From assembly GCA_937930555.1 (NCBI GenBank), contig CALHCH010000045.1, forward strand, positions 1 through 62,632: 62,632 bases of DNA, written 5' to 3'. Below the pieces are notes generated by a model that worked only from the letters and a program-made list of their open reading frames with translations, was not told the origin of the DNA and searched no databases. The position numbers and the translations under genes were made by a program. Source of the DNA: Candidatus Absconditabacterales bacterium. Lineage in GTDB: Bacteria; Patescibacteriota; Gracilibacteria; Absconditabacterales; Absconditicoccaceae. Every line of letters begins with the position of its first letter. Within the stretch, counting starts at the first letter, position 1. This document shows positions 1-62,632 of this stretch, one piece after another.

Positions 1-723
1 GTTTCATCAGACTTCTTCTGATAAAGATGGGTTTACCCTATACAGATTGGTGCTATCATTGGGGAGAAATCATGTCGCAAACAGTGCATCTTTTTTTACC
101 AGTTGCGGGACAAGCGTGAGCTCAAATCATTTGCCTACGAGCTTGTTGGTGACGTAAGTCGTGAGTGCTAGCTGCAGCTGAGCAAACTGTCCTCTCACAA
201 TTTGAAATCTCGATCCAGAGAGCTTGACTGCTCTCTCCTGATCGAGCAGCCCCTTAGCTTCTAGTATCTCCCAGTGTGGCTTGGGGGTGAAATCAAATAC
301 AGGCTTGATACCAATATACCCATCATCATCTCATAACGGAAGGACTTGATTGTGATCATCAGATGGTCACACGATCAGCTCCTCTCCATCATAGGTGATC
401 GGAGGACTTGGTATTTTGTATAGTAATGATTGGAACACGTCATACTGCTGCTCATACTCAGCTTCTAGGTCAGCTATTTTTGTCTTGAGCTCTCCTACTT
501 GAGCTACTACAGCTTTGAATGCATCAGATCACTTGTCCGGCATCTGACCGACTTGTGCTGAGAGTTCGTTTCTCTGAGATTTGAGCTGATCCAGCTGGAC
601 CTGCAGCTCTCTCACCTGCTGCTCCGCAGTATCAAAAGTCTCCCAGTCTATCTGAGTGTTCTTCTGCTTTGCTCATTCTCTATATAGCTCTTTATTGTCT
701 CTATAGTGTTTTAGATTGATCAT
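1..723 (-). CDS. serS: Seryl-tRNA synthetase, N-terminal part (runs off the window edge)
   Basis: Code 25 translation begins MINLKHYRDNKELYREGAKQKNTQIDWETFDTAEQQVRELQVQLDQLKSQRNELSAQVGQ, the SerRS N-terminal coiled coil; continues open to base 1. Confidence 0.85.
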
Positions 724-831
724 GGATGTGTCAAAATAGATGTTAAATTTGTAACTCTTTCACAGATATATACAAGGAAAGATAGATATATACTGTGATA
801 TAACAAGGATTATATATGTGATTTCAAATAA

Positions 832-1465
832 TTAGATATCAGTAACTTTTTTTAATATATACTTGTATCTATCAAACATAAAATGGAGATCTTTAGTGAA
901 TTTGTCAGGATTATTTTGCAACTCTCCTTCAAGCTCTTCTACAGAAAATACTTCAATCCCGCTCACTTCTCAATCCACAAATCTTAATGCTGCATCATAA
1001 TATCATATATACATTTTAGTTATTTGAGGATATGTTATATACTCTCATCACACCAATCTAATAGACTCAAAATTTTCTATCAGCTCAAGTTCTTTGAATA
1101 TTCATATTACCGACAAGTCAATTGACTTTACCCCACCCCTCAAAATCATCTTCTATAATACTCGATGGTATACCCAACTCTTCTGCACATTCTTTCGTAA
1201 GGGTTGTACCTCGTGATTGTCATGATCAGACATGTCATCAGATAGTCTTGTCATACATTCCAGTATTTTGAGACTTCAGCTTACTTCTCTTTTGTAAATA
1301 TATTCTTCATTCAGAATTCATTAACAAGCATCTTATGGTCTTTACTTGTTTTGTGATTTTCCCATTCTTCTTTCGTTCATCTTTCATTTCTTGATATATT
1401 TCACTACGATTTTTACCCTCCAAAAACTTAGAATTCAGATCGTATACTTCCAGAATTTCCGACAT
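832..1465 (-). pseudogene. IDI-like Nudix hydrolase, apparently frameshifted
   Basis: 5' part reads LMNSEGRIYLQKRSKLKSQNTGMYDKTIGGHVGSGQSRGTTLTKECAEELGIPSSIIEDDFEG (Nudix box); 3' part KSIDLSVIGIFKELELIENFESIRLVGGEYITYPQITKMYIGYYDAALRFVDGEVSGIEVFSVEEL is in a different frame. The switch lies near CCCCACCCC (1131-1139). Confidence 0.7.
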
Positions 1466-1511
1466 ATATGTTTCTAAAAAATCTAAAAATCTTAATCTCT
1501 AAAAATCTAGA

Positions 1512-1853
1512 TTACTTCCCACTCACACTATGCGGATTCACCACCTCACCAGTGACGGTCTGGGCTTTTTCTGTGACGGTATAATTATTGGAGCCGCTGT
1601 TTTGGCTAGATGAAGTATTATTGGTGATGGTCTCAGATCAGCTGATAGATCATATATCAAAGTTTTTTAGAAATCTCATAGACCACATCACTACAGCGAT
1701 CAATACGATCACTCCTCACAATATCATCAGATATGCAGTAGGATCTCACTCCTCTCCTAGACCCAAAAACTGCACTGCATCACCGCCAAAAAACACTGCA
1801 GCAAAGAACAGTCGAAATAATATACTCCCTATCGGATCTTTTTTCTTGGACAT
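1512..1853 (-). CDS. Small membrane protein of unknown function
   Basis: 113 codons in code 25: MSKKKDPIGSILFRLFFAAVFFGGDAVQFLGLGEEGDPTAYLMILGGVIVLIAVVMGSMRFLKNFDIGSISGSETITNNTSS..., two hydrophobic segments. Confidence 0.6.
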
Positions 1854-1937
1854 AGTACTATACTTTTACGACTATTTCACTATGTTTCAAGACATAAGCA
1901 TGTATTCAAGCTCAGTCTCGCTTATAATTTCATAAGA

Positions 1938-2014
1938 TTGCCACGTCATATACGTCTACCCTTCGACTTCGCTACGCTACACTCAGGATGACATATATTC
2001 CTCGCAATGACGTA
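1938..2014. repeat. Dispersed palindromic repeat, family A
   Basis: CCCTTCGACTTCGCTACGCTACACTCAGGATGAC, flanked by GATTGCCACGTCAT / CTCGCAATGACG. Confidence 0.6.
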
Positions 2015-2085
2015 TTATCTTTCTTGAATCTTGTTTCTTGAGTCTTATTTCTTAATTCCTCTTTCTTTACTCCTCACTCTTGTAT

Positions 2086-2493
2086 ATGCTTAGCACTCCA
2101 GAAGACATATTCCTTGCAATCGGGTTTGCGTGACTCGGCCTCTTTTTTGGATTTTTGTTTGCCAAGATATTTTTCTACCAAAACATCAAATGACATCGCA
2201 AAGATGCAGTCAAAAAGTCGAAAGATGTCACCCTAGGATATGTCCACGAAAAACTCGCGCCCATATTGCCAAACTTTCCATACAACTATAAGGATTTGAC
2301 CTTTTTGGGCAAATGAGTAGACTATGTGGTGTTTGATGGACTCTCAGAATGACAGCTCAGGCAGATAGTATTCCTAGAGATCAAATCCGGCTGATCTAGA
2401 CTCAACAAAAACGAACAACAAATCAAAAATATTGTCTGAGCACGTAGGGTAAAGCACGAGATCATGAGGATCAAAAAAACGTCAGGATATTAA
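2086..2493 (+). CDS. Membrane-anchored Holliday-junction-resolvase-related endonuclease
   Basis: MLSTPEDIFLAIGFAGLGLFFGFLFAKIFFYQNIKGHRKDAVKKSKDVTLGYVHEKLAPILPNFPYNYKDLTFLGKGVDYVVFDGLSEGQLRQIVFLEIKSGGSRLNKNEQQIKNIV; DxxVFDGL...FLEIKSG motif. Confidence 0.75.
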
Positions 2494-2512
2494 AAACGAT
2501 AAGAACAACATG

Positions 2513-2603
2513 TGTCATCTTGAGCGGAGCTTGCGGAGTCGAAAGATCTATTTAGAATTATTACTAGATTTCTCCATTCCACTTCGTTTCAGTCGAAATG
2601 ACA
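2513..2603. repeat. Dispersed palindromic repeat, family A
   Basis: GTCATCTTGAGCGGAGCTTGCGGAGTCGAAAGATC ... CCACTTCGTTTCAGTCGAAATGAC. Confidence 0.6.
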
Positions 2604-2650
2604 TATCACTCATGTAATATAGCCAACATAAGTCTTAGCTTAGATTAAAG

Positions 2651-4912
2651 ATGGAAACAAGGCACAAAGATCTAAAGATTATTATATTTTTTATGGTAGT
2701 GTACCTCATATGATGGGGACTTTTTCGTGTTTGGTTTTTTTTGTTTGGCGATTTGCCTGAAGTGACGATCGACAATCTCACAGATATTGCCCAAAAGACT
2801 ATTGTGACCGATAGAGATGATAATTTATTGTATACGTTTTTTGAGGAAGATAGGACATATACTGAGTACAAAGAAATTCCAGATTATGTGACGATGGCTT
2901 TTTTGAGTACCGAAGACCGCAACTATCGAGAACATCGTGGACTGGATACTATAGGTCTAATCAGAGCAGTGATCAACAATGCTTCGGTATACTTAGGCAA
3001 CTCATCAGGTCTCCAGTGAGCATCTACCATCCCACAACAACTCACCAAAAACATGTACCTCACCAATGAAAGATCTTACAAAAGAAAATTTCAGGAATTG
3101 GTCATCACACGCAAAATATACCGTACGCTAGAAAAATTTTATACAAAAAAACACTCAGATCTAGAAGAGAGGAAAATTGACCTACTGGTAAGGAAAAAAA
3201 TTATCGAGCTATATATGAATCTCATCTTTTTGGGCAATAATTCGTATGGAGTCGATATTGCGACACAAAACTATTTTGGCAAAGAACTCAAGGATATCAC
3301 CTTGCTAGAAAGCGCAATACTATGATGACTCCCCAAGGCTCCCAGCGCATACAATCCTCTGGCCAAAAAAACAAACATGATGTGAGATCGACAAATCTCT
3401 GATGGAGAAGAAATTTTTTATGCAAATGACGAAAAGGTCAATAAACTTTTTCTCAAACAAATTAAGGAAACCTTGGATGAAAAATTTGAATTGGAGTATT
3501 TAGATATATTGAGGCCTGATTGGATCACGTTTTTTTGGGAATGAGAATTTATCAACAATGATGTGGCATACCAATTTCAGTATGTGCCTGGCAGAAAAGA
3601 TGTCGTACTCTGGGCTATGTTTCAAGAGTGATATATCACGCATGCAGAGCTAATCAACGCTTTTTTAGAATGAATCGATTATGAATTTGCCCCTCCGCAG
3701 TATCGCTACACGATCGAATCACCTCATTTTGTATTTTTTGTGAGAGAATTTATACTCAACAATCCGCAACTAGAAGAGCTAGGCATCAGTCTAAATGATA
3801 TCCTGAGATGATGATACACGATCAAGACCACACTAGATCTCAATCTACAAAAAGCAGCTCAAATCGCAGCAGATACTACCAGAGATCAGCTACAAAGAGA
3901 TGGCGCCACCACTAGAGGGATGTTGCATGTGGATAGCGCCAATGGCGATATATTGTCATATTTATGATCGGTAGATTATTATGATAGTACCGTAGACGGA
4001 CAGTTTGATATTATACAAGCCTACAGACAGCAATGATCTGTACTCAAACCATTTGTGTATGCAAAATTGATGGAAACTTACCCAGTGGGCATAGATGGCA
4101 ATATCTTGGATGCTTGACTTGACCTATGACCTGGACCAACACCCAACAATGCTGATGGGTGATTTATGTGAAGCGTCTCCATATCCAGAGCACTAAACAA
4201 TAGTAGAAACCGAACTGCCATCAGAGCACATCTCGCCAATGGAGGAGAAAAGATAATGAGACCATTTTACCAATCACTATGACTCACCAATATCCCAAGT
4301 GACAAACCATATGGCTACACTATGTCATTGTGAGCTGCAGAAGAGTCATTGTTTCATCTAGCTCAAGCATATCTCCAACTCTCTACGCCACACGATCAAG
4401 TCCCATATGTCAATCCTATCCTGAGCATCACAGATCCATCGGGAGAAATAATATACCAAAAATGAGAGCAGCATCACGAAAGAATCGTACCCAAAGGAGT
4501 GGCTTATCAGATACGAAACTCACTCAAAAGACAGTGAGAGGTGAGCCCATACCGACAAGAATGGATCACTTATAGCGGACTATGAGAATATGCTATCAAG
4601 AGTGGTACCTCTGACGTAAAAATAAATGGCGTCCCATACGCCAAAGATGGGCTTGTGGCAATATATAATCCAGCGCATACTATCGTCTCACGATGAGGCA
4701 ATCTAGATAGCAAACCACTGGCAAACAACATGTTGTGAAGTATGCTCAATAAACCGTTTGTGCAAAGATATATAGATGAAGTAGGAGAAAACATCATGTC
4801 CACATCCACTACCTACACCAGACCCAACGATCTTCTCCAGTACGGTATCTACAAAGACACAAAAAACAAGGAAGTACCAGACAATATTGCTAGGTATTTG
4901 TGGGGGTATTAG
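2651..4912 (+). CDS. Penicillin-binding protein, PBP1A-type (GT51 transglycosylase plus transpeptidase)
   Basis: 753 aa in code 25. GT51 motifs FLSTEDRNYREHRGLD, GASTIPQQLTKN, NLIFLGNNSYGVDIATQNYFGK; transpeptidase QQGSVLKPFVYA and IKSGTSD. Confidence 0.9.
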
Positions 4913-5027
4913 TAGTTTGACACCTTATCTTCTCTATAAACAACTAATATAAGTTTAGTCAAATTTTACTTGACTTTTTTTGTTTTATTCTTATATATAT
5001 TTTATTTATTTCGTTAAACATCACCCT

Positions 5028-5543
5028 ATGGTATTGTGAACCATCAATCCTAATCAAGAAAACACACCAGAACACATTGTATCATCTGACATAGAAACCC
5101 AGATAGAAGATCTGATACATTTGGAACAATGACTCCTGCAGAATTTGTTTGAATCATATAGGCAGCGTGATGATGCTGACTATGCAATCATCTGCATCTA
5201 TGACGAAGACCCAACAGGCACAAAGCAAGGCTCTACCCAAAGAGTACATGCTAGACTCACGAGAGAAAGCGATCAGATGATAGATCTCGTACTCTATCAC
5301 AATGAAACAGATCGATATGGTGGTGGCAAATCAAGCGCCAAAAACTACAACACAAGAGATAAGCTCATCAAGAGCGATGACAATAGAGGTGTGCCAGGTG
5401 AGCGTGTCGCTACTGTAGATGAAGTCATGTGAGACATCCAAGAAGTGATCAATATACGTAAGACACTTCAGACACTCTGATCCAAGCATAGACTACTAGG
5501 ACGCAAAGCAAATAAAATACTTTCGAAGCTACTGTGAGTATAA
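5028..5543 (+). CDS. Hypothetical protein
   Basis: 171 aa in code 25, followed by a strong terminator hairpin. Confidence 0.55.
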
Positions 5544-5557
5544 CACACCAGATGCAA

Positions 5558-5593
5558 AAAAACTACCATCCAATCTGGATGGTAGTTTTTTTT
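5558..5593 (+). terminator. Rho-independent terminator
   Basis: AACTACCATCC-aatct-GGATGGTAGTT followed by T8. Confidence 0.85.
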
Positions 5594-5612
5594 ACGCAAC
5601 TCTTATGGTATC

Positions 5613-6344
5613 TTACTGAAGGACTTCTTTGACATACTTACCAGATACCCAACCGTTGGTAGTATTGTCAGGACCAAATCTGATATTGTATCGACCTGAC
5701 TGCTCTCCTACCACATCTACCGTATCCAACAAATCCAATCTACCCACCTCACTAAATCATAGTCACGCTCATCATCTCACACGCAGATATCATATTCTGT
5801 TTTGGAGTACTTGGACTTGCTTGGTCACTATCTGGTCAGGCTGCTGAGCTATCTCATCTACCTTGTCTACTGATCACGTAGCCACTACAACATCTAGTGC
5901 TATATCACCAGATCATAGCTGAGCCTGATCGGGCGAGTCTCCATCTGCAGATCATATTGTGCTATCTAGTATACTTTTTGCTTGTGCGTCTTGTACCGCT
6001 GACTCACAATCATACTCTTGGAGATATTTTTGAGATCACAGAGCAAACAAAGCGTTTTTGCAGATTTTTTGTAGATTTTCTGAGTCTGCTCATAGGCCTG
6101 CTCGGACTCTTTTGGTACTGTCTAGGTTTTTTTGCAACACGGTACTGACTTGCTCGTTTTCCACCTTGTCTACGATACATTCCATATAACTTATGTACTC
6201 GGTACACGTAGCTATGTCTGTGTAGGTCTTCATATCATCTATTGCACCAGTGGTAGTGGTACTGGTGTTTGCAGACCTAATACCCAAAAACAACAAAAAA
6301 CTAAAGAGAAATACCAATAAGAAAGCAAAGAGGGAGTTTTTCAT
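5613..6344 (-). CDS. Membrane-anchored SH3b-domain protein
   Basis: MKNSLFAFLLVFLFSFLLFLGIRS... N-terminal anchor; C-terminus VRGDDERDYGFSEVGRLDLLDTVDVVGEQSGRYNIRFGPDNTTNGWVSGKYVKEVLQ resembles SH3b. Confidence 0.65.
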
Positions 6345-6447
6345 GTATATAAGAAAAAGGCAAAAAAAAGTATAAAATCGAAGCAATTGCTTACACTGTA
6401 GATATATCAAAGAAGAAATCAATTTGTAGTGAAGAAATAATTGTATC

Positions 6448-7059
6448 CTATAGCTTTCGCTCACCCACTGACTCTCTATGCAAAGCAGTCAATATACCAC
6501 CCAATCACAACTGAGACCCAAGCCAATGAGCTATAGATCTGATATAGGTACCGGATCACACATCCAGTCTAAGCTGGAGTACCGGAAACTCATAGCTCAC
6601 AATCTCATAGCTCAACAATTCCATATCACAGTCTATAAATTTTGGATTGCCTTCTCTGGCGTACTCATACAACTTCTTGCCAGCTATTTTTTTGGCACTA
6701 AAGGGCGTAAGTGGCCAGCGAGAGACTCAGATTTTATCTTGCAAGAGTGAGTGTATCTGTTGGATTTTTGGCATCTGTAGTGTAGATATATCCAACTGCT
6801 TGTGATATGATCGGTAGTGAGTATCTCGTGTATCAGACTCCTGACTCAGATCTATGGTAGCTAGATAGGTCTTACTGAGACCGACATACTGTGAGAGTTT
6901 TTTGGTATCGGATCAGATCGCGATCAGCATCAGACCTGTTGCCAGAGGATCTAGCGTCCCCGCATGTCAGATTTTTGTCTTTCTAGGAAAAAGTTTCTTG
7001 ATCTTGTGTATCAAGTCATAGCTCGTATATCAACTAGGTTTATTGATGAGAAGAAACAT
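6448..7059 (-). CDS. truB: tRNA pseudouridine(55) synthase TruB
   Basis: MFLLINKPSGYTSYDLIHKIKKLFPRKTKIGHAGTLDPLATGLMLIAIG ... LDVGSGTYIRSIAHWLGSQL. Confidence 0.9.
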
Positions 7060-7061
7060 GA

Positions 7062-7505
7062 TTATTCTAGTATTCCCAAATCTTTGAGGGGACTTAGCTT
7101 ATCATTGATAAAATAATGTCGGGATTCTTCTGGACTGGATATCTTGATGAGGTCGTCTTCCTGTTGTTGAAGTGCACGTATTTGATCTGGCTGTGTGGGG
7201 TCTTGATCCACGATAGTTCTTTTTTCTCTGAGTCTCACTACCCGCTCTCCGTCATACAGTACTCAGTTTTCGTGTCAGAGGTAGTATGGAGCTCGTTCAC
7301 TATCTAGATACGGTCTCTCAAAATTTTGTATAAAGTTGGTCTCGTCTTTTTCTATCTCTATTTGGTCCCTGATATCTTGGATAGACACGAGCATGTTTTG
7401 CCTATTGGTATATGCCTGTACTCATCGATACGCAAACAACAAAGTACCAAAAAATATAAGATATCTCCAGTACAATGTGTTTCTCAAAAACTGATGGTAA
7501 CGCAT
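7062..7505 (-). CDS. Small membrane-anchored coiled-coil protein (FtsB-like topology)
   Basis: MRYHQFLRNTLYWRYLIFFGTLLFAYRGVQAYTNRQNMLVSIQDIRDQIEIEKDETNF...; single TM then helix. Confidence 0.5.
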
Positions 7506-7577
7506 GTCTAAAACGTAAAGTGGAAAGCTAAAATCTAAAAGCTTCTCGCATCTCAAGTCTCGTATCTAGATTCTGTA

Positions 7578-9056
7578 TTATTCTCGCAGTATGTATCTAT
7601 CCTTGATCCCATCATATGGTGATCTGATATGGAGGATATCTCCCATCTTGGCTCATCACTGCTCTAGTCGGATGAGGATGTTTTTGTTGGCCAATTCTGA
7701 CCAAAACCAAAACTCTGTTTCTTGGTTGCCTCGTGGTATCATATATGCCAGCGTAGACATCTCCTCATGATCTATCGTCCGTATATGCAATGCTGAGAAA
7801 TCTCCATCCTCGGGTAGATATTGACTTTCAATCAGTATTGGTAGCATATGTTCGGTAGTGTCTACCATAGTATTGGTGTGCGTATCCATATCTACTCCAT
7901 CTCACAGCTCCTGTATACTGATGATGTGAGGGTTTTCTACTGATGATCTCAGACTATCTAGCATCGGGTCCAATCCCTGGCGAGTAGCTGCAGAAATCAC
8001 AAAAGTAGATGCTTGCACAAGTTCTGATCATACATCTAAGTATGGTGCGAGCTGATCACGAGCTGATGTTAGTCGACCGTCGAGATACTCACCGATGATC
8101 TCCTCATCGCCTAGCATGTCAGATTTGTTTACGATCCACTGGATATTTTTTCTTCGATATACTTCATCATTTTTTGTATATACTAGATAGAGTTTGTGTT
8201 GGTGGATCTCTAGTCCGATCTCACTCGTGCCATCTGTATCGCTATCTCTGGTGCGTACATACTGCATCAGCTCACCGAGCAGCACACCAAAATCCTCCCA
8301 TCCAGACTCCATCCTCCCTGCATCCAGCACAAAGCACAGCACTCTACTTTTCAATATATGTCTGAGGAAATCATTGCCTAGTCATTTGCCATCTGATGCT
8401 CCAGCGATCAGTCCTGGTATATCTATCATCACAAAACTTTTTCCTTTGTGTTCTACTACTCATATATTGGGCACTAGTGTAGTAAAATAATATTCAGCTG
8501 TTTTTGCTTTGACATTGGAGATGGTGTTGATGATCGTGGACTTGCCGACACTGGGCGTGCCGATCAGTGCTACATCTCATAGCATCTGTAGCTCGAGAGT
8601 GAGCTTCTTTTTTTGTCCTGGTTCTCCTAGGAGATGCACTTCGGGGTATTGATTGGATGGTGTGGTGAAGTGCATATTGCCCAGTCATCATCTCCCTCAT
8701 CTGCATATCATAACTTGCTCATCATGCTGGGTGATGTGAGCGAGGACAGTACCGGTTTCTGAGTTTTTTATACTTGTACCTAGAGGGACTTTGAGGTAGA
8801 TATCTTCTGAGTCTTTGCCGTATCTGTCCCTAGATCATCCCTGCTCTCACTCATTGGCACGAAACATCACATTGTATCTATATGGCATCAGGGTCCATTC
8901 GTTTTCTGATCACACAAAAAACACCGACCCTCAGCGTCAGCCGTCTCCTCCCGATGGTCAGCCAAACGGAATGTTTTTTTCTCTCCTACCAGTAGCCACA
9001 CCATCTCAGCCCTTACCAGACTGTACAGTGATCTGTACTTCATCAAAAAATTTCAT
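7578..9056 (-). CDS. obg: GTPase Obg/CgtA
   Basis: [49 protein letters not shown]...; GTPase motifs [21 protein letters not shown]. 492 aa in code 25. Confidence 0.9.
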
Positions 9057-9133
9057 ATCCCTATACTATATTCAGCTTTACTAAAAGTGTGTAATTCTTA
9101 CTCATTATGTATCTATTATCAACCAACTATCCT

Positions 9134-9586
9134 ATGAAAATCACCATCCTTGCTATCTCCGACTCTGACAAGCACTTCTCCAGTGCGATCTCAGAATACA
9201 CAAAAAGACTAGGAAAATCGGTCACTCTCCTAGATATCAAACCAATAAAACACGGAAGCAAAGACCAAATCATCCAGAAAGAAACAGATCTCCTGATCAA
9301 AAAACTAGAAACAAGAAAGAAAAAGTGAGAGAGTATATATCTCCTGTCCAAGGAATGAAAACACCTCACTACTCAGCAAATCGCTAGTATACTCACGCCC
9401 TGATCTACCATCACACTCGTGATATGATGACCATATGGTCTAGACGAATCCAAAATCCAACCATATATCAATGGTAGTATATCACTAGGAAATCATACTA
9501 TGCCTCACTGACTCGCCAAGCTTGTACTACTAGAGCAGGTCTATAGAGTGCAGACTATACAGGCTGGGAAGAGTTATCATTATTAA
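9134..9586 (+). CDS. rlmH: 23S rRNA (pseudouridine1915-N3)-methyltransferase RlmH
   Basis: MKITILAISDSDKHFSSAISEYTKRLGKSVTLLDIKPIKHGSKDQIIQKE...LVIGGPYGLDESKI...MPHGLAKLVLLEQVYRVQTIQAGKSYHY. Confidence 0.9.
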
Positions 9587-9625
9587 AGTACTTGGTATTT
9601 AATATATATGGAGAAAATTTGCAGA

Positions 9626-9871
9626 TTACCCTTCCTTATCAGCACCCTTTCCAGCCCTGATAGCTCTATGTTCCTCTTCTCTGAGTCTCGCTACATACTT
9701 GTAGGTGAGCATATCAGAGTCCTGCATAGCTATCTGTTGAGGAGATACGCTAAAAACTTTTACTTGTTGAAACAGAATTCGTTGGGCGGTGATAAAGTAT
9801 GCAGAACCTATCACAAAAAGGATAAAAGCTGCAACTGCCATGTCACCTGCGAGACGTTTCAAGATTACCAT
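9626..9871 (-). CDS. Small membrane protein of unknown function
   Basis: 81 aa, hydrophobic N-terminal helix, real TAA stop. Confidence 0.45.
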   Translation of the reverse strand: MVILKRLAGDMAVAAFILFVIGSAYFITAQRILFQQVKVFSVSPQQIAMQDSDMLTYKYVARLREEEHRAIRAGKGADKEG

Positions 9872-10003
9872 GTTTTGTTTTCGTTATACACTAAAAGAAT
9901 GTGTTGAGTATTTCTTTAGTGTTCATTTGTAAAACAATTATATATAATACTTAATTAATGTCAAGTAGAATTAGATTATCTAATACTCATCACTCGTTAT
10001 TTG

Positions 10004-11446
10004 TTACTTTCTACCCACCATTTCCTCCTCCAGCATTTTGTCTATTTTTTGTTCTATGGTGAGATTTGAGGCTTTTTTGGTGCGATTGACGTATCTGAGT
10101 GTGTATAATACCAGTACAAACTGTATACCCATATACAAAAATATCAATGAAAATCTAAACTGACTCGAAAGTGGCAATCTCGCAATGAAGTATATATTAA
10201 TCAGCGTAGCGACGGCATTGGTGCCTATCCAATACAGATAATCCTGCCTCTCCAGCAGATCATGCAGACGAAATCTATTGCTCGCAAATATCAAGACACT
10301 ATTGAGCATACTCCACCCTACACCAAGCAGTACCAATCGGTACACCTGCCCACCAAAAGCATGGATAATACTAAGATATATACCCAGATTGATCAATACA
10401 AACGCCACAGCTCTTTGTAATTTGTGATAAAATCATATCTCTCTAAGCAATAGATAATTGACAAAAAAAGCTGCTACCCCAAATCGAAACATCCCTTGCG
10501 TAAGCCACATGGCATCAGATCCAAATCCCCTCACAAACAAATATACCTGAAAAATAACCAACAGTACATTCAAAAAACTAATCGTGAAGGTGGTATTTTT
10601 GTTGAGTCCAGTGAGAAATTTGTTTCATTGTACCACGGCATCAGAGACAAACGGGATTTTTCTGCCCAAGATCTTTTTACCATGTAGGATTTCTTCGACG
10701 AGATGTTCTTGATCTAGAGTGACCTCATCCTGTATCTGAGTATAATACCGCTGTATGCCATATATCACTACATACATCGCCATCAGGTAGATCTGAGAGA
10801 GGATCACTGCACTCGGGAGATCATCCTTGGCCCAGAGATATATCAGGATGATGATAGATATATTGAACAATACAAACAGCATATACTTGTCAAAATCAGT
10901 AGACTGCTTGCCTACCGCTCACAAACAAAACACAATGAACCCATATATCGCCATCGTCATCACCACAAAAGCCATCACTAGATGTATAAAAGTCACCATA
11001 TCCATCATCCCTCTCATCTGCCAAAACAGCAACAACGCACTCAAATAATATCATACATGAAAAATCTGCAGTCCGTCTTTGTAATTGTACAGATAGGAAC
11101 TCAGTCGCAATACTATATGCAATCACAACAACCAAAAAACCTGCTCCGATCACAGATCGGCATAGATATCCACCAATCCCCGTCATCACAGTACCACCAG
11201 ACTCCAGGCTATCACCAGCGCATGACTAGTAAAAAACTCCTGCATACTATCCAGCGACCATATATTGGAGTCTGGTGTATCGGCACCAGTAGCGGCGTCT
11301 CAGTGAGCACTACCACTCAGCGGCACCGTCCCACCAAATAGCAATGCCAGCATCGCTATGAGTGGCAACGCACCCAGTCGCCATACACCGATCACCACAA
11401 AATAGAGGATAAATAATATATGTGTAATGAAAAAAAGCACCTGCAT
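10004..11446 (-). CDS. Polytopic membrane protein of unknown function
   Basis: 480 aa in code 25, starts MQVLFFITHILFILYFVVIGVWRLGALPLIAMLALLFGG; many TM segments; track ORFs 10004-10408 and 10625-10882 are fragments of it. Confidence 0.7.
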
Positions 11447-11648
11447 ATGGTATGTGTAGTGGTGTTTAAGATATTTTCAACCATTGATATATAGTGCATT
11501 TGACAAATCAAAAAAACAACTTCCCCTTGCAAAATTTGAATCCATCCGTATACACACTGTCACTTGTTGCAAAAAAATCGTGAATAATCAATATACCAGT
11601 CCAAAACTCATATTTTTGAGTTTTTTATCTTCGTAGATCATCTCCTTA

Positions 11649-13124
11649 GTGTCAGATACATCCACATATATACTTGACGAATATTTTGCAGACGGAGTAA
11701 TGTCTGTACATATCGTCACGGATCAGCAGATCGTCTCCAAGCAATGAAAACCTGGATGATGGGAGATGGTCACGAGTGATATATCGCTGGACAAAAAGGA
11801 TGTAGAGAGACTCATAGCACAGCTACACGCAGAGATAGAGAGTAGTGATGATGCATTTGTGGAGATAGATAGGACGCACTCGCAGGTATTGCAGATCGGA
11901 CCATATAGAGTCGTGGTCGTGCATCCGCCACTCACCAAGAGACTAGAGATCACCGCAGTAAGACCAGTCACCAGTAGGACACTAGCACAGTATGAGCTAG
12001 AAGACAAGATACAGACTCGATTGCTCAATGATGCTCGCTGAGTCCTCATCACAGGTGCTCCAGGAGAATGAAAATCAACCTTTGCGACGGCTTTTGTCAA
12101 TGAGCTCGCCAAGACCGATCAGGTCATCAAGACCATAGAGTCACCTCGCGATCTGCAGGTAGCAGACAATATTACACAGTATAGCTTCTCCCACGCACCA
12201 CACAATGAGATCAGAGATATACTCCTGCTGAGTAGGCCGGATATAGCCATATACGATGAGGTCAGAAATACAGACGACTTCTTGTTATTCAAAGATCTTA
12301 GGCTCACCGGTATATGACTGATATGAGTGATGCATGCCACCAAGGCGATAGACGGTGTACAGAGGATGTTGGGCAAGATCGAGATGGGATTGATCCCACA
12401 GGTGATAGATACCATTATATTTATCCAGTGAGGAGCGATCGCTCAGCTATATACCCTAAAACAAACAGTCAAAACCCCAATCGGTATGAACTCCGCAGAT
12501 CTCGCTCGTCCCGTGGTGCTCATCAAAGACCTCTTGACCGACGAGACCAAATACGAGATGTACAGCTATGGTGATAGCGTGGTAGTAATGCCGACCGATC
12601 AAGTCTGAGAATACGCAATGCAATCCAACGCTATAGCGAGGTTTGCCAAGTACGGTCTCCAAGAGCATCTGAGCAACGAACGATGATGTCAATGTATCGT
12701 AGAGGTAGAATGACTAAATAGAATCATCGTCTATGTCCCTACCCATATGAAACCAAAAATAATCGGCAAATCGTGAACCCGTATACAACAGATAGAAAAA
12801 GACCTGGGCGTGAGTATCGGTGTCAAGGATCTCAATGAAGTATGAGATAGAGGCACAGATAATAAATGAAGAACGAAAAGATGAGGTGGATGAGGAGGAT
12901 GATGAGGCGAGTGAGGCATAGTCCGAGAGCTCAATGAAGTCAAAAAATGAAAAAAGACAGTCATTCAAATCAAGTTTCCTAGAGATTATGCCCATAGTGA
13001 GATCACATGTATGGTCTGAGGCAAACTCATGACATTTGTCGCCAATCACAATGCTATCGTGCAGATTCGTAGGATGAAACTCATACAACAGATACAAGAT
13101 GGTGAGTTTGCAGTGGTGAGTTAG
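11649..13124 (+). CDS. COG1855-like ATPase with KH domain, lacking the PIN domain
   Basis: Probable GTG start (in-frame TAG just upstream). MSVHIVTDQQIVSKQGKPGGWEMV...FVEIDRTHSQVLQIGPYRVVVVHPPLTKRLEITAVRPV...[49 protein letters not shown]...[64 protein letters not shown]...PKIIGKSGTRIQQIEKDLG. Confidence 0.8.
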
Positions 13125-13192
13125 TTGGTAGTGATTAGTTATTAGTAATTCTACCAAACTCAGAGTAACAATCGTCATTGCAAGACAGGTAT

Positions 13193-13270
13193 GTCATCCT
13201 GAGCGCAACGCAGTGGAGTGACCAAAGGAAATACCCAAAGGGTACGAAGGGTCGATGTATCTGGCGTGAC
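13193..13270. repeat. Dispersed palindromic repeat, family A
   Basis: GTCATCCTGAGCGCAACGCAGTGGAGTG...CGAAGGGTCGA. Confidence 0.55.
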
Positions 13271-13327
13271 AATCTCGTGAAATTATAAGCGGACCTAATA
13301 TTTTTTATCTACATATTACCATATATC

Positions 13328-13807
13328 ATGAAAAACACACTCTCAATATGATTGCTCTCAATGACAGCTGTAGTACTTGCTGGATGTAGCCAGTCTGCAC
13401 CTCAAGCTACAGCACCTACACCATCTGTGGATCCGCTCACTGCAGCGCATACAGAATTTGTGGCACAATATGAAAAATGTGAAATCAATGTAAAAGACTG
13501 TGCTGCAGTAGGTCGAGATACAGTCATCGAAGGTACTATTACCAAGATACATGATGGTATAGATCTAGTAGATATATCAAACGATCAAGGACCTACGAGA
13601 ACAATCCCAATACTATCAAATATCCAAGATTGAAGATCCACCGTCTTGGTAAATCAATCAGGCAACAGAATCAGTGTTGAAGACATAAGCGTCTGAGATA
13701 ACATAAGAGCTGATGTAAGAGCATTTGATAGAATAGAAAATGGACAGCTCACAGAGAAGTTGGGGCAATATGGATATATACAGATCACTCAGCAATGAAA
13801 TAATTAA
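13328..13807 (+). CDS. Putative lipoprotein
   Basis: MKNTLSIGLLSMTAVVLAGCSQSAPQATAPTPSVDP: lipobox LAGC. Confidence 0.7.
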
Positions 13808-13894
13808 TAAGTAATATATAATAATTTTTTGAAAATTATGAAAAAAAGAACAATCCTAATTATCAATTTTTAATCATCAACCATCACTTATCAT

Positions 13895-15307
13895 ATGAAT
13901 ATATTTCACAACGCAAAAATAATAGCAACTATGGGTCCATCTCTAGACAAGGAGACGGTACTTTCCAAGGTGATCAACAATATCGATACGTTTAGGATCA
14001 ATCTCACGCATGGTGATGAAGAAACCAAAAAGAAGTATATCCGCATGATACTCAAGCTGGATAGCTCCAAAACCATCATGCTCGATACCAGAGGTCCAGA
14101 GGTGAGGACCAGAAACAAAGAAGAGCTTGTACTCAATAAAGGTCAAAAAATACCTATTGAGCATGCAGAATTTTTCAAAGATAGTTTTGATACGCTGTAT
14201 ATCGATTATAATCAGACTCAAGGCATACAAGAAGGCACTATCCTCAATATAGACAACGAATCTGTCATCATTGAGGTCATAAAAAACAAGTGAGATGCTC
14301 TAATGGGCAAGGTACTCAAAGGAGGACTAGTACTGATCAACAGACACATTGATTTTGATGGATATATCCCAGAGCTCCCATATATGGGCGAAAAAGACAA
14401 AAGACATATCGTACGAGGTATCGAACATAAGATCAACACCATCTCAGTATCATACATCAAAGAAGCAAGCAATGTCGCTGAGATTAGAGATTTCCTCAGG
14501 ACTGTAGATGGTGAGCATCTCAAAGTAATAGCAAAAATAGAGACCCTGGACGCTATCAAAAACCTCAAGAGCATCATAGAATCAGCGGATGGTATCATCA
14601 TCAGTCGAAAAAAACTCCTCATCCTGGCAGACGAAAAGAAAGCAACTAAGATCAAAAATGATGCTATCAAGTATTGCAACACCATAGGCAAACCACTCAT
14701 CCGAAACACTGATATGAATGTAGCAAGCAAAAAAGAATCTAAAGTACACGCAGACACCATCAGAGAAAAAATAGCAGAATGAATCGATGTGTTTATGCTC
14801 ACGAGAGACTCGGCTGTAGCAGAAGAACCAATCGAAAACATCTTCAAACTCTACGAAATCATCAATGAGGAGCAGATACCTACTATCACCGACTACTCAC
14901 TCAAGCAAGTAAGCATATCAGAAGACGACACTATCTCAGACTACATAGCATACAATGCATACAGGACCAGCAAAGAAATGCCTATCAAAGCTATTATATG
15001 TCCTACTGAGTCAGGATACACCCCTGCCAGACTCGCAGCTCTCAAGCCATCAGTACCCATAATAGCATTTACCAAAAACGACATGGCATATAGATACCTC
15101 AATCTCTTGCGATGAGTCAAGGGCTATAAGATAGCTGACACCTTTGAGTACACCAATATCAAACAAATCGGGAAGGAGATCATAAGGATATTGTTTAAAT
15201 GAAATATCTCCCTAGACGACAAAATCCTCATCGTCCACTCCTCTCTGGAGCAAAACAAAGCAGGTATGATCAATGGTATGGAGTTGTATAAGTTTAAGGA
15301 TATATAG
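13895..15307 (+). CDS. Pyruvate kinase-like protein (divergent active site)
   Basis: FHNAKIIATMGPSLDKETVLSKVINNIDTFRINLTHGDEE...IMLDTRGPEVRT...VIAKIETLDAIKNLKSIIESADGIIISRKKLLILADEKKATKIKNDAIKYCNTIGKPLIRNTDMN...GIDVFMLTRDSAVAEEP. Confidence 0.8.
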
Positions 15308-15373
15308 GACAGAATACAGAATTAAGAGCAAAGAATTGAGAGCGTAGCAAGACAAAAAAAATGACATAAACAG

Positions 15374-15430
15374 CACGTTATCCTGAGCGAAATATTTTGC
15401 ATGCAAAATATGCAATCGAAGGATTTCGGG
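15374..15430. repeat. Dispersed palindromic repeat, family A variant
   Basis: GTTATCCTGAGCGAAATATTTTGCATGCAAAATATGCAATCGAAGGATTTCG. Confidence 0.5.
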
Positions 15431-15606
15431 AAATTATAAGTGAGACTCTTGTGCTTGAGCGATTACTACCTCATCAGCAGTGTGATTAAGAGAAACCTTG
15501 ATGAGCAAGAAAGATAGATAGAGATACATATTCAGCTTACACCACTCTTGCAGTGGTGTTTTCTTTTCGTATAGTATACATCATCTACTTACTCGACCAT
15601 ATATCC

Positions 15607-15783
15607 ATGAAGATCAAGATCACTCATGACAAAACAGGACGATATGTCGCAGAGCTTGTCGGTATACAGTGAGCATATGCTCAATGAAAAACTCCAGGAG
15701 ATGCGGTGAATTTCTTGATAGATGTATACAAAAACATCGAAGATATAAAAAATCAATCTAGCAAACAGTCATTTACCATATAA
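15607..15783 (+). CDS. HicB-like antitoxin-type small protein
   Basis: MKIKITHDKTGRYVAELVGIQGAYAQGKTPGDAVNFLIDVYKNIEDIKNQSSKQSFTI: HicB-like fold pattern (YVAEL..I.GA.A.G.T..DA). Confidence 0.55.
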
Positions 15784-15793
15784 ATAAGATACC

Positions 15794-16024
15794 ATGTATC
15801 CAAAACTCACAAAAGTTCTACCTCAAGAGAACCATCAAATCTATGTAGAATACGATGATGGAAGCTCTGGTATCATTAATTTTTCACCTGATACAAAACC
15901 TCGCTACAAGCTTTTTGAAGATCCTACATATTTTGCAAAAGCACATCAAGAACACAATGCCATAGTACGAGATGAACAGATGGATGTCTGTGGTGATCGA
16001 TGTTATATGCAGATCGCAAAATAA
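15794..16024 (+). CDS. DUF2442-like protein
   Basis: MYPKLTKVLPQENHQIYVEYDDGSSGIINFSPDTKPRYKLFEDPTYFAKAHQEHNAIVRDEQMDVCGDRCYMQIAK. Confidence 0.6.
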   Translation: MYPKLTKVLPQENHQIYVEYDDGSSGIINFSPDTKPRYKLFEDPTYFAKAHQEHNAIVRDEQMDVCGDRCYMQIAK

Positions 16025-16052
16025 TTTTTTATAATAGTTAAGTTTAATAAAC

Positions 16053-16319
16053 ATGCCAGAAATTTGTCGTTTTTTGGGTATATCCATTTTGATGTATTTT
16101 GAGGATCACAATCCTCCACATTTTCATATCAGATATAATGAATTTGAGTGAGTCATGGAAATACAATCACTAACATTGATGCGTGGCAAACTTCCACCTA
16201 GGATACTTGCTCTAGTAGTAGAACGATCATCCATACATCAATCAGAACTCATGCATAATCGAAACCTAGCAGTAAGTGGTAAGCAGGTGCAGTTAGAAAA
16301 AATACCGCCTCTTGTATAG
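16053..16319 (+). CDS. DUF4160-like protein
   Basis: MPEICRFLGISILMYFEDHNPPHFHIRYNEFEGVMEIQSLTLMRGKLPPRILALVVERSSIHQSELMHNRNLAVSGKQVQLEKIPPLV. Confidence 0.7.
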
Positions 16320-16375
16320 ATTTTCTACAAATTCTCTTTTCTAATTCTAGATTCTACCTTCTAATTCCAGTCCAT

Positions 16376-17335
16376 ATGTCCCTCCCACTACGAATCCTCA
16401 TATTCCTCGCGTCACTCCTATGACTCGTCAAATCTTCTGACTATTTTACAGAGTATAGCGAAAAACTTGGTCTCATTTTTGGGATGAGTAGTTTTATCAT
16501 ATGAGCGACGATCGTGGCTCTAGGTACATCGCTCCCAGAGCTGATATCGGGTATATATGCTGTGACAGGAGGATGACTGTCTGAGTATGTGATAGACTGA
16601 GCCGTAGGATCCAATATAGCCAATGTACTCCTGGTATTTGGATTTGGTGCGATACTCGCCAAAACCCTCAAAGTAAATAATCAGCTGATCGATGTAGATC
16701 TCCCATTCTTCTTTATCTCTATGGCGATGTTTTTGTTTTTTGCCCGAGACGGAGCGGTGACGCGACAGGAGTCGATATTTTTGTTGGCTTTTATTGTTAT
16801 ATTTATCCTATATAGCATACAGAGTGGTGAGCATAGCGAGACATTGGACGACCAAGTAGATGAGCATATAGCATCCACCAACAAAGCAAAAATACCTGGC
16901 TATGTAGGTATTATATTGGTGTGTATGTGAGTATTGGCGATCAGCGCCAAGTATTTTATTGATAGTATATTGGAGATATCGACCATACTGGGAGTAACAT
17001 CATCACTCCTCACACTGTCTGTAGTAGCTCTGGGGACATCACTACCAGAGGTACTCACCTCTATGGCAGCCATCCGCAAAGGCAATCACGGTATAGCGAT
17101 AGGAAACGTCTTTGGATCCAATACATTCAACCTCACACTGATCACCGGTATACCCGCATTTTTCTGACCATTGGAGGTGTCAGAGTTTACTCAGATGTAT
17201 GGATTTGCATTTTTGGTGATTGTGACACTGGTAGCGATATTTATGACGCAGGACAACAAAATCCAGAGACGAGAATGAATTTCACTCCTCCTGCTCTACC
17301 TCGTATTTATAGCCAAGCTAACTGCGATTATATAA
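16376..17335 (+). CDS. Sodium/calcium exchanger family protein
   Basis: Duplicated alpha-repeats ATIVALGTSLPELISGIYAV...AVGSNIANVLLVFG and SVVALGTSLPEVLTSMAAIRKGNHGIAIGNVFGSNTFNLTLITG. Confidence 0.9.
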
Positions 17336-17349
17336 TAGTTGATAACAAT

Positions 17350-17471
17350 CGTCATCCTGAATGTCATCCTGAGCTTGTCGAAGGGTGAACATGAAGGATC
17401 TCATGAGAAAAAATCCTTCGTTCATTTATTCTCGCACCCTTCGACTTCACTGCGTTTCGCTCAGGATGACA
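17350..17471. repeat. Dispersed palindromic repeat, family A (complete palindrome)
   Basis: GTCATCCTGAGCTTGTCGAAGGGTG...CACCCTTCGACTTCACTGCGTTTCGCTCAGGATGAC. Confidence 0.75.
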
Positions 17472-17509
17472 GACTCACGTACATCCAATATTTTACCCAG
17501 CTCAACCAT

Positions 17510-18505
17510 ATGAAAAAACATCCACAAGCACAACAGATCAAAACACTCCTAGAGCAAGCGAATAAGATTGCGATTTTTGGTCATCGCAATGTGGATGGTG
17601 ACGCACTCGGCTCCTGTCTCTGACTAGGACAACTCTTAGAAAACCAATGAAAAGATATCTCATACTATACCACCGAACAACCATCAAGCTCATTTGATTT
17701 TTTGGATGGAACGCAAAAATTCAAAACGAAGTTTGATTATCATCCGCACTATGATCTACTCGTCTTCTTGGATACGGCAAATCCTACTCAGCTACTGGCT
17801 GATATATGGGTATGACATGAGAGATACTTCAATGATATGCCTACGCTGGTCATAGATCACCATATATCCAATACTAGATATGCAGACACCAATCTCGTAG
17901 ATGATAGCTCTATAGCTGCCTGTGAAATCGTAGCTGAGCTGATACATGACTTGTATCCAGAGGAGATAGACGAGCTCATCGCGACCTACTTATTTTTGTG
18001 ATTGTCTACTGATTCTGGGCATTTTGTTTATGAGAGAGACTCGGCGAGGACCTTTGGGGTTGCTACATATCTGCTGAGTCACTGAGCCGACAAACGCTCT
18101 ATCGTCTCCAATCTGTATAGAGCAGCATCATACAAGAGTATCAAATTTATATGAGTGCTCACAGACAGAATCACAAAAATCAATAATGTGATCTACACCT
18201 ACTATCGTCACGAGGAACTAGAGGAGTATGGCATCGACAAAGAAAAAGCGGATAGCATACTAGGCATCATGACCCGTATCGCTCACGATGGGGTATTTGC
18301 ACTCATCAAGATACATGATCACGAATCGCCTCCGTTTCTCAAAGCATCTCTTAGATCTAAGTCGGGATCCAAACCAGGCATAGATGTCTCGGAGATTGCG
18401 TCTAGGTTTGGTGGATGAGGTCACAAGGCAGCAGCAGGACTCAAGACAGAGATAGGAGATGATCGAGAGCAGAGTCTGGAGGAATTTGTGGGGAAGCTAG
18501 GATAA
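17510..18505 (+). CDS. DHH/DHHA1 phosphoesterase (NrnA-like oligoribonuclease)
   Basis: IAIFGHRNVDGDALGSCLGLGQLL...LVIDHHISNTRYAD...LGLSTDSGHFVYE...RFGGGGHKAAAG. Confidence 0.85.
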
Positions 18506-18534
18506 AAAAAGAGTAGAGAATTTTATTCTCTACC
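18504..18534 (-). terminator. Rho-independent terminator of the downstream minus-strand gene
   Basis: Minus strand: GTAGAGAATAAAATTCTCTAC then CTCTTTTTTT. Confidence 0.6.
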
Positions 18535-18557
18535 CCGAATTTGGTTTAAAACTAAAT

Positions 18558-19025
18558 CTAAAGATTGACACCATCTTTATCTAAGAAAACAAATGAATCA
18601 TATGATGTAGAGTGAACAATAACTAAATCAGCTGTAAATAACTTTCCACCAAAGTTGAATCCTTGTTGAGACAGAACATACAAAGGCTGCATTCCTCTTC
18701 CTGCCCCAGTTACTTTCAACTCAAGAGACTCTAAATTGGATTTAGTTATTAGATTAGATTGAATTAGCTCTACGGCATATACAGAACTCATCAAAATTTG
18801 ATGAACCAGTAGAGATTTATTCCCTTTATTGATTCGATCAATTTCTTTAAGAAATTTCTGAGTTCTTTTACCTACCAAGGTGCCCTTTAAGATTAGACCA
18901 GTGCTCAAACAGCTTTTTGGCTGCGAGTCATAAACCCACTCATCATTTTGGTTCTTAACAATTGTTGAGTCAAATAAACTGATTGATGTCTTATTTATTT
19001 TACTTAATACATTTTTATTAGTCAT
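18558..19025 (-). CDS. Hypothetical protein, UGA-free
   Basis: MTNKNVLSKINKTSISLFDSTIVKNQNDEWVYDSQPKSCLSTGLILKGTLVGKRTQ...; about a dozen glycines, none encoded by TGA. Confidence 0.55.
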   Translation of the reverse strand: MTNKNVLSKINKTSISLFDSTIVKNQNDEWVYDSQPKSCLSTGLILKGTLVGKRTQKFLKEIDRINKGNKSLLVHQILMSSVYAVELIQSNLITKSNLESLELKVTGAGRGMQPLYVLSQQGFNFGGKLFTADLVIVHSTSYDSFVFLDKDGVNL

Positions 19026-19156
19026 ATTTTTGTTTTTTGATTCATCTATATATAAATATATAATATTATTTGTCAATAGAAACTTTCTCTCTTGCAAACA
19101 CCTCAAACAAGCATACCACTAGAAACATTCGTCGTATTTTCTAAAAAAATAGTCCT

Positions 19157-21247
19157 ATGCTCTCCACTACTATTGTGTTATTTACTCTGCTCATCATCGC
19201 TTCGTTGGTGCATCACCTAGCCAAGATCTGGAAGATACCATATACTATATTGTTGTTTATCGTGGGGATACTCCTCGTCCCGCTCAACGCTTTTTTTGGT
19301 CGAAACTTTGTAGAGACGCTCTCGCTTACTCCAGAACTTTTGTTTTATGTATTTTTGCCTGTACTGATTTTTGAGGCGTGATACCACATACAGTATAGGC
19401 AACTCACCAAAAACTACACCACCATATGGACACTAGCCATCGTATGACTCGCTATATCTACCGCCATAGTAGGGCGATGAGGGCGATGGTTGCTCAATAT
19501 GTTTGGTATACAGGTACCACTAGGAGCAATGTTATTGTTTGGTGTGATTATCTCATCTACGGATCCAGTAGCAGTGCTCGCGATATTCAAGGATCTCTGA
19601 GTACCCAAAAGACTTGCTCTGATATTTGAGTGAGAGAGTCTGTTCAATGACGGTATCGCAGTGGCGGTATTTTTGGTGATGCTGGAGATCATGCGTGTAT
19701 GAGTGCTGGATAGCTCATCGCTGCTATGAGGTGTGGGTGATTTTTTGATGATGGTGCTGTGAGGTATCGTATTGGGTACGCTGATGTGACTCCTGTTTTC
19801 TACATTGATCAAACACATCAAAAACAATGAACATGTCGAGATCACCCTCACGATGGTGTTGGCGCATGTGGTGTTTTTGCTGGCAGAGTATGTGACGCAC
19901 TATGTAGAGCTATGATCGCGAGATATCAAGATCTCTGGCGTGATCGCTACTGCCTACGCTGCCATCATCATGGGCAACTACGGCAAAACCAAGATCTCAC
20001 CCAAAGTCGAGGCTTATATGGGAAAATTTTGGAGCTTCTTCTCGTTTGTGACCAATTCACTAGTGTTTCTCTTGATGGGAATGATGGTGCAGTATATCTG
20101 AGTCACGCGAGAGATACTACTCCCCTCGCTGCTAGTGGTGATCGTATTATTGGTGCTAGCTAGAGCGCTGAGCATCTATATACCCATAGGCATACTCAAT
20201 CTCAAAAACAGACAAAAAATACCCAAAAAGCGGCAACACTTACTCGCTCGATGATCACTGAGATGAGCGTTGGGATTGATGTTGGCGTTACTAATACCTG
20301 ATAGCTTTACACTCCCAGGTTGGGGATATGATTTTTCAGCCAAGAGTTTTGTGCTCGCACTCACGATCACCTCGATTATGTTTTCGTTGATCATACGTGG
20401 ACTGAGTATACAGACGCTGATACGCAAGCTCAACATCGGCGGATTAGCTGATCTAGAGGAGTTTGAATTTTTGGAGTCTCATATATTGGTATACAATCGT
20501 ATCATCCAAAAAATACAATCTATGACAAGTGCCTATGAGATATCTCCAGGCATATCAGAGTCTCTCATAGCCAAATACACTGCCAAGATGGATGAAGCAT
20601 CGCTCAAGATGCAGATGTTTTTGGATACACATCCAGAGAGTGATCAGCTAGTGAGCAAGGCTCTTACACTGCACGCTTTGGGTATAGAGCAGGAGCATCT
20701 GCACGAGATGTTTGTGTACAATGAGATCACGGAGCAGATATTTGCCTCTCGTAGCGCCAAGATACAGACACAAGCAGCGAGAGTCGAGAGTGGTATCCCG
20801 CAGATCAGATGATTTAAGTCTAGTACGGATATCAGACCGCAGAGTCGATACCCTATAGAGCGTCTCATATATCGACTCAGTGCCTGTGATCAAGGCGATG
20901 CTCACAATGAATACATCATCTCCAGGACCAAATATATTGTCACAGAAAACGTGATCAATGATTTGAAGGCATTGCAAGAGGTGGATTTTGGCTACGATCC
21001 ATCACATCTCAAAAAAGTAATCGAGCTATACCAAAAATTTCACCAAAACGCACGTGAAGAGATGGTAGAATACGGCGGCAAAGATGAGCAGTTTGCAAAC
21101 TCTATCAACGAACATCTCTTGAATAAAAGTATCATAAGAAGTGAAGAGCAACTCATACAAGAACTCTACCACAAGGATATGATCACAGAAAAAATCTATC
21201 AGCAGTTTGTGGAAGAAATGGATACCGAGATTTGGAAAAAACACTAG
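19157..21247 (+). CDS. Cation/proton antiporter, CPA1 (NhaP) type with long cytoplasmic tail
   Basis: FLPVLIFEAGYHIQYRQL...GVIISSTDPVAVLAIFKDLGVPKRLALIFEGESLFNDGIAVAVF...LARGSLRGALGLMLAL. 696 aa in code 25. Confidence 0.9.
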
Positions 21248-21576
21248 AAAGCTTCTATCGCAAATCCGCCTCAACTCTTCTCTCTCAAGTCAGGAGCACG
21301 TAAGATATTCATAATTTCGCAAGCTTACAAATAGACATTCAGATCAACATCAGTATAAGACAGAATACATCAAATATAGGTAGTTACTTGATGCGATCAT
21401 AAAATTATCTGATAGTCTCAAAATCTACGTATCTAAAAATCTATATGGAAAAACAAACTACACTTACTACTTCCATATAAGCTAGGACTAAAAAAACGAG
21501 GGATATAGTTGTAAACAAAAAGAGCAGAAATAGTGCATCTATAAATCTTAAAATCTACGTATCTAAAAATCTAAAT

Positions 21577-21592
21577 GGTGGGGTGGCCGAGT
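21577..21592 (+). pseudogene. Orphan 5' fragment of tRNA-Ser
   Basis: GGTGGGGTGGCCGAGT is identical to bases 1-16 of the intact tRNA-Ser at 21715; 18-nt identity including the preceding AT. Confidence 0.7.
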
Positions 21593-21594
21593 TA

Positions 21595-21648
21595 ATTGAA
21601 TACCTATATATGCAGAGCGAAGTGATAGCATATATGGTTATATTCAAT
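21595..21648. repeat. Long imperfect inverted repeat (hairpin)
   Basis: ATTGAATAccTATATATGC - agagcgaagtgata - GCATATATGgtTATATTCAAT. Confidence 0.7.
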
Positions 21649-21714
21649 ATATATCGTAACAAGAAAACAGAACTAGAAATACAAACACAAAAAAGATAGT
21701 AAAATAAATTTGAT

Positions 21715-21801
21715 GGTGGGGTGGCCGAGTGGTCGAAGGCGCTACCTTGGAAAGGTAGTGTGCATTCATTTGTACCGAGGGTTCGAATCCCTTCCCCACC
21801 T
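21715..21801 (+). tRNA. tRNA-Ser (anticodon GGA)
   Basis: GGTGGGGTGGCCGAGTGGTCGAAGGCGCTACCTTGGAAAGGTAGTGTGCATTCATTTGTACCGAGGGTTCGAATCCCTTCCCCACC; anticodon loop TTGGAAA; long variable arm; CCA not encoded. Confidence 0.95.
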
Positions 21802-21891
21802 AATTAATACCACACAAAACTAATCAAGTAAAAAGTTGAAAAAAATATTTTTCTAGCTATACTCTATATACTATTCTATTTAACTTCTGTT

Positions 21892-22155
21892 ATGAGCTCA
21901 CTAGAACTCAATGCTGTATTTGTAAAAAATGACTGATGATATGCAGCATATATTGCTGAGATCACAGGCATAAATTCTCAATGAGCAACTCTTGAAGAAG
22001 CTCAAGAGAATTTGAACGATGCATTTGAGATGATGATGGAATGTCGTAGAGAAAAAGCAGAAGATGAACACTCAACCACCCTCTTCTCTTTTAATCCATT
22101 GCTCCAGTCGTATCATGAAAAGACAAGCACTCATCAAGCGACTCAAAAAGCATAA
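21892..22155 (+). CDS. hicB: HicB-family antitoxin
   Basis: MSSLELNAVFVKNDGGYAAYIAEITGINSQGATLEEAQENLNDAFEMMMECRREKAEDEH... Confidence 0.8.
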
Positions 22156-22309
22156 CTGCATCCTCAAGAGAGAATAAGCAAAACATAGTATCTACGAAAA
22201 CATCAATACTTGAGAAGCAACTACCGTACCTAGACACAAAGAAATCAATACCTATACCTGAAAAAGCATATGTAGAGATCTCAATATACCAGTAATAGAT
22301 CAGAAGTAA
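22115..22309 (+). pseudogene. hicA: HicA-family toxin interrupted by an in-frame TAA (22175-22177)
   Basis: MKRQALIKRLKKHNCILKRE*AKHSIYENINTGEATTVPRHKEINTYTGKSICRDLNIPVIDQK; HicA pattern continues in the same frame after the TAA. Confidence 0.8.
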
Positions 22310-22326
22310 TTAATCTATTCCACAAA

Positions 22327-22357
22327 AAATTGCAGTCTGTCTTCAGGCTGCAATTTT
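22327..22357 (+). terminator. Rho-independent terminator
   Basis: AAATTGCAGTCTG-tctt-CAGGCTGCAATTTT. Confidence 0.75.
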
Positions 22358-22408
22358 AGTTCTACCATACACTAGCCATCTGCTATTTTTTCACTATACT
22401 ACCCCACA

Positions 22409-23491
22409 ATGATATTCCAACTCAAACAAACCTCCCAAGACTTCTATGTCTCCGAAAATCTCCCCTTCCAGCTCTCAGGCTCGGGGGATGCATTTTACGT
22501 ACAGATCAGCAAGAGAAACATCACGACTCACGATATCATCGATCATCTCCGCAAGGAGCTGGGTATCACGCGTATGTCGCTAGGTATCGCAGGTCTCAAG
22601 GACAAGAGAGCTATCGCCAAACAGCGAATCTCCATCTATGATAGAGCTCTCCGCAAAGCCGGTGGAGAGAAGGTATTTGTAAATACTCTCAAGGATATCT
22701 GCAAGGTCGTGACCACTGGCAGACATCACACACCGCTCAATATGTCCACCCCCATTACCAACACCTTTCATATCACGCTCACCTCTACCAAAAATCTCTG
22801 ACAAACAGAAAAACAAAAAGCACTCCAAATCGTTGAGAATTTACTAGATACGTGATATCCCAACCTATTTGGCGAGCAGCGTTTTGGTATCAATGGGAGG
22901 AATGCGAGACAGGGCTATGAGATCATGACAGGACAATCCAAGGAGAAGTTTCAAAAATGAGAAGCGATATTTAAGCTCCAAGCATATGCTAGCAAAGTAT
23001 GTAATGACTATATACAGCGTAGAGTCAGAAAAGATCTCCTCCTGATGGATGGTGATATAGTGACTCGATCAGATAGTAGCAAGTCGCTATATGGTATCTA
23101 TCACGAGAGTGATCAGACTATACATCACGTAGATATCCGTAGCGATGAGCAGTCATTTTGGTTTGTGCCTAGTGTGACTGGTGAGGTATTTCCATATGCT
23201 CCATATATGGTCGCTACTGCCCCAGTCCCAGGATACAACTGTGCCATACCAGATACCACTACACCTGCAGGCGAGCGAGAGGCCAATGTACGATCTCGTC
23301 ATCATCTCGATCCACAAAGTATGAAAAAATACAGCTCCTACCCAGTATATGGTCTCAGGAGGCCGATACGAGTCACGCCGACCCAGACCAAGGTACAGTA
23401 TAGATGAGACGATCTGCTCATAGATTTTACCCTTCCAAGCGGATCATATGCAAGTATCGTGTTTGACTTACTGGAGGAGAAGTTGGGGTAA
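22409..23491 (+). CDS. truD: tRNA pseudouridine(13) synthase TruD
   Basis: LGIAGLKDKRAIAKQRISI...YPNLFGEQRFGINGRNARQGYEIM...YSSYPVYGLRRP. Confidence 0.9.
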
Positions 23492-23522
23492 TTATTTCGC
23501 ACTACGTAATATATTCAAACAA

Positions 23523-23558
23523 AAAAGGAAGATGAGAGTATTCTCAAACTTCCTTGAA
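23523..23558 (-). terminator. Terminator for the minus-strand gene 23561-23839
   Basis: Minus strand: AAGGAAGTTTGAGAATACTCTCATCTTCC followed by TTTTTT. Confidence 0.65.
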
Positions 23559-23560
23559 AA

Positions 23561-23839
23561 CTACGCATTCATTGGCGGTGGGTTTATCTTTTTCAAAAGC
23601 AAGAGAAGAATAATTAATTGAGCGAACAGCGGAATAAAAGAAAGACAAAGAAATGAAAAATAATTTAACCTAACAAGATGTATTTTCAGTAAATCATCAA
23701 CATTTTCAATTCTTCTATTAGTGTACGACCCATTAAACAATTCTTGTAGCTGATCAAGTGTAGCTGGAAGATGCCATTTACACAAAAAGAATAGGATAGT
23801 AGCCAAATGAAAGCTAGCTAAAATAGTAGCAATACTCAT
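23561..23839 (-). CDS. Small membrane protein, hypothetical
   Basis: 92-aa ORF with two hydrophobic segments and its own terminator. Confidence 0.5.
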   Translation of the reverse strand: MSIATILASFHLATILFFLCKWHLPATLDQLQELFNGSYTNRRIENVDDLLKIHLVRLNYFSFLCLSFIPLFAQLIILLLLLKKINPPPMNA

Positions 23840-24065
23840 AATGAAATATATTTGATTCTACAGAAATAATTCCTCTGCAACGAAAATATATATATTTATT
23901 TTAAATATTCAATAGTAACTGTCAATATTTTCAATTTATTGACTACCATTCACTACGTACTTCCCTACACTAACCATACCTCAAAATCTAGGTTTTCGAG
24001 AATACCTAGATTTTTGTTTTCTTGCCCAACTCGTCCAATTCATCTAATTTTACCAACCTACCACT

Positions 24066-25565
<1,500 letters not shown>

Positions 25566-25652
25566 ATTACAGCACATTTCGGTAGCTTCAGGTAAGTAAG
25601 CTTTGCAGTAAGATTATCTACTCGCCTACTATATATTACTTTCTCAAACAAT

Positions 25653-25788
25653 CGTCATTCAGAATCGGATAGCTTCAGGCGAGCGAAGAGAGACTAGAAG
25701 ATATGCGATGAAGAATCTAGACATATCTAGATAAAACGTGATACTATACACCGCCTGTATCCTTCGGTCGTTTCTCCCTCTGGATGAC
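25653..25788. repeat. Dispersed repeat, family B
   Basis: CGTCATTCAGAATCGGATAGCTTC...GCGATGAAGAATCTAGACA...TATCCTTCGGTCGTTTCTCCCTCTGGATGAC; similar copies at 33750 and 55981. Confidence 0.75.
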
Positions 25789-25794
25789 AAAGTA

Positions 25795-26106
25795 TTATAT
25801 CAACTTCAAATACACAAACACCTCATCACCCTCACCTATACGAAGTTCTTTACGGACTTCTTTTTTTAATGGCAAGAGATACTTGCCAGTGTCTTTGTCT
25901 GGAAATAAGCTCGTGTGTCGAGTATAAAATCCTATCCTCACTTCTACCTTGACCGATTTTCGTCATCTCTTTTTGGGTAGCAAGGCTTGAGTTTCTTGGA
26001 TGATATTGGAGATATCTACTGGCACATGTACAAAATGCCAACTCGCCTTGGCGGTAGCTGGAGATCGTAGTCGTATTTTGGCTGAGAAAGAGAGATCTTG
26101 AGTCAT
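25795..26106 (-). CDS. DUF1905-like protein
   Basis: MTQDLSFSAKIRLRSPATAKASWHFVHVPVDISNIIQETQALLPKKRGRKSVKVEVRIGFYTRHTSLFPDKDTGKYLLPLKKEVRKELRIGEGDEVFVYLKLI. Confidence 0.75.
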
Positions 26107-26687
26107 TATTTAGAAGACTTATCGATAAAATCTTCAACACTTACAGATTCATCAAATACAGTATCTATTCGTCAAGATTCATTGATATATCCAGAAAAAG
26201 TTTTTCTCCAATTTCTTGTAGAATTAAGAAGTTGATCAGGTGTTTTGTTGATAGCTATATCAAGCTCATCTATCAACCATCGTCTCAATTCCTCGACAGC
26301 TCACTCTTCTTTTGTAAAATCTTCTATAGGTATATCTAATATAGCAAAAAATCGTTTTGTGAAGTGCTTATGTTTTCATGAAGAGAGTAAGCGAGGTCAA
26401 TTAATCAACTGATTGGCTGATATATTTATTCAAATCTCCTCTGGTATTTCATGTAAGATATTTTCTGCATATGTCTCATCTCCAGTAACCGTACCAGCAA
26501 CAGCAGGTCATCGTTTACCAGGATCATTCTTTTTGGTCCAAGCTCTTTGAGCCAACAGCATATCTCACTGTGAATTCATAATCCAACAAGCACTCACACG
26601 ATATATCTCATCTAGAGATACATCACTACGCTCCTTGTAATATAATACATTATCATTCATATCCACTACAGGTATTTTTGCCATCAT
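26106..26687 (-). CDS. IDI-like Nudix hydrolase
   Basis: ACWIMNSQGDMLLAQRAWTKKNDPGKRGPAVAGTVTGDETYAENILHEIPEEIGINI; TAATG overlap with the downstream gene. Confidence 0.8.
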
Positions 26688-26727
26688 TACTACTACCATA
26701 TAAAATTCTTACCAACCATATACTATC

Positions 26728-29019
26728 CTACTTCCACACTATCTGAGATTTTGTTTGAAATCACACACTCTCAGACTTCTTGTCTTTACCTGCAGATTTT
26801 TTATTTATTGTTTTGGCTTTCTTGGTCGTGAGAGCTGTAGATTTTTTGGTAGATCAGGAGCTCTTGTTTGGGTCGGTTTTGGCGCTGAGACTCACTCTCG
26901 ATCTCTCCATATCCACATCTAGCACCCATACATCCAACTGCTCTCATATACTCACTACATCAAACACATTGGACACATAGCTATCTGCTATCTGAGATTT
27001 GTGGACGAGTCAGTCGTTTTTGAGTCCTATATCCACAAACGCTCAGAAGTCTGTGATATTGCGTACGATACCCTTGAGTTTCATTCATTTTTTGAGATCT
27101 TCGATGCTGAGTACATCGGATTTAAATCCTGATTCGTCAAAATCCTCGCGAGGATCTAGTCATGGATCTGCAAGCTCTCTCACAATGTCTTCCAACGTAT
27201 GGAGACCGATATCGTAGGTCTGTGCGAGATGATCTAGATCAGCATCTGCTGGCCATATATACGGGAGGGTCAGTGATTTTTTGGAGATATTATATTCTGA
27301 TTTTAGTATAGTATACACTGTCTTGTATGACTCTGGATGGATACCTGTACTATCCAGCTGCTCCTGAGCAGCAGCAATACGGAGAAATCACGCACATTGC
27401 TCAAACGCCTTGGGTCAGAGTCAGGCGACCTTCTTGATCTGAGTTCTCTTGGCAAATGTACCGATCTCCTCTCTATGGGTCACGATATTGGTGGCGATCT
27501 TGCTGCTAAGTCAGGCAATATACTGCAACAATGACGCAGAGGCTGTATTGAGGTCTACCCCTACCCTATTTACTGCGTTTTCTATATGATTGTCTAGCTT
27601 TTCTTTTAGGAGCTTTTGGTCTACATCGTGCTGGTATTGACCTACTCATAGAGACTTGGGATCGATTTTGACATAAGTGGAGAGCGGATCTTGGATACGC
27701 TGAGCGATATTGATAGCGCCACGGATAGTCACATCCAGATCGGGATACTCGGCCGTAGCCAGCTTGGAAGCACTATATACCGATGCTCCCGCCTCACTCA
27801 CGACTAGATACTTGGTATCTAGTGAGTGTGCCTGTATCAGATCAGCTACGAGCTGCTCCGACTCACGAGAAGCAGTGCCATTGCCGATACATATCAGCTG
27901 TATATCGTGAGTCTGTATGAGTGAGAGAAGCTTGTTCTGAGCTGTCTCCAGAGATTTCATCGGATAGATCACATCAGAGGCGAGATATTTGCCTGTATGG
28001 TCTATCACCGCTAGCTTGCATCCTGTCCTGTATGCAGGATCAAATCACATCATCGTCTTGCCTCTCACTGGAGCTCCCAACAATAATTCTTCAACATTTT
28101 GACCAAAAATATCTATAGCCTCGCGATCGGATGTTTCTTTTTTGGCTGATCTGAGTTCTCTCTCTAGGGATGGATGGAGAAGTCTTTTTATCCCTTCTTG
28201 GAGCGAGAGGAGGAGTGTCTCCTGGAGATCGGATGCACCGTGAGGCACCAATATTTTTGTTGCTTGAGTGAGGCTAGATGCTTCACTAAATGACAATTTG
28301 ACACGCAGTTGTTTTTCTTTTTCTGCTCTGGAGATAGCGAGATAGGCGTAGTTGGGCATCTGCGAGAGAGGCTTGGTATACTCTTTGTAGTTTTCGTACA
28401 CACTATGCTCTTGGTAATGTTTGGTCGGAGTAGTAGTGAGTGGGACAGTATCCTGCTGGGTGTCTTTGATCTGAGCGCGTAGCTCTGGATGATCTGCGAC
28501 GATCTCAGCGACGATATCCATCGCTCACTGGATCGCTTCTTGCTGAGATGTTACACTCGTCTTGGGATCTCCACTATCCACGATATATGACTCCGCCAGA
28601 GTGGCAAACTCCGCACTACTGATCTCACACGCCAGCAAGATATCAGCAAGTGGCTGGAGTCCTTTGGCGATAGCTTTGGTAGCGCGAGTGTTCTTTTTAT
28701 CCTTATATGGGCGATAGATATCCTCTAGCGCACTGAGTGTCTGTGCATCTTGTATGGCAGCACGTAGCTCATCAGTCAGCACATCTTTTTCTGTCATCAG
28801 ACGCAAGATATCATCTTTTCTCTCGATGAGTTTTTGTTGATATGCGTACAATTCTTCAAAATCACGCAACTGCTCGTCCGTTGCACCACCCGTCATCTCC
28901 TTACGATAACGCGCAATAAACGGTATAGTATTGCCTTCTCGGATCAGAGAGATAATACTACGCACATATGTTTCTTCTATTCCAGTTTTTTGAACTATTT
29001 TGGTGACAAGGTGAGACAT
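26728..29019 (-). CDS. tex: Tex-family transcription accessory protein (S1 domain)
   Basis: [43 protein letters not shown]...[16 protein letters not shown]...[13 protein letters not shown]...[13 protein letters not shown]...[30 protein letters not shown]. 763 aa. Confidence 0.93.
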
Positions 29020-29088
29020 AATCTATATATGGTAAAACACATACAGAATATGGATGTAGTGAGTAATTTCATTGGGAAAGTATACTAA

Positions 29089-30276
29089 CTATATACCAGA
29101 CACGACATCAAACCCCTTGCGATATGATCCAAGAAGCGCAAATCAATGGCAGATACAATCTGGAAGTATGGTTTTAAGTTTTTTGGTGACGGTATTGATC
29201 GTAGCGCCACTCCCAAACACATCATCTATCAATAAAATATTTTTTGATGATTTCTGAACCGATAACACATCTATCTCAAACAACTTCTCAGCATTTTCTA
29301 TTCTATTACATATACCTTTTACTTTTTTTTGTGGTTTTCTCCCCACAAAAGTATTGGTATCAGTAGAGATAAATTTCAACTGAGGATAGCGTTTTTTGAG
29401 TTGTGTCTGTATATATTCATTGAAGCTAATCTGCCTCGTTACATTGTTTGGTACTACCAATATTGTATCTATCTCCAAATCCTGCAACAGTCAGTCAAAC
29501 CTTGCATCAAAACTCTGTGTATAATAATCATATATCTCAGCCTTATCCTGAAACTCTTTTACACTTTCCATTATCATATAATTATGTGACTTATGAGCAT
29601 CAATTTTGTCCACTCCATTGTACCACAATCCATCCAACCATACCTTATCTTGACATGTTTTGTATTCTGATGTGAGCGACCACAGCTTGGAACTTGCATC
29701 ATACAACCCATACTCAGCACGATACTGATCCAACAATAGATATACCCCAAAAAATCTCAAAAGCACTCAAGAATCGGTATCATTATTTATCTCAGGGAAA
29801 TTTTGCTTCATGTATGCATCAAACTTGTCTTGTAGCACCTCATCTGATGTGATATACACCTGAGCAAAGGTATTGTAGAGAAGATTTGGCTTGATGCTCT
29901 GTCATCACTGCTGATGGAGATCTAGTATATGCTCCACATCCGATATACACTGCTGCATATACTCTTTTCATCTACCCAAAAGATATCATTTCTTAAGAAA
30001 TTTTTCAGCCTTGGTAATTACCTTACCATTATGCTTGAGTGTAAAAGTAGTCAGCCCATCTTCTCTCACAATATCTAACGATGTCCCGCCTGTAGCATAA
30101 TACAACACTTTTGGTGGAGTTCATTCTTTGTATATCTTTCATTCGATGAGCAATTTTTTGAGATGACGATGGATCATCTCTTTGCTGATTCAAAAATATT
30201 GATGCAGTGAATGTACATCCATTTTTGGATGATTAGTGATATGCTGCAAAATAAGTTCACGAGTGTTTGTTTTCAT
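29089..30276 (-). CDS. Winged-HTH plus ComF-like phosphoribosyltransferase fusion (paralog 1)
   Basis: N-term MKTNTRELILQHITNHPKMDVHSLHQYFGISKEMIHRHLKKLLIEGKIYKEG; C-term NRIENAEKLFEIDVLSVQKSSKNILLIDDVFGSGATINTVTKKLK (PRPP motif). Confidence 0.75.
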
Positions 30277-30436
30277 GAGATGATATAAGTACTAGGCATA
30301 GTTCTTAGTTCGTAGTGAACTATATACTATGAACTATACAGAAAACATCAGTATAATGCAAATTCTTTTCTACTTTTTTTACACTCACAACTCACTACAA
30401 TAGTAATATTCAAATTTTCAGTTTTCGCTTTATTAT

Positions 30437-32371
30437 ATGCCCACTATCCTAGATATCCGCAACCTAACAATAACTGCTCCCCACAAGATCTTGTGTGACA
30501 AGGTAGAATTTTCGCTCAACTCGGGATCCAAGGTCGCATTGGTCGCCAAAAATGGTGCTGGGAAAACATCTCTCCTCAAGGTGCTGGCTGGAGTGGAGGA
30601 GGCATATGAAGGCGATATCACCTATGCACCACACATCAGGATGTGATACCTCCGTCAAGACGAGCAGTTTGATCAGGAGCAGACGGTGATGGATACATTG
30701 TTTCTCCATGATTCACCTGAGTGACAGCTGATCAAACAATATGAGCTGGCACTAGCATCTGGTAGTGAGGACATAGCAGATCTGGTGACACAGATACAAG
30801 AGATGGATGCGCGAGACTATGAGACCAAGGTCAGTATCGTCATCAACAAGCTCAAGCTCCACGAGATATTAGAAAGACCCATTAAGCTCTGCTCTGGTGG
30901 CGAGGTCAAGCGTGTCGCGCTGGCCAGAATTCTTATCGACGATCCCGATCTCCTCATACTGGACGAGCCGACCAATCATCTCGATGTAGAGATGATCGAA
31001 CGACTCGAAGTAGAATTATCGAGATCGAAGCGCACACTTTTGTTGGTGACTCATGATAGATATTTTTTGGAGCGTGTGTGCAATCAGATATTGGAGTTGG
31101 ATCACGCTCAGATATATAGCTATCCTGGCAATTATAGTAGATTTTTGGAGCTCAAACAAAAGCGTGAGGATGATGAGGATATGCAGCGTCATCAGCTCAA
31201 ACAAGTGATGCGCAAGGAGCTAGAATGGATACGCAAAGCGCCTAGGGCGAGGGAAAATAAGTCGAGTTTTAGGACCAAGGCATACTACGAGCTAGAGGAC
31301 AAATACAAATGACTAAAGAGAGAGGAAAGGATAAAATCACAAAAAATCGAGATCGATCTCGCTGAGCGTAGACTGGGCGGCAAGATACTTCGTCTACACA
31401 ATGTCTACAAGGCGTTTGGTGACAAAAAAATCGTGGAAAAGTTTAGCTATGATTTTCGTGCGTGAGAGAGAGTAGGGCTGATAGGCAAAAATGGTGTCGG
31501 GAAGAGTAGTTTTATCGATCTACTGATGGGTAGCTCACTCCCCGACTCTGGGGATATACGCCGTGGCGATACCATACATATGGCATTGTACCAACAAAAA
31601 CAGCAACCTCTCAACAAGACAAAAAAAGTCTTAGATATCGTCAAAGACAAAGCAGAATATATCACTCTGGGCAAAGGCAAAAAGATCTCCGCATCACAAC
31701 TACTGGAGCAGTTTTTGTTTTCTCCCAAACAACAACACCAAAAAGCATATACCCTCTCTGGTGGTGAGCGTCGTCGTCTCCACCTCCTCCTGATCTTGAT
31801 CACCAATCCCAACTTCCTCATCCTAGACGAGCCGACCAATGATCTAGATATACATACCCTCCAGGTCCTAGAAAACTTCTTGCTCAACTATGCGTGATGC
31901 CTAGTGATCGTGAGTCACGATAGATTTTTTATGGACAAGGTCGTGGATCATCTGATGGTGTTTGAGTGAGATGGTGTGATCAGCTGATTTCCCGGGACAT
32001 ATACCGAACGATTCGAACATAAAAAAAATAAACAATCCGTCATCCTGAGTGAAGCGAAATGAAATGGAGCGAAATCGAAGGATCTCGAGAGCCAGCAACC
32101 TGACGAGATTCTTCGCTATGCTCAGAATGACGTAGTGACTAAACACATCCAAAAGAAAAAATCTCTCTCCAACAAAGAGCGTGAAGAATACGCTATGCTC
32201 TCCAGCGAAATCGAACGCCTAGAAACCAGAAAAGAACAAATAAACCTAGAGCTATCCACAGGCACACTAGACCATACAGCGATCAAAACACTCAGTACAG
32301 AACTAGCAAAACTCGTGACTAAGCTAGATGAATACGAGAGCAGATGGTTGGAGTTAGAGGATAGGATGTAA
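30437..32371 (+). CDS. ABC-F family ATPase (Uup-like) with an internal palindromic-element insertion
   Basis: Two ABC domains: GAGKTSLL...CSGGEVKRVALARILIDDPDLLILDEPTNHLD and GVGKSSFI...LSGGERRRLHLLLILITNPNFLILDEPTNDLD; C-terminal coiled coil. 644 aa in code 25. Confidence 0.93.
32039..32131 (+). mobile_element. Palindromic repeat, family A, inserted in frame in the ABC-F gene
   Basis: GTCATCCTGAGTGAAGCGAAATGAAATGGAGCGAAATCGAAGGATCTC...GAGATTCTTCGCTATGCTCAGAATGAC; 93 nt = 31 codons: VILSEAKGNGAKSKDLESQQPDEILRYAQND. Confidence 0.8.
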
Positions 32372-32383
32372 TATGTAGGTAAT

Positions 32384-32420
32384 ATAAAACCTCTACCGTA
32401 TATGCCGATAGAGGTTTTAT
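32384..32420 (+). terminator. Terminator hairpin between convergent genes
   Basis: ATAAAACCTCTA-ccgtatatgccga-TAGAGGTTTTAT. Confidence 0.75.
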
Positions 32421-32441
32421 TGATTCAGTATTGAAATCAGA

Positions 32442-32948
32442 TTATAGAGATTCTCTTATAACATCATTTTCATGAAAAATTATGTCAAACATTGCTCCAC
32501 CAATCTTATTGTCTTTATCTGAGGAGCTTTTAAAATTGATTTGATAGCTCTCTAAGTTTAAGTCGCCAATCATTTCAAGTATGATGCTCTCATTTTTTGA
32601 AATAATAAAGTCTCCAACCTCATTACTTACCTCAACAAAAAGCTTCACTTCAGCACCTTTTGATTTCTGCACCACCTCAAAGTTAGGTTCTGATGTATGG
32701 AAATTGCGATATTTATTAAGATTCAAAGCAAGCTCTTTGAGTTGATCAAACACTAAGTTAGAGCGGTCAATGTCCTTGATCTTTATTTCTAAGTAATGGT
32801 CTAGAACTTTTTTAGATGCATATCCGTTATAGGGACTATCACCTGCTTTATTCCAAGGACCATTAAAACCTCCCCAATGCCATTTACTGCCTGGCAACCA
32901 GTTCAATAAGTTTAATACATCATTTTCTTTAAATATAAGCATTTTCAT
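32442..32948 (-). CDS. Hypothetical protein, UGA-free
   Basis: MKMLIFKENDVLNLLNWLPGSKWHWGGFNGPWNKAGDSPYNGYASKKVLDHYLEIKIKDIDRSN...; glycines all GGN. Confidence 0.6.
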   Translation of the reverse strand: MKMLIFKENDVLNLLNWLPGSKWHWGGFNGPWNKAGDSPYNGYASKKVLDHYLEIKIKDIDRSNLVFDQLKELALNLNKYRNFHTSEPNFEVVQKSKGAEVKLFVEVSNEVGDFIISKNESIILEMIGDLNLESYQINFKSSSDKDNKIGGAMFDIIFHENDVIRESL

Positions 32949-33053
32949 TTTTTTGATTTTCGAAAAAAACCCACCACAAAACAGAAACTTTTCCCTGTTA
33001 ATGACGAGCTATGTGTCGATATATATGTAATGATAAATTATTGCAAGTCAAGC

Positions 33054-33536
33054 CTACCCCACCATAGCAAGAAACTCCGCATTATCCTCAAATAATTTTT
33101 CTACATCTCACTCTATCTCGATAGTCGTGATGATATCTCACTGTCTGATATTGTTTACTACTTCCTGATCATCATCAGATACCACCTTACCAAATACCGT
33201 ATGCTTACCATCTAGCCAGCTCGTCTCTACATGAGTGATAAAAAACTGTGACCCATTGGTGCCTGGACCTGCATTGGCCATACTCAGCACTCCTGGTCAG
33301 TCGTGTCTGAGATCCGCGTGACACTCATCCGGGAACGTATATCCAGGTCACCCAGCACCCGTCCCATCAGGACATCCTCCCTGTATCATAAAATCCTCTA
33401 TCACACGATGAAAACTAAGTCCATCGTAGTATCATTTCTGAGCCAGATGTACAAAATTTGTCACGGTTTTTGGTGTCTTTGCTGGAGTGAGTGTGAGATT
33501 GATATCTCCCTTATTGGTCTTGATCGTTGCTTGCAT
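33054..33536 (-). CDS. Peptidyl-prolyl cis-trans isomerase, cyclophilin type
   Basis: [71 protein letters not shown]...GSQFFIT...HTVFGKVV. Confidence 0.93.
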
Positions 33537-33570
33537 ACTGTATGGTATAATAGATGTAAAAATACTGCTA

Positions 33571-33664
33571 TGCATCTGATATTGAAACAACTCATACTTC
33601 GTTGAACAATATCGAGCCTTGCATCTGATACTGAAACAACTCATACTTCGTTGAACAATATCGA
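33571..33664. repeat. Two-copy tandem repeat, 45-bp unit at 49-bp spacing
   Basis: TGCATCTGATATTGAAACAACTCATACTTCGTTGAACAATATCGA then TGCATCTGATACTGAAACAACTCATACTTCGTTGAACAATATCGA. Confidence 0.85.
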
Positions 33665-33749
33665 AAAAACACTATACTCTTGTCTAGATCAAAAACCACG
33701 AGAAAATCGATCTAATCGAGAGATTTCAAATCAATCGTTCTCAAAAAAT

Positions 33750-33946
33750 CGTCATTCAGAATCGGATGAGTCCCTACGAATGAAATGAGTAGTGGACGAT
33801 TGCGATGTGGAATCTAGGAATAGGTAGTAGACATACGAGATTTGAGTCTGACCGTGATAGTAAGATAAACATATATCGAAACTGTGCTGACTCACACAAA
33901 CAATACCCTGCCTGGATCCTTCGGTCGTGCCTCCCTCTGGATGACG
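33750..33946. repeat. Dispersed repeat, family B (longer copy)
   Basis: CGTCATTCAGAATCGGATGAG...CCTGGATCCTTCGGTCGTGCCTCCCTCTGGATGAC. Confidence 0.7.
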
Positions 33947-33981
33947 TGAGATCGATAAAGACGACTTGATCGAGTCTCATG

Positions 33982-34118
33982 AGATTGCCACGCTACGCTC
34001 GCAATGACGATCACAGGTTTAACTCGTCTCAGTCCCACTTACAACTTCTCGAGATTCCACACCGCAATCGTCTATCCTTCGACAAGCTCAGGATGACTCA
34101 TCCGGTTCTGAATGACGT
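33982..34118. repeat. Cluster of family A/B half-elements
   Basis: GAGATTGCCACGCTACGCTCGCAATGACG and CTATCCTTCGACAAGCTCAGGATGACTCATCCGGTTCTGAATGACG. Confidence 0.6.
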
Positions 34119-34139
34119 GTTGTTTATTCGTATTTCAAA

Positions 34140-35387
34140 ATGAAAAAACAAACCATAGCCATCATAGGTTGATGAGCTGCAGGCATGATGGTCGCAGCTA
34201 CCTTAGCTCAGAGAAAAATGAATGACGACCGAGATCGTCAGATTTTGCTGTTTGAAAAAAACAAATCCCTGGGAGCTAAGGTGATCATCTCAGGTGGATG
34301 ACGCTGCAATCTCACGACCGGCTATACCCAGAGATCACAACTGCAATCCAAATACACGAGAGGTCGAGAATTTTTTGAAACTTCTCTGAAAAAGTTTACC
34401 CCAAGATCAGTCAAAAAACGATGTGAGTCCAATGGTGTACCGTGCAAAATGGAGGAAGATATGCGTGTATTCCCTGTGTCCAATGACGGCAAAGACGTGG
34501 TGAGGATGTTTGAAAAAATACTAGACCAAGGCTGAGTAGATATACACTACAAGGAATGAATAGTAGCGATCGAGAAAGTGTGAGAGAGCTTCAAGATCAC
34601 AAGCATGCAAGACACATATAGCGTAGACCAGGTCGTGCTCACCACTGGTGGCAACGCATATAGTCATACAGGATCCACAGGCGACGGCTACCAGTTTGCT
34701 CGCTCGCTAGGACACACCATCACTCCCCTGTGACCATCGCTCAATAGCTTCGTCACCCAACAAGACTGGATACACGCACTCAGCGGTCTTTCATTTCCTG
34801 ATGCGGTAGTACATCTCACGCTAGACCAAAAATCACAAAAAGAAAAATGACCGATACTCCTCACCCATTTTGGGATTTCTGGACCGCTTACTTTCGTTGC
34901 GGCTAGCTTATCAGCGTTTGAGACTGTCTCAGCAGACTCGCCACTGGAGATCAGACTTCAACCACTCGCTGAGATGTATCACCATATATGGGAGCAGTTT
35001 TTGCTAGATGCATCCCTATGATCCAAAAAAGAACTCGCTACTATACTCGCGACTAGACTACCTAGAAGATTTGCGGAAGCATTACTTATCGAGCTAGATA
35101 TACCGCCACATATACCCATATCGCAGCTAAGCAAGGTATATCGTACACAGCTAGCTGATCGACTCGGTCGTGGTATACCACTCTCGCTCATACAGCGTCG
35201 TCCTGGAGATGAGTTTGTGACTGCGGGAGGTGTAGATACTAGTGAGATAGATCCACACACACTCGAGTCCACCATCTGTCCCTGACTGTATATGGCAGGT
35301 GAGATACTCAATATCGATGGCGTGACGGGAGGATACAATCTCCAGATGTGTTGGAGTACAGGGAGATGTGTGGGAATGGGGATGTAG
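34140..35387 (+). CDS. HI0933-family flavoprotein (NAD(P)/FAD-dependent oxidoreductase)
   Basis: MKKQTIAIIGGGAAGMMVAATLAQRK...LFEKNKSLGAKVIISGGGRCNLTTG...LTTGGNAYSHTGSTGDGYQFARSLGHTI...TAGGVDTSEID...GLYMAGEILNIDGVTGGYNLQMCWSTG. Confidence 0.92.
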
Positions 35388-35480
35388 GACATTAAACATA
35401 TAGAGTATTGACTTTATAGAGTATTGACTTTATACTTAATATAAGTATAAAAAATACATTTATCTGTTAGATTTTTCAAT

Positions 35481-36209
35481 ATGTCTAAACTGAATGAGAC
35501 TGGTGAGATCGCTAGAGGACTTGCAAACCATTGTGCCTATTCGAGAGATTTAGCACAAAATGAGTCTATCTTTCTTAATTTTATCGATGAAGAAGATAAA
35601 ATCGATGATCAGAAAGTAGACAAATGGATTCAATTAAAGACCAATCTATTACAGCTAAATAGTGAGGCAGAAGATGATTTTACCACAACACTCAATAGCT
35701 ACAACATTGATATTATCAATAAAAATAGATCAGAAATATGAGCTATGTTTAACCCTAATTCAAAACTTCAATTAGATTTAATTATTGAACAAACTGAACC
35801 TCTTTCAGAGGATCAGCTTGAACGTATCTCAAAAAAATTTAATGATACTTTTCAGAATGAAAAGGATAGATATGAATGAAGGACCTGAGCAGGAAGTTAT
35901 TCGCGTAGCACTAATGAATGTATGCAGCTCATTCATCAATCTAAAATCAAACTGCAAAATAAGCTAGATGCACTTGAGATGTTAACAAAAGTGATTGATA
36001 AATTTTGGAAAATACATACCCAAGAACTAAATATTGAACTCAAAAAAGTTGAAGATAAAAATGATGTTTCTTGAATATTTCGATTAAAGAGCAGATCGAT
36101 TAATTCACAAAAGAGTAGAATACCGAATTTGAGGCAAGATATAATTTTCTCAAAATTACAATCAGATAACAACAATACTTTCATCAACTCTTTCTTTGAC
36201 GAAAAATAG
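35481..36209 (+). CDS. Hypothetical protein
   Basis: 242 aa in code 25, charged and helical: MSKLNETGEIARGLANHCAYSRDLAQNESIFLNFIDEEDKID... Confidence 0.55.
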
Positions 36210-36304
36210 ATAAATTCTATACCACAAGATTAGACTAAGATCACCATCAATTCAAAACATTCTCTCGCATCTTACCTCAACATCCCTATAAACACTCCAA
36301 TCCT

Positions 36305-36333
36305 AAAAGGGTCTTTCTGACCCTTTTTGTTTT
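36305..36333 (+). terminator. Rho-independent terminator
   Basis: AAAAGGGTC-tttct-GACCCTTTTTGTTTT. Confidence 0.75.
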
Positions 36334-36349
36334 ATTGAGACACTATATT

Positions 36350-38182
36350 ATGTCAGATACACCAACAATATTTAAAAACCTCGCCATAATCGCCCATGTA
36401 GATCATGGGAAGACGTCTCTAGTAGATCAGCTCCTCACCTCCTCTGGGACGATGGATCATCTGGATGGGGCAGAGCTCATCATGGATAGCAATGACCAAG
36501 AAAAAGAAAGAGGTATCACTATATATGCCAAAAACACCTCAGTCGTATGGAAGGATATCGTGATGAATGTCATCGATACGCCATGACATGCTGATTTCTG
36601 ATCTGAAGTAGAGCGTGTCCTACGTATGGTAGACTCAGTGCTACTGGTAGTAGATGCATACGAGTGACCTATGCCTCAGACCAAATTTGTACTCAAGAAA
36701 GCGCTCGAAAATGGCCTGCATCCTATCGTGGTGATCAACAAGATCGACAAACCGACCGCGAGACCTGATTGGGTAGAAGATCAGCTGTTTGATTTGTTTA
36801 TCCAGCTCGGAGCAACTGACGAGCAGACGGATTTCCCTGTGATATATACCTCCGCTCGTGATGGTTATGCATTTTTGAATTTGGATGATTTGGCTGCAGC
36901 TCAAGCAAATCCGAGTATGGAGCCATTGCTTGATTTTATCATGGAAAAAGTACCTGACGCACCACATGAGCCACAAAAGCCGTTTCGTATGCAGGTGGTC
37001 AATCTCTGATATGACAATTTTGTAGGGAGATTGGGTATCGGACGTATCGCAGAATGAACTGTGTCGGCCAATCAAGAAGTCATCGTATACAAGACAGATG
37101 GTACGACCAAAAAAGCAAAAATATCCAAGATATATCGTACGGTCTGAGTGTCTAGGATAGATGTGACAGACGGAAGATGTGGTGATGTGGTGATAGTGGC
37201 AGGTATACCAGATATCTATGTAGGAGATACTATATGAGAAGAAGGCACCACGCCATACGAGCCGATCAGTATAGATGAGCCGACATTGAGTATGGACTTT
37301 TTGGTCAATAATTCACCATTTGCCGGTAAGGAAGGAAAATATGTAACCTCCAGAAACATTGTAGATAGACTAGAAAAAGAGCTCGAAACTAATGTAGGTA
37401 TGAGAGTAGATATCCACGAATGAGGTAATAGATGTACCGTATCTGGACGTGGAGAGCTACATCTGTCTGTATTGATCGAGACGATGAGGAGGGAGTGATT
37501 TGAGCTCCAGGTATCCTCACCACAAGTGATCCTCAGGACAGATGCCAACGGCAAAAAAGAAGAACCTGTCGAGAGAGTAGCTATCACCGTAGCTGATGAT
37601 CTCTCTGGTACAGTGATCGATCTCCTAGCCAAAAGAAAGTGACTCATGCAAAATATGCAATCAGAAAACGGTCTGACCAATCTAGAGTTTGATGTACCTA
37701 CGAGATGATTGCTTGGATTTAGATCAGATTTTATCCTCGTGACCAAGGGTGAGTGACTCGTGTCATCATCATTTTCTCACTACGCACCATATATGGGAGA
37801 AATTCCAAAACGTATCAACGGATCTATCGTGTCATGATTCAAAGGCAAGACGATGAGATTTTCTATCTGGAAGCTGCAAGAAAGAGGGACGATTTTTGTC
37901 CAGCCAGCTCAGGAGCTATACGAAGGTATGGTCGTATGAGAAGCAGCCAAACCAGGTGATCTAGTGGTTAATCTCACCAAAAATAAGAATCAATCCAATA
38001 TGAGAACAGGTAAAAACGATGAAAATATGATACTCGCACCTATCAGGACACTGAGTCTAGAAGATGCGCTCAGCTACATCGGAACTGATGAGTATGTGGA
38101 GATCACACCAGAAAACATTAGAATTAGAAAAATACATCTGAAAGAGAGTGATAGAAAATTGGCTAGTAAAAAGAATGGGTAA
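36350..38182 (+). CDS. typA: GTP-binding protein TypA/BipA
   Basis: [20 protein letters not shown]...[70 protein letters not shown] glycine is TGA at 36584. Confidence 0.95.
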
Positions 38183-38200
38183 GTATTGTATAAAAATCTA

Positions 38201-38233
38201 GACGCTAGAAAAGAGATTCTAGCGTCTTTTTTT
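38201..38233 (+). terminator. Rho-independent terminator
   Basis: GACGCTAGAA-aagag-ATTCTAGCGTC followed by T7. Confidence 0.8.
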
Positions 38234-39239
38234 ATACTTCATTGATCACGTCATAGCTCAGATCAAGATTTCCCACGATAGCAAATCATATCACTGTTTG
38301 CACGCCTTCTTTTTTGAGTTTTTTTGCTGTTTCGTTGAGCGTGCTACCCGAGCCCACAAAATCATCTATAAGCAGTACTGTCTCATATTGATCCGTCTTT
38401 TCATCACGTACGTATATTGTCTCTCTTGCGTTCTCTATTCTATCCTCACGTTTTTTCAGTGATTTTTGTGGTACTTTTGTTTCTCATTGATAGTATTTTT
38501 TGATACGTATGCGTGGTAGGTCTATCTGATATAGAGCTGCATCCAGCATTTTGAGCAGCTGCTGCTCACGAGTGATGCTCCAAGGCACAAAAGCCAGAGC
38601 ATCAATCTGATGAGTGTGTATATAGCATATCAATGAGTCAATATAGATATCTATACTACGACGCAGTAGTTTGCGACTCTGAGATTGTTTGGCAAAAAAT
38701 GTTAGTTCTGCCAATTTTCACCTCCCAAAATCCATTCGCTTGTACTGATCGGCATATAGCACCATATCTAGATGAAGCTGCGATACATGCTGATCAAATG
38801 CTTGTGTAGCATCAAGCAGTCCACATGTATTACGCAGTCATTGTATATGGTCATGGATCGTGATATATGCTTCAGCTTTTTTGCCTACATCCATATTTCT
38901 TTTGGTACATCGTTGTGCTAGCCCATCATATCACGTCAGCTCAGACCCTCTAGGGGTAAATTTCAAAAATATCTCATCCAATAGATGTTTATCTTTGAAG
39001 TTATCATATATCTCACCCTTAGGTATTGATACCTTAGTGACTGGTATGGTGAGCTGATATTTGGTATGTGCACCATTACTGATCCTTAGTAGATCTCACT
39101 GCTCCACCAATACCTTGACATATCTATGCAGGATAGCTCTGCCCAACCCGCTTCTTCTGGACAATTCAGTCACACCCAAACGCTCATTTCAATCGAAATA
39201 AGTAAGGACTTTTTGTAGAGTTGTTGGTTTGTAAGTCAT
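38232..39239 (-). CDS. Winged-HTH plus ComF-like phosphoribosyltransferase fusion (paralog 2)
   Basis: N-term LQKVLTYFDGNERLGVTELSRRSGLGRAILHRYVKVLVEQGDLLRIS; C-term REDRIENARETIYVRDEKTDQYETVLLIDDFVGSGSTLNETAKKLKKEG. Confidence 0.75.
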
Positions 39240-39324
39240 AGTGTAATATTTATTGTATACTGTATACAGTAGATAGTATACTGTAAATATTTTAAAATGC
39301 AAATAATAGTTTATAACCAAGAAC

Positions 39325-40119
39325 CTAGTAATCTATCTGATCAAAAGCTTTATCTTGTAAATACTTTCTCAATTTGTCTGCATGAGTCTGCAGTCATCTA
39401 TTCTTCTTCCACATCTCGTATTTAGGAAACCTCTTTTTGAGTAAGGCAAATTCTTTTAGCAAAAATTTAATTTGTCTTGCGGCATCAAGTCGCTCTTCAT
39501 ATGCTCATACTAGAATAGGTTCGTCTACCTCAAAACGATTTGCATACAACAATGCATCATGATACTTAGTTGTAAAAATAGATAATCAGGAAACCAATCG
39601 ATTGTACTGCACTTTCACAAATCAATGATGTTTAGTTCTTAGTTTTCAAAATAGCATATGTGCTTTTAAATATTGCTGGTCCATCATAGCAAAAGATGCA
39701 TCTTCAAAAATAACATGCTCAGACTCATCAAAACGAGGTGTATATCAATCATAAAAGTTATCTCGGTGAGTTTCATCGATACCAAAAGACACATTATTCA
39801 TTTGCATAACCAAATCCATTTGATGATCGTCAGGTATATCGTAACTAGCAAGTGCGACCGTATTATTTCGTCGTTCTAGATATAGTGGCAAAAACTCATC
39901 AACATGCTGTTGTGTAAATCATTGAGTAGATGGATGTAACAATACTTTCTCAATCGATTTGTCGCTTGTATCTCACAATATCAGAGATTCAGTTCTTTTC
40001 CAGTCACTTTGTGGTGCAGCTCTACAATGCAGGCTCTCCATGCACACCATTGCAGTATTCGCATTCTTTTTTCTACTCAGATCTTCTACCGCCTTTTCAA
40101 GCTTATTACTGTTGGACAT
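39325..40119 (-). CDS. Hypothetical protein
   Basis: 264 aa in code 25: MSNSNKLEKAVEDLSRKKNANTAMVCMESLHCRAAPQSDWKRTESLILGDTSDKSIEKVLLHPSTQGFTQQHVDEFLPLYLE... Confidence 0.6.
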
Positions 40120-40138
40120 ATATAGTATAAAAAAATAC

Positions 40139-41161
40139 CTACAATCTCGTACGACCAGTATTGACGATAAGGATCTTGGCATCAGATGGTACCTGTCCAC
40201 TCATCTGCAACAACAATGCAAGTCCAGCAATACCAGATGGCTCGCAAGCAATATCTTGAGATGTCGCTATTTCCAAAGCTTTCTTGATCCATTGTTCTTG
40301 GACGATATGTACCTGAGATTTATTGCCACAAAATCATGATTGCTTATATATCTTAATCCATTGATCAGAAAAATGAACAAATGGTAGATGTGGTGAGTAA
40401 AGTTTTTCGGCAAGTGTGTTTGGATTATTTGTTGTTGCTCAAAGAAAATGACACTTTTTGAGTACTTCTATATCTCCACTAAATCTAGGATCTTTGTGTC
40501 ATAATCATGAAATTTCTTTCTTATTTACATTGAGAATGTTTTCATACAAATTGCCAGTACCAAAAGGCAGAAAGCAATACTCAGGAGATGAATTTACAAT
40601 TTCATAACTCAACCAATCATAATATCTCTGCGTAGGATCCAATGCCTCAGAAGAGGTGATATCAATTCCAGATTCATTGTTAGTTAATTGTAAAATCTCA
40701 ATAGGACTCAATAATTTTTTGGAAAGATCGGTAAGATATATTTCAGCTCATAATTTTTCAAGTTTTTCTACATATTGTTTTTCAATCTTAAAATCAACCA
40801 ATACTTTCAACGATGGAAGGTGATATTTCTTAAGCTGACTTTGTATGGCTATAGCCGCAGATCCAGAAGAGATGATCGACATGCTTGGCAACGCTCAGAT
40901 TACTTGTCATCACTTCTTCGCTTCCAAAAAGTGTTTGTATGTCACCACTATCTCCCAAGCCAACCTATCCTTATGTGTTCCAGTTGGATTGTGAGATTCA
41001 TCCTTGAGCCAGACATTACTAAATCAATCCACCTCTATCTGATAGGTAGGAGTAGCAGGAAACTTAGGATCATCTGCTGGAAATTCTGGATTGGAAGGAT
41101 CATTGTCTGATCTGACTATGATGCTGTCTAAAATTTTTTGTTCTTGCGATGTGAGTGACAT
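40139..41161 (-). CDS. PLP-dependent threonine synthase/cysteine synthase-like enzyme
   Basis: WLKDESHNPTGTHKDRLAWEIV (PLP-lysine region), ALPSMSIISSGSAAIAIQSQLKK, CFLPFGTGNLYENIL, ACEPSGIAGLALLLQ. 340 aa. Confidence 0.75.
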
Positions 41162-41195
41162 AATCTCAAAATCTATAATTCTAAAATCTAGCTAT

Positions 41196-41954
41196 CTACT
41201 CAGCATTATGCCATACGGTATCCACATCCTCATCGTCTTCTAGCATTTCTATGATTGTCTCTAGCTTTTCCTCTCATTTGGTATCTAAAGCGATAGTGTT
41301 TTCTGCTATATATGAGAGATCTGACTGCTCTATCTTTCGTCAGTTTTGTTCAAAATGATTGACTGTAGCCATAAAATTTTCTCTGGATGTGAGGATTCTG
41401 GCTATATCGTCCACTATCTCGTAGTCTTCTGCTTCAGTCTCCATCACCTCCATCTCAAACTCATCACTATCTAGGGGCAATACAGTCTCCACCTCTTTTC
41501 ACTTTATTTTTTCGATCTTAATTTTTCCACTTACAAATATTTCTCCTTTTTCTGCAAATTGTCGTCCGACACTCCCTGGATCTCACATGTTACCTCCATA
41601 TTTGGAGAGGATTGTCCTGACGCTAGCGCTAGATCTATTGGTGTTTGGTGTGACGCACTTGATATATAGCGCTACCCCACTAGGTCCATATCATTCGTAA
41701 AATATCTCCATCAGCTTTTCTCATGTATCGTTGCCAGCTCATTTGTCTATCGCTTTTTGGATCACGTCCTTGGAGAGACCTGCTTGCTTACCTTTTTTGA
41801 TAGCTGCGTCTAGAGTGGGATTGAGAGCTGGATTGTCGCCAGCTTCCGCAGCCATCTGTATGACTTTTGCTACCTTAGCATAGATTTTTGCTTTTTTGCT
41901 GTCTTGAGCAGCTTTTCTATGCTTTATATTATGTCGCTTACTATGTCAAGCCAT
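41196..41954 (-). CDS. YebC/PmpR-family protein
   Basis: MAGHSKRHNIKHRKAAQDSKKAKIYAKVAKVIQMAAEAGDNPALNPTLDAAIKKGKQAGLSKDVIQKAIDKGAGNDTGEKLMEIFYEGYGPSGVALYIKCVTPNTNRSSASVRTILSKYGGNMG. Confidence 0.95.
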
Positions 41955-42056
41955 ATTGTACAATAAATTTACAAAAATTTTACAAATACATCATCGATTG
42001 CTATACTACGTATACAATCAATTTAGGAAAAATTTATTTATCACATCTCAAAACTA

Positions 42057-42419
42057 ATGATATCTACTCAAAAAACAACAACTGCACAAAAACTCTCGAG
42101 CAATAGGTATCTCTCATTTTTGGATGGGCTCACCTACTCCATAGATGCACATGATATGACGATAGAAAAAATTGGATTTGAGGATATGATAGATATCTCC
42201 AAGTTTGGTACTGAGCTGAGCGTGGATGGCTATGAGTATAGCGTCAATGCTGTACACAAGATCAGCTTCGAATCCAAACTGTTTAAAAAATATATAGAGA
42301 AAGCTCACAATATACATCACTACTCTCACAATATATCCCTATATCTCAACAAAAATGAAAGAGCTATAGCTATTAGATTGATAGTAAATGATGAGATACT
42401 ATTAGTAGAGTTATTTTAG
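42057..42419 (+). CDS. Hypothetical protein
   Basis: 120-aa ORF followed by a terminator. Confidence 0.5.
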   Translation: MISTQKTTTAQKLSSNRYLSFLDGLTYSIDAHDMTIEKIGFEDMIDISKFGTELSVDGYEYSVNAVHKISFESKLFKKYIEKAHNIHHYSHNISLYLNKNERAIAIRLIVNDEILLVELF

Positions 42420-42460
42420 TCATGCATAACTAGTTAAGTATAGTTTTAGTTTCAAAATTT

Positions 42461-42492
42461 AAACCCAAGCAGAATACTGCTTGGGTTTATTA
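42461..42492 (+). terminator. Terminator hairpin between convergent genes
   Basis: AAACCCAAGCAG-aata-CTGCTTGGGTTT. Confidence 0.8.
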
Positions 42493-42520
42493 ATAATATA
42501 TGTCTTAGTGGTTTTTGTAT

Positions 42521-42847
42521 CTATGCGGATCTTTTAGATTTTTTGTAAACAAAACATTTAAATTTTGCTAGAATTTTATTCTGATCATCTCGAAGATAGT
42601 AGAATTCACCTCTTGAGCGATCATCCAAAACAGTTCCCATTTGCTTCTTTGAGTTACTTGCTCGAGTTTTTATATGTACTGTATAGTATATACTCTGAGC
42701 TGATTTAGTAAAAATAGTAAAATCGCTAACATCGTAAGGTGGAATAATTGACGGGTAGACCTTAATTAGTTCTACTCTTGGAGAGATAGGTACAGAGATT
42801 AGAGATCCAATATCTTTGGAGATTTTATCTCTAGCTAATTTTCTCAA
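42521..42847 (-). CDS. Hypothetical protein, UGA-free, start uncertain
   Basis: 108-aa ORF with only a TTG start; a better upstream ATG (MAKTKTKK...) is one frame off across an A8 tract. Confidence 0.45.
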   Translation of the reverse strand: MRKLARDKISKDIGSLISVPISPRVELIKVYPSIIPPYDVSDFTIFTKSAQSIYYTVHIKTRASNSKKQMGTVLDDRSRGEFYYLRDDQNKILAKFKCFVYKKSKRSA

Positions 42848-43169
42848 TTTACCCTTATTGAGCTTTTTTTTGTCTTAGTTTTTGCCATGTGTATCATTTT
42901 TAGTTATGCGGAGAATATTCTCCTGTTTTTTGTTTGAACTAATAAAGCAGTCTTCGTAGAATAGCTTTCTTTTTGTTTGATTTGCGACTTTTCGCCATCA
43001 GAGCAATATTTTTGGAAATTGGAAAGACCGGTCTACTATAGACCAAAGATTTGAAAAAATGCTTCATCATAAGCTGTAGTTTTATTTGATGATCAAAAAT
43101 TTTTTTATCCCTATTCTTATAGTCAGTAGCAATTGTATGTCAAATAGAAATACAAAAAAAACAGAGAAA

Positions 43170-43445
43170 TTACTCTCTGCAGATCTGAAATCTTCTCCTC
43201 ATCTCTCACTCCCACTCTACCATCTCAGCAAAGATCTCACTATTTCTCACAAACACACTCTCGGGATGTCACTCAGGTCGATAGACTACCATCGTCTGGA
43301 GGTTGCGATCATCGTCCACAAGCACTGCTAGCGATTCTACTCGGTATTTTTGTCATTTGTAGTGTTGATATCGTTGCTTGACAGGTAACTCTCATTGAGC
43401 TATAGCGAGATCATCAGCTATCTCTGTATAAGATTTTCTAGCCAT
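43170..43445 (-). CDS. DUF1653-like protein
   Basis: MARKSYTEIADDLAIAQGELPVKQRYQHYKGQKYRVESLAVLVDDDRNLQTMVVYRPEGHPESVFVRNSEIFAEMVEWEGEMRRRFQICRE. Confidence 0.65.
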
Positions 43446-43467
43446 TATATAGTATAAGATACAAAAT

Positions 43468-44820
43468 TTACGTAGCCGGACTTTCCAAATTATAAAATTT
43501 CATATGTTCTGCTACTCGCTGGAGTTCGACTTCTCCTGGAGGACCGTTTCTATTTTTACGCACAAAGATATTCGCCAGTCCTTTTTTGTCGGTATATGGG
43601 TCATAATAATCCTCTCTATACAACATCAATACACTATCCGCATCTTGCTCGATAGATCAGGATTCACGCAGATCAGAGAGCATTGGTCTCTTGTCAGGAC
43701 GTCATTCTACATTACGAGACAGCTGAGAAAGCGCTACTATAGGGCAGTTCAATTCTCTGGCGAGCTCCTTGAGACCTCTAGACAGCATAGATACCTCTTG
43801 GACACGATTGCCAGCGTATTTGGATCATCCAGCACTCATCAGCTGGAGGTAGTCTATCACCACCAGATCCAGATGTCATTTTTCTATCTTGAGTCTTCTG
43901 AGCTTGGATCTAAGCTCATTCAATGTCACGGCACCTTTGTCATCTAGATACATATTGGCTCCAGAGAGCTTTTCCATCGCTTCACCCAAATTGGCAAAGT
44001 CCTGATCATCCAACAATCACTTGGTGATCTTGTGCATAGGCGTCCCAGACACCGTACACAGTATCCTATCCACCAACTGCTCATTCCCCATTTCTAGAGA
44101 AAACATCGCAACGGTCTTCTTGGATTTTACAGCTGCGTTGATCATGACATTGAGAGCAAAAGCAGTCTTACCCATCGCAGGTCTTGCTGCCAGTATGATC
44201 AACTGACCAGGTTGAAATCCACCCAACACGTTGTCCAAATCAGAAAATGAGGTATTTACCTTGATCTGTTCGAGTTTGTCTGGATTGTCCACGATCTCCA
44301 TATATTCTTCTATTCTGAGATTGAGCACATCTTTGATATGCATCAGCGAGTCACTAAGATTGACCTGTGTGAGGTCAAATATACGTTTTTCTATACGTTC
44401 GAGTAATTCTGGTACAGGATCTTGATCGTAGCACTCTCCAGATATCTTCTGACACGCACTAAGGATATTACGCAATACTGCTTTCTCTTTTACTATTTTT
44501 CCATACTCTGTAGCCACTGTCGCTGTGATAGCAAATGACGCTATCTCATACAGATAATCCACACCTCATACTACTTCCAGATGATCGTTTTTGTCCAATT
44601 CGTCACTTAGAGTGATCACATCTATTGTACTCCTAGTAGACCAGAGATTTTTTAGAGCTGCAAAAATATGCTCGTGCTCCTTCTGATAAAAATCAGCTGG
44701 CTCCAAAGCTATTCAGTCCAATATATACATTACCTCATTGTCTATCAGCACCGTACTCAGCACTCATTTTTCGGCTTCTAGATGATGAGGAGGCAATTTG
44801 AGATCGTCTATATTTACCAT
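43468..44820 (-). CDS. dnaB: Replicative DNA helicase DnaB
   Basis: [26 protein letters not shown]...[24 protein letters not shown]...[17 protein letters not shown]...[33 protein letters not shown]. Confidence 0.95.
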
Positions 44821-44921
44821 ATATGGAGTTTGAAAGGTGAAAATCTACTACTAACTGAATATATCAATAACATCAATAAATACTATACAAGAAAATCTCA
44901 AAAATGATGGACCTCAAGAAA

Positions 44922-46202
44922 TTAGACAATAATTAGAAACTCACGACCAATTCCTTTCTTTTTCGCATATTCAAAAGCTTTTTGCTCTGACTGCACTTTC
45001 ATGCCTACCTCCACTCTCTTACCTTCAGCTCTGAGTTCTTGAGCTTTTTGGAGCATGGTAGTGGTCTTGGTCTCGTCTAGAAGTGGTATATAGTAAGTCT
45101 CCAGAGATAGATCCTCAGGCAACAATTCCCAACTCTCCAAAAACAATCTCATCGGCTCATCTCCAGGAGCAAATCACACTGCAGGTACAGGCTCTTTGAC
45201 ACCAAATATATCTGCCAATCAATTATATCTCCCTCATCCAAACAAAGCCCTATTGTTGTCTGAATGAAGGTCAAATACCTCAAATACCATACCATCATAA
45301 TAGTCAAATCATCTCATGAGTCACGGAGTAAATTGAATATATTGTGAATATCATAAAGCTTCTAGAGAAGTAATTGTATGATCTAAGTCTTGAATCCGAG
45401 CAGATCATTTTAGATCAGGTATGTATTCTATCAACTCATTAATTGATTCGCATTCAATATACTTCTTAAAGATCTCATACATCTCTTTCTCATCTAATCA
45501 AATATCTGGATAATCAGCAATGATTTTTCACATTGATGTAATCATGCTATCCTCACTCAACTTATCTCGCTTATCAAGCAAGCGGACTATGTTCTCTGAA
45601 ATTTGAGTTCAGTATACCATCTTCCTTGTTGGATTAGATCATTTATCTAATCAAAGCAAGAGTCATATAACTCTCCAAATTCAATCACGATGATTGATCC
45701 TTAATTCAAAAGATTTTTCTTTTGTTGTGTGAGACCCAAAAGACTTCATCAACTCTATCGACATCTGCAATACTTCCACATCTGCCATCTGAGACTCAGT
45801 ACCAAATATATCTACATTGCATTGCCAAAACTCTCTATTTCTCCCTCTCTGAGGACGCTCATTGCGATAAAAATTGGCTATACTAAACCATCTAATCGGC
45901 TTGGTATACTCACGTTGATACTTGGCGATCATGCGAGTCACAGTCGGCGTCATCTCTGGACGCAGAGCGAGATCAGATATCTCACCGTCCCTATTGGTGA
46001 TTTTTGTGAGTTCTGTGCCACCCACATCTTCGCCAGACTTGGCTTCTCGGATAGCTGCTGGCTCCACTACAGGTCACAGATACTCCTGATATCAGAATGA
46101 TTCACATACCGTCCTCCAGGTATCAAAAATATATTTGCGGACACGAAACTCTTCTGGTTTCCAGTCGGCAGTTCATTTTGGCGGGTTGAGACTAAGCGTC
46201 AT
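44922..46202 (-). CDS. hisS: Histidyl-tRNA synthetase
   Basis: MTLSLNPPKGTADWKPEEFRVRKYIFDTWRTVCESFGYQEYLGPVVEPAAIREAKSGEDVGGTELTKITNRDGEISDLALRPEMTPTVTRMIA...GLMRGFDYYDGMVFEVF...RALFGGGRYNGL. Confidence 0.93.
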
Positions 46203-46614
46203 TGGTAAATATATTAGAAATTAAATCTTGCAACTCCTTGCCATATGTTTTATAATTAAATACTTTCAACTTCTTATTTCCAGATATCATTGCAGATACT
46301 CTCTTATTGTTTTTGTTGCGAAACAAGCAAATGACTGGAATCTCTCTCGCTTCTGCGTATCAGATCTCATATCATACTCATAACGATGGATTGGTCACTT
46401 CTGCTATCACCATATCTGCCTCATCTATCCAGCCCACATCTCTAGTATAGATATATTCATCTGTGACCACTTCCTCTCACATCTCAGATAGTGTCACATC
46501 TCATATATGCTCAGTCAATACCTCTGCATACTCAGAAATATACTCTATAATTAGATTATACAGCTCCTTATCATCTCTTCATCATCTGATAGATCAGGCA
46601 AAATACACTTTCAT
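46192..46614 (-). CDS. Nucleoside 2-deoxyribosyltransferase / Rcl-like hydrolase
   Basis: MKVYFAGSIRGGRDDKELYNLIIEYISEYAEVLTEHIG...[46 protein letters not shown]. Confidence 0.8.
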
Positions 46615-46639
46615 CCTACATACATCAAAATTACAAAAA

Positions 46640-46959
46640 CTACGATCGTTTCGATTTTATATGGTCCATCTTTGTTTGTAATACTGACTCAAGGTCGATT
46701 CACAATTGATCTGCAAGCAATGATGTAGCCAATACAACATCAGCAATTTCGGCTTCCATAGCAGACATATCAAACGTTCATTTTTCGTCCCTCTGCCTCC
46801 CTCTCCAGAGCATAATTTGCTCTGCGAGCTCTCATGTTTCTTCGGTTACCTTGACCATACTAGAGAGCACAGTAAGCTCCTTACTCTCGTTTTTTCCAAA
46901 TTTTGCATCAAGTCTCGTCTGCACTCGAGCCAAGAACTTTTGTAGATCAGAGACGTGCA

Positions 46960-46960
<1 letters not shown>
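46640..46960 (-). CDS. MazG-like nucleotide pyrophosphohydrolase
   Basis: MVKVTEETGELAEQIMLWRGRQRDEKGTFDMSAMEAEIADVVLATSLLADQLGIDLESVL. Confidence 0.75.
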
Positions 46961-48585
<1,625 letters not shown>

Positions 48586-48653
48586 ATAGTTGGTATAACA
48601 ATTAAACTTCCTTACTTGTATCTATATCAACCAAAAAAGAAAATGAAAAAATG

Positions 48654-48690
48654 AAAAAAATGCTCAGCGCTTCCGCCGAGCATTTTTTTT
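48654..48690. terminator. Bidirectional terminator-like hairpin
   Basis: AAAAAAATGCTC-agcgcttccgcc-GAGCATTTTTTTT. Confidence 0.7.
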
Positions 48691-48724
48691 CTCGTATCTA
48701 ACATCTCGTATCTCAAGTCTCTCT

Positions 48725-49981
48725 TTACGCTGCCAAATTAAATAGCTCATCCTCATTATTCATTTTTTTCATCTTTGCTTTTTTTCTTGTCTTCCTACTT
48801 CACATCTGATTAAATCTCGCTATTTCATCCTCTAGTCACAACAATTTCTGTAATCATTCGTGTTCCTTGAGCTTCTGCAATACTTTTTGTTCTATCTGTC
48901 TCACACGCTCACGAGTCACGTTAAATTCTGCGCCTACTTGCTCCAATGTATACTTGGGACCGTCGATACCATATCTCATCTTGATGATCTTGGCCTCTCT
49001 CTCATCTAGCATATCCAGGATATACTCGAGATTTGCCTTGATCATCTCTTTTTCTACGTGCTGGTCTGGTCTCAGGGTAGACTCATCAGCCAAGAGGTCT
49101 CAGAGACTATCCTTACCATCATCACCCACCTCTGCATCCAATGATACATTACCAAAAATAACTTCTTCCAACTTCTTGATTTTTTTGATCGGAAAGCCTA
49201 GTTCTTTGGCTACTTCTTTGGCGGTCGCAGCTCTTCACAATGTCTGAAACAAGTTTTGCGATGCCTTGTTGTACGCATTGATCTCATCGATGAGATGCAC
49301 TGGTATACGGACGTTTTTGGTCATATCAGCGATAGACTTGGTGATAGATTGCTTGATCCATCGCGTCGCATAGGTACTAAATTTGAAGTCCTTATCAGGA
49401 TCAAACTTTTCTATCGCTTTGATCAGACCTGTATTTCCCTCTTGGATCAGATCCATAAATGGAAGTCTGGATCACAAAAACTTTTTGGCAATAGAAATCA
49501 CCAATCTCAGATTAGAAGCAATGAGTTTTTTTCTTGCTGCGTCTTCGTTTTCACCATATCTGATAGCATATGCCAACTCCTTTTCTTCATCAGCCGTGAG
49601 GAGGGGTATTTTTGATATCTCATTAAAATACAGCTTGATGAAGTCCTTATATTGCTTGTCATTGATAGTATATGACGTATCATACAATGCCACCTTACCT
49701 AGCTTGGACTCTACCTGCTGCTCTTTGAGCTCTTTGATCAAGATATCTTCGATCGTCTCCACCTTGATATTGAGCTTGTCCACCAGATCATAAAATCTCT
49801 CCAACACCTCTACTTGCTGATCAATATCATCCACCTCGGTGAGTATCTCATCCTCAGTGACATATCATTTTTCCAATCATCTTCTCAACAATTTTTGCAA
49901 TGGAGTGTTTAGCTCCTTGATGTCATCAAGTAGCTTGTCTCGCAATGCTAATCTAGCTTTGGTTACCTGAGTTATGCTCAT
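48725..49981 (-). CDS. rpoD: RNA polymerase primary sigma factor
   Basis: [62 protein letters not shown]...[12 protein letters not shown]...[29 protein letters not shown]. Confidence 0.95.
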
Positions 49982-50010
49982 AAGATAAATAATTAGTAAA
50001 CCTATGTGTA

Positions 50011-53000
50011 CTATTTGACTTCCAATACGATAATCTGACTACCGGATTTGAGATTTCTGTCTATCATCGACTGTAGTTGGGTAGTATATGCATTTTTATC
50101 TGCCTGTTTGGTTTGACGGAGGTTGAGATATTGCACCAGGACTAGTCTCTCATCTTGATTGAGATCTGCGATCTGAGATGGATCCAGACTAGGTTGTGAG
50201 ACGATTGTCCTTAGGACATTTGCCCTCACCTGCTTGCCCAACATATCAGCTATATCCTCCACAAACGACCCATCTTGCATTCTTTGATCTGCGATTTGGA
50301 TGATGTTTTGGAGAGCTGTCTCACCAAAAAACCTTGGCGTAGAGAGTCTGGCTCTTTCTAGGACACGCTTGTCTGTCTCCAGCGAGCCAAACGAAGCATC
50401 CGGCAACATATACGCATATTTGGCACCTAGATTGTTGCTAGAATAATAACTCAAATACCCTCACTCTACCATCCTGGCCAACATCGTCATTACTCCATCT
50501 TCTACTATCGTGCCGTTTGATTTGTCTATCCTAGCAAAAAACCTATCAAACAATGATGAGTTTCCTGCTCACTGCACTACCGTACCGATATTTGGATCAA
50601 TCACAATATATTTTTTGTTTTGATCCTTGAGTCTCAAGTAAGAGTTACATACATCTCCATCAGAGGTCTGCTGCCACAGTCGAGTCAAAAACTGATCGTA
50701 GCGTATATTGGTCTGATCTTGTATAAAATATCTCGCATAAGTCCCAGCTATCAGCGCTCATTCTTGGTCGCCGCTATCATTCATTGCTTGTATGAGCTTG
50801 TTGTAGTGAGGAAACTGTAGATTGAATACATCTTGCGCTCAAAACGTACGATCTATCCTCTCTACTGGCTCTAATCTCTCAGTATATTCTCTTACCACAC
50901 CAGTATTTGATTTGTATCGCATAAACGGTCCGCTCCCTCACTGACTAGCTATCCTCACAAAATTTAGTAGCAACTGGTAGGTCCCAAACACTCACAATCA
51001 CAACAAAAATACCCATGATCATCGCCTAGTCAGCTCATCATGATCATCCAGCAATACCGTAAGAAACACTACAAACGACATGATAGACCACACAATGATA
51101 CCTATACCATATCGCAATATCCCTCATCCAATAAAAAACCACAATACCCGACCAAACAGCGTCACCGCACTCAATGCAGTCAGTATCCTATGACGTATGA
51201 CTACTCCATACAACAATCACAGTCAACCAAACACTATCAAAAATAATCGGGGCACTCAGATATCTGTATAATAACTACTCAAATTCTGCAAAGATCGATT
51301 GTAAGTGATGTTCAAGAAATTTAGATATTTGTATGGAAAATATACTTTTTTGGTATCTCACTCCATCACTATTTTCATGGTATTGGACTGCATATATCAC
51401 TCCAATGCATTGAGTCCTTCTGTGTTTGCACTAGCATCCTGTCAGTCTTGTGCCGCGATCAGCAATGTCTCTACCAGCTCATATGCCTCTGAGTCTGGCT
51501 GGAGCTGCGTTTGTAACTCGAGCAGCTGTACATCATCAAACGATTTCCAAGCCGATTCGTTTTCGCACAGTATTTTTGCTTGTTTGGCTGCAGAATTAAA
51601 TGGAGCAATCGTGTAGCATCCAGGCTTGAGTGCCGTAGCTCGCACAGGATCCACAAACGGCTCTATTCTTTTTCTCTCATCTGTGCCTGCTCATTTTCGA
51701 CCAAATCATATATACCTTCCTACGTCTTCATCATAGGTGCTGCCTGGAGCATCTGCGAGATCTGCATACAATGCATCCGTATCACTAAGTCACTGAGTCT
51801 GGAGTGTGCATATCTCACTAGGATCCACAGATCATCATACTTGGGCATACAACGGCACTGTATCAGCAGCAGCGATCCCACTATCTTGTGACTTTCAAGA
51901 AGTAGAGCTATCGCCTTGTGTAGCACTAAAAAACAATCTTTCTACAAATTTGGCAGGTGAGAGATCTTGATAGATTACATAACGAGGTCACCAATAACAT
52001 AGCTTGATCAACACGTAGCACACAAAAAACACTCCTCATCGCACCAAAAGATACCTAAAAAATCTAAAGGTTTTTTGGAAATATGTATGGATGATGCCTA
52101 GTAGCGTAGCTCATCATCAGACGCTAGCCAGATACTTGCCAGATATCACATCTACATAATCCTGTATCCCTCTAAATTTGATCAAACTCATCCCTCACAA
52201 TACCAAGAGAAACACTCACAGCACTCACAGTCCTCACATCCACGTCCACCAAGCAAACAATCAAAAATTTACTACATCAAACAATGCTGTGGGCTTGGCC
52301 AATCAGGCTATCGCATAAAAAAATCAAGACAAAGCTAGGTATGTCACTTGAGTGCGAGTGATGCCTCGCTTCCATATATCTTGAGTGAGATCATCTGTTC
52401 ATTTTCTTGCATCCCTAAACTTATTGCCGCTGGTCATCGCGTCAGTAGACTGTATAGATCTCAACGCTACCAGTCCACTATATATCGCGATGATGATCAA
52501 TGCCATTACTCACAGATCAGTCTTGTTGTCCACAAACAACAAAAACGCACCCATACCACTACTCAATCGCAGTAACAAAAACATCCACCCTACATACAGC
52601 AACAGTACATCTCGATTGAAATTGCTAGTTTTTTTGTTTTCCATACCCGCTGACTCCCTCACCAATGCTATCAATTCTCCTACAAGTCCAAGACCAAAAA
52701 CTAACACAAATAATCAACTCCAAAAATTGAGAGAAATCGCGATCGTGTCTACCGCGATACCAGCTATACCTCACGTCCAGCTAAACAAGCTAAACCAAAA
52801 CGCAATAAATGAATATCGCAGTTGAGGGCTTGTCGCCATACCGATTTCATTTCGATAATACCCATTGTTTAGGGCCCACATCTTGGGAAAAAACATATAC
52901 GCATGATTGGCATCCCAAGCAGTAGAATACGCTATATCAGCCAAATAAAATCCATTGAACAAATACAACAATGAAGCTACAATCAAAAATAACAATATTC

Positions 53001-53619
53001 ACTTATGCAAACTAGTGAGTTTGGAAAAATTGAGCGAATCTTTGATGGTAGATCATATATGTGAGAGAGTAGATTTTTGGGTCCAGAGCATATATCACAT
53101 ACCCAAAAACATCGCTCGCGTCACGATCGGATAGTAGAGATTGAGTAGTATCAAAAAATGATTGATCAACAAAAATATCGCTAGTCCTAGTCCAGTACTA
53201 AGCAATACGTCAAATATCGAAGTAGTCGAGAGGTCTAAAAATTTTTGTTTGGTCCAGTCTCATAATAAGGTAAATCCAGCTATCATATATACTCACAATC
53301 ACAGGAGGATAAGTGTATTGAATATTAGCGTGAGATATCATCATACTCCGCCCTTGATGCTGGTGTAACTCACTCCAAACAATATCAATCCTACACACAA
53401 TGCTCACAAGACCACTCACAGAGATTTTTGTTTGGCATATACCAGATATAGTCCCGGTATCAGCGAAGCAACTACTCATCGACCAAGAATCTTCCAATTG
53501 GTGCTAGTGGCTAGCATATCCGCATAGTAGCTATGAGTAGCGAGATACCCATCATATAGCTGGATACCCAGATACACCAACAATAGACAAGACAATATGA
53601 GAAATATTTTTTTGATCAT
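50011..53619 (-). CDS. Giant polytopic membrane protein, unknown function
   Basis: 1202 aa continuous in code 25: MIKKIFLILSCLLLVYLGIQLYDGYLATHSYYADMLATSTNWKILGRGVVASLIPGLYLVYAKQKS...; many TM helices, an exposed central domain, then further TM and a soluble tail. Confidence 0.8.
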
Positions 53620-53643
53620 AGAGATGATTGTAGGTTATAAATT

Positions 53644-54141
53644 TTAGGTTAATTCTATAAATTCCACTGTATGTGTTGTTGTGTCGTATATGGCATAGCT
53701 AGGAGCTTCTTTGTTTCCAGCAATTGCTCAAGGATTAATAACTAGCGTATCTCATATCATCAATTCATTTTTGAGATGATCATGACCATACAATACAACA
53801 TCAAAATCTCATGACCTAGCAATCGTTTCATATATATCATGATAATGCACCATAAAGAACTTCTTTTAATCAAACTCTCTTTCTGCATAAACCGTTCATG
53901 CAATCTCACATCACTTACTTCATTCAAAAAATTGTGTTACTCTTCGCTTTTCTCAGTCATTATTTCACCATATCCCAAATACTGGAATTCAACATTCTAC
54001 CAGTGGTTTTACACATAATCAAGGAGCTCAATAATCACCCAAGTGTATAATCTGATCACATGCGTTGTTTTTAATGCTATCTAAACATCGTGTGAGATTA
54101 TCTCGCTGATCGTGCACATCTGACATTATTGCTATTTTCAT
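53644..54141 (-). CDS. Metallophosphoesterase, YfcE/MJ0936 type
   Basis: MKIAIMSDVHDQRDNLTRCLDSIKNNACDQIIHLGDYGAPG...GIWGNNDGEKRRV...MVHYHDIYE...VVLYGHDHLKNE...LVINPGAI. Confidence 0.9.
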
Positions 54142-54180
54142 CTCAATGTATTGTATAAAATCTGGCATCACATCCACATT

Positions 54181-55884
54181 TTAATCATTTCTATAAAACC
54201 ACATCAATAACCTCTTGGTCAATGGCACTATCACGAGTAGGGTGAGGATGATATTTACCATCATCATTGTCCCAAATCATTTGAATACATTGGTACCTAC
54301 AAAGAACAGAAGTATCGCGATCATCAGTGTCGTCACATTACCATCTCTGATAGCAGAGAAACTCTTTTCGTATCATTCTGCAATTGCTTCTTTCCAGGAT
54401 AGTCCTTTTGCTCTTTCTTCTCTTACTCTCTCATAGATCAGTACATTGGCATCTACACCCATACCCAGTGAGAGCAGGATAGCCGCTATACCAGAGAGAG
54501 AAAACGCGTATTTGAATATCTTGGTCACTCATAGGAGCACGATGATAAACGATACCAAGGTCAGCAATGCCACAGATCCTTGGCGAAATCCGTACATCCA
54601 GATCATAAATCCATATATCAACAAGAGTCACACTCATGCAGCTAGTATAGCTCCCTTGAGAGCTTGTTCACCTAGAGCTGGTGAGACTTTTTCTTCTTGA
54701 GACAGTATCAGTTCAGCTGGGAGCGCTCATTCATTGAGATTGTCTACCAGAGCTTTGGCTGTAGCCGGTGTAAACTGACCGTCAATCTGTGCACTACCTC
54801 CACATATTTTTTCTCTGATCACAGGAGAAGTCACGAGTTCGCCTCAGATAAATATCGCTAATTGTTTGCCCACTATTACCTCTGTGATATTACAAAATAT
54901 TTCTTTTCCTTTTTCGTCAAAATTGATGGTAGCGACTGGTTGCCCAGTCTGAGAGCTACCTACTCCAGCAAATTTGAAAAATGCACCATTGAGGAGATTG
55001 CCGGTTTTTGGGTCTATGGCTGGGACTCGTGCTGGACGATAGTCCACTACGATGTCTTCTATATTGTATACAGTATTGGTGACTCATCAGCTACCTGTGG
55101 TAGTGGAACTACCATTGTACCTCGTGATCACAAATCACTCACTCGTGGTAGCAGTGAGCTGTCCTCACGCCATCAATACATCATTGCCGTATGATCACTC
55201 TGTGAGCACCGGTATCACACTACCGATTTCTCTAGATTTTAGGAGTTCTGGATTGGATTGGTAGATTCCTGGAAGCTGTGTACGTGTCACACCTGAGTAG
55301 GTATGATATACTACATTGTCACCAGAATATTCTGCTGCCAGTGTTGTAATTTGTGTTGGATCTGCAGAGAGATCTTTAAGGATACTTTCAGCCAACAATT
55401 GTCTGCTGTTTTTTTGGCTAGCTATGTCTCATTCAAACGGGAGTTTAAATTCTAGCTCCACCGTCTTACCTATGATTTCTTTGGCTTGATCTAGGTCGCT
55501 CACTCAGCCTATCTCCACTACGACATACTCACCATCATCCAATGACTGGATATAACTCGTATAGTCACTCACACCCAGTGCGGAGATTCTCTTGTCGATG
55601 TTTTGCAGGATGATATTTTTGACATCCTTGGTCACCTGAAAAAACTCCTGCTCATCAGTATATACCTGCCTATATTTGTCCAAATCGATTTTGTACGTAA
55701 GACTTACTCACCCAGCAATATCCATTCATTTGGAAAAATGATTGAGACCATCATTCGTGAGTACAAATTTTTCTGTATTGGTCGCAGGATCCAATTCCTT
55801 ACCCACAAAAAATATCAAAAACAAAGAGATCAAAACGACAATACCATAGGTCAAAAGTCCTGACCCGCTTTTACTCGTAGACAT
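54181..55884 (-). CDS. secD: Protein translocase subunit SecD
   Basis: [15 protein letters not shown]...[49 protein letters not shown]...[56 protein letters not shown]. Confidence 0.92.
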
Positions 55885-55980
55885 GTGAAAAATGTTTTTA
55901 AATAGTAAATTGGTGACTAGTTAGTGATTAATGGTTGGTTGGTAATTAGTGATTGGTTGGCAGTGATTAGTCATTAGTGT

Positions 55981-56117
55981 CGTCATTCAGAATAGGATAG
56001 CTTCAATCGAACGAAGTGAGATTAGAAGATATGCGATGAAGAATCCAGACACAATCAATATTAACATAAGTATGTAACCTGACTGGATCCTTCGGTCGTA
56101 CCTCCCTCTGGATGACG
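55981..56117. repeat. Dispersed repeat, family B
   Basis: CGTCATTCAGAATAGGATAGCTTCAATCGAACGAAGTGAGATTAGAAGATATGCGATGAAGAATCCAGACA...CTGGATCCTTCGGTCGTACCTCCCTCTGGATGACG. Confidence 0.75.
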
Positions 56118-56121
56118 AAAT

Positions 56122-56364
56122 TTACTCTTCATCAAAATCATCTTCGTCCTTGCTCGTACCAAAGAAGCTCCCTAGCATACTCATAGGAGATAAGATACTT
56201 TGCTGTGCGGTTTCGACTGATTTTTTGACTCATCATAAGATACCTCTGGCTATGAGGACCAGACGTAGGACATATATAAGTATAATCACGATCAATATAA
56301 TCACAAATGCGCCTCAGATCTTCCAGATGATATCAGCTATTGCTAGTATGTTTTCCATAGGCAT
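56122..56364 (-). CDS. Small single-TM protein with acidic tail
   Basis: MPMENILAIADIIWKIGGAFVIILIVIILIYVLRLVLIARGILGGVKKSVETAQQSILSPMSMLGSFFGTSKDEDDFDEE. Confidence 0.6.
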
Positions 56365-56464
56365 CAAGTAGCAAAAAAACACTACTACAGATGTACTGAG
56401 GTTGTGTGCAAAGGCAAGTGAAAGTGAATGATGGATTAGATCAAATACACTAACTTTTTACACA

Positions 56465-57997
56465 CTATCTCATCAATCCCTTGATCTTATCCCTCAAAAG
56501 CTGCTGATCATCCAATACCGAAGACTGCATCAGTCACTGGATGTATCGCTTGGTGGCATCATCTGGAGCATCTAACTGCTGTGCTATATCACCTAGGTAC
56601 TCATACAGCTGTGGTTGTGGATATCGCTGCACTACCCTCTGGAGATACTGATATGCAGTAGTATAATCTTGCTGAGCTAGATACAGACCAGATTTGCCAT
56701 ATACACAAGCAAATATTTTTTCTCAGTCCATATCCGCATAACATTTGCGAAACAAAGCATCTAGCTGATCACTAAGCTGCTGTATATACGTGCCTGTGGT
56801 AGCAGCATCACCAAAAAACACTTCATCAAATATTCAAAAATAATCGTAAATCGTGAGTGAGTCTTTGGAGAGCAATACATCAATTGTGGTGAGTACTCAA
56901 GTAGGATCTCCGAGATTGCTATACGATAGGAGACTATATCTCAGGACGTCAGTATTGTATTTTTGTGATTCCAATTGGGCAAATGACAAGATCGCGTCAG
57001 TATATTTTTGGAGATAAAAAAACGAAATACCCGAAAGATAGTGATAGAGCTCTTCTTGGGTGGGATCATTGGTTGTGAGATAGTCTAGTGATTCGATAGC
57101 TTGGGTTCGATCTCAGAGCATGATCGAAGCATAAGCATCCAGCTGATATGCTAGTATATACCTAGCGTCTTGTGCGATCAGAGAGCGAGCGATTTTTTGG
57201 GTGATACGATACCATCCGTTGTTAAACACCCCTATTGCCAACAATCACTGGAGATAGTAATCTGGCGTATCCACAAACGAATCTGCACGAGCTACTGCAG
57301 TATCATAATTTTTGGTTTGGTTGTCATAAGCAGTCCCTCTGAGCTGAGACATAAAAATTTTATAGTTTTCTTGATCGTTTTTGATCAAGGTAATCAACGA
57401 ATAGTACATTGTGTGATCAGCTTGTGTGATGAGGTTTTGATCTAGATACTCATCCACGATTTGTTTGAGTCTATTGATCTGACCAAAATCAAGCTCAGCG
57501 CTGTTGAACAATGCATACAGGTATTGATTCATGTCGATCTGTGTGTCTAGCTGTGATTGTGACTGCAGCAAGAGTAGATACTCCAATGCCTGATCAAATT
57601 TTCTAAAATCTAAAGAAAACTGAAATAGAGTTGGCAGCAATGCTGTATTGTTGGTTTTGTCATACAGCTTGCCCAGCAAGTTCAATGAGTATTCACTTTG
57701 TGATGGCGCTATTTGTCGTTCGTTGGTGTTGGTGGCCCCAGACTCCACTGCTTCATCTACGATCTGCTGGAGTTCTGATTTTTTGGATGAGAGATTGGAT
57801 GCTATGGATGATTTGCGTTGCTGGAGCGCGGCATCATCCATCTGCTGCTGTATAGTGATCAGCTGCGCTATCGCCTCCTCATTGTTTGCCACTGTAGTGG
57901 TATGACTACTGATATCTTGCAACAAAAAAATCCCACTCACCACAATAAGTAGTGCAAAAACTAACAAAAATATTGTTTTCTTCGGTTTTCTAGGCAT
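56465..57997 (-). CDS. Membrane-anchored TPR-like repeat protein
   Basis: 510 aa: MPRKPKKTIFLLVFALLIVVSGIFLLQDISS... followed by helical repeats (FQFSLDFRKFDQALEYLLLLQSQ, YLQRVVQRYPQPQLYEYLGDIAQQ). Confidence 0.7.
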
Positions 57998-58043
57998 ATA
58001 GGGTTGGTTTTTTTAAATCGGTAGTTTGACGACTCATGTTTTT

Positions 58044-58155
58044 CAAACCCCTCTGTCCTACGGACATCTCCCCTTCACAAGGAAGGACAGCGAGAGTAGA
58101 TCCCAAGCGTGTTGTCCCCTGATAAGGAGAAGGGACCCTTTAGGGTAGGGGTTTG
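58044..58155. repeat. Palindromic intergenic element, family C
   Basis: CAAACCCCTctgtcctacggacatctccccttcac...gataaggagaagggaccctttagggtAGGGGTTTG; 9-bp terminal inverted repeat. Confidence 0.6.
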
Positions 58156-58168
58156 TGATAGCCGTATT

Positions 58169-59233
58169 CTACCCTCACTTCTCCAACAATCCGACACATC
58201 CTATCATCGCAGCATTGTCCGTACAGTAAGAGAATGAAGCAGGATAGTACAAAGATATAGTGTACTGCGTCGCAAGCTGACTCATCTTGTGTCTCAATAT
58301 CGAGTTGGCAGACACGCCACCGACCACTCACAGTGTTTTTGCTTTTGTGTCATTGAGTATTTTGGTGGTATGTGATACCAGTGCATCGGTCACGATCTCC
58401 TGAAATCTCCAGGCGATATCCGCACGCATCTGATCATCTACGACTATATCATTTCTACTGAGATACTCAAGTAGGGAGTGTACTTGTGCCTTGACACCAG
58501 AAAAACTAAATTGATCGGAGGTGTTGAGCTTGCGGAGTCTGGTGCCGATCAGCTCATCTGGTCACACATCCTCAGCGATCTGCTGTATCCAGGGTCAGCC
58601 AGGATATGGCCCTCCCAGCATCTTTGCTACCTTGTCAAACGCCTCTCCCACAGCATCGTCCAGCGTCTGGACGAGCTTGGTGACGGTATATGGTCACACG
58701 ACGTATGTCTCTCATATACCCATATGTCATCTCTTGGTATACAACTCATCATGCTTCGCATCATCAATCATCAATCATCAATCATCAACTATATATATAT
58801 CACTATGCCCACCGCTCACGGTCAGGCACAGATATGGTAGCTGCAATATACCTATATCACGATCGAGTAATACCGAAAACACATGTCACATAATATGGTG
58901 AGTCTCCACCACAGGAAGATCTAGCGCTGCTCATAGTGTATATGCTGCAGTCACTCCCACCACCAATGAGCCAGGCAGTCCTGGAGCCGATGCTATGGTG
59001 ATACTATCCAGATCTAACATATCTCACTCATATGTATCACATAGCTCCTGATACAGCGGTGCTATGGTATCCGCATGTGCCCTACTCGCCAGCTCTGGTA
59101 CCACGCCTCAGTATGTCGCATGTATGCCCTGCGATCTCGTCACCATACACTCTACCACGAAATTGCCTCCCTCCATCGAGACGATAGCCAGTGAGGTGTC
59201 ATCGCAACTTGATTCTATAGCGAGTGTTTTCAC
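58169..59233 (-). CDS. tsaD: tRNA N6-adenosine threonylcarbamoyltransferase TsaD
   Basis: GTG start; [60 protein letters not shown]...[18 protein letters not shown]...[15 protein letters not shown]...[26 protein letters not shown]...[12 protein letters not shown]. Confidence 0.93.
58760..58787. repeat. Heptanucleotide tandem repeat (ATCATCA)x4 inside tsaD
   Basis: GC-ATCATCA-ATCATCA-ATCATCA-ATCATCA-AC. Confidence 0.9.
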
Positions 59234-59236
59234 AAA

Positions 59237-59488
59237 TTAATCTTTTTTGGATCTAAAAATCTGATGAAATAGCAAGAAAGGAAATAACAATACGCGTCAT
59301 ATATTGGGCTTGTGCCATACATAGGCAGGATACTCCCTAAACAAAAATCTCAAAAGTAGATGAAATGTGTTCGACTGTTTGTCGGTCACGAACGGATAGG
59401 TAAAAAAATCTTTGATCAAAATAATGAGTCACATAGTGTATATGTAGAGAAGTGAGAGGTAGTTTCAATGGGTGATGAATCTGAACAT
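59237..59488 (-). CDS. Small hydrophobic protein, hypothetical
   Basis: 83 aa in code 25: MFRFITHGNYLSLLYIYTMGLIILIKDFFTYPFVTDKQSNTFHLLLRFLFREYPAYVWHKPNIGRVLLFPFLLFHQIFRSKKD. Confidence 0.4.
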
Positions 59489-59532
59489 AAATCAACTCAA
59501 TACAACAATAAATCATTGTGAGAGAAAAAGAA

Positions 59533-59560
59533 AAACTACACGAATTGTGTAGTTATTTTA
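59533..59560 (+). terminator. Terminator-like hairpin
   Basis: AACTACAC-gaatt-GTGTAGTTATTTT. Confidence 0.5.
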
Positions 59561-59595
59561 ACAGTACAGGAGAGTTGGCTAATTCACTACAATAA

Positions 59596-59862
59596 TTATA
59601 AATTTCAGAACCAACGTTTCTTCATATCTATTAAGTTCTTCTCACTAAGATCCATATCTACATCACCAATCACTGAGTCTATTCAACACATTGGACACAA
59701 GGCTGTTAGTCTTATTCAAACCTCATTAATATCTGTTCGACTTACTATTAGTTTTGAATTAAATCTTTTTAGGCAATGAAAACATCAGCTCATATTGCTC
59801 TTTTCTATTGAATCACGGTTCATTTGTGAATATGATCGAAAATCATCTGTATTAATACCCAT
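59596..59862 (-). CDS. Small zinc-ribbon-type cytoplasmic protein
   Basis: SGCFHCLKRFNSKLIVSRTDINEVGIRLTALCPMCGIDSVIGDVDMDLSEKNLIDMKKRWFGNL: CxxC...CPMCGIDSVIG. Confidence 0.7.
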
Positions 59863-59984
59863 AGTAAGCTATTATCCAATAAAACTATTTATCAAAACAT
59901 TATTTTCAAATAGATTTAATTGTAGATTGTAAGAAGAGCAGCCTCGTTATCTAGACACGTCATACAATACCCTTTGACAACTAA

Positions 59985-62093
59985 TTATTCTAACTCCTTC
60001 ACCATATACGTCCCCTCCTCCACATAGCCCAATTTCTTGTAATATCCCTTTACTCATATACCAGAAATCACACTCAGATGAGTATATCATCTGGCGGTAG
60101 CGATGAGCTGTGCTGCATCCATCAGCCATCTCCCGACTCACTTATGCTGGGCACTCTGTGTATCAGATCAGTCGCTCAGTAGGGACTCTAGCTTGCCATA
60201 TACATGCAGCTCTCTGATCAGGGCCTTGCCTGCCTCTACACCTGGATAGTCGATCGCCACTCACTCATCTGGCAGCAGCAGTCTCGCAAACCCATACAGA
60301 TATCACAACGCATCCTCCACAGACACAAACATCTCTTCACCATTGCTACTACGATACCTACGTACGACTAGGAATGGTTGGTCGGTTTGTTTTTCTTGTA
60401 TGTCGCACCCTTCGATTTCGCTACGCTCCACTCAGGATGACAGATTTCATGTTTTGCTTGCTCAGTCTGGATGATGTATCGAATCATCCCTACCCCTTAC
60501 TGTATCCTTACTCCTTTTTCATTCTTCCTTTTTCCCTACATCATTTTCTCACGCCTTGTTTCTATACTCCCTACACCTCGTACACAAACATACAAAATTT
60601 CTCTCCGAGACGTCATCAAACGCACCTCATACGGTATATGTCTCCATACGGTCGTCTATATCTCGCGTCTCTCATGAGAGTGATGTATGCTGAGTGTTGT
60701 CAACTCACAGTGGTGTGTTTACATGCTCGAGTAGTACTTGCATATCAGTCACTTGCTGAGAATTATTGCCTGACAACGCCTCATCTGATTTATCTGACTC
60801 TCATCTGATTCACACAATTCATCTAGCTGATCCAAGTCTACTATACTGCTGTTTACGCAAGTCCTGATCCTCTGCATAGTTTTTAGTCATATCATTCATC
60901 ACGAGCTGTCTGAGATTGGGTGTATTAGCGCCTGCTACTACCTCATTCGTGTCAAAATCACGTGCGAGACGTTTGATCCTCGCGTATGGTGGGATTATTT
61001 TTGTTTTAAATTCTTTGATCAGATGAATGAGATCTTCATCAGCTATTGGGGTATATTTTCACTCTTTGTATAAATCATATAGCGGAGTATTTGGGATGAC
61101 CGCCGTAGGATAAAATTTGAGCTCATCAGACTTGATCCAGGGCGTAGTAAAAGCAATTTGAAACGTCTCCAGATCCTTGGCAGGCGTGGAGGTGTATAGA
61201 CCAGGCATATAGTGATTGGAAATCTTGAATCCATACTGACGGAGCTTGTGCATAGCGAGCCTGATCGCTTGATTGTCATGTCAGCGGACATTGGCTTCGT
61301 GGACGTCATTGTGTAGGGTCTGGATACCCATCTCGATACGTGTCACACCTAGCGATCTCCAGTATTGACAGTTTTCATCTGTGACATATTCAGGCCTAGT
61401 TTCGACGGTAAGTCAGATGATTCTATTGGGCGCGGTTTCATTGATACGGAGAGACTCTTCTACCGTCTCTGGATACACGATCTCTAGATCTTCAGTCACG
61501 GTATATCTAGCTGATTTGGCAGAGCTAAAATCAATCTCTATATGATCAAGAAATGTTGTAAAATTATTGCAGGCGTCATAGAGTCATTTAATAAACTCTG
61601 TCTTGTAGCTCTGCGGATACACATCTCGCGTCCCTCATAGGACGATCATCTCTATCTTGTCGGTCTTGTGACCTGTGAGCGTGAGACTCAGAAGTCTATT
61701 ATATACCTGCTTGTATGGGTCAAACTGATTGAGCAATGCTCTCATCGCTCAGGGCTGAGTATTGATATAGCTCTTGGGCATAGTCGCATCATTGGGGCAA
61801 AAAATACATTTGCCAGGACACCAAAACTGCTTGGTCAGTACCTGTACAGCGACGATACCAGACTGTGATCTGATAGATCTTTTTCTGAGCAGTGCTTCTA
61901 TCCAATCAGACTCCTTCACCTGTCATTTGGATTTCATGCTTCGATAGGTCTTGAGGACAATGATATTGGTCGGCACATCGGTCTGATTATACTCTTTGGC
62001 TCGTGCTCTTTTTTGCCTCACGACTTCTGCCCTCGAGCGATCTGCTGGAGGGAGTGAGAGGATAGTGTGTACTAGTACTTGCAATTCTGACAT
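59985..62093 (-). CDS. elp3: Elp3-like tRNA uridine(34) acetyltransferase (radical SAM plus GNAT) with expanded linker
   Basis: 702 aa open in code 25: MSELQVLVHTILSLPPADRSRAEVVRQKRAKEYNQTDVPTNIIVLKT...LTKQFWCPGKCIFCPNDATMPKSYINTQPGAMRA...GLTVETRPEYV...GVTRIEMGIQTL...YPTAVIPNTPLYDLYKEGKY...; C-term ALIRELHVYGKLESLL...QHKGVGRWLMDAAQLIATARGYTHLSVISGIGVKGYYKKLGYVEEGTYMVKEL. Confidence 0.9.
60402..60441. mobile_element. Palindromic repeat, family A, inside elp3 coding sequence
   Basis: GTCGCACCCTTCGATTTCGCTACGCTCCACTCAGGATGAC on the plus strand; read in elp3 as LSSGVERSEIEGCD. Confidence 0.7.
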
Positions 62094-62141
62094 ATTGACT
62101 TATATATAAATAATATTTTAAATCTTGAATATTAAAATCCA

Positions 62142-62632
62142 ATGAAAGAAATAATAGCATCAAGAATGAAGCCATTAAGGATATCTACTGCTGCTAGCAA
62201 GATAGTATGAAAATGCAAACTTATGGCTAGTGATAATTTATCAATTATGCACGACAAGCACATTTCATTAAACAAGGTAGAATCAGAATTTAGTGACATC
62301 AATCAATGAGCCTCTTGAGAGCTTATACAATTGTTGGATAGCAATATTTGTCAAAATCAACGATTGCTTATCAAAAATGATACAAAAAATTATCTAGCCA
62401 TAAACGAGATAAAACAGAATAGAAGTTGAACATATCTATATACGCTACCTATGTACCTAAATTTTGAGATCCATAACACTTCTGGATTTATCCAATGAAC
62501 TAGTGAGTTTGAGGAAGGTGAGCTGCTTGAATACATGTGATACATAAAACGTCTGACAGCAAAACCAGGTAATCATTATCTTAATATCTGAGGACTGCGT
62601 TTTGCAACCAATAATAGATGACCCTATTCTGA
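62142..62632 (+). CDS. Hypothetical protein (runs off the window edge)
   Basis: MKEIIASRMKPLRISTAASKIVGKCKLMASDNLSIMHDKHISLNKVESEFSDINQGASGELIQLLDSNICQNQRLLIKNDTKNY... in code 25. Confidence 0.5.

Follow-up and report, generated by a model that had tools for sequence, protein, structure and literature searches.

The tRNA-Ser(GGA) gene of the window (the whole stretch of 62,632 nucleotides of Absconditabacterales DNA analysed here) is preceded by a partial copy of its own 5' end, which breaks off in the D loop and runs directly into an imperfect hairpin of a dispersed family, R1. On balance, we lean towards reading this feature as an example of a genus-specific system of "tRNA cassettes", in which a mobile hairpin inserts in a tRNA loop, the outer end of the tRNA is duplicated and the gene is regenerated. 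Mobile DNA is well known to land in tRNA genes, in cases that concern one or a few tRNAs and kilobase elements with an integrase. In contrast, the polar, loop-specific copies described here were found, with hairpins of about 60 nt, at 34 of the 78 tRNAs examined in three genomes of a tiny-genome lineage (G000, the window's genome, G002 and G003). If the insertion model is true, this would be a very small mobile element that spares its target by regenerating it.

The window locus

The 18-nt sequence ATGGTGGGGTGGCCGAGT occurs exactly twice in the window, 138 nt apart (Table 1), and is absent from the rest of the 1.2-Mb genome with up to two mismatches allowed. Its first occurrence breaks in the D loop after tRNA nucleotide 16. 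The hairpin that follows folds better than shuffled sequence (z = -3.4 as RNA and -3.7 as DNA). Both the exact repeat and the switch to a long imperfect hairpin at the D loop had been proposed in the first-pass annotation of this DNA and were confirmed; the duplication of the preceding leader segment is also real, and longer than had been claimed. The annotation had further likened the hairpin loop to repeats that it called family A. With two occurrences in the window, where chance predicts 1.2, the word GAGCGAAG was rejected as a significant shared word, whereas the likeness of the C-GAA-G tip holds across relatives.

Table 1. Features of the tRNA-Ser(GGA) locus in the window.
Feature	Position	Strand	Evidence
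First leader repeat copy, A/T-rich, 42 nt, ends ATATGG	21407..21448	+	D1, 86% to 21537-21578
Second leader repeat copy, continues into partial tRNA copy	21537..21578	+	direct repeat D1
Partial 5' copy of tRNA-Ser(GGA): 2 leader bases and tRNA nt 1-16	21575..21592	+	18/18 identical to 21713-21730
R1 hairpin, 63 nt, imperfect	21593..21655	+	covariance model R1, 74.1 bits
TAATT end of R1	21593-21597	+	
Arms of R1	21595-21613 and 21628-21648	+	
Loop region of R1, AGAGCGAAGTGATA	21614-21627	+	
A-rich spacer, 57 nt, from hairpin to intact tRNA	21656..21712	+	sequence; alignment with G003 Ser(GGA) unit
Second copy of 18-nt duplication, 5' end of intact tRNA	21713..21730	+	
Intact tRNA-Ser(GGA) gene	21715..21801	+	ARAGORN; Rfam RF00005, 59.9 bits

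An inverted repeat, TATATGGAA...TTCCATATA, lies 3' of the first leader copy, and the two together are possibly the remnant of an older, decayed unit. An A/T-rich stretch like the leader repeat also stands ahead of the tRNA-Gln units of G000. The spacer contains AACTAGAAATACAAA, which is related to the spacers of the tRNA-Ser(TGA) and tRNA-Tyr units. The genes nearest to the unit are a sodium/hydrogen exchanger on one side and TruD on the other; a DHH phosphoesterase, a Na/Ca exchanger and a DEAD helicase lie further out. Most long reading frames of the window are open only under genetic code 25 (TGA = Gly). Ten large ORFs of the window were scanned, and none matched a mobile-element family. 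tRNA was the sole Rfam 15 family matched in the window, and in the other units and R1 loci, too, no family except tRNA passed its gathering threshold; known Rfam families were thus rejected as an identity for R1 or the units.

Polar partial copies at tRNA genes

For a subset of the tRNAs of these genomes, the flanks were searched for the tRNA's own ends, with a seed that hides fragments shorter than 11 nt. Partial self-copies were found at 13 of 28 tRNAs in G000, 9 of 27 in G002 and 12 of 23 in G003, of which a few single one-mismatch matches (Arg-CCG and Arg-TCG in G000) may be due to chance. None was seen at the 39 tRNAs of the sister genomes (0/21 in G001, 0/18 in G004) or at the 32 of G009, a complete genome from another genus. 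The 5' copies stand exclusively upstream of the intact gene and the 3' copies exclusively downstream; wrong-side controls (5' end downstream, 3' end upstream) gave zero in every genome. Breaks of the 5' copies fall mostly at nucleotides 14-17, in the D loop, and otherwise at 11 (mainly tRNA-Gln), 20-24 and 29. The 3' copies start mostly 16-17 nt from the tRNA end, in the T loop. Partial and intact copies are 55-160 nt apart in most cases. The duplication reaches 15 to 79 nt beyond the tRNA into the leader at tRNA-Tyr, Gln, Pro and His, the longest of these extensions being array units copied from each other; elsewhere, the window included, it is almost confined to the tRNA part. The first-pass annotation had set against its own reading the random decay of a simple tandem tRNA duplication, which does not fit this polar, loop-specific pattern with its conserved hairpins.

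The copied ends track the host's own tRNA at the Ser, Leu, Glu, Trp, Thr, His and Pro sites. We used these seven tRNA sites instead of a count of 110 of 111 sites, which was discarded as inflated by one-base offsets and by the choice of copies similar to the own tRNA.

The unit at tRNA-Ser(GGA) of G003 has the same arrangement as that of the window, but consists of two tandem units with two hairpin variants. Arrays with different hairpins at one tRNA occur at this gene and, in G000, at tRNA-Gln and tRNA-Ser(TGA). In several units the hairpin is of another type than R1: it is GC-rich at Thr, Val and Pro tRNAs, and belongs to a second family at Ser(TGA) and Tyr. Downstream, GATCTCTTA units follow Ala, Arg and Leu tRNAs, and mini T-arm units follow Gly, Glu and Trp tRNAs. 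The downstream units at Ala, Arg and Leu (L128, L109, L158, L133) form a family of about 150 nt, GGTTCGCACTTCC ... GATCTCTTA, which looks inserted exactly in the T loop.

The R1 hairpin family

R1 is defined by a covariance model of the window's hairpin family, an element of about 63-80 nt. Among the five genomes of the genus (G000 to G004), the model found 57 copies in G003, where an earlier pattern search had found 10, 7 in G002, 6 in G000, 1 in G001 and none in G004; none was found in 44 other genomes of the family. Across the class, R1 was detected in 4 of 353 genomes, all of one genus of Absconditabacterales, under strict filters that may miss weak relatives. In G000, each of the six copies is found just 5' of a tRNA gene, a location that makes up about 1% of the genome, and most copies of G003 are not at tRNAs. 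Many G003 copies (L137, L138, L139, L141, L154) lie within low-complexity 9-mer arrays, TTAGGTAAA / TTGGGCAAG, and at these loci R1 also forms head-to-tail arrays with a 68-nt period.

Among 57 distinct copies of R1, all 17 base pairs show two-sided changes and 93.9% of cells pair; the covariation score is 0.518, compared to 0.165 for shuffled and 0.05-0.07 for slid controls. G.T wobble pairs outnumber A.C pairs 35 to 5, which shows that R1 has one functional strand. The C-GAA-G tip and two G.A/G.A internal loops are nearly invariant. Tips of the d(GCGAAGC) type form unusually stable single-stranded DNA hairpins, and given this stability R1 may exist as a single-stranded DNA as well as an RNA structure.

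In three species R1 is found inside a longer conserved intergenic sequence away from tRNAs (L080 and L087 in G002, L105 in G003, L081 in G001), in the order CTCTCAAGAGTTTAAGGAAT, R1, GAAGGCTCTGAGAGTAT and then a terminator-like hairpin. This locus may be an RNA gene, not previously described, from which R1 derives.

Direct repeats around R1

Both at tRNAs and away from them, direct repeats bound R1 more often than chance would predict and terminate at or close to its constant TAATT end, with a mean match score of 10.5 as compared to 6.0 for mispaired flanks, some of the repeats falling in low-complexity flanks. A score of at least 10 was reached by 16 of 38 copies against 3% in the control. 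The data overall thus agree with target-site duplication by R1, with the repeat absent or unclear at many single copies. Non-tRNA examples are TTAGAATTAG, AAAATAGAAA and AGAGGTTAGA, and about half of the non-tRNA copies have no clear direct repeat. Downstream of tRNA-Trp in G002 and G003 (L090; L227), R1 is inverted relative to the tRNA and its TAATT end again lies at the tRNA break, so that one insertion rule covers upstream and downstream units.

These repeats bear on an explanation that needs no mobile element, namely that replication slippage or template switching at tRNA hairpins would yield tandem duplicates of tRNA ends with hairpin fill-in. The position of the breaks in loops and the presence of several unrelated hairpin types would suit such a process. 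So would the Met, Trp and Leu units, which keep inner or later tRNA segments and look more like modified tandem tRNA duplicates with an internal hairpin swap than like simple insertions. We nevertheless regard template switching as improbable, because R1, with the same covarying structure, also occurs dispersed away from tRNAs, flanked there by repeats of its own, and because the phenomenon is restricted to one genus.

Proposed insertion with regeneration of the tRNA gene

We infer that insertion with target duplication gave rise to the pattern, and that the same process produced the units with other hairpins. R1 would be a short, strand-specific, non-autonomous mobile repeat that inserts in a tRNA gene so that its TAATT end abuts the break, in one orientation in the D arm and in the reverse one in the T arm. 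Whichever tRNA end lies outside the break, the 5' end after D-arm hits and the 3' end after T-arm hits, would be duplicated together with 0-79 nt of flank. The predicted product is the old tRNA end, the hairpin, the spacer and the regenerated intact tRNA in this order, or the mirror image downstream, and tandem arrays would be built by repeated insertion or unequal exchange. Insertion would be tolerated because the tRNA is regenerated. Duplication of the outer end beside an intact tRNA would account for the polarity and the tandem arrays, and would explain why each fragment matches the tRNA that it adjoins. Insertion of a tRNA-targeted element, as the first-pass annotation had suggested, is well supported, since the hairpin is dispersed, recurs at the D and T arms of several tRNAs and has the tRNA end duplicated around it.

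The G004 relative has the tRNA without a unit, with about 100 nt upstream, between a TruD-like gene and a gene that ends like the window's exchanger; this synteny was judged by eye from DNA and translated ends, at a site that is not alignable base by base. The unit-free site supports gain of the unit in the lineage of the window.

The units may instead be maintained as cis-acting RNA modules, cotranscribed with the tRNA, that modulate how it is transcribed, folded or processed by RNase P/Z, for instance by acceptor-strand competition. This reading, which could be combined with an origin by insertion, seems doubtful to us. The wobble asymmetry marks one functional strand, the copied ends at the seven sites named above track the host's own tRNA, and orthologous units show 66-79% alignment identity between species, which makes them look old and maintained, while most spacer sequence is unalignable. 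Such conservation could indicate purifying selection and hence an RNA role, but related hairpins inserting independently would also align. Comparison of flank conservation between tRNAs with and without units did not separate the models, as neighbouring coding DNA dominates the alignments. Predicted folds allow the partial copy to pair with the opposite acceptor strand (32 of 37 folds, the three parameter sets giving identical numbers and not being independent), but shuffled inserts did the same in 138 of 148 cases; designed replacement of the acceptor strand by the outer partial copy was therefore dropped, the counts being uninformative on design. The inverted R1 at tRNA-Trp speaks against a single RNA role, such as that of the chimeric small RNA which the first-pass annotation had offered as an alternative, most R1 copies of G003 lie away from tRNAs, and G001 and G004 do without units. 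If the cis-RNA model is true, it would reveal a previously undescribed layer of tRNA gene control. Either model predicts misannotated tRNA pseudogenes.

A broader form of the insertion reading is offered more tentatively. A lineage-specific class of elements may have specialised in tRNA genes, which they would break at the D or T loop and rebuild by end copying, in such a way that a large share of tRNAs would carry inherited, growing cassettes of tRNA end and hairpin, some of them since kept as functional RNA modules.

Search for a mobilising enzyme

The analysis identified no enzyme that would mobilise R1. Motif scans of 1.12 Mb of G000, which are insensitive, found no reverse transcriptase, tyrosine recombinase or YREK-type gene. 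One serine recombinase is present in G000, on a contig other than that of the window. No transposase of the DDE type was found near R1. RAYT-type Y1 transposases are present in the genus, flanked by palindromes other than R1, and the loci around RAYT genes gave no match to R1; RAYT was thus rejected as its mobiliser. Target duplication is not known for Y1 enzymes. Of the RAYT-like Y1 transposases at L238, L240, L241 and L242, two are flanked by palindromes of their own, GATATGGCGATTACTAATCGCC and CGAAGGTGCGGTCGACGACCG.

Comparison with known systems

Rickettsia palindromic elements (RPE) enter coding genes in frame. R1 resembles them as a mobile-looking hairpin that enters genes in a reduced genome, and differs in that it would target tRNA loops, with duplication restoring the gene. 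REP/BIME sequences of the GTAG and CGTC types (PMC3733652) are, like R1, short dispersed palindromes, probably single-stranded hairpins and non-autonomous, with RAYT-like genes in the same genomes; CGTC repeats, RPE-like in type, lack a dedicated transposase (PMC3733652). As a many-copy dispersed palindrome R1 matches REP in G003, though just 6-7 copies occur in G000 and G002. However, R1 is longer, has internal G.A loops and direct repeats, is nested in tRNA genes and has no tag at most ends: GTAG, CGTC or GGAG was found within 10 nt of the 5' end in 4 of 38 copies and near the 3' end in 6 of 38. Unlike RAYT-mobilised REP, R1 is not the palindrome that the RAYTs carry here. REP palindromes and Rickettsia palindromic elements are the closest known systems (PMC3733652). 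Elements of the IS1634/IS1549 type also make direct repeats of variable length (8-514 bp), by a mechanism that is unexplained, but are 1.5-2 kb long with a DDE transposase (PMC2266710). We found no published description of cassettes of tRNA end and hairpin in the literature outside subscription papers.

In prokaryotes, partial tRNA genes have been attributed to kilobase-scale integrations or CRISPR spacers, and such integrations are usually recognised by a partial tRNA copy (PMC9897764). The cassettes resemble integrase attL/attR sites in that the insert lies between an intact and a partial tRNA copy, which form direct repeats, and the 3' copies that break in the T loop resemble known attB sites (PMC1762012). 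Remnants of phages or integrative elements, with attL/attR scars whose interior was lost, are nevertheless highly improbable here. Known copies are about 9-23 kb apart (PMC9897764), whereas the inserts here are 40-150 nt; no integrase gene or kilobase-scale element lies between the copies. Many tRNA identities, about half of the tRNAs examined, are affected at once, both 5' and 3' copies occur, many of them 5', and a covarying hairpin is shared. The scans of G000 offer a serine recombinase on another contig and no tyrosine-recombinase motif in 1.12 Mb. The R1 core pattern is absent from 2.9 million viral contigs, and a phage source of R1 was rejected on this ground. Of the duplicated attachment site that the first-pass annotation had considered, the flanking direct duplication therefore stands, and the integrase-sized element does not.

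Other observations

Two minor observations concern neighbouring sequence and code usage. A reading frame at 17339-17480 of the window, just before the DHH gene, encodes ILSLSKG...STSLRFAQDD, as CGTC-type REP palindromes usually do when translated; the 5' end of the gene probably carries a REP. In the code-25 genomes G002 and G003, ARAGORN called a tRNA-SeC(TCA) (L157, L158), which is most likely a Gly tRNA reading UGA.
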